From Kiritimatiellia bacterium (GTDB lineage Bacteria > Verrucomicrobiota > Kiritimatiellia > JAAZAB01): a stretch of DNA of 46,961 bases. The translations under genes were made by a program, and so were the position numbers. Positions 1 through 46,961 of the stretch are shown in pieces. Position 1 is the first letter of the stretch, and each line of letters starts with the position of its first letter. The notes under the pieces were generated by a model that saw only the letters and a program-made list of their open reading frames with translations, searched no databases and was not told the DNA's origin. The stretch covers positions 79,979-126,939 of the forward strand of contig JAQUQV010000002.1 in the NCBI GenBank assembly GCA_028715905.1, read 5' to 3'.

Positions 1-317
1 TCAATGTTGAGCGTCTGCATATCGGCAAAGAAAGCGTCCTTGTAAGGCTTGGTATAATCGGCCAGGGAAACGCCGGCGGCGCGCGCGCCGCGGATGGTTT
101 TGTCGTCCACGTCCGTCAGGTTCATCGCCTGGCGCACCTTGAACCCGCAAACCTTCAGATAGCGGCGTAAAATATCCTCAAAAACATAGGCCCGGAAATT
201 GCCGATGGTGGCATGGTTATAAACCGTCGGCCCGCAGGTGTACATTTTCACGTCCGGCGGGGCAAGGGGGATGAATTCCTCCGGGCGTCTCGTCAAGGTA
301 TTGAAGATTTTCAACAT
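1..317 (-). CDS. cysS: Cysteinyl-tRNA synthetase, N-terminal part (runs off window)
   Basis: Charges tRNA-Cys with cysteine in the cytoplasm (class I aminoacyl-tRNA synthetase). About 105 N-terminal residues are visible. The protein starts MLKIFNTLTRR and contains the family's CGPTVYNHATIGN segment, which holds the first zinc-ligand cysteine and a HIGH-type signature, followed by MNLTDVDDKTI, a very conserved CysRS block. The ATG at 315-317 gives the expected N-terminus. The gene lies 17 bp downstream of ispF on the same strand, so the two are probably co-transcribed. The ispF-cysS pairing is common in bacteria. The remaining three quarters of the protein are outside the window. Confidence 0.95.
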   Translation of the reverse strand, partial: MLKIFNTLTRRPEEFIPLAPPDVKMYTCGPTVYNHATIGNFRAYVFEDILRRYLKVCGFKVRQAMNLTDVDDKTIRGARAAGVSLADYTKPYKDAFFADMQTLNI

Positions 318-334
318 GTTGTGCCGCTTGAAAT

Positions 335-829
335 TCAACGCTTGGCGTTCGGGATTGCCTGGGCTACTCCCGCCACGGCAAAAGCGGCGATTCCCTCGCC
401 GCGGCCGAGCGCCCCGAGCCCTTCCAGGGTGGTTGCCTTGATGGAAACCCGCGCTTTATCCAGCAAGAGCGCCCGCGCCAGCTTGCCGCGCATTTTGTCG
501 CGGTAAGGAGCCAGGCGCGGTTTTTCTGCCAGCACGGAAACGTCAATGTTAACGACAGTCATCCTTTTATTTTTTAATTTTTTGCCGACTGCGGCAAGCA
601 TTTTCAGGCTGTCGGCGTCTTTCCAGCGTTTTTCATTATCTGGAAAGTGGGTTCCAATGTCGCCGTCCGCGGCCGCGCCGAGCAGGGCGTCCATGACCGC
701 ATGGCAAAGGACGTCCGCGTCCGAATGGCCGGCCAGGCCGGGCCCCGATTTTATACGGACGCCGCCCAGGACCAGTTTGCGGCCCGCGGCGAACCGGTGA
801 ATATCAAATCCTATGCCGGTGCGGATCAT
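335..829 (-). CDS. ispF: 2-C-methyl-D-erythritol 2,4-cyclodiphosphate synthase
   Basis: Fifth enzyme of the MEP isoprenoid pathway, forming MEcPP and CMP from CDP-ME 2-phosphate. The 164-residue length fits the family (about 155-165). Expected metal ligands are visible as D9, H11 (motif GFDIHRF) and H43 in the block HSDADVLCHAVMDALLGA. FPD follows at 62-64, and the CMP-binding signature TTLEGLGALGRGEGIA lies near 133-148. No strong Shine-Dalgarno sits before the ATG. A TTGACA box about 125 bp upstream could provide the promoter. It is followed by cysS. Other MEP genes (dxr, ispG) lie at the far end of the window. Confidence 0.96.
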   Translation of the reverse strand: MIRTGIGFDIHRFAAGRKLVLGGVRIKSGPGLAGHSDADVLCHAVMDALLGAAADGDIGTHFPDNEKRWKDADSLKMLAAVGKKLKNKRMTVVNIDVSVLAEKPRLAPYRDKMRGKLARALLLDKARVSIKATTLEGLGALGRGEGIAAFAVAGVAQAIPNAKR

Positions 830-929
830 GACGGCTTTTTACAGCGCGGGTTCAGGCTGCGCCTCCATTTTTTTCTTTGCGATTTTAATTTGCTCAAAAA
901 AACCGGCGGAAACTTGTTTTTAACTGCTA

Positions 930-959
930 AATAAAGTGATATTGCAGGAAATATGTCAA
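930..959 (-). promoter_or_regulatory. Candidate sigma-70 promoter of ispF-cysS
   Basis: On the minus strand TTGACA (954-959) is followed after 18 bp by TTTATT (930-935). Its position upstream of ispF in an otherwise empty 270 bp gap fits a promoter for ispF-cysS. Only the -35 box is a perfect match. Confidence 0.4.
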
Positions 960-1022
960 GAGGAAAACCCGGCCGCGCTTGTTCTGCACGATGTTCTGCG
1001 GATCCAGACTTCATTTAAGGAG

Positions 1023-1080
1023 TAACGGCGGAGATTGGAATTTGCCGCTTGCCCGGATTTTGGCCCGCAATCCGCCGTTA
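1023..1080 (-). terminator. Inverted repeat after the metallophosphoesterase gene
   Basis: TAACGGCGGA (1023-1032) and TCCGCCGTTA (1071-1080) are perfect complements separated by 38 bp, just beyond the stop codon of the upstream minus-strand gene. It could fold as a long-loop hairpin in the 3' UTR. No clear U-tract follows, so termination is only a guess. The rest of 830-1100 holds nothing I can name. Confidence 0.3.
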
Positions 1081-1102
1081 AATAATGGGGGACAGACATC
1101 GT

Positions 1103-2575
1103 TCAATTCCCGGTCTTGCGCTGCAACAGAATGTTTTTGACCAGGACGGCGCCCTTGAATTTTCCGCGCACGTGCAGGCGGATGGTATGCGTTCCCTTCG
1201 GAAGGTCAAAGGTCTGCCTGGCCGCCATCCACCCGCCGCGGCGCATCAGGGCCGGCTCCTTGACAACGTATTGTTCCATGCTGACATCTTTTTCCCCGGT
1301 TTTCTTTACCACCGAAACCGCCGTCCAGACGCTGCCTTTAAAATCATCGCTTTTGCGGAAAAACGCTTCCAGGACGAATTTCATGTCATCCGTGACCGTA
1401 ATAATTCCCGACGACAATCCGATGGTTGTTCCCGGGTTGGCCGAGGAGAGCCGGAATACCGGGGCGCCTTCCTCGCCGCGGCAGACTTCAATGCTTTGGC
1501 GGTATTTATCGCCCAGATGCAGTATCCAACCCGGCAGGACGCTGTTCGGCGGCAGCGGGGAAGGGGGTGTTGTTAAAAGATTCCGGGACGGAGCGCCATG
1601 GTAAACAACAATCGGGTCAGCCCGTCCGATATCCAACTCGCGGTTAACAATCCGGTGCCGGTAAATGGCGCCCGCAATGAACAGAACAAGCGCAGCCAAA
1701 ATTGACAACAGGGCCGCGAAACGCCAGCGCTGGATTTTTGTCTTCAATGTTTTGATGACCTGGACTTCAATCACGTCCTTTGCCGCCTGCGCCTTGGCGG
1801 CCGGCGGAATAAAATTCAGCCTGGCGCGCAGCGGCGTTGCCGCCAGGTTCGGGTCGCGTTCCAAAAATCCGCCCGGCTCGGCCGGCAGCCCCGCCTCATT
1901 CAGAGCCTGCCGGTAGGCATCCAGGTCAAAGGGAATCTTACGCCAGAATACGGCGCGCCGGCGGAGATCGTAAATGCAGTAGGATGAACGCGTATCGCTG
2001 TCGCGCGGATTGCCCACGGAGCCGGCGTTGACCAGATAACGTTTTCCCTGTTCCTGCTCAAAATCCTCGGGGGCGAGCCGGTAAGGTCTTCCGCTCGCAC
2101 CCGTCAGAAAAATACCGGGGCAATGAGTGTGCCCGTTGAAAAGCAGCGGTTCCGCGACGGTTTGCCATGAACGCAGGGCGTCTTCCGGCTCAATTACGTA
2201 ATTAAAGAATCCCGGCTCGGAAAATTCGCCGTGGACACAGCGGAAGTTTTCCCCGGCAAGCGCGAGTGGAATTGTTTTCAAAAAGTCCAGCGCTTCCCGG
2301 CTGACGCGGTCGCGCGTCCATGCCAACACCATGCGGGCCTGTTCGTTAAAGAGCGTGCTTTCCAGCTTGCCGCACAGCGCCGCGTCATGATTTCCCAGCA
2401 CGAAATAATCCACCGTCTCGTGAACCGATTCCAGCACCTCGCGCGGATTAGGGCCGTATCCGACCACGTCGCCAAGGCAGATGATGCGGTCAACTTTCAG
2501 GCTGCGAATATCCAGCAAGACCGTTTTCCAGGCCTGCCAATTCGCGTGAATATCAGAAACGATGGCGTAACGCAT
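1103..2575 (-). CDS. Membrane-anchored calcineurin-like metallophosphoesterase
   Basis: Likely a two-metal phosphoesterase. The 490-residue protein opens with SDIHAN (D8, H10), GDVVGYGPN (D36), GNHD (62-64), a histidine at 115 and GHTHCPG (H149, H151), which together make the complete set of metallophosphoesterase ligands. After this domain of about 240 residues comes a transmembrane segment near 286-306 (LLSILAALVLFIAGAIY) and then a C-terminal domain of about 180 residues that I do not recognise, rich in beta strands. By charge, the catalytic domain is probably cytoplasmic and the C-terminal domain outside. The ATG is preceded by a good GGGGGAG site. Substrate unknown; nucleotide or phosphoprotein hydrolysis are both possible. 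Confidence 0.85.
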   Translation of the reverse strand: MRYAIVSDIHANWQAWKTVLLDIRSLKVDRIICLGDVVGYGPNPREVLESVHETVDYFVLGNHDAALCGKLESTLFNEQARMVLAWTRDRVSREALDFLKTIPLALAGENFRCVHGEFSEPGFFNYVIEPEDALRSWQTVAEPLLFNGHTHCPGIFLTGASGRPYRLAPEDFEQEQGKRYLVNAGSVGNPRDSDTRSSYCIYDLRRRAVFWRKIPFDLDAYRQALNEAGLPAEPGGFLERDPNLAATPLRARLNFIPPAAKAQAAKDVIEVQVIKTLKTKIQRWRFAALLSILAALVLFIAGAIYRHRIVNRELDIGRADPIVVYHGAPSRNLLTTPPSPLPPNSVLPGWILHLGDKYRQSIEVCRGEEGAPVFRLSSANPGTTIGLSSGIITVTDDMKFVLEAFFRKSDDFKGSVWTAVSVVKKTGEKDVSMEQYVVKEPALMRRGGWMAARQTFDLPKGTHTIRLHVRGKFKGAVLVKNILLQRKTGN

Positions 2576-2683
2576 GATCTCCCCCGGGCTTTGTCAATCA
2601 ATTCCGTTTACCCGCGGCGCTGCGGACAACAGGTTTTTGCGCGTTGCGTCAGCCCTGCGAAAGCAGGTTCAGTTAAAGTCAAA

Positions 2684-2767
2684 TGCCTGGGATGGGAGTC
2701 GAACCCATACGGCCTTTAGGGCCATCGGATTTTAAGTCCGATGCGTCTGCCATTCCGCCACCCAGGC
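2684..2767 (-). tRNA. tRNA-Leu (anticodon UAA)
   Basis: On the minus strand an 84-nt tRNA runs from GCCTGGG (2767-2761) to CCCAGGC plus discriminator A. The D-arm, the anticodon loop CTTAAAA with anticodon TAA, a class II variable arm and a TTCGACTCC T-loop are all visible. The 3' CCA is not encoded. The anticodon arm is the integration point of the element to the right. The 5' half of the gene (2726-2767) is duplicated at 21272-21313, so the working gene is a hybrid of the host 3' half and an element-borne 5' half, and its promoter now lies in element DNA. Confidence 0.95.
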
Positions 2768-3061
2768 TTCTGGTATTGAAAAAATTGATTTTATTGACCA
2801 ATAATACCATCAGAAGCAAATTGAACCGCACAAAACGAAAAGCAAGGGGAATATGACAAAAAAAAGACGCACCGGCAATCTTTATCAGCGCGGAAAAACA
2901 TGGTGGCTGAAATATATGGTTGAAGGCCGGCTGATCCGGCAGAGCCTTGAAACAACCAGCCGCGAAGAAGCGGAAGAAAAACAAAAAGAAATTATGCGTC
3001 CGTTCATGGCCGCCGCCCGTGTTGACGCTCACGCCATAATGGAGAAGCGTCTCCGGGATGC
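2726..3061. repeat. 336-bp direct repeat, copy 1: att region plus integrase start
   Basis: This stretch recurs at 21272-21607 in the same orientation with only two substitutions that I can find (at 3047 and 3057). It covers the tRNA-Leu 5' half from the anticodon arm, the 85 bp between tRNA and integrase, and the first 70 integrase codons. The left boundary is abrupt (T at 2725 versus G at 21271) and falls in the anticodon stem-loop, so the recombination core is probably CGGATTTTAAGTCCG. Confidence 0.92.
2768..2852. promoter_or_regulatory. tRNA/integrase divergent control region with imperfect palindrome
   Basis: These 85 bp lie between the divergent tRNA-Leu and integrase genes, so they should carry both promoters. 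The halves TTCTGGTATT and AATACCATCAGAA form an imperfect inverted repeat around an A+T-rich centre. This could be an integrase-binding arm site or an operator. I could not fix -10/-35 boxes with confidence. Confidence 0.4.
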
Positions 3062-4193
3062 TGTCATAGAGCGCGACCTGGCAGAGGAAACCGCCCACCC
3101 GCCGCTTTCCGTGGTTGATGCTTGGGATGCTTTTATAAAATCACCCAAGAGGCCGGACAGCGGACCGGCAACGTTGGGGGCTTATGCCTTGCAATGGGGA
3201 AGTTTTGTCCGATGGCTGACAAAAGAACATCCGGACATGAAACAGTTGCGCGAAGTCACAAAAGAAACCGCCGAAGAATATTCCACGCACCTGACCAGCC
3301 GGGGCATAACGCCGAATACTTTTAATAAACACGTCCGCGTTTGTGATCTGGTTTTCCGTATTCTAAAAGACAAGGCGAAAATTATAGAAAATCCGTTTCC
3401 CGGTATTACGCGCAAACATCTAACGACGCAATCCCATAGAGAGCTTTCCACGGAAGAATTGATCAGGGTTTGCCGATCAGCGACAGGGGAACTTCGTTCA
3501 ATGCTGGCAATGGGGCTATACCTGGGCGCGCGTTTGGGCGATGCGGTAATGATGGACTGGGGATGCGTTGACCTGATTAAACGCCTGATTCGCTACACGC
3601 CACACAAGACCGCCCGGCGATCTGGCAGAATTTTGACTGTGCCGCTACATCCGGTTTTACTGAACATTTTTAATGAGATTCCACCGGTCAATCGCAAAGG
3701 CTACATACATCCGAACATGGCCGATCTATACAGACGCCGGGGCGCGTGTGCTGTAACCAATATAATTCAGGCGCATTTCAAAAAATGCGGGATTACAACC
3801 AATCGCAAAGGAAACGGTGTTCGCAAAGTGGCAAGCGCAAGTTTTCATTCGCTAAGACATTCCGCTGTTTCTCTGCTACGCGAAGCCGGAGCGCCGTTAT
3901 CCGTTACAATGGCAATTGTCGGACATTCCACGCTGGCAATCCATGACACCTATTCCCATGCCGGAGAAGCCGCGCTTAAACAGGCTGTAGCCGCGCTTCC
4001 GTCTGTCATGGGGGAACTGATTCCCAAAACCTTGCCAGCCCTGCCGGCGGCAACAGAGCAAATGATTAAAGCCGATAAAGTTCAGGTATTGGCAGAGCGA
4101 TTGAATAGTAAAACATGGCGAATTGTCCGGGATGAATTACTAACCTTGACAACACCAAAATCACTTGCAATAACGTTTAAAACGAAAGGATAA
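2853..4193 (+). CDS. Tyrosine-type site-specific integrase
   Basis: Integrates and excises the element at tRNA-Leu. The 446 residues have an N-terminal AP2-like arm-binding part (RTGNLYQRGKTWWLKY), a core-binding SAM-like region at about 85-185 and a catalytic domain. Visible catalytic residues are R227 (LGARLGD), K252, H332-x2-R335 (FHSLRHSA), H358 (VGHST) and the tyrosine Y367 (DTYSH), so the set is complete. The start ATG is preceded by AAGGGGAA. The gene lies immediately beside its presumed attachment site. About 70 residues beyond the catalytic domain are not typical. A truncated copy of its first 70 codons sits at 21399. Confidence 0.95.
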   Translation: MTKKRRTGNLYQRGKTWWLKYMVEGRLIRQSLETTSREEAEEKQKEIMRPFMAAARVDAHAIMEKRLRDAVIERDLAEETAHPPLSVVDAWDAFIKSPKRPDSGPATLGAYALQWGSFVRWLTKEHPDMKQLREVTKETAEEYSTHLTSRGITPNTFNKHVRVCDLVFRILKDKAKIIENPFPGITRKHLTTQSHRELSTEELIRVCRSATGELRSMLAMGLYLGARLGDAVMMDWGCVDLIKRLIRYTPHKTARRSGRILTVPLHPVLLNIFNEIPPVNRKGYIHPNMADLYRRRGACAVTNIIQAHFKKCGITTNRKGNGVRKVASASFHSLRHSAVSLLREAGAPLSVTMAIVGHSTLAIHDTYSHAGEAALKQAVAALPSVMGELIPKTLPALPAATEQMIKADKVQVLAERLNSKTWRIVRDELLTLTTPKSLAITFKTKG

Positions 4194-4197
4194 AAAT

Positions 4198-4716
4198 ATG
4201 CTAAATAAAGATATTATTCCGTCCAGTAATATTGAAAAGAAAATCATGCTTGTTCACGGCCAGAAGGTCATGCTTGATAGCGACCTTGCCGTGCTGTATG
4301 GCGTAACAACGTTCAATCTCAACAAGGCGGTGAAACGCAACCTTAACCGCTTCCCTGATGACTTCATGTTTCAGCTTACACGGCAAGAGGTTGCAAACTT
4401 GATATTCCAAAATGGAATATCAAAAGAAGGCCGGGGCGGCAGACGGAAACCGGCTTATGCCTTCACCGAACAGGGCGTTGCCATGCTGTCAAGCGTGTTA
4501 CGGAGTCCGCGCGCAGTCCGCGTCAATATTGAAATCATGCGCGCCTTTGTCCGTATCCGTCAATGGCTGGCTTCCAACACTGAACTGGCGCGCAAGCTGG
4601 CCGAGCTTGAGAAGAAATATGACGCGCAATTTAAGGTTGTGTTTGACGCAATCCGGGAACTCATGCGTCCGCCGGAACCGCCACGGAAGCAAATCGGTTT
4701 TCACACGAAAGATTGA
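4198..4716 (+). CDS. ORF6N-domain (KilA-N-like) DNA-binding protein
   Basis: Phage-type ORF6N domain protein of 172 residues. The N-terminal 95 residues carry the family pattern: KIMLVHGQKVMLDSDLAVLYG, then LNKAVKRNLNRFPDDFMFQL, RKPAYAFTEQGVAMLSSVL and RSPRAVRVNIEIMRAFVR. The C-terminus is a short charged coiled coil. Such proteins are common in temperate phages and integrated elements, often as putative antirepressors, but their role is poorly defined. It starts 5 bp after the integrase stop, so it is translated from the integrase transcript. It converges with the phage assembly gene beyond it. Confidence 0.88.
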   Translation: MLNKDIIPSSNIEKKIMLVHGQKVMLDSDLAVLYGVTTFNLNKAVKRNLNRFPDDFMFQLTRQEVANLIFQNGISKEGRGGRRKPAYAFTEQGVAMLSSVLRSPRAVRVNIEIMRAFVRIRQWLASNTELARKLAELEKKYDAQFKVVFDAIRELMRPPEPPRKQIGFHTKD

Positions 4717-4779
4717 AATGAACATTATCCTCAGCAGTACGGGGCACCCGGAACTTATAATTATTAGGAACGGAAACCT

Positions 4780-5979
4780 TTACGGCATAAGCATTTTATT
4801 TGCGACGGCTTGAGAAAGACCGACTTTTTCTTCTGAACCAAGAACAGGTTTTTCAATGTTTTGGCTTTGCGCCAAAGTCGCCCGTTCTTTTGCCGCTTGG
4901 TCTTCCGCAATCCTGTCCCGGATTCTCTGCATGGCGGCCATGTCGGCAAGAACCATATGCGGCTTTTTATCAAACCCGGAAATCAAAACCTTATCGTCAT
5001 AACAAAAGAGGACCTTGCCAAGCCGACAATATTGCCCCTGAACATAGCGGTCATTTTCAGTTGTCACCACCCGGCCCCGTTCATCTTCTACGACTCCAAG
5101 AAACGCTTCATGCAGGACAACATCCACAGGCGGCTTGACATAATAAGCGCCTGGCGCGACCGCAGAACCAGCCACAGGCCGAGCTGGACCGGCAGAGGGC
5201 ATAACCACAGACGGGACCGGCTTGTCTTTTATAAATCCAAACCTGGAGCCAAGCCGGGACCAGGCCAGCCAGCCAAGCCCGATAATCAAAAGAATAAAGA
5301 AAATCAATCTCATAATACGCCGTCCCTTCCGTTTAATCTTGCCGTCAAACTTCGCACCATGCCCCTTGAGCCGGGTAAAAGTCCGAAGCAAAGTGTATGT
5401 ATTATAAAGCGCATAAATGCCAACGTCCTTGAATTCAAACCTCTTGTCCAAAATTGTCTTGCCGTCATAATCATATTGAACCATAAGAAACTGATTGAGC
5501 GGCCAGCCAATCCCCAGCGCGGAAATCTTGAGTTTTTTGAGGTCCCGGAAACGCCAGATATATTGAACCAGCCGCATAATCTGCTTGTCCAAGTTAAGCG
5601 CAGATTGAGAAATGAAAATAATATCCGTGAAACACTTCCGGGATTGAGAAAGGAAAATAAGCATTTCGCGCAGGACGTTCGCCCAATCCCGGGCGTTAAG
5701 CCAGATATGAGCTTCGTCAATGACAACCAGCGACGGAGTCCCGTCAATACCTGGGGGAGTATGCTTGTAAAATTGATTGATCTGTTCATCTTCCAGATAG
5801 ATAAACTGGCCTTTTTGATATTCCCAATCATGCCGACTCCGCAAAAACGCCTTAACCGGCTCCATGTTCAACATGATATTTGAACATACACAACCACCGG
5901 CGGCGATATATTCACACATACGCCGGACAGCATGATAAGTTTTTCCGCCACCTAAACGGCCTTCATAAACTTCTATCAC
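4780..5979 (-). CDS. Zot-domain phage assembly ATPase (inovirus pI-like)
   Basis: Inner-membrane ATPase that drives extrusion of filamentous phage (Zot/pI family); this is the main inovirus hallmark. The 399 residues begin with a Walker A motif GRLGGGKT (7-14) and a Walker B VVIDEAHIW (85-93). A transmembrane segment lies near 220-240 (LIFFILLIIGLGWLAW) after a basic stretch, followed by a proline-rich periplasmic part. This is the usual Zot layout. The start is GTG at 5979 with GGTAGGAA before it. It is the last gene of the minus-strand structural block, as is typical of inoviruses. No pIV-type secretin gene is visible, so the phage may use a host secretin. Confidence 0.92.
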   Translation of the reverse strand: MIEVYEGRLGGGKTYHAVRRMCEYIAAGGCVCSNIMLNMEPVKAFLRSRHDWEYQKGQFIYLEDEQINQFYKHTPPGIDGTPSLVVIDEAHIWLNARDWANVLREMLIFLSQSRKCFTDIIFISQSALNLDKQIMRLVQYIWRFRDLKKLKISALGIGWPLNQFLMVQYDYDGKTILDKRFEFKDVGIYALYNTYTLLRTFTRLKGHGAKFDGKIKRKGRRIMRLIFFILLIIGLGWLAWSRLGSRFGFIKDKPVPSVVMPSAGPARPVAGSAVAPGAYYVKPPVDVVLHEAFLGVVEDERGRVVTTENDRYVQGQYCRLGKVLFCYDDKVLISGFDKKPHMVLADMAAMQRIRDRIAEDQAAKERATLAQSQNIEKPVLGSEEKVGLSQAVANKMLMP

Positions 5980-6081
5980 TTCCTACCCCCGCCGGAAAAA
6001 AAACACCCCTTAAAACACTCCACGTCAGGCGATCCGGAGTCAGTCCTTATCCCAGCACCCCCTCTTTTTGGACGATACGCC

Positions 6082-6465
6082 TTACCCCGAAACGGTAGGA
6101 ATCCATGACTTGACAAGGCCATATACCGCGCAAGCGATACCGAGCGAAACAAGCGCAATCATCATCAGGAAAGTTTCAGTCAGAGGAAAAAACGTGTTTG
6201 TAATCTCCAGGATGGACAAGACATTGACCGTGTCAGATAAGCCTCCGGTCACAGAGTCAGGAATTCTAAGCTTGTCAATCCATTGCGCAATATAGCCGAG
6301 CAAATGAGAAGCAAACCGGATCGCGCTGGTCAGTGACATCATAAACGCAAGAATAATCGCAAAGCCGGAGGAAATCAGATAAGACAGAAAGCCCCCGGAT
6401 ATTTGAAGAAAGCGAATGATCGCGTCAAGCCACTTGCCGGCAAATAAAAATAATAATCTCAACAT
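6082..6465 (-). CDS. Small polytopic membrane protein, pVI-like minor coat protein
   Basis: This 127-residue protein has about three hydrophobic segments (near 1-30, 35-60 and 95-120) and little else. It lies between the pIII-like adsorption gene and the Zot ATPase gene, the position held by pVI/DUF2523-type minor coat proteins in inoviruses. It starts 3 bp after the adsorption-gene stop. Assignment is by position and topology; sequence similarity to pVI is not evident by eye. Confidence 0.7.
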   Translation of the reverse strand: MLRLLFLFAGKWLDAIIRFLQISGGFLSYLISSGFAIILAFMMSLTSAIRFASHLLGYIAQWIDKLRIPDSVTGGLSDTVNVLSILEITNTFFPLTETFLMMIALVSLGIACAVYGLVKSWIPTVSG

Positions 6466-6468
6466 ATT

Positions 6469-7998
6469 TTATACCCTCCCGAATGTTCTTTTAATCATGA
6501 CGAAAGCAATCCAAAACGAAAGCAGAGCCATGATCCATTTCATGAACGTGCGGAAAACGCCGATTATCGGCCAGTCAGAGGTCCGTATTTCTACAACCTG
6601 GTCAAGATAGGGAAACGTAAAGCTAAACGATTCTTTAATGCCGACACTCGGCAAGGGCAAAGAAACCACGTCAAGAATTCCCTTTGCCTTGACAAAAAAG
6701 GCGTCAGCGTCAGCCTGAATTTTATCGGATTCAGCAAAATATTTTTCCGTATAATCACTGGCCGCGCGGAGCAGGTCATTTGAATACGTTAAGCCGTATT
6801 GCGCTGGGTCAGAAGGAATATAAGAATTTGCTTCATCACTTAACGCAGAACGAAGCATGTCATACCATTGCGCCAGCGTATAACCGCCGCCAGCCCCGTT
6901 TGTATTGCCGGGATCCGGCGGCACATAGTTTGTCGGATTATTCGGGTCCGGTGTAGGGTCATCCGGCCCGGGCGGATTATAAGGCGAATTGGTATTGTAA
7001 GGCCAGTTAGGCGGCGGATATTGCGGCCACTCCGTCAAAGGCGGCGGCGGATAATAATTCGGCGGCCAGGGCGAATAATAAGGCGGCCAGGGGCCAGGCG
7101 GTGTTTCCGGGTCATAAGCATCATCTCCGGGATAAGGGATATAAGGGTCAGGCGGAGAGTTTGTCGGAGCAGGCGGCACATAAGGCGAATTAGTGTTGTA
7201 ATCAGTAAAATCTAACTTCGTCACATAATGAAAATCATTCGGATTAGAAAGAGACGTCATCGCCATCGGCAACTGCTCCGGCAATTGACCAGGAACATAA
7301 ATAATCCACTCATAAAAAACATTATATGCTTGTTCTACTGTTCCTAATTTGTAATGGACACTGTCCAGATACGCGCCTGAAGTCGTATGAGTAAAAACAC
7401 CTTTGGATGACCAGGGTCCCGGATAAGTATTGTCTATCGCAGACGCTACAAATAATTCAGCTTGAAAGCCCTTATTTGTTTGTCCATCCAAAAAAACCAC
7501 ACCTTCCAAGTCAAAATAGCAATAATAATCCGGTGGCGGCGGCGGGCCATTCGTAGAATAAACGCAATAAATCCATCCGACATCAGTGTAAAAATGCCAA
7601 TTCGCCCACTGATAATCCACAATAGGATAAGAATTATTCAAAACAGGAACATCACACTGAAAATAATAATTTGATCCATTCACCAGATTCCCGGGAGGCT
7701 GCATAGAATTTGCATCCCCCGGAGGCGGGATATAATGAAAATCCCAGATTGAACCACCTTCAAAATTCTTAAACGTCCTGGACCAAAACGGGCCAATAGA
7801 TGGTTTTGTCACCCCAACCGGCCAGTTTGACCAAACAACATTATAATATTGATCAACTTGAATGACGGCCCCTAAACCGTTTCCCTGACCCTGGCTGAAC
7901 GGATTCCGGCTCCAGGGACGTTCCTCAGCCACCACAGGACGAACAAGTCCAGCCATTATGACCGAGCAAAGAAGCAAACCGCACAGATAAGCGCGCAT
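6469..7998 (-). CDS. pIII-like phage adsorption/minor coat protein
   Basis: Probable tip protein that binds the host receptor. From ATG 7998 (preceded by GGGGGA) it has 509 residues: a signal peptide (LCGLLLCSVIMAGLVRPVVA), an N-terminal domain of about 250 residues rich in Tyr, Trp and Asn, a low-complexity linker rich in Pro, Tyr, Asn and Gly (about 285-385, many PPP, NSP and PYP units), a C-terminal domain and a final membrane anchor (MALLSFWIAFVMIKR). Receptor-binding domain, flexible linker and C-terminal anchor is the pIII plan. A second ATG at 8016 is possible but has a poorer ribosome site. The N-terminal domain is not one I recognise. Confidence 0.85.
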   Translation of the reverse strand: MRAYLCGLLLCSVIMAGLVRPVVAEERPWSRNPFSQGQGNGLGAVIQVDQYYNVVWSNWPVGVTKPSIGPFWSRTFKNFEGGSIWDFHYIPPPGDANSMQPPGNLVNGSNYYFQCDVPVLNNSYPIVDYQWANWHFYTDVGWIYCVYSTNGPPPPPDYYCYFDLEGVVFLDGQTNKGFQAELFVASAIDNTYPGPWSSKGVFTHTTSGAYLDSVHYKLGTVEQAYNVFYEWIIYVPGQLPEQLPMAMTSLSNPNDFHYVTKLDFTDYNTNSPYVPPAPTNSPPDPYIPYPGDDAYDPETPPGPWPPYYSPWPPNYYPPPPLTEWPQYPPPNWPYNTNSPYNPPGPDDPTPDPNNPTNYVPPDPGNTNGAGGGYTLAQWYDMLRSALSDEANSYIPSDPAQYGLTYSNDLLRAASDYTEKYFAESDKIQADADAFFVKAKGILDVVSLPLPSVGIKESFSFTFPYLDQVVEIRTSDWPIIGVFRTFMKWIMALLSFWIAFVMIKRTFGRV

Positions 7999-8240
7999 AT
8001 TGTCCCCCAAATCCATAAATTAACTTTCAACAAAAACATTAAGGCTTGATTCAAAGCCAGAGACGACCCCTGAAAGACCAGGTTTGTCAGACCTGCAACC
8101 TGAACCGAAAGATCTGAAACCTGGGAAGAAAGATTGGTAACAGCGGAATAAACCTGCTCGTCAAAAACCATCAAGGACGAACCAAAAACATCAGCCGCCA
8201 GAAACACGCTTAAAAGCGCGAATAATAACCTTAACCCCAT
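7956..8240 (-). CDS. Small exported coiled-coil membrane protein of the phage
   Basis: From ATG 8240 (GGGGAGGG site just upstream) this is a 94-residue protein: signal peptide (LRLLFALLSVFLAADVFG), a heptad-like stretch NLSSQVSDLSVQVAGLTNL, and a C-terminal hydrophobic segment rich in Trp and Cys. Its end overlaps the start of the pIII-like gene, and its start overlaps the end of a small coat-like gene by 50 bp. A virion or assembly role is likely from position. No family recognised. Confidence 0.7.
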   Translation of the reverse strand: MGLRLLFALLSVFLAADVFGSSLMVFDEQVYSAVTNLSSQVSDLSVQVAGLTNLVFQGSSLALNQALMFLLKVNLWIWGTICALICAVCFFARS

Positions 8241-8346
8241 AACACCCTCCCCATATAACGACGACCGGCAGAAGAAATTGAATGAAAAGCTCATACAATC
8301 CCGCATAGATCGCCGCGCCGGAAACTTCTATAATATTATTCGTCAT
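8191..8346 (-). CDS. Coat-protein-like small membrane protein without signal peptide
   Basis: From ATG 8346 (GGAAGG 10 bp upstream) this encodes 51 residues beginning MTNNIIEVSG, then a single hydrophobic segment and a basic tail YGVKVIIRAFKRVSGG. The tail matches that of the major coat protein at 8685 (YGIRIIVRAFKGVK), so the two are probably paralogues, but this one lacks a signal peptide. Its last 50 bp overlap the next gene in another frame, which places that gene's Shine-Dalgarno inside this coding sequence. A minor coat role (pVII/pIX-like cap) is inferred. Confidence 0.7.
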   Translation of the reverse strand: MTNNIIEVSGAAIYAGLYELFIQFLLPVVVIWGGCYGVKVIIRAFKRVSGG

Positions 8347-8377
8347 CGGAAACTGCCTTCCATTCACAACGCTTTTC

Positions 8378-8463
8378 AAACAGATTCACCGAGTGAAACT
8401 GTTTGCAGCTTTTGCTCATACTCACGCAATCATTACGTCATAAATTCCGTAATCATTGCTTCG
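8378..8463. repeat. Structured repeat copy 1: two hairpins in phage intergenic DNA
   Basis: Hairpin A pairs AAACAG with CTGTTT and TTCAC with GTGAA around CGA (8378-8404). A conserved linker containing CTTTTGCTCATACTC follows, then hairpin B pairs GCAATCATTAC with GTAATCATTGC (one central mismatch) to about 8459. A second copy lies 147 bp away with compensating changes in hairpin A. It sits between the two coat-like genes. Confidence 0.85.
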
Positions 8464-8524
8464 CCCCCTGAAACCAACTTTTAATCAGCACCGGAAAAGA
8501 CCGCCCAAGATTCGCAACGCCCAC

Positions 8525-8612
8525 GAACAGATTTACAAAATAAAACTGTTCTTGGCTTTTGCTCATACTCGCGCAATCATTACTTCATAAAACTTTCGTA
8601 ATCATTGCTCCG
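8525..8612. repeat. Structured repeat copy 2: same two hairpins with covariation
   Basis: Hairpin A is GAACAG/CTGTTC and TTTA/TAAA (8525-8551). Relative to copy 1, the outer A-T pair became G-C and the inner stem changed on both sides. The linker CTTTTGCTCATACTC and hairpin B (GCAATCATTAC, GTAATCATTGC) are kept. Structure is conserved more than sequence, which argues for a functional DNA or RNA fold such as a replication origin, a packaging signal or an mRNA processing site. Confidence 0.85.
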
Positions 8613-8684
8613 TAACCAGACCCAACTTTTGAACCGGACAAGGACAGCCCCACCTATGCAGGGCTGTCCCACGACCCGGACGGA

Positions 8685-8909
8685 TTATTTCACGCCTTTG
8701 AAAGCGCGGACAATTATCCGGATACCATACAGACCAAGGAATATGGCCAAAGCCGCACCAGCGGCCACGGCGATATATCCGGCCAGCGTCACGCCAGCCG
8801 CGGTCAGGTCAAGCGGAGGCGTGTCCTCTGCAAAACCCAGTACCGGCAAACCGACCGCAAGAGCGACCGGCAAACCGATCTTGATATACTTTCTGATTAT
8901 CTTGAACAT
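8685..8909 (-). CDS. Major coat protein precursor (pVIII-like)
   Basis: From ATG 8909 (GGAGGTG site) this encodes 74 residues: a signal peptide of about 28 with basic start (FKIIRKYIKIGLP) and cleavage near GFA/EDTPP, then a mature chain of about 46 residues with an acidic N-terminus, one hydrophobic helix with small residues (GYIAVAAGAALAIFLGLYG) and a basic tail (RIIVRAFKGVK). Size and charge pattern are those of filamentous phage major coat proteins, where the basic tail faces the DNA. It lies upstream of the minor coat and adsorption genes. Confidence 0.9.
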   Translation of the reverse strand: MFKIIRKYIKIGLPVALAVGLPVLGFAEDTPPLDLTAAGVTLAGYIAVAAGAALAIFLGLYGIRIIVRAFKGVK

Positions 8910-8956
8910 CTTAGAAACACCTCCTCTCAATTTTTGATTTTTTCCCATATTGAAAA

Positions 8957-9196
8957 TCACACAGCGCACAAAAGACGGTCTAACCATATTTCCGCTTCCC
9001 GGTAATTTTCAGGACTCCGGCGACCGTCAACACAGACAAACCAGCGACCGGCAAAAGTGCTTGTGCCATCCGGAAGAATCATAGTTTCCATATCTTCCAC
9101 GGTTTTAATTACGTCATCATGAACACAGAAAAGACACGCTTCCGCGCCGTTAGACCAGGCGTAATCCTTCAAAATGTTCGCTTCATGTCTTTGCAT
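8957..9196 (-). CDS. Small phage protein, unknown function
   Basis: From ATG 9196 this gives 79 residues, soluble, with three cysteines and a C-terminal pattern of beta strand then helix (GRWFVCVDGRRSP, REAEIWLDRLL). It overlaps the upstream 71-residue gene by 14 bp. That gene ends with a similar strand-helix unit (DWLVYAYGEQSP, ALQWANRLW), so the two may be diverged duplicates. Its place between Rep and coat genes is typical of small, family-less inovirus proteins. The longer start at 9292 would overlap the neighbour entirely and is less likely. Confidence 0.6.
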   Translation of the reverse strand: MQRHEANILKDYAWSNGAEACLFCVHDDVIKTVEDMETMILPDGTSTFAGRWFVCVDGRRSPENYREAEIWLDRLLCAV

Positions 9197-9398
9197 TGAT
9201 ATAATTTTCTTTCCAAAGCCTGTTCGCCCACTGTAAAGCGGTAGATAAACCGGACGGCGATTGTTCACCGTAGGCATAAACCAGCCAATCATGACGGTAA
9301 GGCCGACGCCGGATATCTAAACGCCTTTCAACAATCAAAGCGCCCAAACCCAAAGCCCAGAATGATTTCGCCAGTCTATACGCTTCACTTTTTGTCAT
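9183..9398 (-). CDS. Small phage protein, unknown function
   Basis: 71-residue basic protein beginning MTKSEAYRLAKSFW, with a hydrophobic patch (LGLGALIVE) and a C-terminal strand-helix unit resembling the next gene's. It starts 7 bp after the 40-residue membrane gene and overlaps the following gene by 14 bp, so this run of small genes is translationally linked. No known family recognised. Confidence 0.6.
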   Translation of the reverse strand: MTKSEAYRLAKSFWALGLGALIVERRLDIRRRPYRHDWLVYAYGEQSPSGLSTALQWANRLWKENYINAKT

Positions 9399-9405
9399 AA
9401 GCCCA

Positions 9406-9528
9406 TCAGCCGGAGTCCCCGACCGTTGAAAACGATTTCAAAACATACCGGAAGCCGGTTGCGAGAAAGGCAAGGCTTAGCCCGATCCCGAAACCGAAAA
9501 GCAGTTCAGTCAATACATTGATTTCCAT
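9406..9528 (-). CDS. 40-residue single-span membrane protein (small phage ORF)
   Basis: ATG 9528 opens a 40-residue frame beginning MEINVLTELLFGFGIGLSL, with one hydrophobic span of about 20 residues (LLFGFGIGLSLAFLATGF) and a polar tail, ending TGA at 9406. GGGGA abuts the start, which is close for a ribosome site. Size and topology resemble inovirus pVII/pIX-type minor coat proteins, and the flanking genes follow within a few bases. Function inferred only from position. Confidence 0.6.
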   Translation of the reverse strand: MEINVLTELLFGFGIGLSLAFLATGFRYVLKSFSTVGDSG

Positions 9529-9759
9529 TCCCCAAATCTTCCCTTCCATCCCCAGGCAGTGATTCCGGCCACCCAAAAGCGCGAAGGCTTAAACCACCTA
9601 AAACCGCTTTGAATTACGAAGCCCCCCCCCCGTCCAGCCTTAAACCCCAACCCCGCAGGACTGAATTTTGATAGACCTATATTCAAGCCATCCGGTCAGC
9701 CCGCCGCCGCTTGCGCGGCGGCAGGCCGCCCGGAACCTTTGTATGTCACGTTCGGGTGA
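9529..9759. other. Phage intergenic region with GC hairpin and C-tract (candidate origin/packaging signal)
   Basis: This non-coding stretch next to rep holds a run of ten C (9622-9631) and a perfect 8-bp GC-rich hairpin GCCGCCGC-TTGC-GCGGCGGC (9703-9722). Filamentous phages place their origins and packaging hairpin in such intergenic regions. No nick-site consensus can be named by eye. Confidence 0.45.
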
Positions 9760-10317
9760 TTACCCGACGACGTGTTGCACGTTTCCGTCTGTCTGTAACT
9801 TTGCCAGCATCAAAGAATCCCGATAATGATTCATCAGAATTACTTTCTCAACCGACTTGGACAGCATCAGAACCGACCTGGCCGCCCCGAACTTGGCCGA
9901 CTCATACGCCATAGATCCAGAGCCTATATCAGAGGCAGAGCAACCCAACAGCCCCGCAATATATGGCAACCCATGCAACCGATTGTCATACAGATCAATC
10001 CGGGAAATACCGCCGCCGATACGTTTCCACAGCGCGCGCATCGCAAATCTATTTCCCATAGTGACACCCTGTTCCGGCAGGCCGGCGATTAAAAAATGAA
10101 AATGCAAACGCCCGAACGAATCGCCGCGCTCTAAGCGTAAGCACCAGAGTAAATCTTTCCTATGAACCTTGTTATGAGCCGCTATTTGCCTGAAAAAAGC
10201 AAACCACATTGACAACCGGGCACGTTCAGACAATTTAGCTTGCCGAAAGGTCAGGCCGCCGAATAATTGCCACATAATAGAACTCAAAAAGAATGTCTCT
10301 GGATTTTCTAAAATCAT
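9760..10317 (-). CDS. Rolling-circle replication initiator (HUH-type Rep)
   Basis: Probable phage replication initiator that nicks the double-stranded form. The 185 residues include a motif-1-like strand (GGLTF), the metal-binding HUH motif GRLHFHFLIAG (H-F-H) at about 75-80, and a tyrosine in LHGLPYIAGLLG that could be the catalytic residue. In-frame sequence upstream of ATG 10317 reaches a stop after 11 codons with no better start, so the protein is short but probably complete. No clear ribosome site is present. It lies downstream of the candidate ssDNA-binding gene. Confidence 0.75.
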   Translation of the reverse strand: MILENPETFFLSSIMWQLFGGLTFRQAKLSERARLSMWFAFFRQIAAHNKVHRKDLLWCLRLERGDSFGRLHFHFLIAGLPEQGVTMGNRFAMRALWKRIGGGISRIDLYDNRLHGLPYIAGLLGCSASDIGSGSMAYESAKFGAARSVLMLSKSVEKVILMNHYRDSLMLAKLQTDGNVQHVVG

Positions 10318-10427
10318 GATTTCAACATGATAATTTTGTGAAATTAACTTTCAGAAGAAAGCCGGATCGGCCAATCCCCATATCCTGGTAAGGCCAGTTC
10401 CCCAAATCACCGACCCGGCTTCAATCA

Positions 10428-10709
10428 TTACACTTTGACTGCTTTATCAATCAATCTGCCGCGAAAACGCGCGCGTCCGCCGAATATCTGGCTCAAATCT
10501 GTCAGAGCTAATTCAACGAGTTTATCAATAACGGAATTTTTGTACTCTTCAACAGGCGTATCCAGTGCCACGTCAAACGTGTTCTTGAAACGATGTTCCG
10601 TTAATTCCGATTTATCCAATGCGGTCAATAAGACCTGCCTGATTTCTTCGCCTTTGCGTGTTTTGAACGAATGAATTTCTTCCGCTATAATCAATGCCTT
10701 AACTTTCAT
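10428..10709 (-). CDS. Candidate phage ssDNA-binding protein (pV-like)
   Basis: 93 residues, rich in beta-strand pattern (VKALIIAEEIHSF, GEEIRQVLLTALD) with a basic C-terminus (FGGRARFRGRLIDKAVKV). In filamentous phages a short OB-fold protein coats the replicated single strand and is encoded next to rep, as here. The ATG has GGGGGACAAG just upstream and overlaps the previous gene by 11 bp. Assignment rests on size, strand pattern and position, not on a recognised signature. Confidence 0.5.
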   Translation of the reverse strand: MKVKALIIAEEIHSFKTRKGEEIRQVLLTALDKSELTEHRFKNTFDVALDTPVEEYKNSVIDKLVELALTDLSQIFGGRARFRGRLIDKAVKV

Positions 10710-10917
10710 TTTTCTTGTCCCCCGTTCTTATTGTTATATTTTTATCACCGAACATGATTTTTATCCGATACAAGCAATCACAAACCGCCGTCTCAAAATG
10801 CTCAAAAACCGGAGTTTTCATAATAATCTGATCCAGCTCGTCAAGCTCAGTAACAAGACAGTAATACCCTTCCTTTTTTATGTTTTTTAATACTTGAACC
10901 AATAATTCATCTTTCAT
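10699..10917 (-). CDS. Small acidic phage protein, unknown
   Basis: From ATG 10917 (GGTGAT upstream) 72 residues: MKDELLVQVLKNIKKEGYYC, a central acidic patch and a C-terminal GDKNITIRTGDKK. A GTG three codons earlier (10926) is an alternative start. It overlaps the candidate ssDNA-binding gene, which suggests coupled translation. No family recognised. Confidence 0.55.
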   Translation of the reverse strand: MKDELLVQVLKNIKKEGYYCLVTELDELDQIIMKTPVFEHFETAVCDCLYRIKIMFGDKNITIRTGDKKNES

Positions 10918-11029
10918 GTTTATCACCGGGAAACTAGAGGAAATGAACCACGCATTTTTATTTTCAGACTAACCGTCTATAGCTTGCGGACATCATGTCC
11001 CTCTACTAATAGGATCAAAATGCCCATAA

Positions 11030-11485
11030 TTAAGCCGTTTTTTCTTTACATCTCTCTAATAATAAACGTCTTAACCTGCCCATTTTTAGCCGCACCGTTT
11101 CATCTAACATCTTCATTCTCCGAGCTATTTCACGACCTGACGGAGTAGGATATGCCATCAACAATTCAAGAATCTGGCAATCCACGGAATCAATTTCCCG
11201 AGCCACAATAAGATCAAATATCGCCACTTTCATTTTCAATAACCGACGCTTCCGGGAAGAACGCATCCGAAAACAACCAATAGAACCATCAACAACCGAT
11301 GAAATATGACCATGCAAAGCTTCATCAAATTCAACAGCTCCACATGACTCAATAAAATTTCCGTCTTCTTCATTTTTCTTCTGATCTTCCAACACGCATA
11401 AATAGCAAGGCGTTTTTTCAAAAGCTTTCCCGGCTAATTTTGAATTATTTAACGGACTATTTTTACAACTTGAGCAATCTTTCAT
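11030..11485 (-). CDS. Zinc-ribbon plus helix-turn-helix regulator of the prophage
   Basis: 151 residues. The N-terminus has paired cysteines (CSSCKNSP at 4-7, CYLC at 27-30, later C48), suggesting a zinc-binding ribbon. The C-terminal 60 residues form a helix-turn-helix of the FIS/sigma-region-4 or Lrp type: DCQILELLMAYPTPSGREIARRM followed by the recognition helix ETVRLKMGRLRRLL. The interrupted gene at 12275-12652 has the same layout and matching HTH positions, so the two are paralogues. It is probably a transcription regulator of phage genes. The exact target is unknown. Confidence 0.65.
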   Translation of the reverse strand: MKDCSSCKNSPLNNSKLAGKAFEKTPCYLCVLEDQKKNEEDGNFIESCGAVEFDEALHGHISSVVDGSIGCFRMRSSRKRRLLKMKVAIFDLIVAREIDSVDCQILELLMAYPTPSGREIARRMKMLDETVRLKMGRLRRLLLERCKEKTA

Positions 11486-11492
11486 ATTTCAA

Positions 11493-11621
11493 TTATTCCC
11501 AATTAAATTTTATGAATTCAGACACTTTGCCATTCACGAAAACAAACCCGGACAATGATTCGTCAATTTTCAAAATCTGAATATTGACCCCTTGCCTTTT
11601 CAACCAGACAATCTCAGTCAC
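11493..11621 (-). CDS. 42-residue protein with GTG start overlapping the previous stop
   Basis: GTG at 11619-11621 overlaps the end of the upstream gene and has AAGGAG 5 bp before it. The 42-residue product (MTEIVWLKRQG to FIKFNWE) is beta-rich and soluble. The longer frame that begins at 11801 lies across the preceding gene and is probably not used. Function unknown. Confidence 0.55.
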   Translation of the reverse strand: MTEIVWLKRQGVNIQILKIDESLSGFVFVNGKVSEFIKFNWE

Positions 11622-11844
11622 ATTTCTCCTTAACCTTTTGTTTTTCCCGACGCTCCAATTCAACTTGCAACTTAACCAACAGCCAATAAATCTTCTCAAT
11701 GGATCCGCGATAAACTTTTCGGCGGCCAGCTTCCCGAATCGCCAAGACATCGCCCGGCTCAAGCATAACAACCAATTTGCGGTTAATAGGAAATCCGGCA
11801 AGCTTGCATGTGCGACGTTTAATTATCCTGTTTATTTCATTCAT
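11614..11844 (-). CDS. Small basic phage protein, possibly DNA-binding
   Basis: ATG 11844 follows GGAGGT at an ideal distance. The 76-residue product is strongly basic, with MNEINRIIKRRTCKLAGF, then PGDVLAIREAGRRKVYRGS and a helical charged tail. The central part resembles a small beta-hairpin or AbrB-like unit, but I cannot place it in a family. It is tightly linked to neighbours: its ATG overlaps the TGA of the 30-residue membrane gene, and its end overlaps the next GTG start. Confidence 0.6.
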   Translation of the reverse strand: MNEINRIIKRRTCKLAGFPINRKLVVMLEPGDVLAIREAGRRKVYRGSIEKIYWLLVKLQVELERREKQKVKEKCD

Positions 11845-11933
11845 GTTTTTTTACCTCCATTATGAAAATTATCTGTCAGAAAAAACCAAAACAACACACT
11901 CAGAACAATAACCAGTAATAAAAATCCGTTCAT
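11841..11933 (-). CDS. 30-residue single-span membrane protein
   Basis: ATG 11933 overlaps the upstream stop codon (ATGA), and its own TGA overlaps the next ATG (ATGA at 11841-11844). The peptide is one hydrophobic span, MNGFLLLVIVLSVLFWFFLT, plus a short tail, and the next gene's GGAGGT site lies inside its last codons. Overlap at both ends points to a real, translationally coupled gene. Size fits inovirus pVII/pIX-like proteins or a small holin-like peptide. Confidence 0.65.
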   Translation of the reverse strand: MNGFLLLVIVLSVLFWFFLTDNFHNGGKKT

Positions 11934-12217
11934 TTCGCGCCCCCCGCCACAAGCGCGGCGACGTCACTTTCCCGAAAACCCGCAGCCCTGGTGCGCCCCG
12001 GCAACTTTATCCGCTTCAAAATTCCTTGTTTCCCCCAAAGGTCAACTGCCCCGAGTGAAACATTAAATTGTTTTGCAACCTGGGCGCGCCTGAGAATTCT
12101 ATCCGGCTGTAAATCCGCCGGCTGGGCGGTCAATTCACGCAATAAGGCTTGCCGATCCCTGGCCGATAATCCGCTGATTGCCAGCTTTGCCACTTCATAA
12201 CTGTTTCCCGTTTTCAT
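11930..12217 (-). CDS. Helix-turn-helix protein, excisionase/MerR-like
   Basis: 95 residues with GGAGGA 9 bp before the ATG. The central part RILRRAQVAKQFNVSLGAVDLWGKQGILKRIKLPG fits a winged HTH of the AlpA/excisionase type, where Q-V-A-K is the first helix and S-L-G-A-V-D-L-W the recognition helix. Such proteins act as recombination directionality factors or phage regulators. It heads a run of overlapping small genes. Probably the Xis or an early regulator of the prophage. Confidence 0.65.
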   Translation of the reverse strand: MKTGNSYEVAKLAISGLSARDRQALLRELTAQPADLQPDRILRRAQVAKQFNVSLGAVDLWGKQGILKRIKLPGRTRAAGFRESDVAALVAGGAK

Positions 12218-12274
12218 AGTTTTTTATCCTCCATCACGAATTATCCCTCCTACCTATAACGCTAAAATGCGTAA

Positions 12275-12652
12275 TTATTTCCTTGTTTTTGGATATAACC
12301 TCTTGGGAATTAAGGCCTTAATGTGCGTAATTTTATACCGAACCGTTCCCTCTGATATGTTCAACTGTTTTGCGACTTCCCGCATTGACGGCATCGGTGA
12401 ACAATTCAACGCCTCAATGATTTTCAGATCCATGGCATCCAGATCGCCGTTCGCCGCCAAATGAAGGAGCGTCTCCATAAGCGCGAAAGCTTCATCCTTC
12501 GTTTTTTAGGATACGGCAGGAGCGGGATTGCAATACTGCTTGTTTTCATCCAACGGAACAGCCCGGTCAAAAATCTTATCTCTTTCCGAGTTAATCACTT
12601 TATGCCGCCCCTTCTGATCACACACAAAGCAAGTCACTTTTTCATACGGCAC
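12275..12652 (-). pseudogene. Zinc-ribbon/HTH regulator interrupted by an in-frame TAA
   Basis: Two segments lie in one reading frame, separated by a TAA at 12506-12508. The upstream one (from GTG 12652 or 12637) has VTCFVCDQKGRHK, a CxxC ribbon. The downstream one reads KTKDEAFALMETLLHLAANG and then an HTH, SMREVAKQLNISEGTVRYKI. Together they match the layout of the intact 151-residue regulator at 11030. The 67-residue part from ATG 12478 may still be made alone as a bare HTH protein. The stop could be a decay mutation or a sequencing error. There is no good ribosome site at either start. Confidence 0.6.
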
Positions 12653-12723
12653 AGGCCGTGCGGCGCAACCATATCTATCTAATACCGGGACGCACGCTGC
12701 TCGTTTAAGGATTAGCAGTTAAA

Positions 12724-12742
12724 AAAAGAGTTTTTCTCTTTT
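12724..12742 (-). terminator. A/T-rich hairpin terminator
   Basis: AAAAGAG and CTCTTTT pair around five T's, and on the minus strand the stem is followed by further T's. It would end transcripts arriving from the glycosyltransferase side before the phage regulators. The stem is short. Confidence 0.45.
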
Positions 12743-12891
12743 GAAAAATGCTGCAGTGGATCAATGGCAGGGAAGGAGAAGTATGATTGTATGGATTAAA
12801 TCCATAGGAAAATAATCCATACCGGGGGAAATGAAGGCTGAAATATAAACAGGAATTATCTTAAGAGCCAGAGCTTGAAGTGTCTTGCGTC

Positions 12892-13062
12892 TTATTCTGA
12901 CCGGAGGGTGTCCCCAATGCTCTGGTGAAGAAGGGAAATGATTCCCCCGCCACGATTCTTTCTGGAACTTCTCATCAGGCATAGATTACATATTTCAACG
13001 CCACGGAGCGGTTTTGCCTTGCATCCAAGAAACACCTGGTCAACAAACAAAATACTGTTCAT
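12892..13062 (-). pseudogene. Truncated glycosyltransferase remnant
   Basis: From ATG 13062 the frame reads MNSILFVDQVFLGCKAKPLRGVEICNLCLM (shown here only in part by pattern), matching residues 1-30 of the glycosyltransferase at 13132 (MKSILFMEKLFLGHKIKLLCGVE), then diverges at once and stops. It is therefore a broken paralogue immediately downstream of the intact gene, left by duplication and deletion. No function expected. The gap 12743-12891 shows nothing else I can name. Confidence 0.6.
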
Positions 13063-13131
13063 GACGCCGCGAAATAAAAAAACGAATACATTAGGCAACC
13101 GTTTTTACAAAGTGCTAAAATACCGGATAAA

Positions 13132-14193
13132 TCATCGACCCCATATCTCGCCAATAAATATTTTGGTGTTCCAGACATATCGTTTCAGGGCCGTTTGCAG
13201 GCCTTGTTCTCCCATTTTCCGTCTAAGCTGCGGATCATCCGCAAGCCGACACATGGCTTTTGTGAGACCGTCAACATCGTCAAATATCAAGCCTCCGCCC
13301 GTGTCGATTTTTTCCGTGAGAACCGACAGATTGCTGACAATCAACGGCAGTCCGGTAAGCATGCCCTGAACAGCGGCCTGTGAGAATGTCTCTCTCATAA
13401 CGATCTCGTCTCGCGATGGCACAATCATGACATCCATTTGCCTTAAAAAATTCCCCATCTGTTCGTGCGGAAGCCATGCATATGTGATGATATCGGGATC
13501 AAAGAAGACCGGAGGATTGACAAATCCGGCAAGATGCAGGCGGCATCTTTGCTTGATTCCATATGGAAGCTGAAGAAAGGCCGATGCCGCCGTGTCGGCC
13601 CCTTTCCATTTCCGCTCCAAATGGCCGACAACGCAAAAATCAACACGATCTTTCCGCGTGCCCAAAACCGAATAAGCGGGATGGAACAATTCGGATTGCG
13701 CGATTCCATAACGGGTCATCATTGAAGTAAATTTTCCCTGCTCAAAGCGGGACGCTATTTGCTTGTTTACCGCTAGCACGGCAACAGGCATGCGACTCAG
13801 GGAACGGATAAACCGCGCTTTCGGCTCGCGATGAGCAATCAATGCAATACGTCCGGCGGCACGCATCCAGCGCAATGAGGTAATGACCGGAATCAGGCTG
13901 TCCCCGACATTGCCAAGCAGAAGAAGGTCGAAGCACCGCGCTTTGATCTTCTTCAAGGCCAGCAGTCCTCCAAGCATATCACTGGAATTCCATGGCAAAT
14001 CAATAATCTCCACCGGCAGAGTTCCGACATGACTTTTGATGACACGACCCCATGCAATGCTAGCCGGAACGGTAACGGAGTATCCCATTACCGCCATGTC
14101 CTTGATCAAAGACAGATTGAACAGTTCAACGCCACATAGAAGTTTTATCTTGTGCCCCAGAAAGAGTTTTTCCATAAACAAAATACTTTTCAT
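13132..14193 (-). CDS. Glycosyltransferase, GT4 (GT-B) family
   Basis: From ATG 14193 this is a 353-residue GT-B enzyme. The N-terminal acceptor domain begins MKSILFMEKLFLGHK with a GGVE-like loop (CGVELFN). The C-terminal donor domain shows CVVGHLERKWKG, LAGFVNPP and the nucleotide-sugar signature IVPSRDEIVMRETFSQAAVQGM, an E-x7-E-like motif. Probably adds a sugar to a surface polysaccharide or lipid. It lies downstream of an outer-membrane barrel gene that has a TetR-type operator promoter, so it is probably in the same transcript. A longer start at 14214 is possible. The sugar and acceptor are unknown. Confidence 0.85.
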   Translation of the reverse strand: MKSILFMEKLFLGHKIKLLCGVELFNLSLIKDMAVMGYSVTVPASIAWGRVIKSHVGTLPVEIIDLPWNSSDMLGGLLALKKIKARCFDLLLLGNVGDSLIPVITSLRWMRAAGRIALIAHREPKARFIRSLSRMPVAVLAVNKQIASRFEQGKFTSMMTRYGIAQSELFHPAYSVLGTRKDRVDFCVVGHLERKWKGADTAASAFLQLPYGIKQRCRLHLAGFVNPPVFFDPDIITYAWLPHEQMGNFLRQMDVMIVPSRDEIVMRETFSQAAVQGMLTGLPLIVSNLSVLTEKIDTGGGLIFDDVDGLTKAMCRLADDPQLRRKMGEQGLQTALKRYVWNTKIFIGEIWGR

Positions 14194-14276
14194 AGTATTA
14201 TCCGTCAGATACACAAATTCATTCTCTTTTTTGTCAAACTCCTTGTTGCTTTAAATCCTTGTGTTTATAAATTTTT

Positions 14277-15260
14277 TCAAAAAAGGTAACCGATGCCGCC
14301 AAGCAACACATCGCTGTCGCGGTTGTGATCCGACAAAACACGATTCAAAGTGATGCGAACATTCCAGTGTGGTTGGAATTGGTAACGGGCTGTTACCGAG
14401 ATGATTCCGGCAAAAAAAGTTCCATCATAGGGAGCGTCTTGTTTTCTGTCGAAAGCGTAATAGCATCCTGCGCCCGTACCCAATGCAAATCGATCGTTAA
14501 AAAATGCTTTGGCCACCCAAAACTGTGAAACCGGACCATACCGGTTGATCTTGGCGTTATAACCTTCATAAAGTCCTGCGATCGTCCACTCTATGTGTCG
14601 CCATAGTTTTCTCCGGTATTCAATATTCAGGGGAACCGAGCGTTCGGAACCGAAGCTGTTCACGATCGTCCTTCCAGCGAGCACAGTGATTTCGTTGCGG
14701 GGTGTCGTTTCTTCCTGCAACGACAATTTGGGAAAAGGTTCTGTTTTATATGGAGTGCCGAACCGATAACCAATCCCCACCAAAAGGGATACGGTATTTA
14801 TCTCGCTGGCCGCAACCCAGTTGCCACGTAACTGTAAAAACACGCGGTTTCCCAGGGAACAGTTTGCCGCAAGGCTGGTCATAACTCCAACTCCGTGATC
14901 GTTTATGTAGTCGGCGGTTGAATCAGAAGTTGTATCACAATAGAAATAAGGGCCAATTCCCGCCGAAATGGAGAGTTGCTGGTCAAGCACGTCGCGGCTG
15001 ACCCAGCATTGACTGGCAACACCATCCCGGTGGTGGTCCGAGAAATGGCCTTCGTTCAAGTAGGCAATGCTTAATGCGAACGTGTCTCCCAATCTCTCCA
15101 AACATTCAAGCTGTAATGCGGATGAATTTGCATGAGTTCTTGTATTCTTAATGACTCCGCCGAGAATATAAGCTTCTTGCGCCCAGACGCGATTCGTGAC
15201 GGCCAGAAAAACAACAACCAATGTTCTTGCCCGAGCGGATAATTTCGATCTTTTAATCAC
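14277..15260 (-). CDS. Outer-membrane beta-barrel protein
   Basis: From GTG 15260 (GGAAA 6-10 bp upstream) 327 residues: signal peptide ending near RVWAQEA, then alternating polar/hydrophobic strands throughout (for example VFLQLRGNWVAASE, HIEWTIAGLYEGY, WNVRITLNRVLSDH) and a terminal phenylalanine (GGIGYLF), as in outer-membrane proteins recognised by BamA. Two halves look alike (VLAGRTIVNS... and YILGGVIKNT...), so it may be an internal duplication. The promoter with the TetR-type palindrome lies 70 bp upstream. Upstream in-frame codons (to 15389) would cover that promoter and are unlikely to be coding. Confidence 0.7.
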   Translation of the reverse strand: MIKRSKLSARARTLVVVFLAVTNRVWAQEAYILGGVIKNTRTHANSSALQLECLERLGDTFALSIAYLNEGHFSDHHRDGVASQCWVSRDVLDQQLSISAGIGPYFYCDTTSDSTADYINDHGVGVMTSLAANCSLGNRVFLQLRGNWVAASEINTVSLLVGIGYRFGTPYKTEPFPKLSLQEETTPRNEITVLAGRTIVNSFGSERSVPLNIEYRRKLWRHIEWTIAGLYEGYNAKINRYGPVSQFWVAKAFFNDRFALGTGAGCYYAFDRKQDAPYDGTFFAGIISVTARYQFQPHWNVRITLNRVLSDHNRDSDVLLGGIGYLF

Positions 15261-15328
15261 TATTTCCAGTTCCTTTCCAGTTCCGGCATACACGCCTATC
15301 ATGAGGATTGCGTTGCCGCAAGGCGCTT

Positions 15329-15525
15329 CACTATACCGACTGGACGGTATAGTGTCAACACCATTTTTCACCATTCTTCTTATTTGCATTCATTGTTTAA
15401 GGCGGAGCCTGATTCTGTCCCTACCATTGTCCGCGCCGGAAATTATGGCCGATGGGACGACGCCATTTTTGCGAAATTCATTTTGAAACGTTATTGCTCA
15501 TCTTTCTTTGACGACGCGGACATTT
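15329..15525. repeat. Direct repeat, copy 1: operator-promoter plus tail of a lost tetR
   Basis: About 197 bp closely match 20044-20241 in the same orientation. In copy 2 the right part is the 3' end of the tetR gene. Here only that end is left (reading toward the stop TGTAAGC-like tail before GACGACGCGGACATT), so a second tetR cassette once stood here and was truncated. The left part is the operator-promoter below. Confidence 0.85.
15330..15358 (-). promoter_or_regulatory. TetR-type operator inside a sigma-70 promoter (site 1)
   Basis: On the minus strand TTGACA (15353-15358), a 17-bp spacer and TATAGT (15330-15335) make a near-consensus promoter. The palindrome CACTATACCG / CGGTATAGTG (10-bp arms, 6-bp centre) spans from the -10 to the -35. 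It reads toward the outer-membrane barrel gene at 14277. The same arrangement precedes tetR and the gene at 19535. Confidence 0.85.
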
Positions 15526-15567
15526 AATATTAATATAAATTTGTTTTTTTGCCTTCCCGGGGAGAAG

Positions 15568-16137
15568 TTAAAAGCCTATAGATAGCATTAAATAATGGGA
15601 ATCAAGTCCGTTATTATGTGAATATAAGCACAAGTTTGAGAGATGCCGGTATCTGTATGTAAGAAATAGCGGGGTTTTTCCCGCGATAAACTTATATCCA
15701 ACACCGGCCATATCACTAAAAATAAAAACTCCGCCAAGTTCCCTGTTGCCGATCGTATTGCGGCTTATCAAGTTGATGCCCGCTCCGCCTTCTATAAAAA
15801 ATCCGGGCTTATTTTGATCAGCGAAGAAATACAGCCTTAACATAGGGATTGCGCCCGCCACAAAAGTTAACCTTCGGTCATCATTTATTAGCTCCAGATC
15901 TCCTTCAAGACGGAACCATAATGATTTTACATCCTTTATTTTCAAGTTGATGGCCGGTGCTATGATGGCCTGTTTGGTGCCGAGACCATGCATCATGTCT
16001 GTACCTGCCCCAATGCCGATTTCAAAATATCTGGCTTTGTCTTCACCGCTTGCTTCCTTTAAAGGGTATAAAACCATGACCAGAAAAAGGAATATTCCCC
16101 AAAAAAACTTCGGTCTCAATATGAGCGCGTTCAACAT
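15568..16137 (-). CDS. PagL-like lipid A 3-O-deacylase (acyloxyacyl hydrolase)
   Basis: From ATG 16137 a 189-residue outer-membrane enzyme: signal peptide (FFWGIFLFLVMVLYPLKEASG), barrel strands, and the C-terminal signature YRYRHLSNLCLYSHNNGLD followed by a final strand ending in F. The HLSN histidine and serine and the NNGLD block match the catalytic end of PagL, which removes the 3-position acyl chain from lipid A. A longer start (up to 16269) lacks a signal-like end. It lies downstream of the CBM48 gene on the element, so phage or cargo carriage could change the host outer leaflet. The catalytic residues should be checked by alignment. Confidence 0.8.
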   Translation of the reverse strand: MLNALILRPKFFWGIFLFLVMVLYPLKEASGEDKARYFEIGIGAGTDMMHGLGTKQAIIAPAINLKIKDVKSLWFRLEGDLELINDDRRLTFVAGAIPMLRLYFFADQNKPGFFIEGGAGINLISRNTIGNRELGGVFIFSDMAGVGYKFIAGKTPLFLTYRYRHLSNLCLYSHNNGLDSHYLMLSIGF

Positions 16138-16273
16138 GTCGTTTAAAGGCCGGTGCCTATATAGCGGCGGTTCAGAAGCACCGGCATACGCACGCTCGGC
16201 TACTGAAAAACGCATAAGCCTGAGTGCTCTAAGCAATGACACACTCACTACAACTATCACCAGCCACAACGCG

Positions 16274-16549
16274 TCAAACGACTACGACGCTGTTCAACGA
16301 TCCGAACTCATTGGCGACAAACTCCTGGTTCGCCGGATCAGCATGCCAGACATCGTCCACAACGAATTTGTATTCGTGGCACCCCTTGGCAATCATCAGG
16401 GAGATGCTATATATCCCGGGCTGATCCTTCTCCCTAAGTTTGGTACGTTTGGGATCCCAGTTGTTGAACGAGCCGGCAATGAACACTTCTTTGCCGGGGT
16501 CATGTTTAAATGTGAATGTCACTTGCTTGCGTTTTAGACTTTGTTTCAT
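16274..16549 (-). CDS. Stand-alone CBM48 / AMPK-beta-type glycogen-binding domain protein
   Basis: 91 residues that are almost only a carbohydrate-binding module 48: VTFTFKHDPGKEVFIAGSFNNWDP, then GIYSISLMIAKGCHEYKFVVDDVWHADP, ending with EFGSLNSVVVV. The SFNNW tryptophan and the YKFVVDD...W pattern are typical of glycogen or starch binding. No enzyme domain is attached. AAAGGAAAAAG precedes the ATG. It sits between the crotonase gene and the PagL-like gene. Its role in an outer-membrane context is unclear. Confidence 0.88.
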   Translation of the reverse strand: MKQSLKRKQVTFTFKHDPGKEVFIAGSFNNWDPKRTKLREKDQPGIYSISLMIAKGCHEYKFVVDDVWHADPANQEFVANEFGSLNSVVVV

Positions 16550-16659
16550 TGACTTTTTCCTTTCGTATTGTTTATCTTCTTTATTTCGGAATCATCGCTT
16601 CAACGCGTGACCAGCGCATGAAATGAATAATGTTTTTTCATTTCATTGCCCATGAGCAT

Positions 16660-17484
16660 TTAATGCATAGGATCACCTCCCTCCGAGAACCTTGTAGAGC
16701 GTTGCTCAAAAGACGAAAGAAAAAGCGACTTTTCTATCTCCAGATACTGTTCAAGTGAGGCATCAACATGGCTCATGGCCTGCTTCAGGGCAACACGAAT
16801 GGTCCATGGGCGCGCGGCGCCTATTTGCGCGAGGGTGACGCTTGTTCCTTTGAGTTGCTCCGTGGGAACGATTCTGTCTACGAGTCCCAGATCAAAGGCC
16901 TGATCTGCGTTGATATCTTTTTCCTCTGCAAGCAGTGCCCAAGCTTTAGCGCGTCCGAGGATGCGCGACAGAAACCACGGTAGTGCGCCCCATGGCGTAA
17001 GCCTGGAATAGGGCATTCGGTTGATAAGCACGAAGTCTTTGGAAACTACACGAAGGTCGCAGGCCAGGGCCGGACCAAACAGCGAAAGAACGGTCTTTCC
17101 CGATAGGGCTGCGACCACAAAATCGTCAATGCGGCGAATGCCCTTGATCAATCGGTGCGAGGCATTTATCTCGCGTATAAAGTCTTGCTCCATGGCGCGT
17201 TGCGTCATCGGGTCCTGCCGATGGATCGGCTCGTTAGAGCAAACAATACCGGGTGCAGCCATAATTTTTTCAAACCTGTCCGGAGACAGTATTCCCGGGG
17301 GTGGATAGAGAACCAACGCCTTTGAGGGACGCTTTTCCTGATCAGACAGGAACGACATTAGTTCGTTCACTATGTCAGTAAGCATCCCAGGGAAATATTC
17401 AGACTGTGTCGTAAAATGCAGGCACATTACGTCGAATGTCTGTTCAACCGTGAAAAACCTGCCATGATTATTGTTCTTTTCCAT
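16660..17484 (-). CDS. Enoyl-CoA hydratase/isomerase (crotonase-fold) protein
   Basis: 274 residues with GGAGG before the ATG. The crotonase core is recognisable: FVVAALSGKTVLSLFGPALACDLRVVS (the CoA-pocket strand and oxyanion region), WGALPWFLSRILGRAKAWAL, and AFDLGLVDRIVP near the end. The family's usual second glycine-rich oxyanion loop (GGG.E) is replaced by PWGALPW, so activity may differ from a hydratase. The first 90 residues are poorly conserved. It may act on acyl groups used for envelope lipids, but the substrate cannot be read from the sequence. It lies downstream of the interrupted barrel gene. Confidence 0.75.
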   Translation of the reverse strand: MEKNNNHGRFFTVEQTFDVMCLHFTTQSEYFPGMLTDIVNELMSFLSDQEKRPSKALVLYPPPGILSPDRFEKIMAAPGIVCSNEPIHRQDPMTQRAMEQDFIREINASHRLIKGIRRIDDFVVAALSGKTVLSLFGPALACDLRVVSKDFVLINRMPYSRLTPWGALPWFLSRILGRAKAWALLAEEKDINADQAFDLGLVDRIVPTEQLKGTSVTLAQIGAARPWTIRVALKQAMSHVDASLEQYLEIEKSLFLSSFEQRSTRFSEGGDPMH

Positions 17485-17530
17485 GTTATCCTCCTATTTA
17501 TCTAATTATTTCTTCTAATAACCAAAGCCG

Positions 17531-18116
17531 CTAGAAAACAGCACCTACCGAAAGATTAAACGACGGTGTCAGATCGGAGCCGAACGAATCCACGGTCGTG
17601 CCGTCATCGGCGCAGAATTTATATTGCCGGTAGACGGGAACTGTGGCCGATATTTTGACGAAAAGCCCGGGGTATGGCTTAAAGGTGGCCGCCAAAAGCA
17701 AAGGGATGCGCCGATCAATAAAAATTCCGCCGGGCAAGGCCGAACGGTCATCCATCCGGAAAACACGATTTTCAAAATTAGCCCCGAGGTCAAACAACCA
17801 GCGCGATTTTTGATACGGGTTGTAGGATAAAGTCACTCCCTGCGCCGTCTGCAGTGAAAGACGGTCGTTGATTTTCCAGTCAATGCCGGGGATCGGAAGC
17901 ACGAGTGTGGAGTCTTCAAGGCGTGTGTGAGCGACAACCCCCACCTGCCATGCAAAAGATTTGTTCACCTGTTGCCGTACGGCCACGAGCCCGCCGCCGG
18001 TCATGCCGTCGCTCCATGCGGCATGGTCCTCAGTTGAAAAAGAAAGGTCGCCTACGGCAATCGCCGTCCAGTCCTTGTTGATCTTGTGGCGTCCGATCGG
18101 GGATGTGCCGTCAATT
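17531..18116 (-). pseudogene. Outer-membrane barrel protein, 3' part cut off by IS256-family element
   Basis: An open frame runs from the IS edge (18116) to the stop at 17531, about 195 codons without its own good start. It reads SPIGRHKINKDWTAIAVGDL, then strands such as RLSLQTAQGVTLSYNPY and FVKISATVPVYRQY, ending FNLSVGAVF with the terminal F of outer-membrane proteins. It resembles the C-terminal part of DUF6268-like barrels. The matching 5' part is at 19535-20014 beyond the IS. A start at MTGGGL (18004) would make a 157-residue fragment. Confidence 0.65.
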
Positions 18117-19520
18117 GTTAAAATAGGGTAGTTTCCAGTCTTGATTTTTCTGTGTGTTTCCTTCTTGTCCGAACGTTATATAACGGCCCTATTGGGTTGT
18201 ATCTTCGGCTCAATTCCGCTCTGAACGCCAGAGCCGGCCGCCTTGGTGATATTTTCCTCTTTCCAACCCAAGGAACGCAGGAGGATCGGGAAATCCCGAT
18301 ACCCTGAGATACGCTGAAATCCCTGTTCCACCGTCAGCATGGCATACGCCGTCCAGCGTTCGGTCATATCGCTTTGCGGACGCCACCGCGTCACCCGCCG
18401 GGTCTTGGCTCGAAAGTTGCGAATCGGGTTCTCGATGGCATTTGTGCTCAGCAGGCTGATTTGAAGCGTGCTGGGCGCCTCCAGCAAATGCAACGCGATA
18501 AGTTCTTCTCCCGCCTCTTCCACGCTTTCCAAAGCCTTCCGATTCTTGCCCGCCACGAAACGCTTCAAATCGTTCAACGCTTCCCGCGCAGCTTGTGAAC
18601 CCTGAGCCTGCCGAAGCCGGTTCATCAACCGATTCAATTCCGGATAATCCCTGCGGGACAAGCAACCGCGCAGGTTTCGTTCTTTATGCACCAGACAGCG
18701 TTGTATCACCGCATCCGGGTGCCGTTCCTTGACGGCCCGTTTCAAAGCCGACGATCCATCCAGGAGATATAACGGCCGTCCGCCAAATCGAACCCCGCGC
18801 CGATCCAGCCGCTCCAATAATGCCCGGCTGATTTCATAACTCTCTGTGCTGCCCACCTCGAAATCCAGCATCTTTTTGTGCCCGTCTCCCAGAACACCCA
18901 ACGCAATGATCACCACCACTGCCTCGCTCAGAACTATCCCGTCCAGCATCAAAATGGCCACTGGTTCCGCCTGTAGATCGCGATCCCTGAGCATTGCCAG
19001 ATATCGCAAGCTGCCGGACACCCAGTGCCGGCTGACTTCGCTGGCGCTGAATCCGCGGCCTCCCTGCGGATGTAACTGTTGCATGTCCCGACTGCTCACC
19101 CCGCTGGCCACCGCCCGCAAGATGGCCGCTTGCACCGCATCGGCTTTCCGCGCCGCCGCATAGCTCTTGAGCTTTACTTCCTGGCCCCGCTTTAGCCGAA
19201 CCCGCGGCCGCGCAAATCGTTCCTCCGCTCCGTTCAGCCAATATTGCCCCACCACGCTGCCCGCACGCCGATGCGCCGCCCCTGGCTCAGGCTTGTAATA
19301 CGGCCCGCAAAGCGCCGTCACTTCCTCTCGCATTTGATCTATTAATGCCTTTATCATAACCCCGCGCAATGCCGTGTGCATCGCCTCTTTGCATTCATCT
19401 AGTCCCGCTTGCCCTTCCAAGACCGATTTGATAATATCTGTGCCCATGACGGTTTCCTTTCTTTGTTTTTGCCCAATCCGATTGTATCGGATCAGACTGG
19501 AAACCGTCACTTAATTTTAA
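18117..19520 (-). mobile_element. IS256-family insertion sequence (1404 bp)
   Basis: Imperfect terminal inverted repeats are visible: the left end begins GTTAAAATAGGGTA and continues GTTTCCAGTCT. The right end, read inward, begins GTTAAAATTAAGTG and continues GGTTTCCAGTCTGA. Between them is one transposase gene. The 8-9 bp just outside the two ends do not match, so no target duplication remains. This points to rearrangement after insertion. Confidence 0.85.
18176..19447 (-). CDS. IS256-family (Mutator-type) DDE transposase
   Basis: 423 residues from ATG 19447 (AAAGGAAACC upstream). The Mutator-type catalytic blocks are present: ILMLDGI (first D), LYLLDGSSALKRAV followed by IQRCLVHKERNL (second D region and the C-x2-H motif), and STNAIENPIRNFR with the final E. 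Length is usual for the family (about 400). The frame is uninterrupted, so the element may be active. Confidence 0.93.
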   Translation of the reverse strand: MGTDIIKSVLEGQAGLDECKEAMHTALRGVMIKALIDQMREEVTALCGPYYKPEPGAAHRRAGSVVGQYWLNGAEERFARPRVRLKRGQEVKLKSYAAARKADAVQAAILRAVASGVSSRDMQQLHPQGGRGFSASEVSRHWVSGSLRYLAMLRDRDLQAEPVAILMLDGIVLSEAVVVIIALGVLGDGHKKMLDFEVGSTESYEISRALLERLDRRGVRFGGRPLYLLDGSSALKRAVKERHPDAVIQRCLVHKERNLRGCLSRRDYPELNRLMNRLRQAQGSQAAREALNDLKRFVAGKNRKALESVEEAGEELIALHLLEAPSTLQISLLSTNAIENPIRNFRAKTRRVTRWRPQSDMTERWTAYAMLTVEQGFQRISGYRDFPILLRSLGWKEENITKAAGSGVQSGIEPKIQPNRAVI

Positions 19521-19534
19521 CAACGAACGGGACA

Positions 19535-20014
19535 TTACCGTCCGATCAATCCGAAACGGGTTATGGAAAGATGCATAAAGCCGATCCCCGCAAGTTCGGG
19601 AGGATTCAAGTCAAAATCATATTGGCTCCATTCCCGTTCAATTGAACCGCTGATCGATGTTTTTTTCGAAACCGGCACGTCAATTCCGGCAAGGATTGCT
19701 TCTCTTGTTGCGCGTGCGTGTCCGGCGTCATCCTCAAGGCTGTTCTGCAAATCGGTGCTGGCGCTGACCGTCAGAACGCCGCGGATTAGGTGAGATGGAC
19801 GGGGCGCCGGCAGGGTGGCGGCTTCAATTTCCAATGATGTACCGGTATCGATGGTAAACGCCTCGGGGATTTTCGATTCATGCTCAGGCGGAGTTGAGCT
19901 TATGCTCAATTCTAAGGTTTTTCCTACGTCTTCATCCGGAACGGGTTGATCGGCAAACGTATTTGTGACGGCAAAAACGAACGTAATGAAAATAAGCCGG
20001 CAAATATTTTTCAT
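19535..20014 (-). pseudogene. Outer-membrane barrel protein, 5' part
   Basis: From ATG 20014 (AGGAGG site) 159 residues: signal peptide (ICRLIFITFVFAVTNTFA), a linker with DVGKTLELSISSTP, and barrel-like strands KTSISGSIEREWSQYDFD and GFMHLSITRFGLIGR before a TAA 15 bp from the IS. The end GLIGR resembles SPIGR just beyond the other IS edge, so the pieces belong to one gene or to two close paralogues recombined through the IS. Its promoter carries the TetR-type palindrome. The fragment may be secreted but cannot make a full barrel. Confidence 0.65.
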
Positions 20015-20043
20015 GCCATCCTCCTGTTTGCCCATCCCTACAG

Positions 20044-20241
20044 CACTATACCGACTGGACGGTATAGTATCAAAACTGTTTTTTTGCCATTCTTCTTATC
20101 TGTATTCATTATTTAAGGCGGAGCCTGAATCCATCCCCACCATCGCCCGCACGGGAAATTATGGCTGATGGGGCGACACCCTTTTTGCGAAATTCATTTT
20201 GAAACGCTATCGCTCAGATTTTTTTGACGACGCGGACATTT
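20044..20241. repeat. Direct repeat, copy 2: tetR 3' end plus operator-promoter
   Basis: Counterpart of 15329-15525. It contains the real tetR stop (20194) and the operator-promoter of the gene at 19535. The two copies share long blocks such as TTAAGGCGGAGCCTGA, GGAAATTATGGC and GCGAAATTCATTTTGAAACG, with scattered substitutions, so the duplication is not recent. Confidence 0.85.
20045..20073 (-). promoter_or_regulatory. TetR-type operator inside a sigma-70 promoter (site 2)
   Basis: On the minus strand TTGATA (20068-20073), a 17-bp spacer and TATAGT (20045-20050). The palindrome ACTATACCG / CGGTATAGT is identical to site 1. It drives the barrel gene fragment at 19535, whose ATG lies 31 bp downstream of the -10 box. 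Confidence 0.85.
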
Positions 20242-20811
20242 CTGCGGCCTAGGCGTCGCAGGCGGCCGGAACCACTCATCTGCGAGCTGGAGAAGCGTCC
20301 GTTTTATCTGGCTGCGTGCGCTTTTGGTGAAATTGGAAATACCCAGCAACTCCGACATCCATATACCCTCCATAGCGAGCAACAGGATCGTCACTCGATC
20401 GGGACTTGGCGACGCATTGAGAATTCCGGTCATGTTTTTTAAACGCTCCTTTCGAACGTCATCGAGCAGTTTCGGATCGCGGATTACAGCCGCCAGCAAA
20501 GCCGTGGCGGCGCGCCGATACTCGTCCCCGAGGGTGAACCACGCTAGGATTGATGCCTTAATCTCCCTGACCGGGCTCGCCGGCAGTGTGGCGCGGAACT
20601 TTGCCTTGCACGCTTTCATGTTGCCGGCGAACCTTTTCACCATAGCTTGAAGAAGATCGCGCTGGCTTGGAAAATGATATATCAATCCTCCCTTGCTGAC
20701 GCCCGCCTTTGAGGCAACGGCGTCCAGCGTCATATGCGTCGCGCCTTCCTTTAGCACGACATCTTCGGCGGCATCCAGTATCCGCTCACGCGACGATGGT
20801 CTCGAACTCAT
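20194..20811 (-). CDS. TetR-family transcriptional repressor
   Basis: From ATG 20811 (AAGGAG 7 bp upstream) 205 residues. The N-terminal 50 residues are a standard TetR DNA-binding domain: RERILDAAEDVVLKEGATHMTLDAVASKAGVSKGGLIYHFPSQRDLLQAMV (pattern noted in parts: helix 1 RERILDAAE, recognition helix GVSKGGLIYHFPS). The all-helical remainder is a ligand-binding domain of unknown specificity. The palindrome in its own promoter and two near-identical sites at 20045 and 15330 make it the likely regulator of itself and of both barrel-gene transcripts. Confidence 0.92.
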   Translation of the reverse strand: MSSRPSSRERILDAAEDVVLKEGATHMTLDAVASKAGVSKGGLIYHFPSQRDLLQAMVKRFAGNMKACKAKFRATLPASPVREIKASILAWFTLGDEYRRAATALLAAVIRDPKLLDDVRKERLKNMTGILNASPSPDRVTILLLAMEGIWMSELLGISNFTKSARSQIKRTLLQLADEWFRPPATPRPQKCPRRQKNLSDSVSK

Positions 20812-20837
20812 GCCTTTTCTCCTTTTTTTACAACTGG

Positions 20838-20867
20838 CACTATACCAACTGGTCGGCATAGTGTCAA
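20838..20867 (-). promoter_or_regulatory. TetR-type operator inside the tetR promoter (site 3)
   Basis: TTGACA (20862-20867), a 17-bp spacer and TATAGT (20839-20844) on the minus strand. The palindrome is the same type with changes: CACTATACC, centre AACTGGT, then CGGCATAGTG. Its place over the -10/-35 spacer suggests autorepression, perhaps weaker than at sites 1 and 2. Confidence 0.8.
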
Positions 20868-20964
20868 TATATTTTTATCTTTTTGTCCTGCCACGCTAAC
20901 AGAGCAAAAATGAATCATGCCATACCCACCACAAGGTTAAAATATAATTCAACTGATTCCGGGA

Positions 20965-21098
20965 ATTAGGCACATTGGGCACAATTTATTTGACCATAGG
21001 AAAAAGAGTCCGATTCCGGCAAACGATCAATTAGGCACAAATTTTCTTAATCATCGGACACCATCGGACATTTTGGACTGTGCCCAATTGTGCCTAAT
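20965..21098. repeat. Inverted repeat set near the right end of the element
   Basis: ATTAGGCACATTGGGCACA (20965-20983) is complemented by TGTGCCCAATTGTGCCTAAT (21079-21098) with one extra base, and a third half-site ATTAGGCACA lies at 21030-21039. The interval also has repeated ATCGGACA units. No gene is evident in 20868-21271. Being 170-300 bp from the right att copy, these could be integrase or directionality-factor arm sites, or a Rep-related origin. Confidence 0.6.
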
Positions 21099-21271
21099 GA
21101 AAACCCTATTTGAGCAAAATCAGGCAAGCTCAAGAAAACACACGGAAGCAAAAAACACCGAAAAGGTCGATCTTGCAAAACCGCTGATAATAAAGGGCGA
21201 AATGCTTGTTTTGAGCAGTAAAGGCGGGCTGTTTTTGTGACCCCGCGAGTAAGTCTCGGACAGTCAAAAAG

Positions 21272-21607
21272 CGGATTTTAAGTCCGATGCGTCTGCCATT
21301 CCGCCACCCAGGCTTCTGGTATTGAAAAAATTGATTTTATTGACCAATAATACCATCAGAAGCAAATTGAACCGCACAAAACGAAAAGCAAGGGGAATAT
21401 GACAAAAAAAAGACGCACCGGCAATCTTTATCAGCGCGGAAAAACATGGTGGCTGAAATATATGGTTGAAGGCCGGCTGATCCGGCAGAGCCTTGAAACA
21501 ACCAGCCGCGAAGAAGCGGAAGAAAAACAAAAAGAAATTATGCGTCCGTTCATGGCCGCCGCCCGTGTTGACGCTCACGCCATAATGGAGAAACGTCTCC
21601 GGAATGC
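21272..21607. repeat. 336-bp direct repeat, copy 2: truncated tRNA-Leu and integrase start
   Basis: Nearly identical copy of 2726-3061. It holds the 5' half of tRNA-Leu (21272-21313), the intervening region and 70 codons of an integrase (ATG 21399), then breaks off. It marks the right end of the element and is the left end of a second, mostly deleted element. Confidence 0.92.
21399..21607 (+). pseudogene. Integrase remnant (first 70 codons)
   Basis: Identical to the N-terminus of the integrase at 2853 except for one codon change (EKRLRN instead of EKRLRD), with the frame continuing into unrelated sequence until a stop at 21734. No core-binding or catalytic domain remains, so it is inactive. 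Near identity with the intact copy suggests recent origin or gene conversion between the repeats. Confidence 0.9.
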
Positions 21608-21940
21608 AATTAACGTGGTTAACCCCGCGTATTTGATTTTCACCTTGCGTTCAATATTCCGGCGCTCCGCGCGCAACGCATTTGTATCGGTTTGCAACGC
21701 TTGGACATCCTGGATGCGTTCGGCTTTCAACTGAATATCGTTTTCATCGTTATTCATTGCAATGGCGCCGAGTTCGGCTTGGAGTTTTCGGATACGCCGG
21801 CGGTTGTCTTTGATGGCTTTATCGCCGGCGGCAAGGGAGGTTTCCTTGGACGCCAATTTCATCTTGGTTGAACCACCGCCGGGGACAGGCACGGTTGTTT
21901 CGCTGAATCCGCTCTCATTCCATTTGCTGACAAACGCACA
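21608..21940 (-). pseudogene. Fragment of an unrecognised coiled-coil protein
   Basis: An open minus-strand frame between the integrase remnant and the transporter gene reads SETTVPVPGGGSTKMKLASK, then a charged helix with KAIKDNRRRIRKLQAELGAIA and ALRAERRNIERKVKIKYAGL. It has no proper start: at about 21940 the reading frame runs out of the end of the fused ABC gene. It looks like the inner part of a gene, perhaps phage-derived, left by the deletion that removed the second element. Confidence 0.45.
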
Positions 21941-23451
21941 TCCAGCAGGCAGTATCCGGCCTGTTCCGTAATGGGGCCGGGCTCAATCAACAGCGGCCGG
22001 GAAAAAAGCGGGCCGTCAACGACAAGAGTGTGATACTCGCCGTTCTCACCGCACGGATCAATGCCAATCTTCAGGAATTCATTGATAATTCCGCGGTCAA
22101 TAATCCGGCCGAGGAATTTCCGGTCCAGTTTCCTTTCGTTCACGGCAACAAGCACGGCTTTGTAACCAAGCGCCAGGAATTCCAGAAGAATTTCCCGACG
22201 TTCGCATCCCCACAGCGGCAGGCATGGCGTCATTCCGGCCTGCGCGCATACTTTTTTCTCCCAGGCAAGGTGCGGGGGAAAATCAATATCGCCGAACACG
22301 CCCGTCCTGACATTTTTTCCGCGGAGTTCACGCAGGGCGTCAATGAATACGGTTTCATATTCCTCCCAGGCGGCGGAGCGCACAAGCAATGGGAGCGCCA
22401 GGGCGGAAGCCTGCGCTTCCAGGATTTCCTTTCTCAAGCCGTGCGATTTTGACCGTATTCCATCCTCGCTGATGATGGTCAGCAGACAGGCCGGCTTGGC
22501 GCCCGCGGACGCGGCGCGGTGAAGGGCCAGGCAGGAATCCTTGCCGCCGCTCCAGGAACAGACAAAACGGATGTTTTTTCCCTGCACCAAGGCTTTGGAT
22601 GCCGGGCCGGCGGATAATTCCCGCGCCGCCTCTGAAATTGCCAGGACATAAGGTTTGCGGGAAATGGGATTTTTTTCAACAACCACCACGGTTTTATAGA
22701 CCTCCTCAATAATCCGGTAATCCAGCACCTTCTCGGGCGGGCCGTATTTATGCATTTGACCCGCCTTGAGAAGGGCGAGGCGATGGCAGTATTCGCCGGC
22801 CAGGTTGAGGTCGTGCAGCACCATAATCACGGTGAGTCCGAAGTTTTTATTCAGCCGGCGGACAAGATCAAGGATGCCCACCTGGTGGGTGATGTCCAGA
22901 TAGGTGGTCGGCTCGTCCAGCAGAAGGAGTGTCGGCTCCTGGGCCAGCGCGCGCGCGATCAGGGCAAGCTGGCGTTCGCCCCCGCTGATCTGCCCCATGT
23001 ATTTATCCTTTAACTTGAACGCATCGGTCTGGGTCATGGCATCGCGGGCGATTTGCAGATCGTTTTTTGTTTCCAGGAAACGGAAACCGCCGTAATACGG
23101 AATTCTTCCCAGGAGCACAAACTCCTCCACCGTCATAAACCCGGCTTCGGCATTCTGGGAGACAACGGCTACCTTGCGGGCCAGATCCTTGTTTTTCATC
23201 CGCCAGATGTCTTTTCCCTCAAGGAGTATGCTGCCGCCGGCGGGCTTTAACATTCTTGTAATCGCCCTGAGCAGGGTGGTTTTGCCCGAGCCGTTCGGGC
23301 CGATTATCCCGGTGATCTCGCCGGCCGCCACGTGCAGGTTTATGTCGCGGATGACAAAACCGGAATCCCCGGCCGGGAGCGGCGCCTTCTTGGCCAATGC
23401 CGCGCAGGACAGGCGGGAATAACCGCACGTCAATTGTTTTACATGGAGCAT
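21859..23451 (-). CDS. btuD: Cobalamin ABC transporter ATPase fused to a PP-loop (Dph6-like) ATPase domain
   Basis: 530 residues from ATG 23451, overlapping the permease stop. Residues 1-260 are an ABC ATPase of the BtuD/FecE type: Walker A GPNGSGKTT, Q-loop VVSQNAEAG, signature ISGGERQ and Walker B LLLLDEPTT, with a D-loop and the H-switch HDLN. Residues about 290-510 are a PP-loop ATP pyrophosphatase of the MJ0570/diphthine-ammonia-ligase-like family: FVCSWSGGKDS, GVFGDIDF, and the family block CGENGEYHTLVVDGPLF. The last residues (after about YCLLDV) are replaced by unrelated sequence at the deletion junction. The PP-loop domain's substrate is unknown. Its presence in a B12 operon suggests cobalamin or a B12 precursor. 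Confidence 0.88.
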   Translation of the reverse strand: MLHVKQLTCGYSRLSCAALAKKAPLPAGDSGFVIRDINLHVAAGEITGIIGPNGSGKTTLLRAITRMLKPAGGSILLEGKDIWRMKNKDLARKVAVVSQNAEAGFMTVEEFVLLGRIPYYGGFRFLETKNDLQIARDAMTQTDAFKLKDKYMGQISGGERQLALIARALAQEPTLLLLDEPTTYLDITHQVGILDLVRRLNKNFGLTVIMVLHDLNLAGEYCHRLALLKAGQMHKYGPPEKVLDYRIIEEVYKTVVVVEKNPISRKPYVLAISEAARELSAGPASKALVQGKNIRFVCSWSGGKDSCLALHRAASAGAKPACLLTIISEDGIRSKSHGLRKEILEAQASALALPLLVRSAAWEEYETVFIDALRELRGKNVRTGVFGDIDFPPHLAWEKKVCAQAGMTPCLPLWGCERREILLEFLALGYKAVLVAVNERKLDRKFLGRIIDRGIINEFLKIGIDPCGENGEYHTLVVDGPLFSRPLLIEPGPITEQAGYCLLDVRLSANGMRADSAKQPCLSPAVVQPR

Positions 23452-24491
23452 GGCTTTTCTCCCGGCCGTCTCCGGCACAAAACATAAACAAATATGCCGC
23501 CTCCCAGCAAGCCGGTGATAACCCCCACCGGCAATTCCGCCGGACTGATCACCGTCCGCGCGAGCGCGTCGCAGAAGATTAGGAACGCGCCGCCGCAGAG
23601 CCAGGAGGCAGCAAGTAAAATCCGGTGATCATTGCCGAGGAAGAGCCGCATGAAGTGCGGCACCACCAGCCCCACGAATCCGATGATACCCGCCGCCGCC
23701 ACGCTCAACCCGGTCAGGACGGAGGCTAGGAAAAAAAGCATGCGTTTCGTGTTTTCCACGCTTACCCCCAGATGCAAAGCCTCTTCCTCACCGAGGCCCA
23801 AGGCGTTAAGTTCCAGACAGAAAAAATAAGTAACCCCGAGCAGGACGGCGGACATCGCCAACACGATTTTCACGAGCAGCGTGTCGGGCTGTTCCAGGGA
23901 CCCCATGACCCAGAAAATAATGCTGTGCAGGTCTTCGGTCTTGGAGATGGCCATAAGAAGCGTGATCAGCGAAGAACAGATAAAACTGATCATGATCCCC
24001 ATCAGCAGGAGATTCCGGATGTTCAGAACGTTCCCCCGCGCGCTCAAAAAATATACCGCGATAATTGCGGCAACCGCGCCGATTGACCCGGCCAGGGGCA
24101 GGGACCAGACGCCGCAACCGCTATGCAGTCTCAGAACAATGGTTAAACATACCCCCAACGCCGCCCCGCCCGAGATGCCCATGGTGTAAGGCTCCACGAG
24201 GGGATTGCGAAACATGCCCTGCAGAATCACCCCGGCCAGGCTCAAAGCTCCGCCCACCGCAATGCCGAGCAAAATGCGGGGCAGCCGCACTTCGTATAAA
24301 ATGGTGCGCGCCGCCGGGTCGCCCCCTCCCGTCAACGCCGCAATAATCCCGGCGAGAGGGATCTCGGCCGGGCCGAGGCATAAGGAAATAACGGCCGTGC
24401 CGGCCGACAGAACGGCCAGAATCAATATCGCCGCGGTCCAATGGAGGCGTCTGTTCATTTTGTTGCTTTGAAATGGCGATTTTTGTTTCAA
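23439..24491 (-). CDS. btuC: Cobalamin (FecCD-type) ABC transporter permease
   Basis: 350-residue polytopic inner-membrane permease with about ten hydrophobic segments. Family blocks include VRLPRILLGIAVGGALSLAGVILQGMFRNPLVEPYTMGIS (noted as VRLPRILLGI and GMFRNPL), GFVGLVVPHFMRLFLGNDHR (ATPase-contacting region) and ELPVGVITGLLGGGIFV at the end. These are diagnostic of the BtuC/FhuB group. It overlaps the downstream btuD-like gene by 13 bp. The substrate is assigned as cobalamin because the operon follows a cobalamin riboswitch. Confidence 0.93.
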   Translation of the reverse strand: MKQKSPFQSNKMNRRLHWTAAILILAVLSAGTAVISLCLGPAEIPLAGIIAALTGGGDPAARTILYEVRLPRILLGIAVGGALSLAGVILQGMFRNPLVEPYTMGISGGAALGVCLTIVLRLHSGCGVWSLPLAGSIGAVAAIIAVYFLSARGNVLNIRNLLLMGIMISFICSSLITLLMAISKTEDLHSIIFWVMGSLEQPDTLLVKIVLAMSAVLLGVTYFFCLELNALGLGEEEALHLGVSVENTKRMLFFLASVLTGLSVAAAGIIGFVGLVVPHFMRLFLGNDHRILLAASWLCGGAFLIFCDALARTVISPAELPVGVITGLLGGGIFVYVLCRRRPGEKPCSM

Positions 24492-24500
24492 AAACGGGGG

Positions 24501-26423
24501 TTAAAATGTCGCCTTCATCCCGCCCATCACGCTGGCGCCGGGCATGGGATAGCCGTTGACCAGCTGATATTGCTTGTTCAGAATATTGTCGCCGCGGACG
24601 TAAATCTCCACACCCGTGCAAATGACCTGCGACGCGTAAGCGCCGCCGGTTAAAAAACCGCCCAATTCCTCCACGTTGGCCCGGTCCGCGTAGACGGAGT
24701 CAGTATATTCGGCGTTCACGTTCAATTTCAAGCCCCATTTGCTCTGGTAACCCAGCCGGCCTCCGGCTTTGTTCTTCGGCCGGTAAGCAAGAGTGTTGCC
24801 GTCGTACTCGCCGCTCGCGTCCCGCGCGCCCAGCAGGGTATAATTCAACGCGCCTGAAATTTCATCGGTGAGCTGGATGTTCAATTCCGTTTCCAACCCC
24901 CGCAAAAGAGCGTCGTTGACGTTCTCCGCCCGGTAAATTCCCCGGCCGTCATCAAACCACGCGATCAGGTTTTTCATATGGCTCTGGAACAGGTAAATCC
25001 CGACCGTGCTTTTTTCTCCCAGCGACTGCTGAATGCCGGCGTCATAACTGAAGGCCTCTTCCGGCTTTAAAGCGGGGTTCCCCTCGGAATAATCGTCCCG
25101 CCAGTAAAGCTCGTTCACGGTGGGCGCCCGGAACCCGCGGCCGACGGAAGCCTTCAGCCGGGTGGCGCCGGTAATTTTGTAGAGCCCGCTCAGCTTCGGG
25201 CTGAGCTCGGCGCCCCATTTTGACTGGATGTCGCAGCGCAGGCCCGGGGTGGCGACGAATTTTTCAAGGAACGATATTTCGTCCTGCAGGAAGCCGGCGC
25301 CGGTGAAAAGATCGCGGGCGCCGCCGATCGGCGACACTCCGCCGGATTCCGTGGTGTCTACATGATCGTTTTCAAGATAAATTCCTCCCAAGAGCAACTG
25401 CCTCTCGCCGAAGGGCAGGGTTTGCTGGACGTCCAGGCCCGTTTTCCGGTCCCGGCTGATGCTGTCGGCGAAAAGATCGGGATTCTTATAGTTCTGCCAA
25501 TTCTGATTCAGGAATATCTTGCTGGTAAGACAAGAATTGGTTTCAAACTCGTGTTTATGCGTGAGATCAAGCCAGTATTGCCGGTCATATTGTCTGGCGT
25601 TGGGCGAAGGCCAGCTGGTTGAACCGGGCACGCCCTTGTTCTGGCGGGAAAAGCCGGAATTGAGCGTCAGCCGCGATTCAGCGGCTATGTCATAATCAAG
25701 TTTCCCGGAAATGTGGTAGCCGTCGCAGGCGCTGTTTTCCCGCCAGCCGTCGGACGCGTTCTGGCTGGCCGTAAGCAAATAGCCGAACCGGCCGATTCTC
25801 GCCCCGTTATCCAGTTGAAGAAGACGCGTGTTTTTTGTGCCGTATGAAGCCGCTAAATCCGTCTGCAGGCGCGGCGGGGGATCACGCGTAACAATGTTGA
25901 CCACGCCGGCCATGGCCCCGGCGCCGTAAAGGACCGAGCCCGGCCCGCGGATGATTTCTATGCGCTCAATCTGATCAACCGGGTACATGGAAAGGTCGGC
26001 GCGTCCCACGGAAGCCGCGTTAACCCGGCGGCCGTCAACCATCAGCAAAACCTGGTGCTCGGATGAGCCGCGCAGGGTAATGCCGCTCTCCGCCCCCATG
26101 GAACCGTACGCGTTCACCCGCACATCGGCAACCTTTTCCAGGACCTCCCCGATATTCTGCGCGTTCAACTCCGTTATCATTTCCCGCGGAACCACCGCGG
26201 CGCTCACCCCCACGTCCCGGACCGCCTGCGGAATCCTGGTGGCGGATACTATCACGGTGTCGGCCTCCGCAACGGCGACCGCCTGGGTTGCCGCCGGAAC
26301 GGCCGGGCCGGTTGCGGGCTCCTTCTGCAGGCCGGCTTCCTGGGCCCGGTTGCTCTGTGAAACGATTAAGGCTGCCGCAATTCCGAACGCCGTTGTTATG
26401 AGCGCCCTTGTTTTTGCTTTCAC
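24501..26423 (-). CDS. btuB: TonB-dependent outer-membrane receptor, BtuB-like
   Basis: From GTG 26423 (AGGGAG 8 bp upstream) 640 residues, near the E. coli BtuB length. The signal peptide ends near SQSNRAQEA. A TonB-box-like ADTVIVSATRIPQ is followed by the plug domain (GEVLEKVADVRVN, LLMVDGRRVN, IERIEIIRGPGSVLYGAGAMAGVVNIVT) and a 22-strand barrel ending ASVMGGMKATF. Takes up cobalamin across the outer membrane, powered by TonB. It sits between btuF and btuC in the riboswitch-controlled transcript. Upstream in-frame codons (to 26504) overlap btuF and are probably not used. Confidence 0.93.
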   Translation of the reverse strand: MKAKTRALITTAFGIAAALIVSQSNRAQEAGLQKEPATGPAVPAATQAVAVAEADTVIVSATRIPQAVRDVGVSAAVVPREMITELNAQNIGEVLEKVADVRVNAYGSMGAESGITLRGSSEHQVLLMVDGRRVNAASVGRADLSMYPVDQIERIEIIRGPGSVLYGAGAMAGVVNIVTRDPPPRLQTDLAASYGTKNTRLLQLDNGARIGRFGYLLTASQNASDGWRENSACDGYHISGKLDYDIAAESRLTLNSGFSRQNKGVPGSTSWPSPNARQYDRQYWLDLTHKHEFETNSCLTSKIFLNQNWQNYKNPDLFADSISRDRKTGLDVQQTLPFGERQLLLGGIYLENDHVDTTESGGVSPIGGARDLFTGAGFLQDEISFLEKFVATPGLRCDIQSKWGAELSPKLSGLYKITGATRLKASVGRGFRAPTVNELYWRDDYSEGNPALKPEEAFSYDAGIQQSLGEKSTVGIYLFQSHMKNLIAWFDDGRGIYRAENVNDALLRGLETELNIQLTDEISGALNYTLLGARDASGEYDGNTLAYRPKNKAGGRLGYQSKWGLKLNVNAEYTDSVYADRANVEELGGFLTGGAYASQVICTGVEIYVRGDNILNKQYQLVNGYPMPGASVMGGMKATF

Positions 26424-26493
26424 TGTTTTTCTCTCCCTTACTTTTTTATGCGGAACGCGCCGGCGGATGGAAAATGCCAGCCTGAAACTAATT

Positions 26494-27471
26494 TTATCGC
26501 GCAAACAAAATCAGCACGCCGGGACGCCGACCGGCCGGGACCGCCGCCAGCGTTCGCGGTTTGTTTTTTCCCGGCTCCGCTTTTACCGCGAGCTCCGGGT
26601 GGATGCGTTTCAACAGCTCCGGCAAACCGTGCAAAATAAGGCGCGGCGAGGGGATGGTAATGGCGTAGGAATCCAGGTCGTCGTAGACCCGGCCGGTTGT
26701 GACGGCGGAAACGCGGTCCCATCCCTTTCTCCGGGACAGGTCTTCCTTGCCGAAATTTCTTCCCATGCGGGGCAGGATGATTACTTCGGGATCCCGGCTG
26801 ATGACGAATTCCGATGAAATCCGCGGGAAAGGACGGTTGATTTCCACGGCAATGTTTTTGCCGCCCGTGATTTCCACCATGTCGTTGATAAACGATCCCC
26901 TGCCGCAGGTGAATAAAGGGTCGCGGCCGGTCTCAATGTAGACCCGCGGCCGGGGAAGCCCGGCGGTTTTGCGGCGGATATCCCTGATGACGGTCTCCAT
27001 TCTGCGGAGAAGTTCGCCGGCCCGTTCCTGCGCCCCGAGACTGTCGCCGATCCGCCTGGTGACCGCAAAGATCTCCTCTATGCCCCGCGTATCATCCATG
27101 ACCACGACCCGGATGCCGATGGCGGATAGTTTTCTGGCGACTGGATGCTGGCCGGCGAAACCGGCGGCGAGGACAATATCCGGTTTGAGCGCGATAATTT
27201 TTTCAATGCTTGGTTTGACGTATGAGCCGATCCTGGCCGCTTTCCTGACCTCTGCCAGGTAGTCGGAAGAATCCGTCACGCCCGCGATTTTATCCTGCAA
27301 TCCCAGTTCAATGATGGTTTCATCATAGCCGGGCGCCAGGGATACGATCCTTTCCGGGATATCGCCGCCGGCAAAGGCATGGGAACACATGGCGGCGGCA
27401 AAAACAATCCCGCCTAGCGCAAAGAGGCGCAGTTTGCGCGGCCGGCGGTTATTTTGAAAATTTACGGACAT
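26494..27471 (-). CDS. btuF: Cobalamin periplasmic binding protein
   Basis: From ATG 27471 325 residues: signal peptide (LRLFALGGIVFAAAMCSHAFAGG), then a BtuF/FepB-type two-lobe fold, ERIVSLAPGYDETIIELGL, KIIALKPDIVLAAGF, a long backbone helix with RIGDSLGAQERAGELL, and the C-terminal lobe with GKNIAVEINRPFPRISSE and DPEVIILPRMG. Delivers cobalamin to BtuCD. It starts 10 bases after the riboswitch terminator stem, with no obvious Shine-Dalgarno. An in-frame start upstream (ATG 27534, AAGGAG site) would read through the terminator, which leaves the true start open. Confidence 0.9.
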   Translation of the reverse strand: MSVNFQNNRRPRKLRLFALGGIVFAAAMCSHAFAGGDIPERIVSLAPGYDETIIELGLQDKIAGVTDSSDYLAEVRKAARIGSYVKPSIEKIIALKPDIVLAAGFAGQHPVARKLSAIGIRVVVMDDTRGIEEIFAVTRRIGDSLGAQERAGELLRRMETVIRDIRRKTAGLPRPRVYIETGRDPLFTCGRGSFINDMVEITGGKNIAVEINRPFPRISSEFVISRDPEVIILPRMGRNFGKEDLSRRKGWDRVSAVTTGRVYDDLDSYAITIPSPRLILHGLPELLKRIHPELAVKAEPGKNKPRTLAAVPAGRRPGVLILFAR

Positions 27472-27476
27472 AAAAC

Positions 27477-27513
27477 AAAAAAGCCTTCTGACTCCCGCCG
27501 AGTCTGAAGGCTT
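27477..27513 (-). terminator. Intrinsic terminator of the cobalamin riboswitch
   Basis: On the minus strand AAGCCTTCAGACTC pairs with GAGTCAGAAGGCTT (one mismatch) around GGCGG, followed by six U's, immediately upstream of btuF. The position between aptamer and first gene fits transcription attenuation: ligand-bound RNA should let this stem form and stop btuFBCD transcription. Confidence 0.85.
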
Positions 27514-27557
27514 TACCTGCGAAATGACCCTCATTCTCCTTTCAAGCGAAGGAGCCG

Positions 27558-27790
27558 GCAACGGATTTCATTCGTTGCCATGCAACGAGCATGGAAAGAA
27601 ACGTCTTCTGACTTCCGGCTTCAACCCCGCCGTTTGCCGGGGCAACCCCTACTCCTTCGCCTTCCCGTTCGCCTTGCAGTTTCGGCTCACAGTGGCTTCT
27701 TGAAGTTTCGTAGCCGGTCACAGAGGCGCGACCGCATCCGATTTTCACGGATTTCCGTACTCTTTCCGCAAGCACACTTCCTGTTCACAA
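27558..27790 (-). promoter_or_regulatory. Cobalamin riboswitch (AdoCbl-type leader)
   Basis: On the minus strand the leader contains the class hallmarks in order: GGAAATCCGTG, the B12-box core AAGCCACTGTGAG, GGGAAGGCGAAGGAG and the 3' block GAAGCCGGAAGTCAGAAGAC near 27602-27622. A separate stem GGCAACG/CGTTGCC lies at 27558-27580 between aptamer and terminator. Downstream genes are a complete btuFBCD set, which supports the identification. Confidence 0.9.
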
Positions 27791-27910
27791 AGAACCGCGG
27801 CAACTATATCGCATCCGGGCGGCATGTCAACGGAAATATCCCGAAAATACATTTGCCTTTATTTTTACAGTCGGATAGAATGCCTGTCGTCCAGTCGCGT
27901 GGTATTTAAT

Positions 27911-29746
27911 ATGAAACTGATTGACCTGAAGGCGTCGGCCCACCACCCGGTCCAGAAATGGCTCCTGACGATTCTGGAGCATCCGCTTGAGAAAACTCTT
28001 TCCATCAAGGCGCTGAATGACGCCTATGACAGGCTGGCCTTTTTTTCAACCATGGCGGAACGGGACAACGTGTTTCAGAACTGTCTGGACTGCGTGCAGG
28101 CGCACTATTCAATTTCCGAGCAGGACATTCTGAAAATACCCAAACAAGGCCCCCTGGTGGTGGTTGCCAACCATCCTTTCGGCGGGCTGGAGGGGGTGGT
28201 GCTCGGCCACATCATCTTCCGGGCGCGGCCGGACGTCCGGGTCCTTGGCAATTATCTTCTCCAGCGCCTGTCAGAACTGCGCGAATGGATCATTCCGGTG
28301 GATCCCTTCGGCAACCGCAGTTCCTCAATTGCCAACGCCAAGGCAATCAAGGCGGCCATCCGCTGGGTGGCAAACGGCGGGGCGCTGGTAACATTCCCGG
28401 CGGGCGAGGTCGCCCATTTTGCCTGGGGCCGCGCAAAAGTCACGGACCCGCGCTGGAGCCCGCATGTCGGCGCCATTATCAAGCATGCGCAAGCGGATGT
28501 TCTGCCGGTGTTTTTTCCGGGCGCGAATTCGCTCTTATTCCAGCTCGCGGGGCTTTTCCATCCGCGCCTGCGGACCATATTGCTGCCGCACGAGTTGATC
28601 AACAAAAGCTCAAAAGTCATGAACGTGTATATCGGCAAAACCATACCCTGGAAAAGACTGCGGCATTTCAACGATAACGAGGCGATCACTGAATACCTGC
28701 GCAACTGCACTTTTTTCCTTAAAAACCGTCTGCGCACCCCCCGCCGCAGTCTTTCTTCCATCGTGTTCAGCCGCCTCGCCGCGCAGAAATCACAAACGGT
28801 CGCGCCGGCCGCAGATTCCTCCCTGCTGCGGAATGAAATAGCGGTCCTGCCCCCTCAACAATTGCTGGCGCAAAGCGGCGGATTTGGCGTCTATCTGGCG
28901 CGCGCCCAGCAGATTCCGCAAATGCTCGGTGAAATCGGGCGCCTGCGGGAAATAACTTTTCGTGAAGTTCATGAAGGCACCGGCCGGCCGACCGACCTGG
29001 ACCGGTTTGACCAGCATTATCTGCACTTGTTTTTATGGAACCGGGAAAAATCGGAGCTGGTCGGCGCCTATCGCCTCGGCCTGGGAGACGTCATTCTCCA
29101 CAATCAAGGCGCCCGCGGATTGTACACCACAACTCTTTTCAAGTTCAAGCGCCCGCTGATGAATCCGCTCAAAGACGCCATAGAGATCGGCCGTTCCTTC
29201 ATCCGTTCCGAATATCAGAAGGAATACAGCTGTCTGGCCCTGCTCTGGCGCGGGATCGGCCGCTTTGTCGTCCTGCACCCCAAATATAAAATTCTTTTCG
29301 GCCCGGTCAGCATCAGCCAGGATTATCACAGCTTTTCCAAGAAGCTCATCGTGCAATTCCTGCGGCAGACCAAGCTGCATCCGGAATTTGCCCGCTACGT
29401 GAAGGCCCGCGCCCCGTACCGCGCGTTAAGAACGGAACGGAAAACGGTGGCCAAGCTCGTTCAGGATATTGACGATGTTTCCCTGCTCATCTCCGAAATA
29501 GAAAAGGACGGCAAGGGCGTGCCGATTCTTCTCAAACACTATCTGAAACTGAACGCGAGGATATTGAGCTTTAACGTTGACCGCCGGTTTTCCAACGTGG
29601 TGGACAGCCTGATCCTGGTGGACATGACCAAAACCGACGGGAAACTGCTGTCGCGTTTCATGGGCGCGGACGGATACAGGATTTTTGCCGATTATCACAA
29701 GCTGCCGGCCGGCGCCCCTCCCGCCGGCCTGAGAAGTCAAAAATGA
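27911..29746 (+). CDS. olsF: Bifunctional ornithine-lipid acyltransferase, OlsF-like
   Basis: From ATG 27911 611 residues with two acyltransferase domains. Residues about 45-280 are a PlsC/OlsA-type O-acyltransferase with VVVANHPFGGLEG (catalytic His, altered HX4D), FGNRSSS and TFPAGEVAHF. Residues about 330-560 are an OlsB-like GNAT N-acyltransferase (REITFREVHEGTGRPTDLDRFDQHYLHLF, VGAYRLGLGD, AIEIGRSFIRSEYQ; each shown only in part). In OlsF of other bacteria the C-terminal domain makes lyso-ornithine lipid and the N-terminal domain adds the second chain. Acts at the inner membrane. A longer start at 27824 is possible. It overlaps the next gene by 4 bp. Confidence 0.85.
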   Translation: MKLIDLKASAHHPVQKWLLTILEHPLEKTLSIKALNDAYDRLAFFSTMAERDNVFQNCLDCVQAHYSISEQDILKIPKQGPLVVVANHPFGGLEGVVLGHIIFRARPDVRVLGNYLLQRLSELREWIIPVDPFGNRSSSIANAKAIKAAIRWVANGGALVTFPAGEVAHFAWGRAKVTDPRWSPHVGAIIKHAQADVLPVFFPGANSLLFQLAGLFHPRLRTILLPHELINKSSKVMNVYIGKTIPWKRLRHFNDNEAITEYLRNCTFFLKNRLRTPRRSLSSIVFSRLAAQKSQTVAPAADSSLLRNEIAVLPPQQLLAQSGGFGVYLARAQQIPQMLGEIGRLREITFREVHEGTGRPTDLDRFDQHYLHLFLWNREKSELVGAYRLGLGDVILHNQGARGLYTTTLFKFKRPLMNPLKDAIEIGRSFIRSEYQKEYSCLALLWRGIGRFVVLHPKYKILFGPVSISQDYHSFSKKLIVQFLRQTKLHPEFARYVKARAPYRALRTERKTVAKLVQDIDDVSLLISEIEKDGKGVPILLKHYLKLNARILSFNVDRRFSNVVDSLILVDMTKTDGKLLSRFMGADGYRIFADYHKLPAGAPPAGLRSQK

Positions 29747-30528
29747 AAAAAACGCTTTACTGGTTTTCCGGCACCGGCAATTCGCTGTCCGTCGCCATGG
29801 ACCTGGCGCAAGAACAGGGCGGCGCCGAACTGATTCCAATTGCCGGCCCGGCAAACCGTAATTTCCCAGCCGCTGAACACATGGGCGTCGTTTTCCCGGT
29901 CTATGCATTCGGCCTGCCCCTCATCGTCCGGCGTTTCCTCAGGCGCGCGCCGGTCAACCGGGCAAAATACATTTACACGGTCGCTACCATGGGCGGTCTG
30001 GCGGGAACGGTCCACCGGGAAGCCCGAACCCTGTTGAATCAGCGGGGCGCCGAACTGGCGGCCGGATGGTCAATCGTCATGCCAGGAAATTATCCCGCGC
30101 TCAAGGCCCCGCCCCCGGCCAAAAAACAGGCGCGTATCTTTGAAAAAGCAAAGGAACGCGTCAAGGCAATCGCCGCCGAAATCGCCGCGGGCCGGACCGG
30201 GATTTATGAAGACACGCGGCCGCCGCTGGGCTGGCTGCTGGCGCCGATCCATAAACCGGCCATAAATCATTTCGCCGAATCGGATAGTAATTTCACGGCC
30301 GGCCGACAATGCGCGCACTGCGCGCTCTGCGCGAGGGTCTGCCCCGTGGAAAACATCCGGATGGCGGCGGAGCGCCGGCCGGTCTGGATGCATCATTGCG
30401 AGCAATGCATGGCGTGCCTGCAATGGTGCCCGGTGCAGGCCATAGAATACGGCCGGTCAACCGCGGGTAAACCCCGCTATCACCACCCGCGTTTCAAAGC
30501 CCGCGACCTTTGCCTGCGGAAAGAATAA
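29743..30528 (+). CDS. EFR1-family flavodoxin-ferredoxin electron carrier
   Basis: 261 residues. The N-terminal 150 are flavodoxin-like (LYWFSGTGNSLSVAMDLA, the FMN phosphate loop; VVFPVYAFGLPLIVRRFL). The C-terminal part carries two 4Fe-4S sets: CAHCALCARVCPVENI and CEQCMACLQWCPVQAI. This is the EFR1 layout. Its ATG overlaps the olsF stop (ATGA), so translation is coupled. It may supply electrons to a modification of ornithine lipids or a neighbouring reductase. The partner is not in view. Confidence 0.9.
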   Translation: MKKTLYWFSGTGNSLSVAMDLAQEQGGAELIPIAGPANRNFPAAEHMGVVFPVYAFGLPLIVRRFLRRAPVNRAKYIYTVATMGGLAGTVHREARTLLNQRGAELAAGWSIVMPGNYPALKAPPPAKKQARIFEKAKERVKAIAAEIAAGRTGIYEDTRPPLGWLLAPIHKPAINHFAESDSNFTAGRQCAHCALCARVCPVENIRMAAERRPVWMHHCEQCMACLQWCPVQAIEYGRSTAGKPRYHHPRFKARDLCLRKE

Positions 30529-30594
30529 AAATTATCCCGGCGGCAATATTCAGCCGAAGTAATCTTTTCAGGAAAGCGCGTTAAACGCAAAAAC

Positions 30595-31086
30595 ATGCAA
30601 TCGGCGCTTGATAAGCCCTGCGGAAGGCGTTATGGTAAACCCGTGAACATTACGAATGTTAAAAAGCGGTTTTGGCGGCCGGCCGTAAAATCAATGTCGG
30701 CCGGCGTGATTATCTGCGCTTTTCTCCTGCCGGCGGGAAGCGGCTCCGCTCAGGAGGAAACGGAAATGCCGGAAATCACCGTAAGGCTTGCCAACGGCAT
30801 GCCGGTTGAGGGAAATGTTGTTGCGGCTGATCCGGAGGGGCTGACCGTGCAATCCCCGAAAGGCGCCAGGACGCTCCCCTGGAAATATCTTTCCGCCGGA
30901 ACGCGCTGGCGTTATGAACTCCCCATGCTGGCCGAGCTGGAGGCAAAAAGAATAAAAGCCGAGAAGGCGGCCAAAGCAAAGGCCGAGGCAGCCGCCAAAG
31001 CGGCGGCGGCAAAAGCGGCGGCGGCCGCCACAAACAAACCGCCCGCTAAAACCGCGGCTGCCAATCAACCGGCCGCGGCCAAATAG
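30595..31086 (+). CDS. Small exported protein with Ala/Lys-rich tail
   Basis: Up to 163 residues. A likelier start is GTG 30643 or ATG 30694 (MSAGVIICAFLLPAGSGSAQ), where the first real signal peptide begins. The mature part has an SH3-like or Sm-like small domain (ITVRLANGMPVEGNVVAADPEGLTVQSPKGARTLPW; shown by key residues GMPVEGNVV and GLTVQSP) and a tail of repeated AAKAKAEAAAK units that should be helical and flexible. No known family. It probably resides in the periplasm. Confidence 0.6.
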   Translation: MQSALDKPCGRRYGKPVNITNVKKRFWRPAVKSMSAGVIICAFLLPAGSGSAQEETEMPEITVRLANGMPVEGNVVAADPEGLTVQSPKGARTLPWKYLSAGTRWRYELPMLAELEAKRIKAEKAAKAKAEAAAKAAAAKAAAAATNKPPAKTAAANQPAAAK

Positions 31087-31116
31087 AACTTGGGAATTCA
31101 GCCGCGCCGGTCGCGG

Positions 31117-31950
31117 TCAACGCTTACTGATCCCGGCCGCGCTCCTCTGGCGGGCGGCTTCAAAAAGAAGAATGGTCGCCGCGGCGGCCACGTTCAGCGA
31201 GTCAATCCTGCCGCGCATGGGAATGCGCACCTGCCGTTCGGCGGCCTGCATCCATAATGCGCTTAAACCCCGGTGCTCCTCGCCGACCACAACGGCCGTG
31301 CCGCGGCGAAAATCGGCCTGCGTATACTCAAGCTCGGCATGGGGGCTCGCCGCCAGAATCTGAATTTTTTTAGCGCGCAGCCATCTGACCGCATTCTGCG
31401 ATGAGGCTTCCGCCGCCGGCACGGTAAAAACGGCGCCGACGCTGGCGCGCAACGCGTTGGGATTATTCACATCCGTGCAGCGGTCGCAGACAATGACCGC
31501 ATCGGCTCCGGCGGCGTCGGCCGAACGAAAAATGGTGCCGAGATTGCCGGGCTTCTCTATCGCCTGGGCCACAACCAGGAGCGGGAAAGGCGAAAGTTTC
31601 AAATCATCCAGCCCGATTTGCGCCTGGGGCGCCACCGCCAGCAATCCGTCCGGTTTGTCGCGGTAGGCCATTTTGGCGAAGACCCGCGGCGGGCACGAGA
31701 TTATTTCCGCGCCGGCGGCGCGGCACCGGTTGATGAGCGCATCTTCCCCGCGCCCCGCAAAAAAATCGCGGCAGTAAAAAAGCCTCACCGGGCGGCGATT
31801 GTTTTCCAGGGCCAGCGCCAACTCGCGTTCGCCTTCCACGATCAAAAGGGCAAGCTCGTCGCGGTATGCGCGCCGGCGCAGTCCGACCGCCTCCTTGATT
31901 TTCTCATTCTGCGGGCTGGTGATGAGCCGGTCTTCAGGGGTGCGGTTCAT
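31117..31950 (-). CDS. SpoU/TrmH-family RNA 2'-O-methyltransferase
   Basis: 277 residues. The SPOUT trefoil-knot motifs are clear: motif 1 EKPGNLGTIFRSADAAG, motif 2 VVVGEEHRGL and motif 3 IPMRGRIDSLNVAAAATILL. The N-terminal 100 residues are the L30e-like RNA-binding part (ITSPQNEKIKEAVGLRRRAYRDE; EGERELALAL). It methylates ribose in rRNA or tRNA using SAM. The exact nucleotide cannot be told. It stands alone, convergent with the preceding gene, and the pilin-like cluster on the same strand ends just upstream of it. Confidence 0.93.
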   Translation of the reverse strand: MNRTPEDRLITSPQNEKIKEAVGLRRRAYRDELALLIVEGERELALALENNRRPVRLFYCRDFFAGRGEDALINRCRAAGAEIISCPPRVFAKMAYRDKPDGLLAVAPQAQIGLDDLKLSPFPLLVVAQAIEKPGNLGTIFRSADAAGADAVIVCDRCTDVNNPNALRASVGAVFTVPAAEASSQNAVRWLRAKKIQILAASPHAELEYTQADFRRGTAVVVGEEHRGLSALWMQAAERQVRIPMRGRIDSLNVAAAATILLFEAARQRSAAGISKR

Positions 31951-31993
31951 AATTTCAGGGAGGGGCGGCCGGGGCGCAGGATTTGAGCGGCGG

Positions 31994-33097
31994 TCATTTA
32001 ACTTCCTTCCAGTAAATCACTTCCAGACGCGGCGGGACCTGGAGCCTGGCCAGGTTGGCCAGGGCCTGCGTGCTGTACTTGAGGTCAAAGGTTCCCTTGG
32101 TGTCAACATTCAAATTCCCTCCCACGCAAATCACGGAGCCGAAGATGGTGGCCGTGCCGATGGAAACGAGGTCTTCGCTGAGGTCAATCTGGCCGTCACC
32201 CAGAAGAATGACCAGTCCCTCATAATCAAATGTTCCGGTGATTTTAAGCATGGCGTCGCCGGGCACAATCAGAATGCCCGCGCCGGAGCGGTTGCCGTTG
32301 AACATGGTTGTGCCGGCCGGCAGCAACGTTATGACGGGCGACTCTCTCGTCCCCAGGTTGTCGCCGTCGCTGTACAAAGCATCCGGCATTATGCCGGCCA
32401 CCAATTGCATCCAGTATGTTTCGTTATATTCGCCTACCGCGTTGGTTATGGGAGGCTCGCCAATGATTGAATCCGTTTTCTGCTGGTCAATGGTGGTGCT
32501 GGGCGAGACATACAAAACGCCCGGATTGGTGGGATTGCCGGACGGCGCGGCGTCGCTCCCGCCGAGGGTAGAGGGCAGATTCCAGTCGCTGCCGTCAAGC
32601 TTGCTGTCGCCCTTAACGCTCAGGGCGGTATTCGTGCCGTATATGCAGAACCCGCCGTCGCTGTTCGGCGGCAGGAACGGCGTCAGCCATATTTCCGTTT
32701 CAATCACGCGCCGGACGTTTTCCACAACGCCGGTGGAGCGGATGACCACAAAGGTATTGGTCCCGACCACGTTCGGCCAGGCATTGACGCGGAAAGCGCC
32801 TTCGCCGTAATTCGTGGCGCCGCCAAAGAATACGCCATCGTTGGTTGCGCCGCGGCGCAATTCGTCCTTGGCATGTTCAATGCCGGCTTCAGCCGTGAAA
32901 AAAGCCTTGTCAAAGCGCATTTCCTGCCGGGCCTGTTTGATCCTTGAGCCGCTGGCATGATATAATCCCGCCGCGAGGATACCGGCCACCGCCGCAAAAA
33001 TGATCACTGTTACCAGTGCCATGCCCGAGGAATTAATTCCGGCGGCCGGTCGTGGCGGCCGTCTTTCCGCGCCAGACGTATAATGCCAATAATTCAT
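31994..33097 (-). CDS. PilX-like type IV pilus-associated protein
   Basis: From ATG 33097 (GGGAGGG upstream) 367 residues. After a short basic start comes a hydrophobic helix (SSGMALVTVIIFAAVAGILAAGLYHASG) and the PilX signature FDKAFFTAEAGIEHAKDEL. The remainder is a beta-rich domain with repeated Gly/Asn-rich turns (for example ADLINLPAG-like strands near the end and GTATIFGSVICVGGNLNV), resembling polymeric cell-surface folds. It ends the second set of pilin-like genes. A longer start (33139) overlaps the pilin gene before it. Confidence 0.8.
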   Translation of the reverse strand: MNYWHYTSGAERRPPRPAAGINSSGMALVTVIIFAAVAGILAAGLYHASGSRIKQARQEMRFDKAFFTAEAGIEHAKDELRRGATNDGVFFGGATNYGEGAFRVNAWPNVVGTNTFVVIRSTGVVENVRRVIETEIWLTPFLPPNSDGGFCIYGTNTALSVKGDSKLDGSDWNLPSTLGGSDAAPSGNPTNPGVLYVSPSTTIDQQKTDSIIGEPPITNAVGEYNETYWMQLVAGIMPDALYSDGDNLGTRESPVITLLPAGTTMFNGNRSGAGILIVPGDAMLKITGTFDYEGLVILLGDGQIDLSEDLVSIGTATIFGSVICVGGNLNVDTKGTFDLKYSTQALANLARLQVPPRLEVIYWKEVK

Positions 33098-33123
33098 AAT
33101 GTTTTCCCTCCCGGACAATGTCT

Positions 33124-33516
33124 TCAGTTCGGATTGCAAATAGTGATATAATTAGTCAATGCCTCCCGTTTGGAGGAAGACGGCGCAATCCATTCAAGGG
33201 TGATCACGACATTCTTGCGCAAATTGGTTTCAGCCACGGAGCGGATCATCCGGCAACCGGCAAGCATCGTATTGGCCACAACGGCGGTGGAGCCGCCGAT
33301 GGCGGAATATGAATTTGTCAGGAGCCGCTCGGCTTCGCTGCGGGCGATCTGCTGGGCCATGAGATAGTTCTGCGCCAGGGCGTTGCTGCGTCTGGCGCTG
33401 ACAAAGGCGGAAAGCAGGGCGCCCAGCACGATCACGATTATCAGCGCGGAAATCATGACTTCCGGCAGGGTAAACGACGCCTGTTGCCGTCCGGTATATG
33501 TTGCATGCCTGGTCAT
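33124..33516 (-). CDS. Prepilin-type pseudopilin (PilV/GspI-like)
   Basis: 130 residues with a type IV prepilin leader QQASFTLPEVM and helix ISALIIVIVLGALLSAFVSARRSN. The residue before the cleavage site is serine rather than the usual glycine, which prepilin peptidase handles less well. The rest is short, with IARSEAERLLTNSY and a beta-strand end. Overlaps the PilX-like gene downstream if that gene uses its longest start. Confidence 0.8.
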   Translation of the reverse strand: MTRHATYTGRQQASFTLPEVMISALIIVIVLGALLSAFVSARRSNALAQNYLMAQQIARSEAERLLTNSYSAIGGSTAVVANTMLAGCRMIRSVAETNLRKNVVITLEWIAPSSSKREALTNYITICNPN

Positions 33517-33531
33517 GATTGTGTTTTCCCG

Positions 33532-33999
33532 TCAAAACATCGGATTGATTTGTTTTTCGCGTCTTTTAATTTGCCGTTCAAGCTCATGGTTGTCGCGGTC
33601 GGGATGGTCTTTAACGCACTGCTTCAACCGTTCAAGGAGCTGCCGGTTGACATCGGTTTTCAACTTCTGCAGTTTGATCTCATCGTCATGCCGGCCGGCC
33701 GCAACGGGCTCCGCCGGATGCGCGAAAGCGGTTATTTGAGCCGATGTTTCCATCCGCCGTTCTTTCGCATGCTGTTTTTCCGCCTCCTCCTGTTCCTCCG
33801 CGGAAGGCATGGCCGCCAATCCTCCGCCGGCGCCGAAATCCTGCCGGGATGACGAATTTTCCGCCGAGTCGGCGCCAGAACCATTCAACATGCGCATCAA
33901 TGTCCAAAGGACGGCCAGAATCAGCGCGGCGGCCAGAACGGACAGCATGACAAGCCTCCGTTTGCCCGGCGGGCCCTTGCTTGCCTGTATGTTTGCCAT
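33532..33999 (-). CDS. Small membrane-anchored protein of the pilin cluster
   Basis: From ATG 33999 (AAGGAG upstream) 155 residues: basic start, one transmembrane span (LVMLSVLAAALILAVLWTLM), then a charged, low-complexity and helical C-terminus (EEQEEAEKQHAKERR, LKTDVNRQLLERLKQ). It is placed like the 155-residue protein at 34673 in the other set, and both are single-span proteins of the same size with charged coil-like tails. Probably an assembly component. No family recognised. Confidence 0.6.
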   Translation of the reverse strand: MANIQASKGPPGKRRLVMLSVLAAALILAVLWTLMRMLNGSGADSAENSSSRQDFGAGGGLAAMPSAEEQEEAEKQHAKERRMETSAQITAFAHPAEPVAAGRHDDEIKLQKLKTDVNRQLLERLKQCVKDHPDRDNHELERQIKRREKQINPMF

Positions 34000-34012
34000 A
34001 ATCTCCTTGTTC

Positions 34013-34645
34013 CTAATTTCGTTCGGTGATAAACAGGCTGGCCTGATTGCTGGCAAGAAACATGCCATCCCGTTTCTCAACCGTGAACCGGATTTCCGCC
34101 GAGCCGTCGGCGTTGGGGATAACGCTCGCGGCGGAAACATAATTGCAAATTAATGTTCTATTCTGCCTGGCCGCGGAGGTCTGGTTGGTGTCGGGACAGA
34201 AAAGGATATTTCTCATTCTGATATTATAATCAATGCAATGAACCCCGTCAAAAGAATTGGAGAAAATCAGCCGCCAGCTGCCGTCGGAACCGAATGCGCA
34301 ACCCATGTGCGCATAATGTGCCGTATCGGCCGCCGCGGGCGGGCTTTCGCCCGTTTCCCAGTATTTATAACTGCTTAAGAATGGAATAGGATGGCCGTAA
34401 ACGTTTGTCTGCAATTCCATGCTCGCCGCTCCCCGGATGCCCATGTTCGTGCCGTACCCGTTAATTATCCTTGAAACGGCCAGGTTGGCCATTTGTTCGG
34501 TTTCCATGCTGAGAGAGGTAACATGCCAAAATTTGTTGCACATTATAAACACCTCCACGATCCCCGCCATCACCAGCCCGAACAAGAGCACGGTGATCAT
34601 GGTTTCCAGGAGGGTGAAACCACGCTGGCAATAAGTTTTATTCAT
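34013..34645 (-). CDS. Prepilin-type pseudopilin (PilW/GspJ-like)
   Basis: 210 residues. The leader RGFTLLETMITVLLFGLVMAGIVEVF has the canonical G/F cleavage point and E5, followed by IMCNKFWHVTSLSMETEQMANLAVSRIINGYG (pattern FWHVTSLSMETEQ). That segment is close to the one in the gene at 36980 (IWHTTALSMQMTRES), so these two are paralogues. The remainder is a beta-rich globular part. Probably a minor pilin or type II secretion-like pseudopilin. Confidence 0.85.
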   Translation of the reverse strand: MNKTYCQRGFTLLETMITVLLFGLVMAGIVEVFIMCNKFWHVTSLSMETEQMANLAVSRIINGYGTNMGIRGAASMELQTNVYGHPIPFLSSYKYWETGESPPAAADTAHYAHMGCAFGSDGSWRLIFSNSFDGVHCIDYNIRMRNILFCPDTNQTSAARQNRTLICNYVSAASVIPNADGSAEIRFTVEKRDGMFLASNQASLFITERN

Positions 34646-34672
34646 AAAACGGCTCCGTCGGGCTGAAAGTTT

Positions 34673-35140
34673 CTAGAGACACGGATCCGCGGGTTTGTTT
34701 TGCCGTCCCGTTCCGGGCGCCAAGACGTTAGACGCATTGTCTCCCGTTAAGGGCAGGCCGGTCTTCATTTCCTGCCGCTCTTTTTCCCGCTGGCGGATTA
34801 ACGCCGAATCCGTGCAGAACTCATTATCAACCGGCGGGGGAGAAAACATCCGGCCGGTATTGTCCGGGTTAATGTTTTCCCGCGCCGCCGGCGCGGTTTC
34901 AACCGCCGGAAGCGGATTGTCATGATCCGGCTGCGCGCCACACAGGCGGAACATGGATTGGCAGGTCAGCCATGCCAGCACAATGACTCCGGCCGCTCCG
35001 GCAACGGTCGCGGGCCAGAATATCAATTTTGAAAACTCCTCTCGCATGTTTTTTTTCCAATCAGCAAACCCGCCGGCCACGGCGGCAAACCGCTTTCGCT
35101 CAAGCGGGCGTTGCCCGCTGGCGAAAGACGTGAATTCCAA
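34673..35140 (-). CDS. Small membrane-anchored protein of the pilin cluster
   Basis: 155 residues if the first ATG is used; MREEFSKL at 35047 is a shorter option of 124. One hydrophobic span (FWPATVAGAAGVIVLAWLTCQS) precedes a proline-rich polar tail with two cysteines (CGAQ, FCTD). Placed between the PilX-like gene at 35154 and the PilW-like gene at 34013. No family recognised. Confidence 0.55.
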   Translation of the reverse strand: MEFTSFASGQRPLERKRFAAVAGGFADWKKNMREEFSKLIFWPATVAGAAGVIVLAWLTCQSMFRLCGAQPDHDNPLPAVETAPAARENINPDNTGRMFSPPPVDNEFCTDSALIRQREKERQEMKTGLPLTGDNASNVLAPGTGRQNKPADPCL

Positions 35141-35153
35141 TTTCAGACGCCGT

Positions 35154-36815
35154 TTATTTCTCCCGCCAGCCGGTCCAAAGATACTCGTTTGTTATGCAGG
35201 GATAGTGCGGCGGCGGCTTGGTTTCCAGGCGCTGGTCAAAAGTATAATTCTTGCGATAACCCGTGGGGGTTATTCTTCCGACCGCCCCGCGGTAAAATTG
35301 AACTATACCGCCGTAGAGGTTGATATGCCCGGCATAACTCCGATCAATATTGTTCACCTTGAAACTGCCGTCTTCATGGTTGCCAGGCGTGGACGAGCCC
35401 ACCGCCATAATATGCGCGAACAAGTTAATATTATTCGGCGTGTTGTTGGCAATGACCACGTCGTGTTTGGCGACCAAACCGAGGGCATCGTCGGAAAGAT
35501 TGGTGGAATTGAGATCAATATTAGTGTTGGCATAGACAATGTGATTGGTAATCCAAATATCGCTATCCGTCACAATGGTCAGCCGGCCGTCCAAAGTGCC
35601 GCCCACATAGACATTTGTCCGCCCGGAGCCGCTGGAAGCGTTCGTTACGTACACGAGATAGTTGGATCCAAGCGGGACGGAGTTGTTGACCCAGCCGCTG
35701 CGCGAGTTGGAGACAAGCATGTTGGTGCCGGCCAGGTTGATCCTGGTGCGGCCGGTTACCACGAGGTCGGCCTTGACGTAGAGCTCATTGAAATTAACCG
35801 CAGCCATTGACTGGACCGGAGAATTGAATTCAAAGCCGGGGCTCGGCGTCCCGTTAAACTGGGCCTGGGCCGGCCCGGCCCCCCAGCCGCTCCTGGTGGT
35901 GGAAATGAGCGCGTTGAAAATCGGGTCGCCGCTGATATAAATCCAGGTGTTGGCATGCACCGGACCGTTAAACATTTCGCCGGCTGTAATCCAGATGTCG
36001 CCCGGACCGGTATTATACCACATCGCATACTTTGACCAGGATTGTTGATGGACGCCTTCCAGGATCACGGTCCGGCGGGCGCCGTTCACGAAGCCGACCG
36101 AACGGACCTCATACTCGTCTACGCCGGCAGAATCGTCAAGGCTTGAGTCAAACAGGGTAACATTGGTCCCGTTCATGCCGGTCAACTTCCATGGTTTCTT
36201 GGCCCGAAGCGTGCCGGGATTGCGCTCGTCGGTCTGGAGAGTGACGTTCATCTCGCCGACCAAGTCATAGGTTGTGCTGTTATCCAGCGCATAGACGGAG
36301 CCGTTCAGCATAAAAGTGTTCTGGTTGCCGGCCCCCATGGGCTTGACGTGGATCAAGGTCGCCGGACCGCTGTAATATATGCATGGCTCGCTGGCGTAGA
36401 CGGTGGTGTCGTTTTCCAGGTCATCGCGGGTGATGGACGTGCCGTCCGGCTTGACAAGCAAAAATTCATTCTGGGCGCTGTTGTTAGGGTTGACCAGGAG
36501 CGACCCGCCGACCGAATTCGTGCCGTCGGCCCCGCCTTCCGACAAGGGCACGATGAAAGCCGCGTAGCGCCCGTTGCCGATGGAACCGGTAACACACGCC
36601 GGCGTCGTCAGGTCCGTTTGCCGGATATAGGCAACCGCCCGTTCGGCCCCGCCTTCGGCCGTGTAAAAAGCCTGTTCAAAACTGACGTTTTTGCCCGCCA
36701 TTTTCAACTGGGTGCCGCTTTCGCGCATAAGCCCCGCCGCCAGAACGGCGGCAACGGCCGTGAAACAAATGACGGCGATCAGCACAACTCCCGATTCGTT
36801 CCGGACCGTATTCAT
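35154..36815 (-). CDS. PilX-like large pilus-associated or surface protein
   Basis: From ATG 36815 553 residues. Short start MNTVRNESGVVLIAVICF, a hydrophobic helix (IAVICFTAVAAVLAAGLM), then the PilX-like block GKNVSFEQAFYTAEGGAERAV. The long rest is beta-rich with many Asn/Thr/Ser turns, resembling right-handed beta-helix or adhesin sequences (for example VIANNTPNNINLFAHIM). The start at 36815 is chosen because a dispersed palindromic repeat lies just upstream (36854-36913), in what would otherwise be coding sequence. Likely tip or cargo of the pilus. Related to the 367-residue protein at 31994. Confidence 0.75.
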   Translation of the reverse strand: MNTVRNESGVVLIAVICFTAVAAVLAAGLMRESGTQLKMAGKNVSFEQAFYTAEGGAERAVAYIRQTDLTTPACVTGSIGNGRYAAFIVPLSEGGADGTNSVGGSLLVNPNNSAQNEFLLVKPDGTSITRDDLENDTTVYASEPCIYYSGPATLIHVKPMGAGNQNTFMLNGSVYALDNSTTYDLVGEMNVTLQTDERNPGTLRAKKPWKLTGMNGTNVTLFDSSLDDSAGVDEYEVRSVGFVNGARRTVILEGVHQQSWSKYAMWYNTGPGDIWITAGEMFNGPVHANTWIYISGDPIFNALISTTRSGWGAGPAQAQFNGTPSPGFEFNSPVQSMAAVNFNELYVKADLVVTGRTRINLAGTNMLVSNSRSGWVNNSVPLGSNYLVYVTNASSGSGRTNVYVGGTLDGRLTIVTDSDIWITNHIVYANTNIDLNSTNLSDDALGLVAKHDVVIANNTPNNINLFAHIMAVGSSTPGNHEDGSFKVNNIDRSYAGHINLYGGIVQFYRGAVGRITPTGYRKNYTFDQRLETKPPPHYPCITNEYLWTGWREK

Positions 36816-36853
36816 TTTTTGTAATTGGTCAACTACGGATGGATTTATCTTAT

Positions 36854-36913
36854 GTAGGGGCTTCGCTTGCGAAGTCCATTCTGAAGAGGGCGCGCGACAA
36901 GCGCGGCCCCTAC
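36854..36913. repeat. Dispersed palindromic repeat, copy A
   Basis: Outer arms GTAGGGGC (36854-36861) and GCCCCTAC (36906-36913) enclose two small hairpins, CTTCGC-TT-GCGAAG and GCGC-GACAA-GCGC. The same plan, with different inner sequence, occurs at 42867-42939. Confidence 0.75.
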
Positions 36914-36979
36914 GAAGATCGCTCTCATTTTTTTTCTGATCCCTCAATGGCGGAAGTATTACCATTTTTTCATGATTTT

Positions 36980-37546
36980 TCATGGTTTATTCCTCATTTT
37001 CACCAGAGTGCCGACCGTGTTGCTGGCGGCAAACAGGCCGTCGCGTTTGACGACCGTCAATTGAACGCGCACCGCCCCGTCAGCATTGGTTGTTACCGAG
37101 GACGCGGAAACATTCCGGCAGATCACCGAATTGGTGTCCGGAAAATAAATGTTGCTCTGCTGGCTGTTGTATCCCGCGTAACTGATTCCCGTGTACAAGT
37201 TGGAGATTGTCAATCGCCAGCCGCCGCCGGAAATATTGCTGACCACCGCCATGCCTGCCGACCGCAGTCCGCTGTCGGGCCCGACCCCGTAAACCAGGCG
37301 GGAAAGGGCCAGACTGCTTTCCCGCGTCATCTGCATGCTGAGCGCGGTGGTGTGCCATATCTTGTTGCACATGATATAAACGCTTATCGTGCCCGCCGCC
37401 ACCAACCCAAAAATCGCCATGGCAATCATAATTTCCAGGAGGGTGAAGGCGGAAAGAAAGGCAGAAGGCACATAGGCACAAAGGCACAGAGTCTTCTGCC
37501 CATTCTTGCATTTATGCCTTTCTCTTGATAAATCTAAATTTTTCAT
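36980..37546 (-). CDS. Prepilin-type pseudopilin (PilW/GspJ-like) with repeat-derived leader
   Basis: 188 residues from ATG 37546 (AGGAGAA site). The mature part starts at FTLLEIMIAMAIFGLVAAG and continues IMCNKIWHTTALSMQMTRES, a clear paralogue of the gene at 34013. The leader is long (about 33 residues) and mostly encoded by the short-repeat array at 37457-37491 (residues such as TLCLCAYVPSAFLSA). Alanine instead of glycine precedes the FTLLE cleavage point. The repeat seems to have inserted into the leader, perhaps making it less well processed. Confidence 0.8.
   Translation of the reverse strand: MKNLDLSRERHKCKNGQKTLCLCAYVPSAFLSAFTLLEIMIAMAIFGLVAAGTISVYIMCNKIWHTTALSMQMTRESSLALSRLVYGVGPDSGLRSAGMAVVSNISGGGWRLTISNLYTGISYAGYNSQQSNIYFPDTNSVICRNVSASSVTTNADGAVRVQLTVVKRDGLFAASNTVGTLVKMRNKP
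37457..37491. repeat. Short-repeat array inside a prepilin leader
   Basis: Units AAAGGCAGAAGGCACATAGG and CACAAAGGCACAGAG read on the plus strand. The larger array downstream (37563-37663) has the same units in inverted orientation, 70 bp away, so the two can pair. Confidence 0.8.
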
Positions 37547-37562
37547 TTCAGAGTTCTCCTGC

Positions 37563-37663
37563 TTTGTGCCTTCTGCCTATGTGCCTTCTGCCTATGTGCC
37601 TATGTGCCTTCTGCCTATGTGCCTTCTGCCTATGTGCCTTCTGCCTTTCTGCCTTTGTGCCTT
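37563..37663. repeat. Short tandem repeat array between two pilin genes
   Basis: About 100 bp built of TTCTGCC and TATGTGCC units (15-bp double unit, about six rounds), ending with TTCTGCCTTTGTGCC. It lies between the stop of the PilV-like gene and the start of the PilW-like gene. Confidence 0.88.
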
Positions 37664-37666
37664 TTT

Positions 37667-38044
37667 TCACTGGTGCAATTCCTCGCTGATTGAGCCGGCC
37701 AGCGAGACAGCGGAAGTGATTTTGCCTCCGGGATTGACCCATTGCACCGTAAGATAAATATCCTTTACCTGCGCAAGAGTATTGTTGCTGATCGTGTAAA
37801 AACCCGTATATACGCCGCTGGAAAACCGGCCATTGGTCAAAGCAAGATAATTGGACGAGCAAAGCGCCTCCATCTGCTGCCGGGCCAGATGAACCGCCTC
37901 CAGCCGGTGCTCCGCGATGGCTGCCGACCTTCTGGACTGCACGAACGCAACAACAAACGCCGTCAGACCCAGAAGCAACAGGGCCATGGCAACCGCCACT
38001 TCCACCAGCGTAAAACCGACTTTTGACGGATTGAATTTGCTCAT
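37667..38044 (-). CDS. Prepilin-type pseudopilin (PilV/GspI-like)
   Basis: From ATG 38044 (GGGGGTG about 10 bp upstream) 125 residues: MSKFNPSKVGFTLVEVAVAM has the canonical G/F cleavage point and E5, a hydrophobic helix LLLLGLTAFVVAFVQ, then HRLEAVHLARQQMEAL and a short beta-rich end. It is the first gene of the minus-strand pilin cluster. The in-frame extension to 38143 lacks a better start and is not likely used. Confidence 0.85.
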   Translation of the reverse strand: MSKFNPSKVGFTLVEVAVAMALLLLGLTAFVVAFVQSRRSAAIAEHRLEAVHLARQQMEALCSSNYLALTNGRFSSGVYTGFYTISNNTLAQVKDIYLTVQWVNPGGKITSAVSLAGSISEELHQ

Positions 38045-38377
38045 CGCGCCAGACACCCCCTTTCTTAAGCAGCATTTTTGATGCCACAAGCGTTTAAACC
38101 CCAATTTTTCAGGAATACCGGCCCGTAAAACCGTTTTTACCACCTCTTATGCCGTTGTAATCATTTTTCCACAGATAATATTAACACAAAAAATAATTTT
38201 AAGCCAGTGTTTTCTTGCAAATGAGAAATTTCAAATTTATCTTTCTTGCTTCGCGCGAAAAAGTTAACATAATTAATTCCGTATTTGTTTTTTAGAGGGA
38301 GGAGGCAACCCGCTGCGCCGGTTATCCCGATAACCCGATAAAAAATTTCGCCGTTCCAAAAACTTGCAAGGAACATT
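38045..38377. other. Divergent intergenic region, no gene
   Basis: About 330 A+T-rich bp between the divergent pilin cluster and uppS. No convincing gene. It must hold a minus-strand promoter for the pilin cluster, which I could not define, and a plus-strand one (next entry). Confidence 0.6.
38246..38273 (+). promoter_or_regulatory. Candidate promoter of the uppS-ispG cluster
   Basis: TTGCTT (38246-38251), a 16-bp spacer and CATAAT (38268-38273), 130 bp upstream of uppS. Boxes are imperfect and the fit is by eye. Confidence 0.35.
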
Positions 38378-38407
38378 ATGCGCGCATACCCGGCTTTGCC
38401 AAGATGA
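38378..38407 (+). CDS. Nine-codon upstream frame overlapping the uppS start
   Basis: ATG 38378, with AAGGAA 4 bp before it, encodes MRAYPALPR and stops at a TGA that overlaps the uppS ATG (ATGA). uppS itself has no good ribosome site, so ribosomes ending here could reinitiate on uppS. It is very short and could be chance. Confidence 0.35.
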   Translation: MRAYPALPR

Positions 38408-39144
38408 AGAATTTAACACAGGAAAAAGGCGAAATCCCGGCGCATGTCGCAATTATTATGGACGGCAACGGACGGTGGGCCCGGCAACGCGGCCTGCCGC
38501 GCATTGAGGGGCACCGCGCCGGAGCGCAGTCAGTCCAGGCCGTTCTGCGCGCCTGCGCTCAAGCGGGCGTGCGCTACCTCACTCTTTACGCCTTCAGCAC
38601 CGAAAACTGGCGCAGGCCCAGACGTGAAATCGCGGGGCTCATGAGCCTCCTCGCGCAATTTATGAACGAAAACGAGCCGGAACTGCACAAGAGCCGCATA
38701 CGGTTGAGAACCATCGGCCGCCTGACCGATCTGCCGCCGGCGGTTCAATTTGCGCTGGATCGCGTCTCAAAAGCCACCGGCAACTACAAAGAGCATCAGC
38801 TGATTTTAGCCCTCAGTTACGGCGCGCGCGATGAAATCACCCAGGCCGTGCGCGCCATCGCCCGGAAAGTTAAATGCGGCGAAATGGACCCCGCAAAAAT
38901 TGACGAAGCCGCAATCAGCCGCCATCTTTTCACGGCCGACATCCCGGACCCGGACCTGCTGATCCGCACCAGCGGGGAAATGCGTTTAAGCAATTTCCTG
39001 CTCTGGCAGGTCTCTTACGCCGAATTATATATGACCGAAACGCTCTGGCCTGACTTCCGCGAAAACGATTTTTTTGCGGCCCTGGAGGCTTATGGCCGCC
39101 GGAAACGCCGGTTCGGCGGCCTGGCCGGAAAAAGCCGCCCATGA
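38404..39144 (+). CDS. uppS: Isoprenyl transferase (undecaprenyl diphosphate synthase)
   Basis: 246 residues. Cis-prenyltransferase that extends farnesyl diphosphate to the C55 lipid carrier for peptidoglycan and other glycans. Signature blocks: HVAIIMDGNGRWARQRGLPR (catalytic D20), RYLTLYAFSTENWRRP, and PDPDLLIRTSGEMRLSNFLLWQVSYAELY. Length is normal. It heads the cluster uppS-cdsA-dxr-rseP-ispG, a common bacterial arrangement. Confidence 0.97.
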   Translation: MKNLTQEKGEIPAHVAIIMDGNGRWARQRGLPRIEGHRAGAQSVQAVLRACAQAGVRYLTLYAFSTENWRRPRREIAGLMSLLAQFMNENEPELHKSRIRLRTIGRLTDLPPAVQFALDRVSKATGNYKEHQLILALSYGARDEITQAVRAIARKVKCGEMDPAKIDEAAISRHLFTADIPDPDLLIRTSGEMRLSNFLLWQVSYAELYMTETLWPDFRENDFFAALEAYGRRKRRFGGLAGKSRP

Positions 39145-39168
39145 CCGCCCGCCGGCGGAATAATGACG

Positions 39169-40053
39169 ATGCCCAACATCAACAAACGGATTTACAGCGG
39201 TTTGATCCTGGCCGGCGTATTCGCGCTGATCATCCTGCGCGCCCCCCTCTTTCTTGTCTGCCCCACGCTGATGGCAATAGCCGCCGTCGCCATGCTGGAA
39301 TTTTATTTCATTATCGGCCAGACCGGCGTGCCGATTTTCAGGAACCTCGGCGTCGCCTGCGGCATGGTTTTGATCGGGGTTTCGTTTTGTGTCCATGTCT
39401 TTTACAACGGCGCGCGGGCGGCCGAATGCGAGTTGGCCGTTCTCTGCGGATCATTCGCGGCGGTCTGTATCCGCCAGTTCCCCCAGAAACTAAACAGCCG
39501 GCCCATAAACACCATCGCCGGCACGCTGCTCGGCATCTTGTACGTGCCGTTCCTTTTTAATTTCTTCACCAAACTCGGATTGTCCTGGGGGCAAAACCAT
39601 TTCTTCAGCGGCGCGGAATTGACCGGCCGGCTATTGTGCGGTTATCTAATCGTGGTCGTTAAAAGCGCCGATGTCGGCGCTTTCCTGGTCGGCAGCCGGT
39701 TTGGAAAACACAAATTGTTTCCCCGCCTTTCGCCGCGCAAAACATGGGAAGGTTTTTTGGGCGGCTTGTTGTCCGGGCTGGCCGTCAGCTTGATGCTGTT
39801 TCTGATATGCGAGGGCCGCTTCGGCCATAAAACAATGAATCTTGCCGACGCGTTGCTCCTTGGAATTCTGCTTCCCTTGTGCGGAATGATCGGCGACCTG
39901 ATTGAATCCCTCTTGAAACGCGCCGGGGGCGCCAAGGATACGGGCGCTTACATTCCCGGCATGGGCGGCCTGCTGGACGTGCTTGACAGCCTGCTGGTCT
40001 CCGTGCCCCTCTTTTATTTTTATGTCCTCTGGTTCCTGCCTTCAACAACGTGA
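39169..40053 (+). CDS. cdsA: Phosphatidate cytidylyltransferase
   Basis: 294 residues from ATG 39169; ATG 39163 two codons earlier is equally possible. Makes CDP-diacylglycerol for phospholipids. Polytopic membrane protein with about eight spans and the family signature near its end: KTWEGFLGG, then IGDLIESLLKRAGGAKDTGAYIPGMGGLLDVLDSLL (key residues KR, KD, PGMGG, D-x-D-like end). Starts 24 bp after uppS. Confidence 0.94.
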   Translation: MPNINKRIYSGLILAGVFALIILRAPLFLVCPTLMAIAAVAMLEFYFIIGQTGVPIFRNLGVACGMVLIGVSFCVHVFYNGARAAECELAVLCGSFAAVCIRQFPQKLNSRPINTIAGTLLGILYVPFLFNFFTKLGLSWGQNHFFSGAELTGRLLCGYLIVVVKSADVGAFLVGSRFGKHKLFPRLSPRKTWEGFLGGLLSGLAVSLMLFLICEGRFGHKTMNLADALLLGILLPLCGMIGDLIESLLKRAGGAKDTGAYIPGMGGLLDVLDSLLVSVPLFYFYVLWFLPSTT

Positions 40054-40059
40054 TTACGC

Positions 40060-41241
40060 ATGAAAACTTCCCGGACACAATCCGCGCCGCCGCGCAAAAA
40101 AATAGTGCTCCTCGGCAGCACCGGCTCCATCGGTGAAAACGTCCTGCGGGTGGCGGAAAGGTTTCCCGGCCGGTTTCAAATTGTCGGCCTGGCCGCCCAG
40201 CACCGGGCGGAACGCCTCTTTCAACAGGCGCAGAAATTCAACGTCAAACAACTCGGCATCTCCGATCCCGGGACGGCGCAAAGACACACCGCCCGCGCGC
40301 CGGCGGGAGCGGCCTTGTGGTGCGGCGCGGAGAGCCTGGAAAAGCTCGCCGCCCTCCCCGAAGCCGACGTTGTGGTGGCGGCCGTGGTCGGCATGGCGGG
40401 CCTGAAACCCGTCCTGACGGCCCTGCGCGCCGGCAAAAACGTCGCGCTGGCCACCAAGGAGGTGCTGGTGGCGGCCGGGGCCCATGTCCTTCAGGCGCGC
40501 GCGCAAAGCGGCGCCGCAATCCTGCCGGTTGACAGCGAACACAGCGCCATTTTTCAATGCCTGCAGGGGCACCCCGCGCCGCATGTGCGCCGGATTATCC
40601 TGACGGCTTCCGGCGGCCCCTTCGCCAACCGCCCCGCAGTTGATTTTGAGAAAGTCTCCGTCGCGGACGTCCTTAAACATCCGCGCTGGAACATGGGCAA
40701 AAAGGTGACGGTTGATTCCGCCACCATGATGAATAAAGGCCTGGAAATAATGGAGGCGCACTGGCTTTTCAACATCGCGCTGGACCGGATTGAAGTTCTG
40801 ATTCATCCGGAAAGCATTGTGCATTCGCTGGTGGAATTTGTTGACGGCGCCATGCTCGCCCAACTCAGCGCCGCGGATATGCGTTTCGCCATTCAGTACG
40901 CCCTCACTTATCCCGACCGGCTTGACGGCCGGCTGCCGAAGCTCAACCTGGCCGAGCCGGGTTCGTTTCACTTTGCCCTGCCGGATGAAAAGCGTTTCCC
41001 CTGCCTGGCATTGGCCCGCCGGGCGGCCAGCGAGGGCGGCACGATGCCGGCCGTGTTAAACGCGGCCAACGAGGTGGCGGTGCGCGATTTCCTGCAGGGC
41101 AGGATAAAATTTTCCGGAATATGGCGGATCGTGGAAACAGTGATGGGCAAACACCGCAACAATAAAAACCCCTCTCTGGACGAGATCATCCTGGCCGATC
41201 AATGGGCCCGGGAGCAGGCAAAAAGGCTGATGGATGCATAG
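40060..41241 (+). CDS. dxr: 1-deoxy-D-xylulose 5-phosphate reductoisomerase
   Basis: 393 residues. Second enzyme of the MEP pathway (NADPH-dependent). It shows the nucleotide-binding GSTGSIGENVL (19-29), ALATKEVLVAAG, the metal-site block ILPVDSEHSAIFQCLQG, the SGGPF loop (TASGGPF) and TVDSATMMNKGLEIMEAHWLF. All are characteristic of IspC/DXR. 7 bp after cdsA. Confidence 0.97.
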   Translation: MKTSRTQSAPPRKKIVLLGSTGSIGENVLRVAERFPGRFQIVGLAAQHRAERLFQQAQKFNVKQLGISDPGTAQRHTARAPAGAALWCGAESLEKLAALPEADVVVAAVVGMAGLKPVLTALRAGKNVALATKEVLVAAGAHVLQARAQSGAAILPVDSEHSAIFQCLQGHPAPHVRRIILTASGGPFANRPAVDFEKVSVADVLKHPRWNMGKKVTVDSATMMNKGLEIMEAHWLFNIALDRIEVLIHPESIVHSLVEFVDGAMLAQLSAADMRFAIQYALTYPDRLDGRLPKLNLAEPGSFHFALPDEKRFPCLALARRAASEGGTMPAVLNAANEVAVRDFLQGRIKFSGIWRIVETVMGKHRNNKNPSLDEIILADQWAREQAKRLMDA

Positions 41242-41361
41242 GAAACCTTGAACATTCAACTTCCAACATTCAGCTTTAAATGGTAAATTCCGGATTTCAT
41301 GTTGAAACTTGTGTGTTGAAAGTTTTCGCGGCGGCGGACTGATTTTAAAGGAAAAACATCT
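41242..41361. other. Short intergenic spacer with ACTTCCAACATTCA-type repeats
   Basis: The 120 bp between dxr and rseP hold ACATTCAACTTCCAACATTC and an opposed GTTGAAACTTGTGTGTTGAAAG, a loose inverted set of short A+T-rich units. It may be a small dispersed element. No gene seen. Confidence 0.4.
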
Positions 41362-42816
41362 ATGGACCATATCACGATTATCTCTTTCGTTTACATTGTC
41401 GCCGCCGTGGCTGTCCTCTTCGGTCTCTGCATCTTTGTGCACGAGCTGGGTCATTTCGCCGCCGCCAAAGCGCTCGGCATGGTGATTGACGTTTTCTCAA
41501 TCGGCTTCGGACCGGCAATCTGGAAAAAGAAAATCGGCAATGTGCTCTTTAAAATCGGCATTTTTCCGATCGGCGGTTACGTGGCTTTGCCGCAGATGGA
41601 CCCGACCGCCGGCGACGCTTCCCTCTCAAAAGACAAAACCGCCGGCGGCAACGCCGGGCCGGCAGAGCCGGCCAGGCAACTGCCTCGCGCCGCGCCCTGG
41701 AAAAAAATAATCGTCGCCGTTGCGGGGGCCGCCGGCAACATGCTCCTGGCCTACCTCATCGCCTGGGTGGTTTTCATCGCCGGCAAGCCCTCCATGCCGG
41801 CGGAAAGGTGCGCTGTGGTGGGATTCGTGGAAACCAACTCGGAAGCTTACGCGCAGGGCATGCGTCTCGGCGATGAAATCCTGGCCGTCAACAACCGGGC
41901 CGTGCAGAACTGGCAGGAGGTCATCCAGGAAAACGCCCGCTATGAGCGGGTTGAAATCCTGCTCAAAACCGCTTCCGGCGAACAAACGCTTGCTCTGCGA
42001 ACCGAGAAAAACGCGCTTGGATTCAGGATGGTCCCCGGGATACGCGAGATCACGCTCTGTAAGGTTATGAGCGTTGAATCCGGCTCAAGCGCCGCCGCCG
42101 CCGGCATTCAGAGCGGGGACCTCATCAGGAAACTGGACGGGGCGGAAGTATTGAGCATTGACCACCTGATTGCGCTCGTTTCCGCCCGCGCCGGCGAGAC
42201 CGTGCCGGTTTCCGTGGAACGCAACGGCGTTGAACACGTCATGAATGTTACGCCGCGCCTGGACCCGGAGCTCAATCGGGCCCGGATCGGAATCCGTTTT
42301 GATCCTGCCGCGACCGACTCCGACCGGGTGGTGCACATCCCGCCGGGCGCCCAGATCAAAAGCCATTCGCTCGTGATCCTCCGCGTCCTGCGTTCCCTGC
42401 TGACCCCGGGGGAAGCCAAAGCCACATCACAGGCCCTGGGCGGCCCCTTAATGATCGTTTATATGCTCCAGGAAATGGTCAAAAAAGGCATTATTATCGC
42501 GCTCTGGTTCACCTGCCTTTTGAACGTCAACCTGGCCATCCTGAACCTGTTTCCTTTGCCGGTGCTGGACGGCGGGCACGTGTTTTTTTCCCTGCTGGAA
42601 ATCATCATCCGGCGGCCCGTGCCTCCCAAAGCGGTGCTTTTCCTGAACCAGGTCTTTTTCGGCCTGCTCATCCTGGCAATCGTCCTGATAACCGGCCGCG
42701 ATATCAAACGGCTTTATAAGATCCGCCTCTTGTCCAAACCGCCGGCGCCGGCCGAACAGCAAGCGGTTACCAACCCCGCCAGCCCGCCGGCGGTATCCGA
42801 TGATGGCGAAAATTGA
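41362..42816 (+). CDS. rseP: RIP zinc metalloprotease (site-2 protease)
   Basis: 484 residues. Inner-membrane protease that cleaves transmembrane anti-sigma factors and signal peptides. The zinc site HELGHF is at 27-32, with the second metal block LFPLPVLDGGHVFF near 400. Two PDZ-like domains lie between (GFVETNSEAYAQGMRLGDEI; SVESGSSAAAAGIQSGDLI). The basic and Ala/Pro-rich tail is extra. It sits in the usual place beside dxr. Confidence 0.96.
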   Translation: MDHITIISFVYIVAAVAVLFGLCIFVHELGHFAAAKALGMVIDVFSIGFGPAIWKKKIGNVLFKIGIFPIGGYVALPQMDPTAGDASLSKDKTAGGNAGPAEPARQLPRAAPWKKIIVAVAGAAGNMLLAYLIAWVVFIAGKPSMPAERCAVVGFVETNSEAYAQGMRLGDEILAVNNRAVQNWQEVIQENARYERVEILLKTASGEQTLALRTEKNALGFRMVPGIREITLCKVMSVESGSSAAAAGIQSGDLIRKLDGAEVLSIDHLIALVSARAGETVPVSVERNGVEHVMNVTPRLDPELNRARIGIRFDPAATDSDRVVHIPPGAQIKSHSLVILRVLRSLLTPGEAKATSQALGGPLMIVYMLQEMVKKGIIIALWFTCLLNVNLAILNLFPLPVLDGGHVFFSLLEIIIRRPVPPKAVLFLNQVFFGLLILAIVLITGRDIKRLYKIRLLSKPPAPAEQQAVTNPASPPAVSDDGEN

Positions 42817-42866
42817 AAGGGGAAAAGAGGGGAGCAGATTGCGCGGCCATTTGCCATTTGATCGAT

Positions 42867-42939
42867 GTAGGAACCGCATCCCTATGCGGCGATTCCGGAC
42901 GGCAAAAAATACATCGCCGAACAGGGGTTCGGCTCCTAC
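42867..42939. repeat. Dispersed palindromic repeat, copy B
   Basis: Outer arms GTAGGA (42867-42872) and TCCTAC (42934-42939) with two inner hairpins, CCGCAT-CCCT-ATGCGG and CCGAAC-AGGG-GTTCGG. Same plan as copy A at 36854. The remainder of the gap 42817-43035 shows no gene. Confidence 0.75.
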
Positions 42940-43035
42940 CTTTTGCGCTTTTTTGCGGCAAGATTGAAATTCCCATGCCAAAAAAAGCTTGAATTTGGAT
43001 TGCGGACACACGCCCGCTTTGGATAATTCAACACA

Positions 43036-44193
43036 ATGAAGACCGAAAGCATGCGATCAGGAAAAAGTCAGAACTCGGCGCTGCGGATCAAACGCCACCC
43101 TACGCGCAAGATATTCGCGGGCGCAACGGCGATCGGCGGCGGCGCGCCGGTATCGGTCCAGACCATGACCAAGACGCCGACGCGCAACGCCAAGGCCACC
43201 ATCAGACAAATTCTTGAGCTGGAAAAAATAGGCTGCGATATTATCCGGGTGGCCGTGCCCGATATGGCGAGCGCGCGCGCCATCCCCGCAATCCGACGCG
43301 CCATCCATATTCCGCTCATCGCCGATATTCACTTTGACCACCGGCTGGCGCTGGCCGCCATCGCCGGCGGGGTTGACGCCCTGCGCATCAATCCCGGCAA
43401 CATCGGCTCAAGGGCAAAAATCAAAGAAATCGTGCGGGCCGCCCTGGAAAAAAATCTTCCCATCAGGGTCGGCGTCAATTCCGGTTCGCTGGAAAAAAAC
43501 ATCCTCGCCAGGCACGGCGCGGCTGGCGCCAAAGCCCTCGTGGAAAGCGCTCTTGCGCACGTGAAGCTCCTGGAAGACCTCGGCCAGCGCGCGATCAAAA
43601 TTTCAGTCAAGGCGTCCGACGCCGTCCGCACGGTGGAAGCCTGCCGCCTGCTTTCCAAAGCGACCGATTACCCCCTGCACCTGGGCGTAACCGAAGCCGG
43701 CACGCTGCTTTGCGGCGCGGTGCGTTCCAGCACGGCGCTGGGCATCTTGCTGGCCGAAGGCATCGGCGACACCATCCGCGTGTCGCTGGCGGACAACCCG
43801 GCGAATGAAGTGCGCGCCGGTCTGGAAATTCTGCGCTCGCTCGGATTGCGGACGAATGGCCTGCGGGTAATCGCCTGCCCGACCTGCGGCCGCGCGCAGA
43901 TGAACGTTCTTCAACTTGCGCGCCGCGTGGAAGAAAAACTGGAAAAACTGGAGCGGGAAAGTCCACGGATAAAAACCTGGCCCGTAGTGGCGGTGATGGG
44001 GTGCTTGGTGAACGGCCCCGGCGAGGCGCGCGAAGCCGATATTGCCCTTGTTTGCGGCAACAACAAGGTGTTTTTGTATATCGCCGGCGCCAGAACCGCG
44101 GTCCTGAACGCGCGCTCAGCCCCCGCGGCGGTCGCCGACCAGACGCTCGCTTTCTGCGCGCGCGCCGCCCGACTGCGCGAGAACAACCGCTGA
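43036..44193 (+). CDS. ispG: 4-hydroxy-3-methylbut-2-enyl diphosphate synthase (IspG)
   Basis: 385 residues. Penultimate enzyme of the MEP pathway, converting MEcPP to HMBPP with a 4Fe-4S cluster. Start RHPTRKIFAGATAIGGGAPV, TIM-barrel blocks PLIADIHFDHRLAL and LRINPGNIG, and the C-terminal cluster-binding motifs ACPTCGRAQ and GCLVNGPGEAREAD with three cysteines and the ligand glutamate. It ends convergent to infC. With ispF and dxr in the window, three MEP genes are here. Confidence 0.97.
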   Translation: MKTESMRSGKSQNSALRIKRHPTRKIFAGATAIGGGAPVSVQTMTKTPTRNAKATIRQILELEKIGCDIIRVAVPDMASARAIPAIRRAIHIPLIADIHFDHRLALAAIAGGVDALRINPGNIGSRAKIKEIVRAALEKNLPIRVGVNSGSLEKNILARHGAAGAKALVESALAHVKLLEDLGQRAIKISVKASDAVRTVEACRLLSKATDYPLHLGVTEAGTLLCGAVRSSTALGILLAEGIGDTIRVSLADNPANEVRAGLEILRSLGLRTNGLRVIACPTCGRAQMNVLQLARRVEEKLEKLERESPRIKTWPVVAVMGCLVNGPGEAREADIALVCGNNKVFLYIAGARTAVLNARSAPAAVADQTLAFCARAARLRENNR

Positions 44194-44230
44194 ACTCCGC
44201 TCAAAACGTCTTGTGCGGGCGGTTAACGCG

Positions 44231-44797
44231 TCAGGGCCGCGCCGGCGGAGATACAGCCGGACCGGAAGAGTTTTCCGGCTTTTTGACTCCGCTCTGGGGC
44301 CGCAGCAGAAGCACCAGGTTGTTGCCGAACAATTTCGGCTGGAATTCGGGAATTCCGAACGGATCGCAATCCTTGATCAGGCGCTTGAAAAGCTCAAAAC
44401 CCAGGTCGCGGTGCTCGTTTTCACGGCCGCGGAATACCAGCGAAGTTTTGATGCGGTGTCCCTTCTGCAGGAATTCATGAATGTGCCTGAGTTTGGTCTG
44501 GTAATCATGCTCTTCAACATTGGCATGAAATTTTACTTCCTTCACCGCCGTGGCGGACTGCTGTTTGCGCGCCATTTTTTCCTTCCGGCTTTCCTCGTAT
44601 TTGAATTTGCCGAAGTTCATGATCCGGCAGACCGGCGGATTGGCCGCGGGCGATATTTCCACCAGATCCAGGCCGGCGGCAAAGGCAGTTTTCAGCGCTT
44701 CCGAGGTGGATATCACGCCGAGCATTTCGCCGCTGGCGGATATGCAACGGACCTGCGGGACCCGGATGCGGTTGTTGACCCTGACTGATGTGCGAAT
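44231..44797 (-). CDS. infC: Translation initiation factor IF-3, AUU start codon
   Basis: 188 residues from an ATT codon at 44795-44797, preceded by a strong AAAGGAGGTT. IF-3 blocks: VRVNNRIRVPQVRCISASGEMLGV (noted as NNRIRVPQVR), LDLVEISPAANPPVCRIMNFGKFKYE (PPVCRIMNFGKFKYE), ATAVKEVKFHANVEEHDY and the C-terminal RGRENEHRDLG. infC's rare start codon is a known device for IF-3 autoregulation. The in-frame ATG 26 codons upstream would make an abnormal N-terminus. Ends convergent with ispG. rpmI and rplT, usual downstream partners, are absent here. Confidence 0.93.
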   Translation of the reverse strand: MRTSVRVNNRIRVPQVRCISASGEMLGVISTSEALKTAFAAGLDLVEISPAANPPVCRIMNFGKFKYEESRKEKMARKQQSATAVKEVKFHANVEEHDYQTKLRHIHEFLQKGHRIKTSLVFRGRENEHRDLGFELFKRLIKDCDPFGIPEFQPKLFGNNLVLLLRPQSGVKKPENSSGPAVSPPARP

Positions 44798-44828
44798 GAC
44801 AACCTCCTTTTGTTTATTGTTTTTTTTT

Positions 44829-44854
44829 CGCCGGAGGCCAAAACGCCTCCGGCG
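44829..44854 (-). promoter_or_regulatory. 10-bp hairpin in the thrS-infC intergenic region
   Basis: CGCCGGAGGC and GCCTCCGGCG pair perfectly around six bases, 7 bp beyond the thrS stop. On the minus strand it is followed by A's, not U's, so it is not an intrinsic terminator. It may be a processing or protein-binding structure in the thrS-infC messenger. Confidence 0.6.
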
Positions 44855-44861
44855 GCAATAT

Positions 44862-46619
44862 TCACCCTTCAGCATTCAAGGTTGCTTTCAGCTCCTCCTT
44901 GAATTTACCGATCAATTCCGCCGGCAGAACCGCGCCCCGGTCGCCTTCCGCGCGGGAACGCACCGCAATGGTCTGCGCGGCCTGTTCCTTCGGCCCCACG
45001 ATCAGCATGTAGGGAATTTTTTCCAGCTGGGCGCCGCGTATTTTGGCCCCGATTTTGCCGGAGCCGGAGTCAACCGTTACGCGGAAATTTTCTGCGCGCA
45101 GGGTTTCCGCAACTTTCTGCGCGTATGCAAGCTCCTTGTCGGTGATCGGCAGAACGCGCGCCTGCTCGGGCGCCAGCCAGAAGGGGAACGCGCCGCCGTA
45201 ATGCTCAATCAGGATGCCGAAAAATCTTTCCAGACTGCCGAGCAGGGCCCGGTGCACCATGAACGGCCGGTGTTCCTTTCCGTCCTCGCCGATGTAGGCG
45301 AGTTGAAACCTTTCCGCCAAATTAAAGTCAAACTGGATCGTGCTCATCTGCCATTCGCGGCCGAGGGCGTCATGCACTTTCAAATCAACCTTCGGCCCGT
45401 AAAACGCGCCGCCGCCCTCTTCCACCGTGAAGGACATCCCCTCGGCCCGGAGGGCGTTACGCAGGGAATCGGTCGCCACGTTCCAGCTTTCATCATCGCC
45501 AACCGCCTTGGACGGTTTGGTGGAAAGATAGGCGCTGATTCCGGCAAATCCGAACGAACGCAGAATCCTGACCGCGAAACGCAGAGTCTGTTTGATTTCC
45601 TCCGCAATCTGCCCGGGCGCGCAGAATATATGGGCATCGTCCTGCGTGAACCCGCGCACGCGCAGGAGACCATGCAGCACGCCGGCCTTTTCGTAGCGGT
45701 AGACCGTGCCCAGCTCGGCCCAGCGCAGGGGCAGTTCACGGTAGGAGCGCAGACGGCTTTTATAAACGAGGATATGGAACGGGCAGTTCATCGGCTTGAT
45801 GAAATACTCCTGCTCGTCAATCTGCATCGGCGCATACATGCTTTCGCGGTAAAAATCAAGATGCCCGGAAGTGGTCCAGAGCAGACTCCGGCCGATGTGG
45901 GGCGTATAGAGCAGCTCGTAGCCTCCGCGCCGGTGTTCCCGCCGCCAGTAATCTTCAATCAGCGAGCGGACGAGCGCGCCTTTCGGATGCCAGAGAATGA
46001 GGCCGGGGCCGATTTCGTCATGCGCGCTGAAAAGGTCAAGCTCGCGGCCGAGTTTGCGGTGGTCGCGTTTCCTGGCTTCTTCAATGCTTTTCAGGTAAGC
46101 ATCCAGATCTTTCCGGGATGCGGCCGTGGTTCCGTAAATCCGCTGAAGCATGGGGTTGGTTTCCAGCCCGCGGTAGTACGATCCGGCCACGGAAAGGAGT
46201 TTGAAGGCCTTGATTTCGCCGGTGTGCGCCAGATGCGGGCCGCGGCATAAATCCATGAAATCGCCGCACTTGTAAAAAGTTATTTTTTCATCGGCGGGGA
46301 TGTCGGCCAGGCGTTCCAGCTTGTAACGCTGACCCTGCAGGGCCTTTTCAGCGTCGGCACGGCTCATCTCAAGCTTTTCAAAGGGAAGTTCCGCTTTTAT
46401 GATCCGGAGCATTTCCGCTTCAATGCGCGGAAAATCATCGGGAATAATCCGGGCGGGGAGGTCAAAATCGTAGTAAAATCCGTCATCGGTCGCCGGACCT
46501 ATGTCAAGCCGGACATTCTCAAATAGCCGGACAACGGCGGCGGCCATGACATGCGCCGCGCTGTGGCGCATTGCTTCCAAATCCAAAATCAAATTCCCCT
46601 TTCCATGAGTGAAATACAC
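44862..46619 (-). CDS. thrS: Threonyl-tRNA synthetase lacking the TGS domain
   Basis: Up to 585 residues, about 60 short of the usual ThrRS. Typical bacterial enzymes begin with a TGS domain; here the protein begins directly at the editing domain DLEAMRHSAAHVMAAAV. The catalytic core is normal: FMDLCRGPHLAHTG (editing), MNCPFHILVYKS, RYEKAGVLHGLLRVRGFTQDDAHIF (class II motif 2 region), and the C-terminal anticodon-binding domain with VTVDSGSGKIGAKIR. The start is uncertain: GTG 46619 has no good site, while TTG 46592 or 46586 follow AAAGGGG. It precedes infC as in many bacteria. Confidence 0.93.
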   Translation of the reverse strand: MYFTHGKGNLILDLEAMRHSAAHVMAAAVVRLFENVRLDIGPATDDGFYYDFDLPARIIPDDFPRIEAEMLRIIKAELPFEKLEMSRADAEKALQGQRYKLERLADIPADEKITFYKCGDFMDLCRGPHLAHTGEIKAFKLLSVAGSYYRGLETNPMLQRIYGTTAASRKDLDAYLKSIEEARKRDHRKLGRELDLFSAHDEIGPGLILWHPKGALVRSLIEDYWRREHRRGGYELLYTPHIGRSLLWTTSGHLDFYRESMYAPMQIDEQEYFIKPMNCPFHILVYKSRLRSYRELPLRWAELGTVYRYEKAGVLHGLLRVRGFTQDDAHIFCAPGQIAEEIKQTLRFAVRILRSFGFAGISAYLSTKPSKAVGDDESWNVATDSLRNALRAEGMSFTVEEGGGAFYGPKVDLKVHDALGREWQMSTIQFDFNLAERFQLAYIGEDGKEHRPFMVHRALLGSLERFFGILIEHYGGAFPFWLAPEQARVLPITDKELAYAQKVAETLRAENFRVTVDSGSGKIGAKIRGAQLEKIPYMLIVGPKEQAAQTIAVRSRAEGDRGAVLPAELIGKFKEELKATLNAEG

Positions 46620-46640
46620 CGCTTCTTAAAAACGAGTGAT

Positions 46641-46669
46641 AATATAACCCCTCGGACCGATTGTGTCAA
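46641..46669 (-). promoter_or_regulatory. Sigma-70 promoter of thrS
   Basis: TTGACA (46664-46669), a 17-bp spacer and TATATT (46641-46646) on the minus strand, 20 bp before the first possible thrS start codon. The best-matched housekeeping promoter I find in the window. Confidence 0.75.
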
Positions 46670-46722
46670 TCATATTGCGTGCAGCCGCCGGTTGATAAAA
46701 CGGTTTTCAATGTGCCTGCCGC

Positions 46723-46757
46723 AAAAAAAGATGCCCCCCGTTTTAACCCGGGGGGCA
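46723..46757 (-). terminator. Intrinsic terminator upstream of thrS
   Basis: TGCCCCCC pairs with GGGGGGCA around a 10-base loop, and on the minus strand a run of seven U's follows one C. It ends transcription of a minus-strand gene lying beyond the window, or acts as a leader attenuator. Confidence 0.85.
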
Positions 46758-46898
46758 GAGCCTTCGGAAATCCTTGTTGTGAAAAGATAATTCCGAATGC
46801 TGAGTTGCTACACTCAATAATTAGCACCTTTTCTCTGCGCAGAAAAGACTCCATACCATCCGGCCAGCTGATGGGCAGATATCCTTTAAACAGTTATC

Positions 46899-46933
46899 AA
46901 TAAAATTCTGCGCAAGAAGCGCAGGATTTTATT
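46899..46933. repeat. 15-bp palindromic hairpin (bidirectional terminator-like)
   Basis: AATAAAATTCTGCGC and GCGCAGGATTTTATT pair with one mismatch around AAGAA, with T-rich ends on both strands. Lies between the window edge and the thrS terminator, in 46620-46961, where no gene is seen. Confidence 0.6.
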
Positions 46934-46961
46934 GCAAATATTTTCTGAGTTATGAACATGT

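Follow-up and report, generated by a model that had tools for sequence, protein, structure and literature searches.

To our knowledge, the cis-acting signals for packaging and for the start of second-strand synthesis are known in detail for only a few enterobacterial filamentous phages. In the Ff phages (M13 and f1), the packaging signal adjoins the origin, and the complementary-strand origin, which is primed by RNA polymerase, resembles the single-strand origins of plasmids in having neighbouring hairpins on the displaced strand, separated by a short unpaired gap. Promoters, packaging signals and the origin all lie in the intergenic regions of inoviruses (PMC8491893). In M13, pVII and pIX read a packaging signal that is believed to be a hairpin (PMC10480500).

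Here we describe a two-hairpin element of about 90 bases that occurs twice in tandem between two coat-like genes of an inovirus-type prophage in the window, the whole 46,961-nucleotide stretch of DNA that was analysed. Like the Ff packaging signal, it offers imperfect hairpins in noncoding DNA on the putative virion strand of a filamentous phage; unlike it, the element is a predicted signal that combines two hairpins with a conserved linker, is tandemly duplicated and lies between coat genes. Its adjacent hairpins and short unpaired stretch also recall the Ff complementary-strand origin and plasmid single-strand origins, although the element comes in tandem copies and the likeness drawn here is one of layout. 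With the rolling-circle double-strand origins of HUH Rep proteins it shares a hairpin and conserved unpaired bases, yet it does not track the Rep family in three loci (L005, C40 and G008). Short repeated hairpins are typical of REP/BIME and MITE-like repeats too, but this element is not scattered, being always a tandem pair in phage DNA, and a mobile repeat of the REP/MITE type was ruled out by its four copies only in the genome. Type III toxin-antitoxin RNAs (ToxI-like) likewise present tandem structured repeats upstream of a gene, but here the downstream gene is coat-like, a toxin is absent, and the unit is about four times longer than that of ToxI. An element supported by covariation, together with a separate origin candidate in so far-off a lineage, supplies concrete and testable sequences; the finding reaches less far because the element is confined to one genome.

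The prophage and its coat-like genes

The prophage adjoins a tRNA-Leu gene (2684-2767) and carries its late genes on the minus strand (Table 1). The original prediction had placed the element between inovirus coat genes, and this identification is upheld by a Zot/pI homologue, a Rep of HUH type, a coat protein with a signal peptide and a second small coat-like protein. The carrier shows features expected of the Inoviridae: a Zot/pI-type ATPase, and one gene block that encodes both a small coat protein with a signal peptide and a rolling-circle Rep. The rep match to PF23343 falls under the curated Pfam cut-off, and the HxH motif is present; Pfam and PHROG searches with coat1 gave no match. Ribosome-binding sites precede coat1 (GGAGG) and coat2 (Shine-Dalgarno GGAAGG, 9 nt upstream).

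The stretch between the coat-like genes, the main noncoding one of the virus, spans 338 bp (8347-8684), with the coat1 hairpin first and the two elements after it. This hairpin has a terminator-like position without a U run, stands outside the repeated unit, and is missing from the second locus described below. A 336-bp repeat, 99.4% identical, extends from the tRNA-Leu anticodon arm into the integrase N-terminus (2726-3061 and 21272-21607). Integration appears to have used the anticodon loop as its site, and past 21272 there seems to be another integrated element, which is truncated.

Table 1. Features of the prophage region, in window positions
Feature	Position	Strand	Details
Tyrosine integrase	2853-4193		
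Zot/pI-like assembly ATPase	4780..5979	-	PF05707 2.8e-11, above cut-off; PHROG 197 8.7e-22; PHROG 1675 (protein I of M13) 2e-15
Likely pVI-like protein	6082-6465		
Large adsorption-like protein	6469-8016		
coat2, small coat-like protein	8191..8346	-	Ends YGVKVIIRAFKRVSGG; pVII-like by position; L004 homologue 61%
Tandem unit, two copies of ~147-150 bp	8347..8634	-	Four-copy alignment; flanks AAAAGTTGG upstream, GCGTTGyGAAT...TTTCC downstream
Element copy 2	8374..8461	-	Direct repeat; RNA and DNA folds; covariance-model search
Copy 2 parts		-	Hairpin B arms 8459-8449/8436-8426; linker 8425-8405; hairpin A 8404-8378
Element copy 1	8521..8610	-	First in coat-gene reading direction; direct repeat; folds; covariance-model score 106 bits
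Copy 1 parts		-	Hairpin B arms 8608-8598/8583-8573; 21-nt linker 8572-8552; hairpin A 8551-8525
Strong hairpin after coat1	8636..8676	-	Fold -26.3 kcal/mol, z -4.7
coat1, major coat protein-like	8685..8909	-	Signal peptide, TM, ends YGIRIIVRAFKGVK; L004 homologue 55%
Rival origin candidate	9676..9739	-	GCTTGAA 2-3 nt past a GC-rich hairpin; immediately 3' of rep
rep, HUH-type replication initiator	9760..10317	-	RLHFHFLIAGL; PF23343 REP_ORF2-G2P 2e-4; PHROG 3584 replication initiation 0.015

Architecture of the element

Both copies lie where they had been predicted, and they fold alike and far better than shuffled sequence, with minus-strand z values of -3.9 and -2.9 as RNA and of -5.1 and -4.2 as DNA; stability as single-stranded DNA ranges from z -3.1 to -5.1. 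Across the late region, a fold scan ranked the segment over element copy 2 sixth of 260 by unusualness, with the coat1 hairpin and a hairpin 3' of rep being stronger. The two copies form a direct repeat (D1; 83% identity over 66 nt, spacing 147), and each reads, on the minus strand, hairpin B, a near-invariant 21-nt linker and hairpin A.

On the plus strand, hairpin A is AAACAG a TTCAC cga GTGAA a CTGTTT at 8378-8404 and GAACAG a TTTAC aaa ATAAA a CTGTTC at 8525-8551. The stem changes first noticed between these two copies hold, with small corrections to the shape: the inner arms are 5 bp (in copy 1, TTTAT/GTAAA in minus-strand sense, including one U-G pair), and a T.T mismatch is retained on the minus strand. 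In hairpin B of both window copies, 10 of 11 arm positions are paired and the mismatch is central. The hairpins had been placed correctly, but the homologous unit in a four-copy alignment exceeds them, running for about 147-150 bp from AAAAGTTGG through GCGTTGCGAAT to TTTCC. The second tandem unit terminates at the coat2 start codon; about 20 nt separate the end of element copy 2 itself from the coat2 Shine-Dalgarno sequence, a placement that would suit a leader.

Frames beginning MSKS within the copies were considered as small-protein genes and rejected, the reading frame not being conserved: one C20 copy (C20_2) is stopped after 4 codons, and the first copies of the two loci (W1 and C20_1) differ by three amino acids against one silent site; outside C20_2, most changes are replacements.

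A second tandem pair and covariation of the stems

A search of the same genome located a second tandem pair on another contig, C20 (L006:3042-3286), 87% identical over the pair. Its setting is a decayed prophage remnant in which rep is broken, a helix-turn-helix gene is present and just the tail of coat1 survives, all other structural genes being lost. What is left of rep is kept along with the rep-side hairpin, and both element copies persist although coat2 is absent. Since this remnant is decayed, retention of the elements there may be accidental. Window and C20 copies correspond one to one as orthologs, which dates the duplication before their split. No fifth copy was found in the genome; the total is four, arranged each time as this tandem pair within phage DNA, at two independent loci of a single genome, one of them decayed.

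The covariation set comprised these four copies, two from the window and two from C20. All pair cells of the alignment (84/84) are standard pairs, pairing falls to 29-44% in slid controls, and as high a covariation score was attained in 2 of 500 shuffles. In hairpin A, three pairs changed on both sides (columns 60:86, 69:77 and 70:76), and a fourth, 71:75, varies among U-G, C-G and U-A. Each ortholog comparison shows exactly two changes in the hairpin A stem, which are both partners of one pair. Judged from these sequences, covariation support is good though short of overwhelming, a moderate signal, because random stem changes, with G-U allowed, would keep all pairs with P 0.15 and 0.13 for the two ortholog comparisons and with P 0.016 for the two window copies (W1/W2). 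Hairpin B, with nine invariant pairs and one change from A-U to G-U, barely varies, so the covariation is that of hairpin A. Covariation across the two window copies had been proposed as a sign of a selected fold: this applies to hairpin A and not to the near-invariant hairpin B, and the two extra copies, with further compensatory changes, support such a fold on the coat-gene strand. It is assigned to that strand, the minus strand, because three G-U cells are valid in the minus-strand sense only. A G.G mismatch in hairpin B and the T.T mismatch in hairpin A are invariant, which argues that the arms are not simply drifting toward perfect palindromes. Because paired bases changed together in four copies, we consider that the fold probably exists and serves the virus.

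The same changes might instead be mutational and functionless, produced by template switching in inverted repeats (quasipalindrome correction) or left as relics of recombination. The small number of sequences, the near-constancy of hairpin B and the chance values given above all suit this explanation, which we nevertheless think improbable: template switching should erase the internal G.G and T.T mismatches, yet they are invariant, and the stems show about the same conservation as the unpaired linker and the GCGTTGyGAAT flank. Alternatively, hairpin B could be an operator in which each arm is a palindromic protein-binding site (GyAATSATTrC), with 23-25 bp between the two sites and the hairpin as a by-product. 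Its arms are indeed each nearly palindromic and near-invariant, but symmetry within arms is broken at positions 2/10 in seven of the eight, while pairing between arms is kept in all four copies, once as G-U; the operator is the poorer reading on these grounds, leaves hairpin A unexplained, and strikes us as very unlikely.

Distribution of the element

A covariance model (R1) run against 346 genomes of the class and 388 of the phylum found only the genome of origin. In IMG/VR, pattern scans for the stem and for the long linker had no match, the 22 contigs with the short linker motif all lacked the element, and scans with coat1 and Rep found no relative; phage records held no DNA match. Zot, a Zot alignment and an alignment of the 6082-6465 protein led in IMG/VR to one contig, L004, the only close relative found (Zot 65%, coat1 55%, coat2 61%), which has a different Rep. 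By covariance-model search and inspection of the sequence, the element is absent from this one relative, whose coat1-coat2 gap holds a strong hairpin, a weakly structured stretch (fold z -1.6) and an ORF for a small membrane protein. This ORF (L004:4830-4961) encodes a 43-aa single-pass protein, overlaps the coat2 start and has no counterpart in the window. Among more distant Zot loci (G086, G137 and G237), gene order around the coat genes differs, and the covariance model again found no element.

A packaging signal would be expected to persist in relatives with common coat and assembly proteins, and the element is missing from L004, the single relative available. Occurrence of the pair in related prophages had been named as a test, and the outcome is divided: the nearest related phage lacks the pair, whereas the second prophage remnant has it. 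In Rfam 15, nothing reached the gathering score and the best permissive match had E 4, which speaks against a known RNA family; the earlier statement that no described family has this shape holds for Rfam 15 and the collections searched.

A separate candidate origin

A role as origin, one of those first suggested, is weakened by the site at 9676-9739, whose hairpin and GCTTGAA layout is kept beside four other related reps, in C40, C20, L005 and G008 (Rep identity to the window 73% in L005 and 31% in G008). The rep-side hairpin of C40 is nearly identical to that of the window, and the arms are clearly different in C20, L005 and G008. A double-strand origin should accompany its Rep family; the hairpin with GCTTGAA does so, and the element is absent beside related reps in C40, L005, G008 and G353, of which C40 and L005 are fragments. 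On sequence grounds, the candidate site would fit a rolling-circle origin better than the element does. An origin elsewhere, which had been foreseen as a counter-argument, has thus been found as a rival candidate with a putative nick site.

That Rep nicks the element itself as a duplicated rolling-circle (double-strand) origin we hold to be highly doubtful. It has hairpins and a conserved unpaired linker, and both of its loci carry this Rep family (decayed in C20) while L004, with another Rep, lacks it; but the hairpin and GCTTGAA keep their position 3' of rep in five related-Rep loci, three of them without the element, and homology between window and C40 DNA, 97.6% identical up to 9675, ends exactly at the rep-side hairpin, diverging at the GCTTGAATATAGGT end.

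GC-rich hairpins with GCTTGAA lie at L043 about 11790-11850, L006 about 4055-4110 (minus strand), L005 about 505-550 and L046 about 2022-2085; the layout also occurs at loci without obvious coat genes and is a candidate Rep recognition site. Two further remnants with rep and a helix-turn-helix gene occur in the same genome (L043:11371-12230 and L006:3608-4520). C40 and C20 share 92% identity in the helix-turn-helix region, and the C40 rep piece is 97.6% identical to the window. Beside the origin candidate, between rep and the next gene, a run of about ten C (about 9622-9631) is a possible slippage tract.

Possible roles on virion DNA and on mRNA

With a better origin candidate elsewhere, our first choice is that the element is a noncoding, structured, cis-acting signal, likely acting on single-stranded virion DNA in packaging or as a complementary-strand start, a choice we make tentatively. 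The minus strand is taken as the virion strand because the coat genes lie on it, following the inovirus convention; with the strand so assumed from gene direction, the hairpins occupy the virion strand in a noncoding region, as a packaging signal would. The element would fold in the single-stranded virion DNA, where a hairpin free of ssDNA-binding protein could be recognised when extrusion starts, or could serve as a platform for priming complementary-strand synthesis. It lies about 1.1 kb from the origin candidate, unlike the origin-adjoining packaging signal of Ff, which counts against this reading. The main points against a virion-DNA signal are the absence of the element from L004 and its closeness to the coat2 ribosome site.

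The latter leads to the runner-up, possible though rather unlikely, in which the element works in mRNA, as a leader or as a processed intergenic RNA after the coat1 hairpin, and determines how well coat2 and the late genes downstream are translated or how stable their message is. The mRNA strand is the one that folds, G-U pairs included, copy 2 stops just short of the coat2 GGAAGG, and the duplicated unit seems to contain a pseudo-start, TTTCCGrTG. Against such a leader, C20 keeps both copies without coat2, copy 1 directly serves no gene, the 61% identical coat2 of L004 has no such leader, and an Rfam match is absent.

Returning to virion DNA, we speculate, at low probability, that the element represents a new class of inovirus cis signal, a duplicated two-hairpin ssDNA module with a conserved linker, kept with rep and the rep-side hairpin in the C20 remnant much as a miniphage or satellite of the full prophage would keep them. 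Elsewhere in the window, the minus strand carries an ordinary cobalamin riboswitch (27581-27795, 63 bits).
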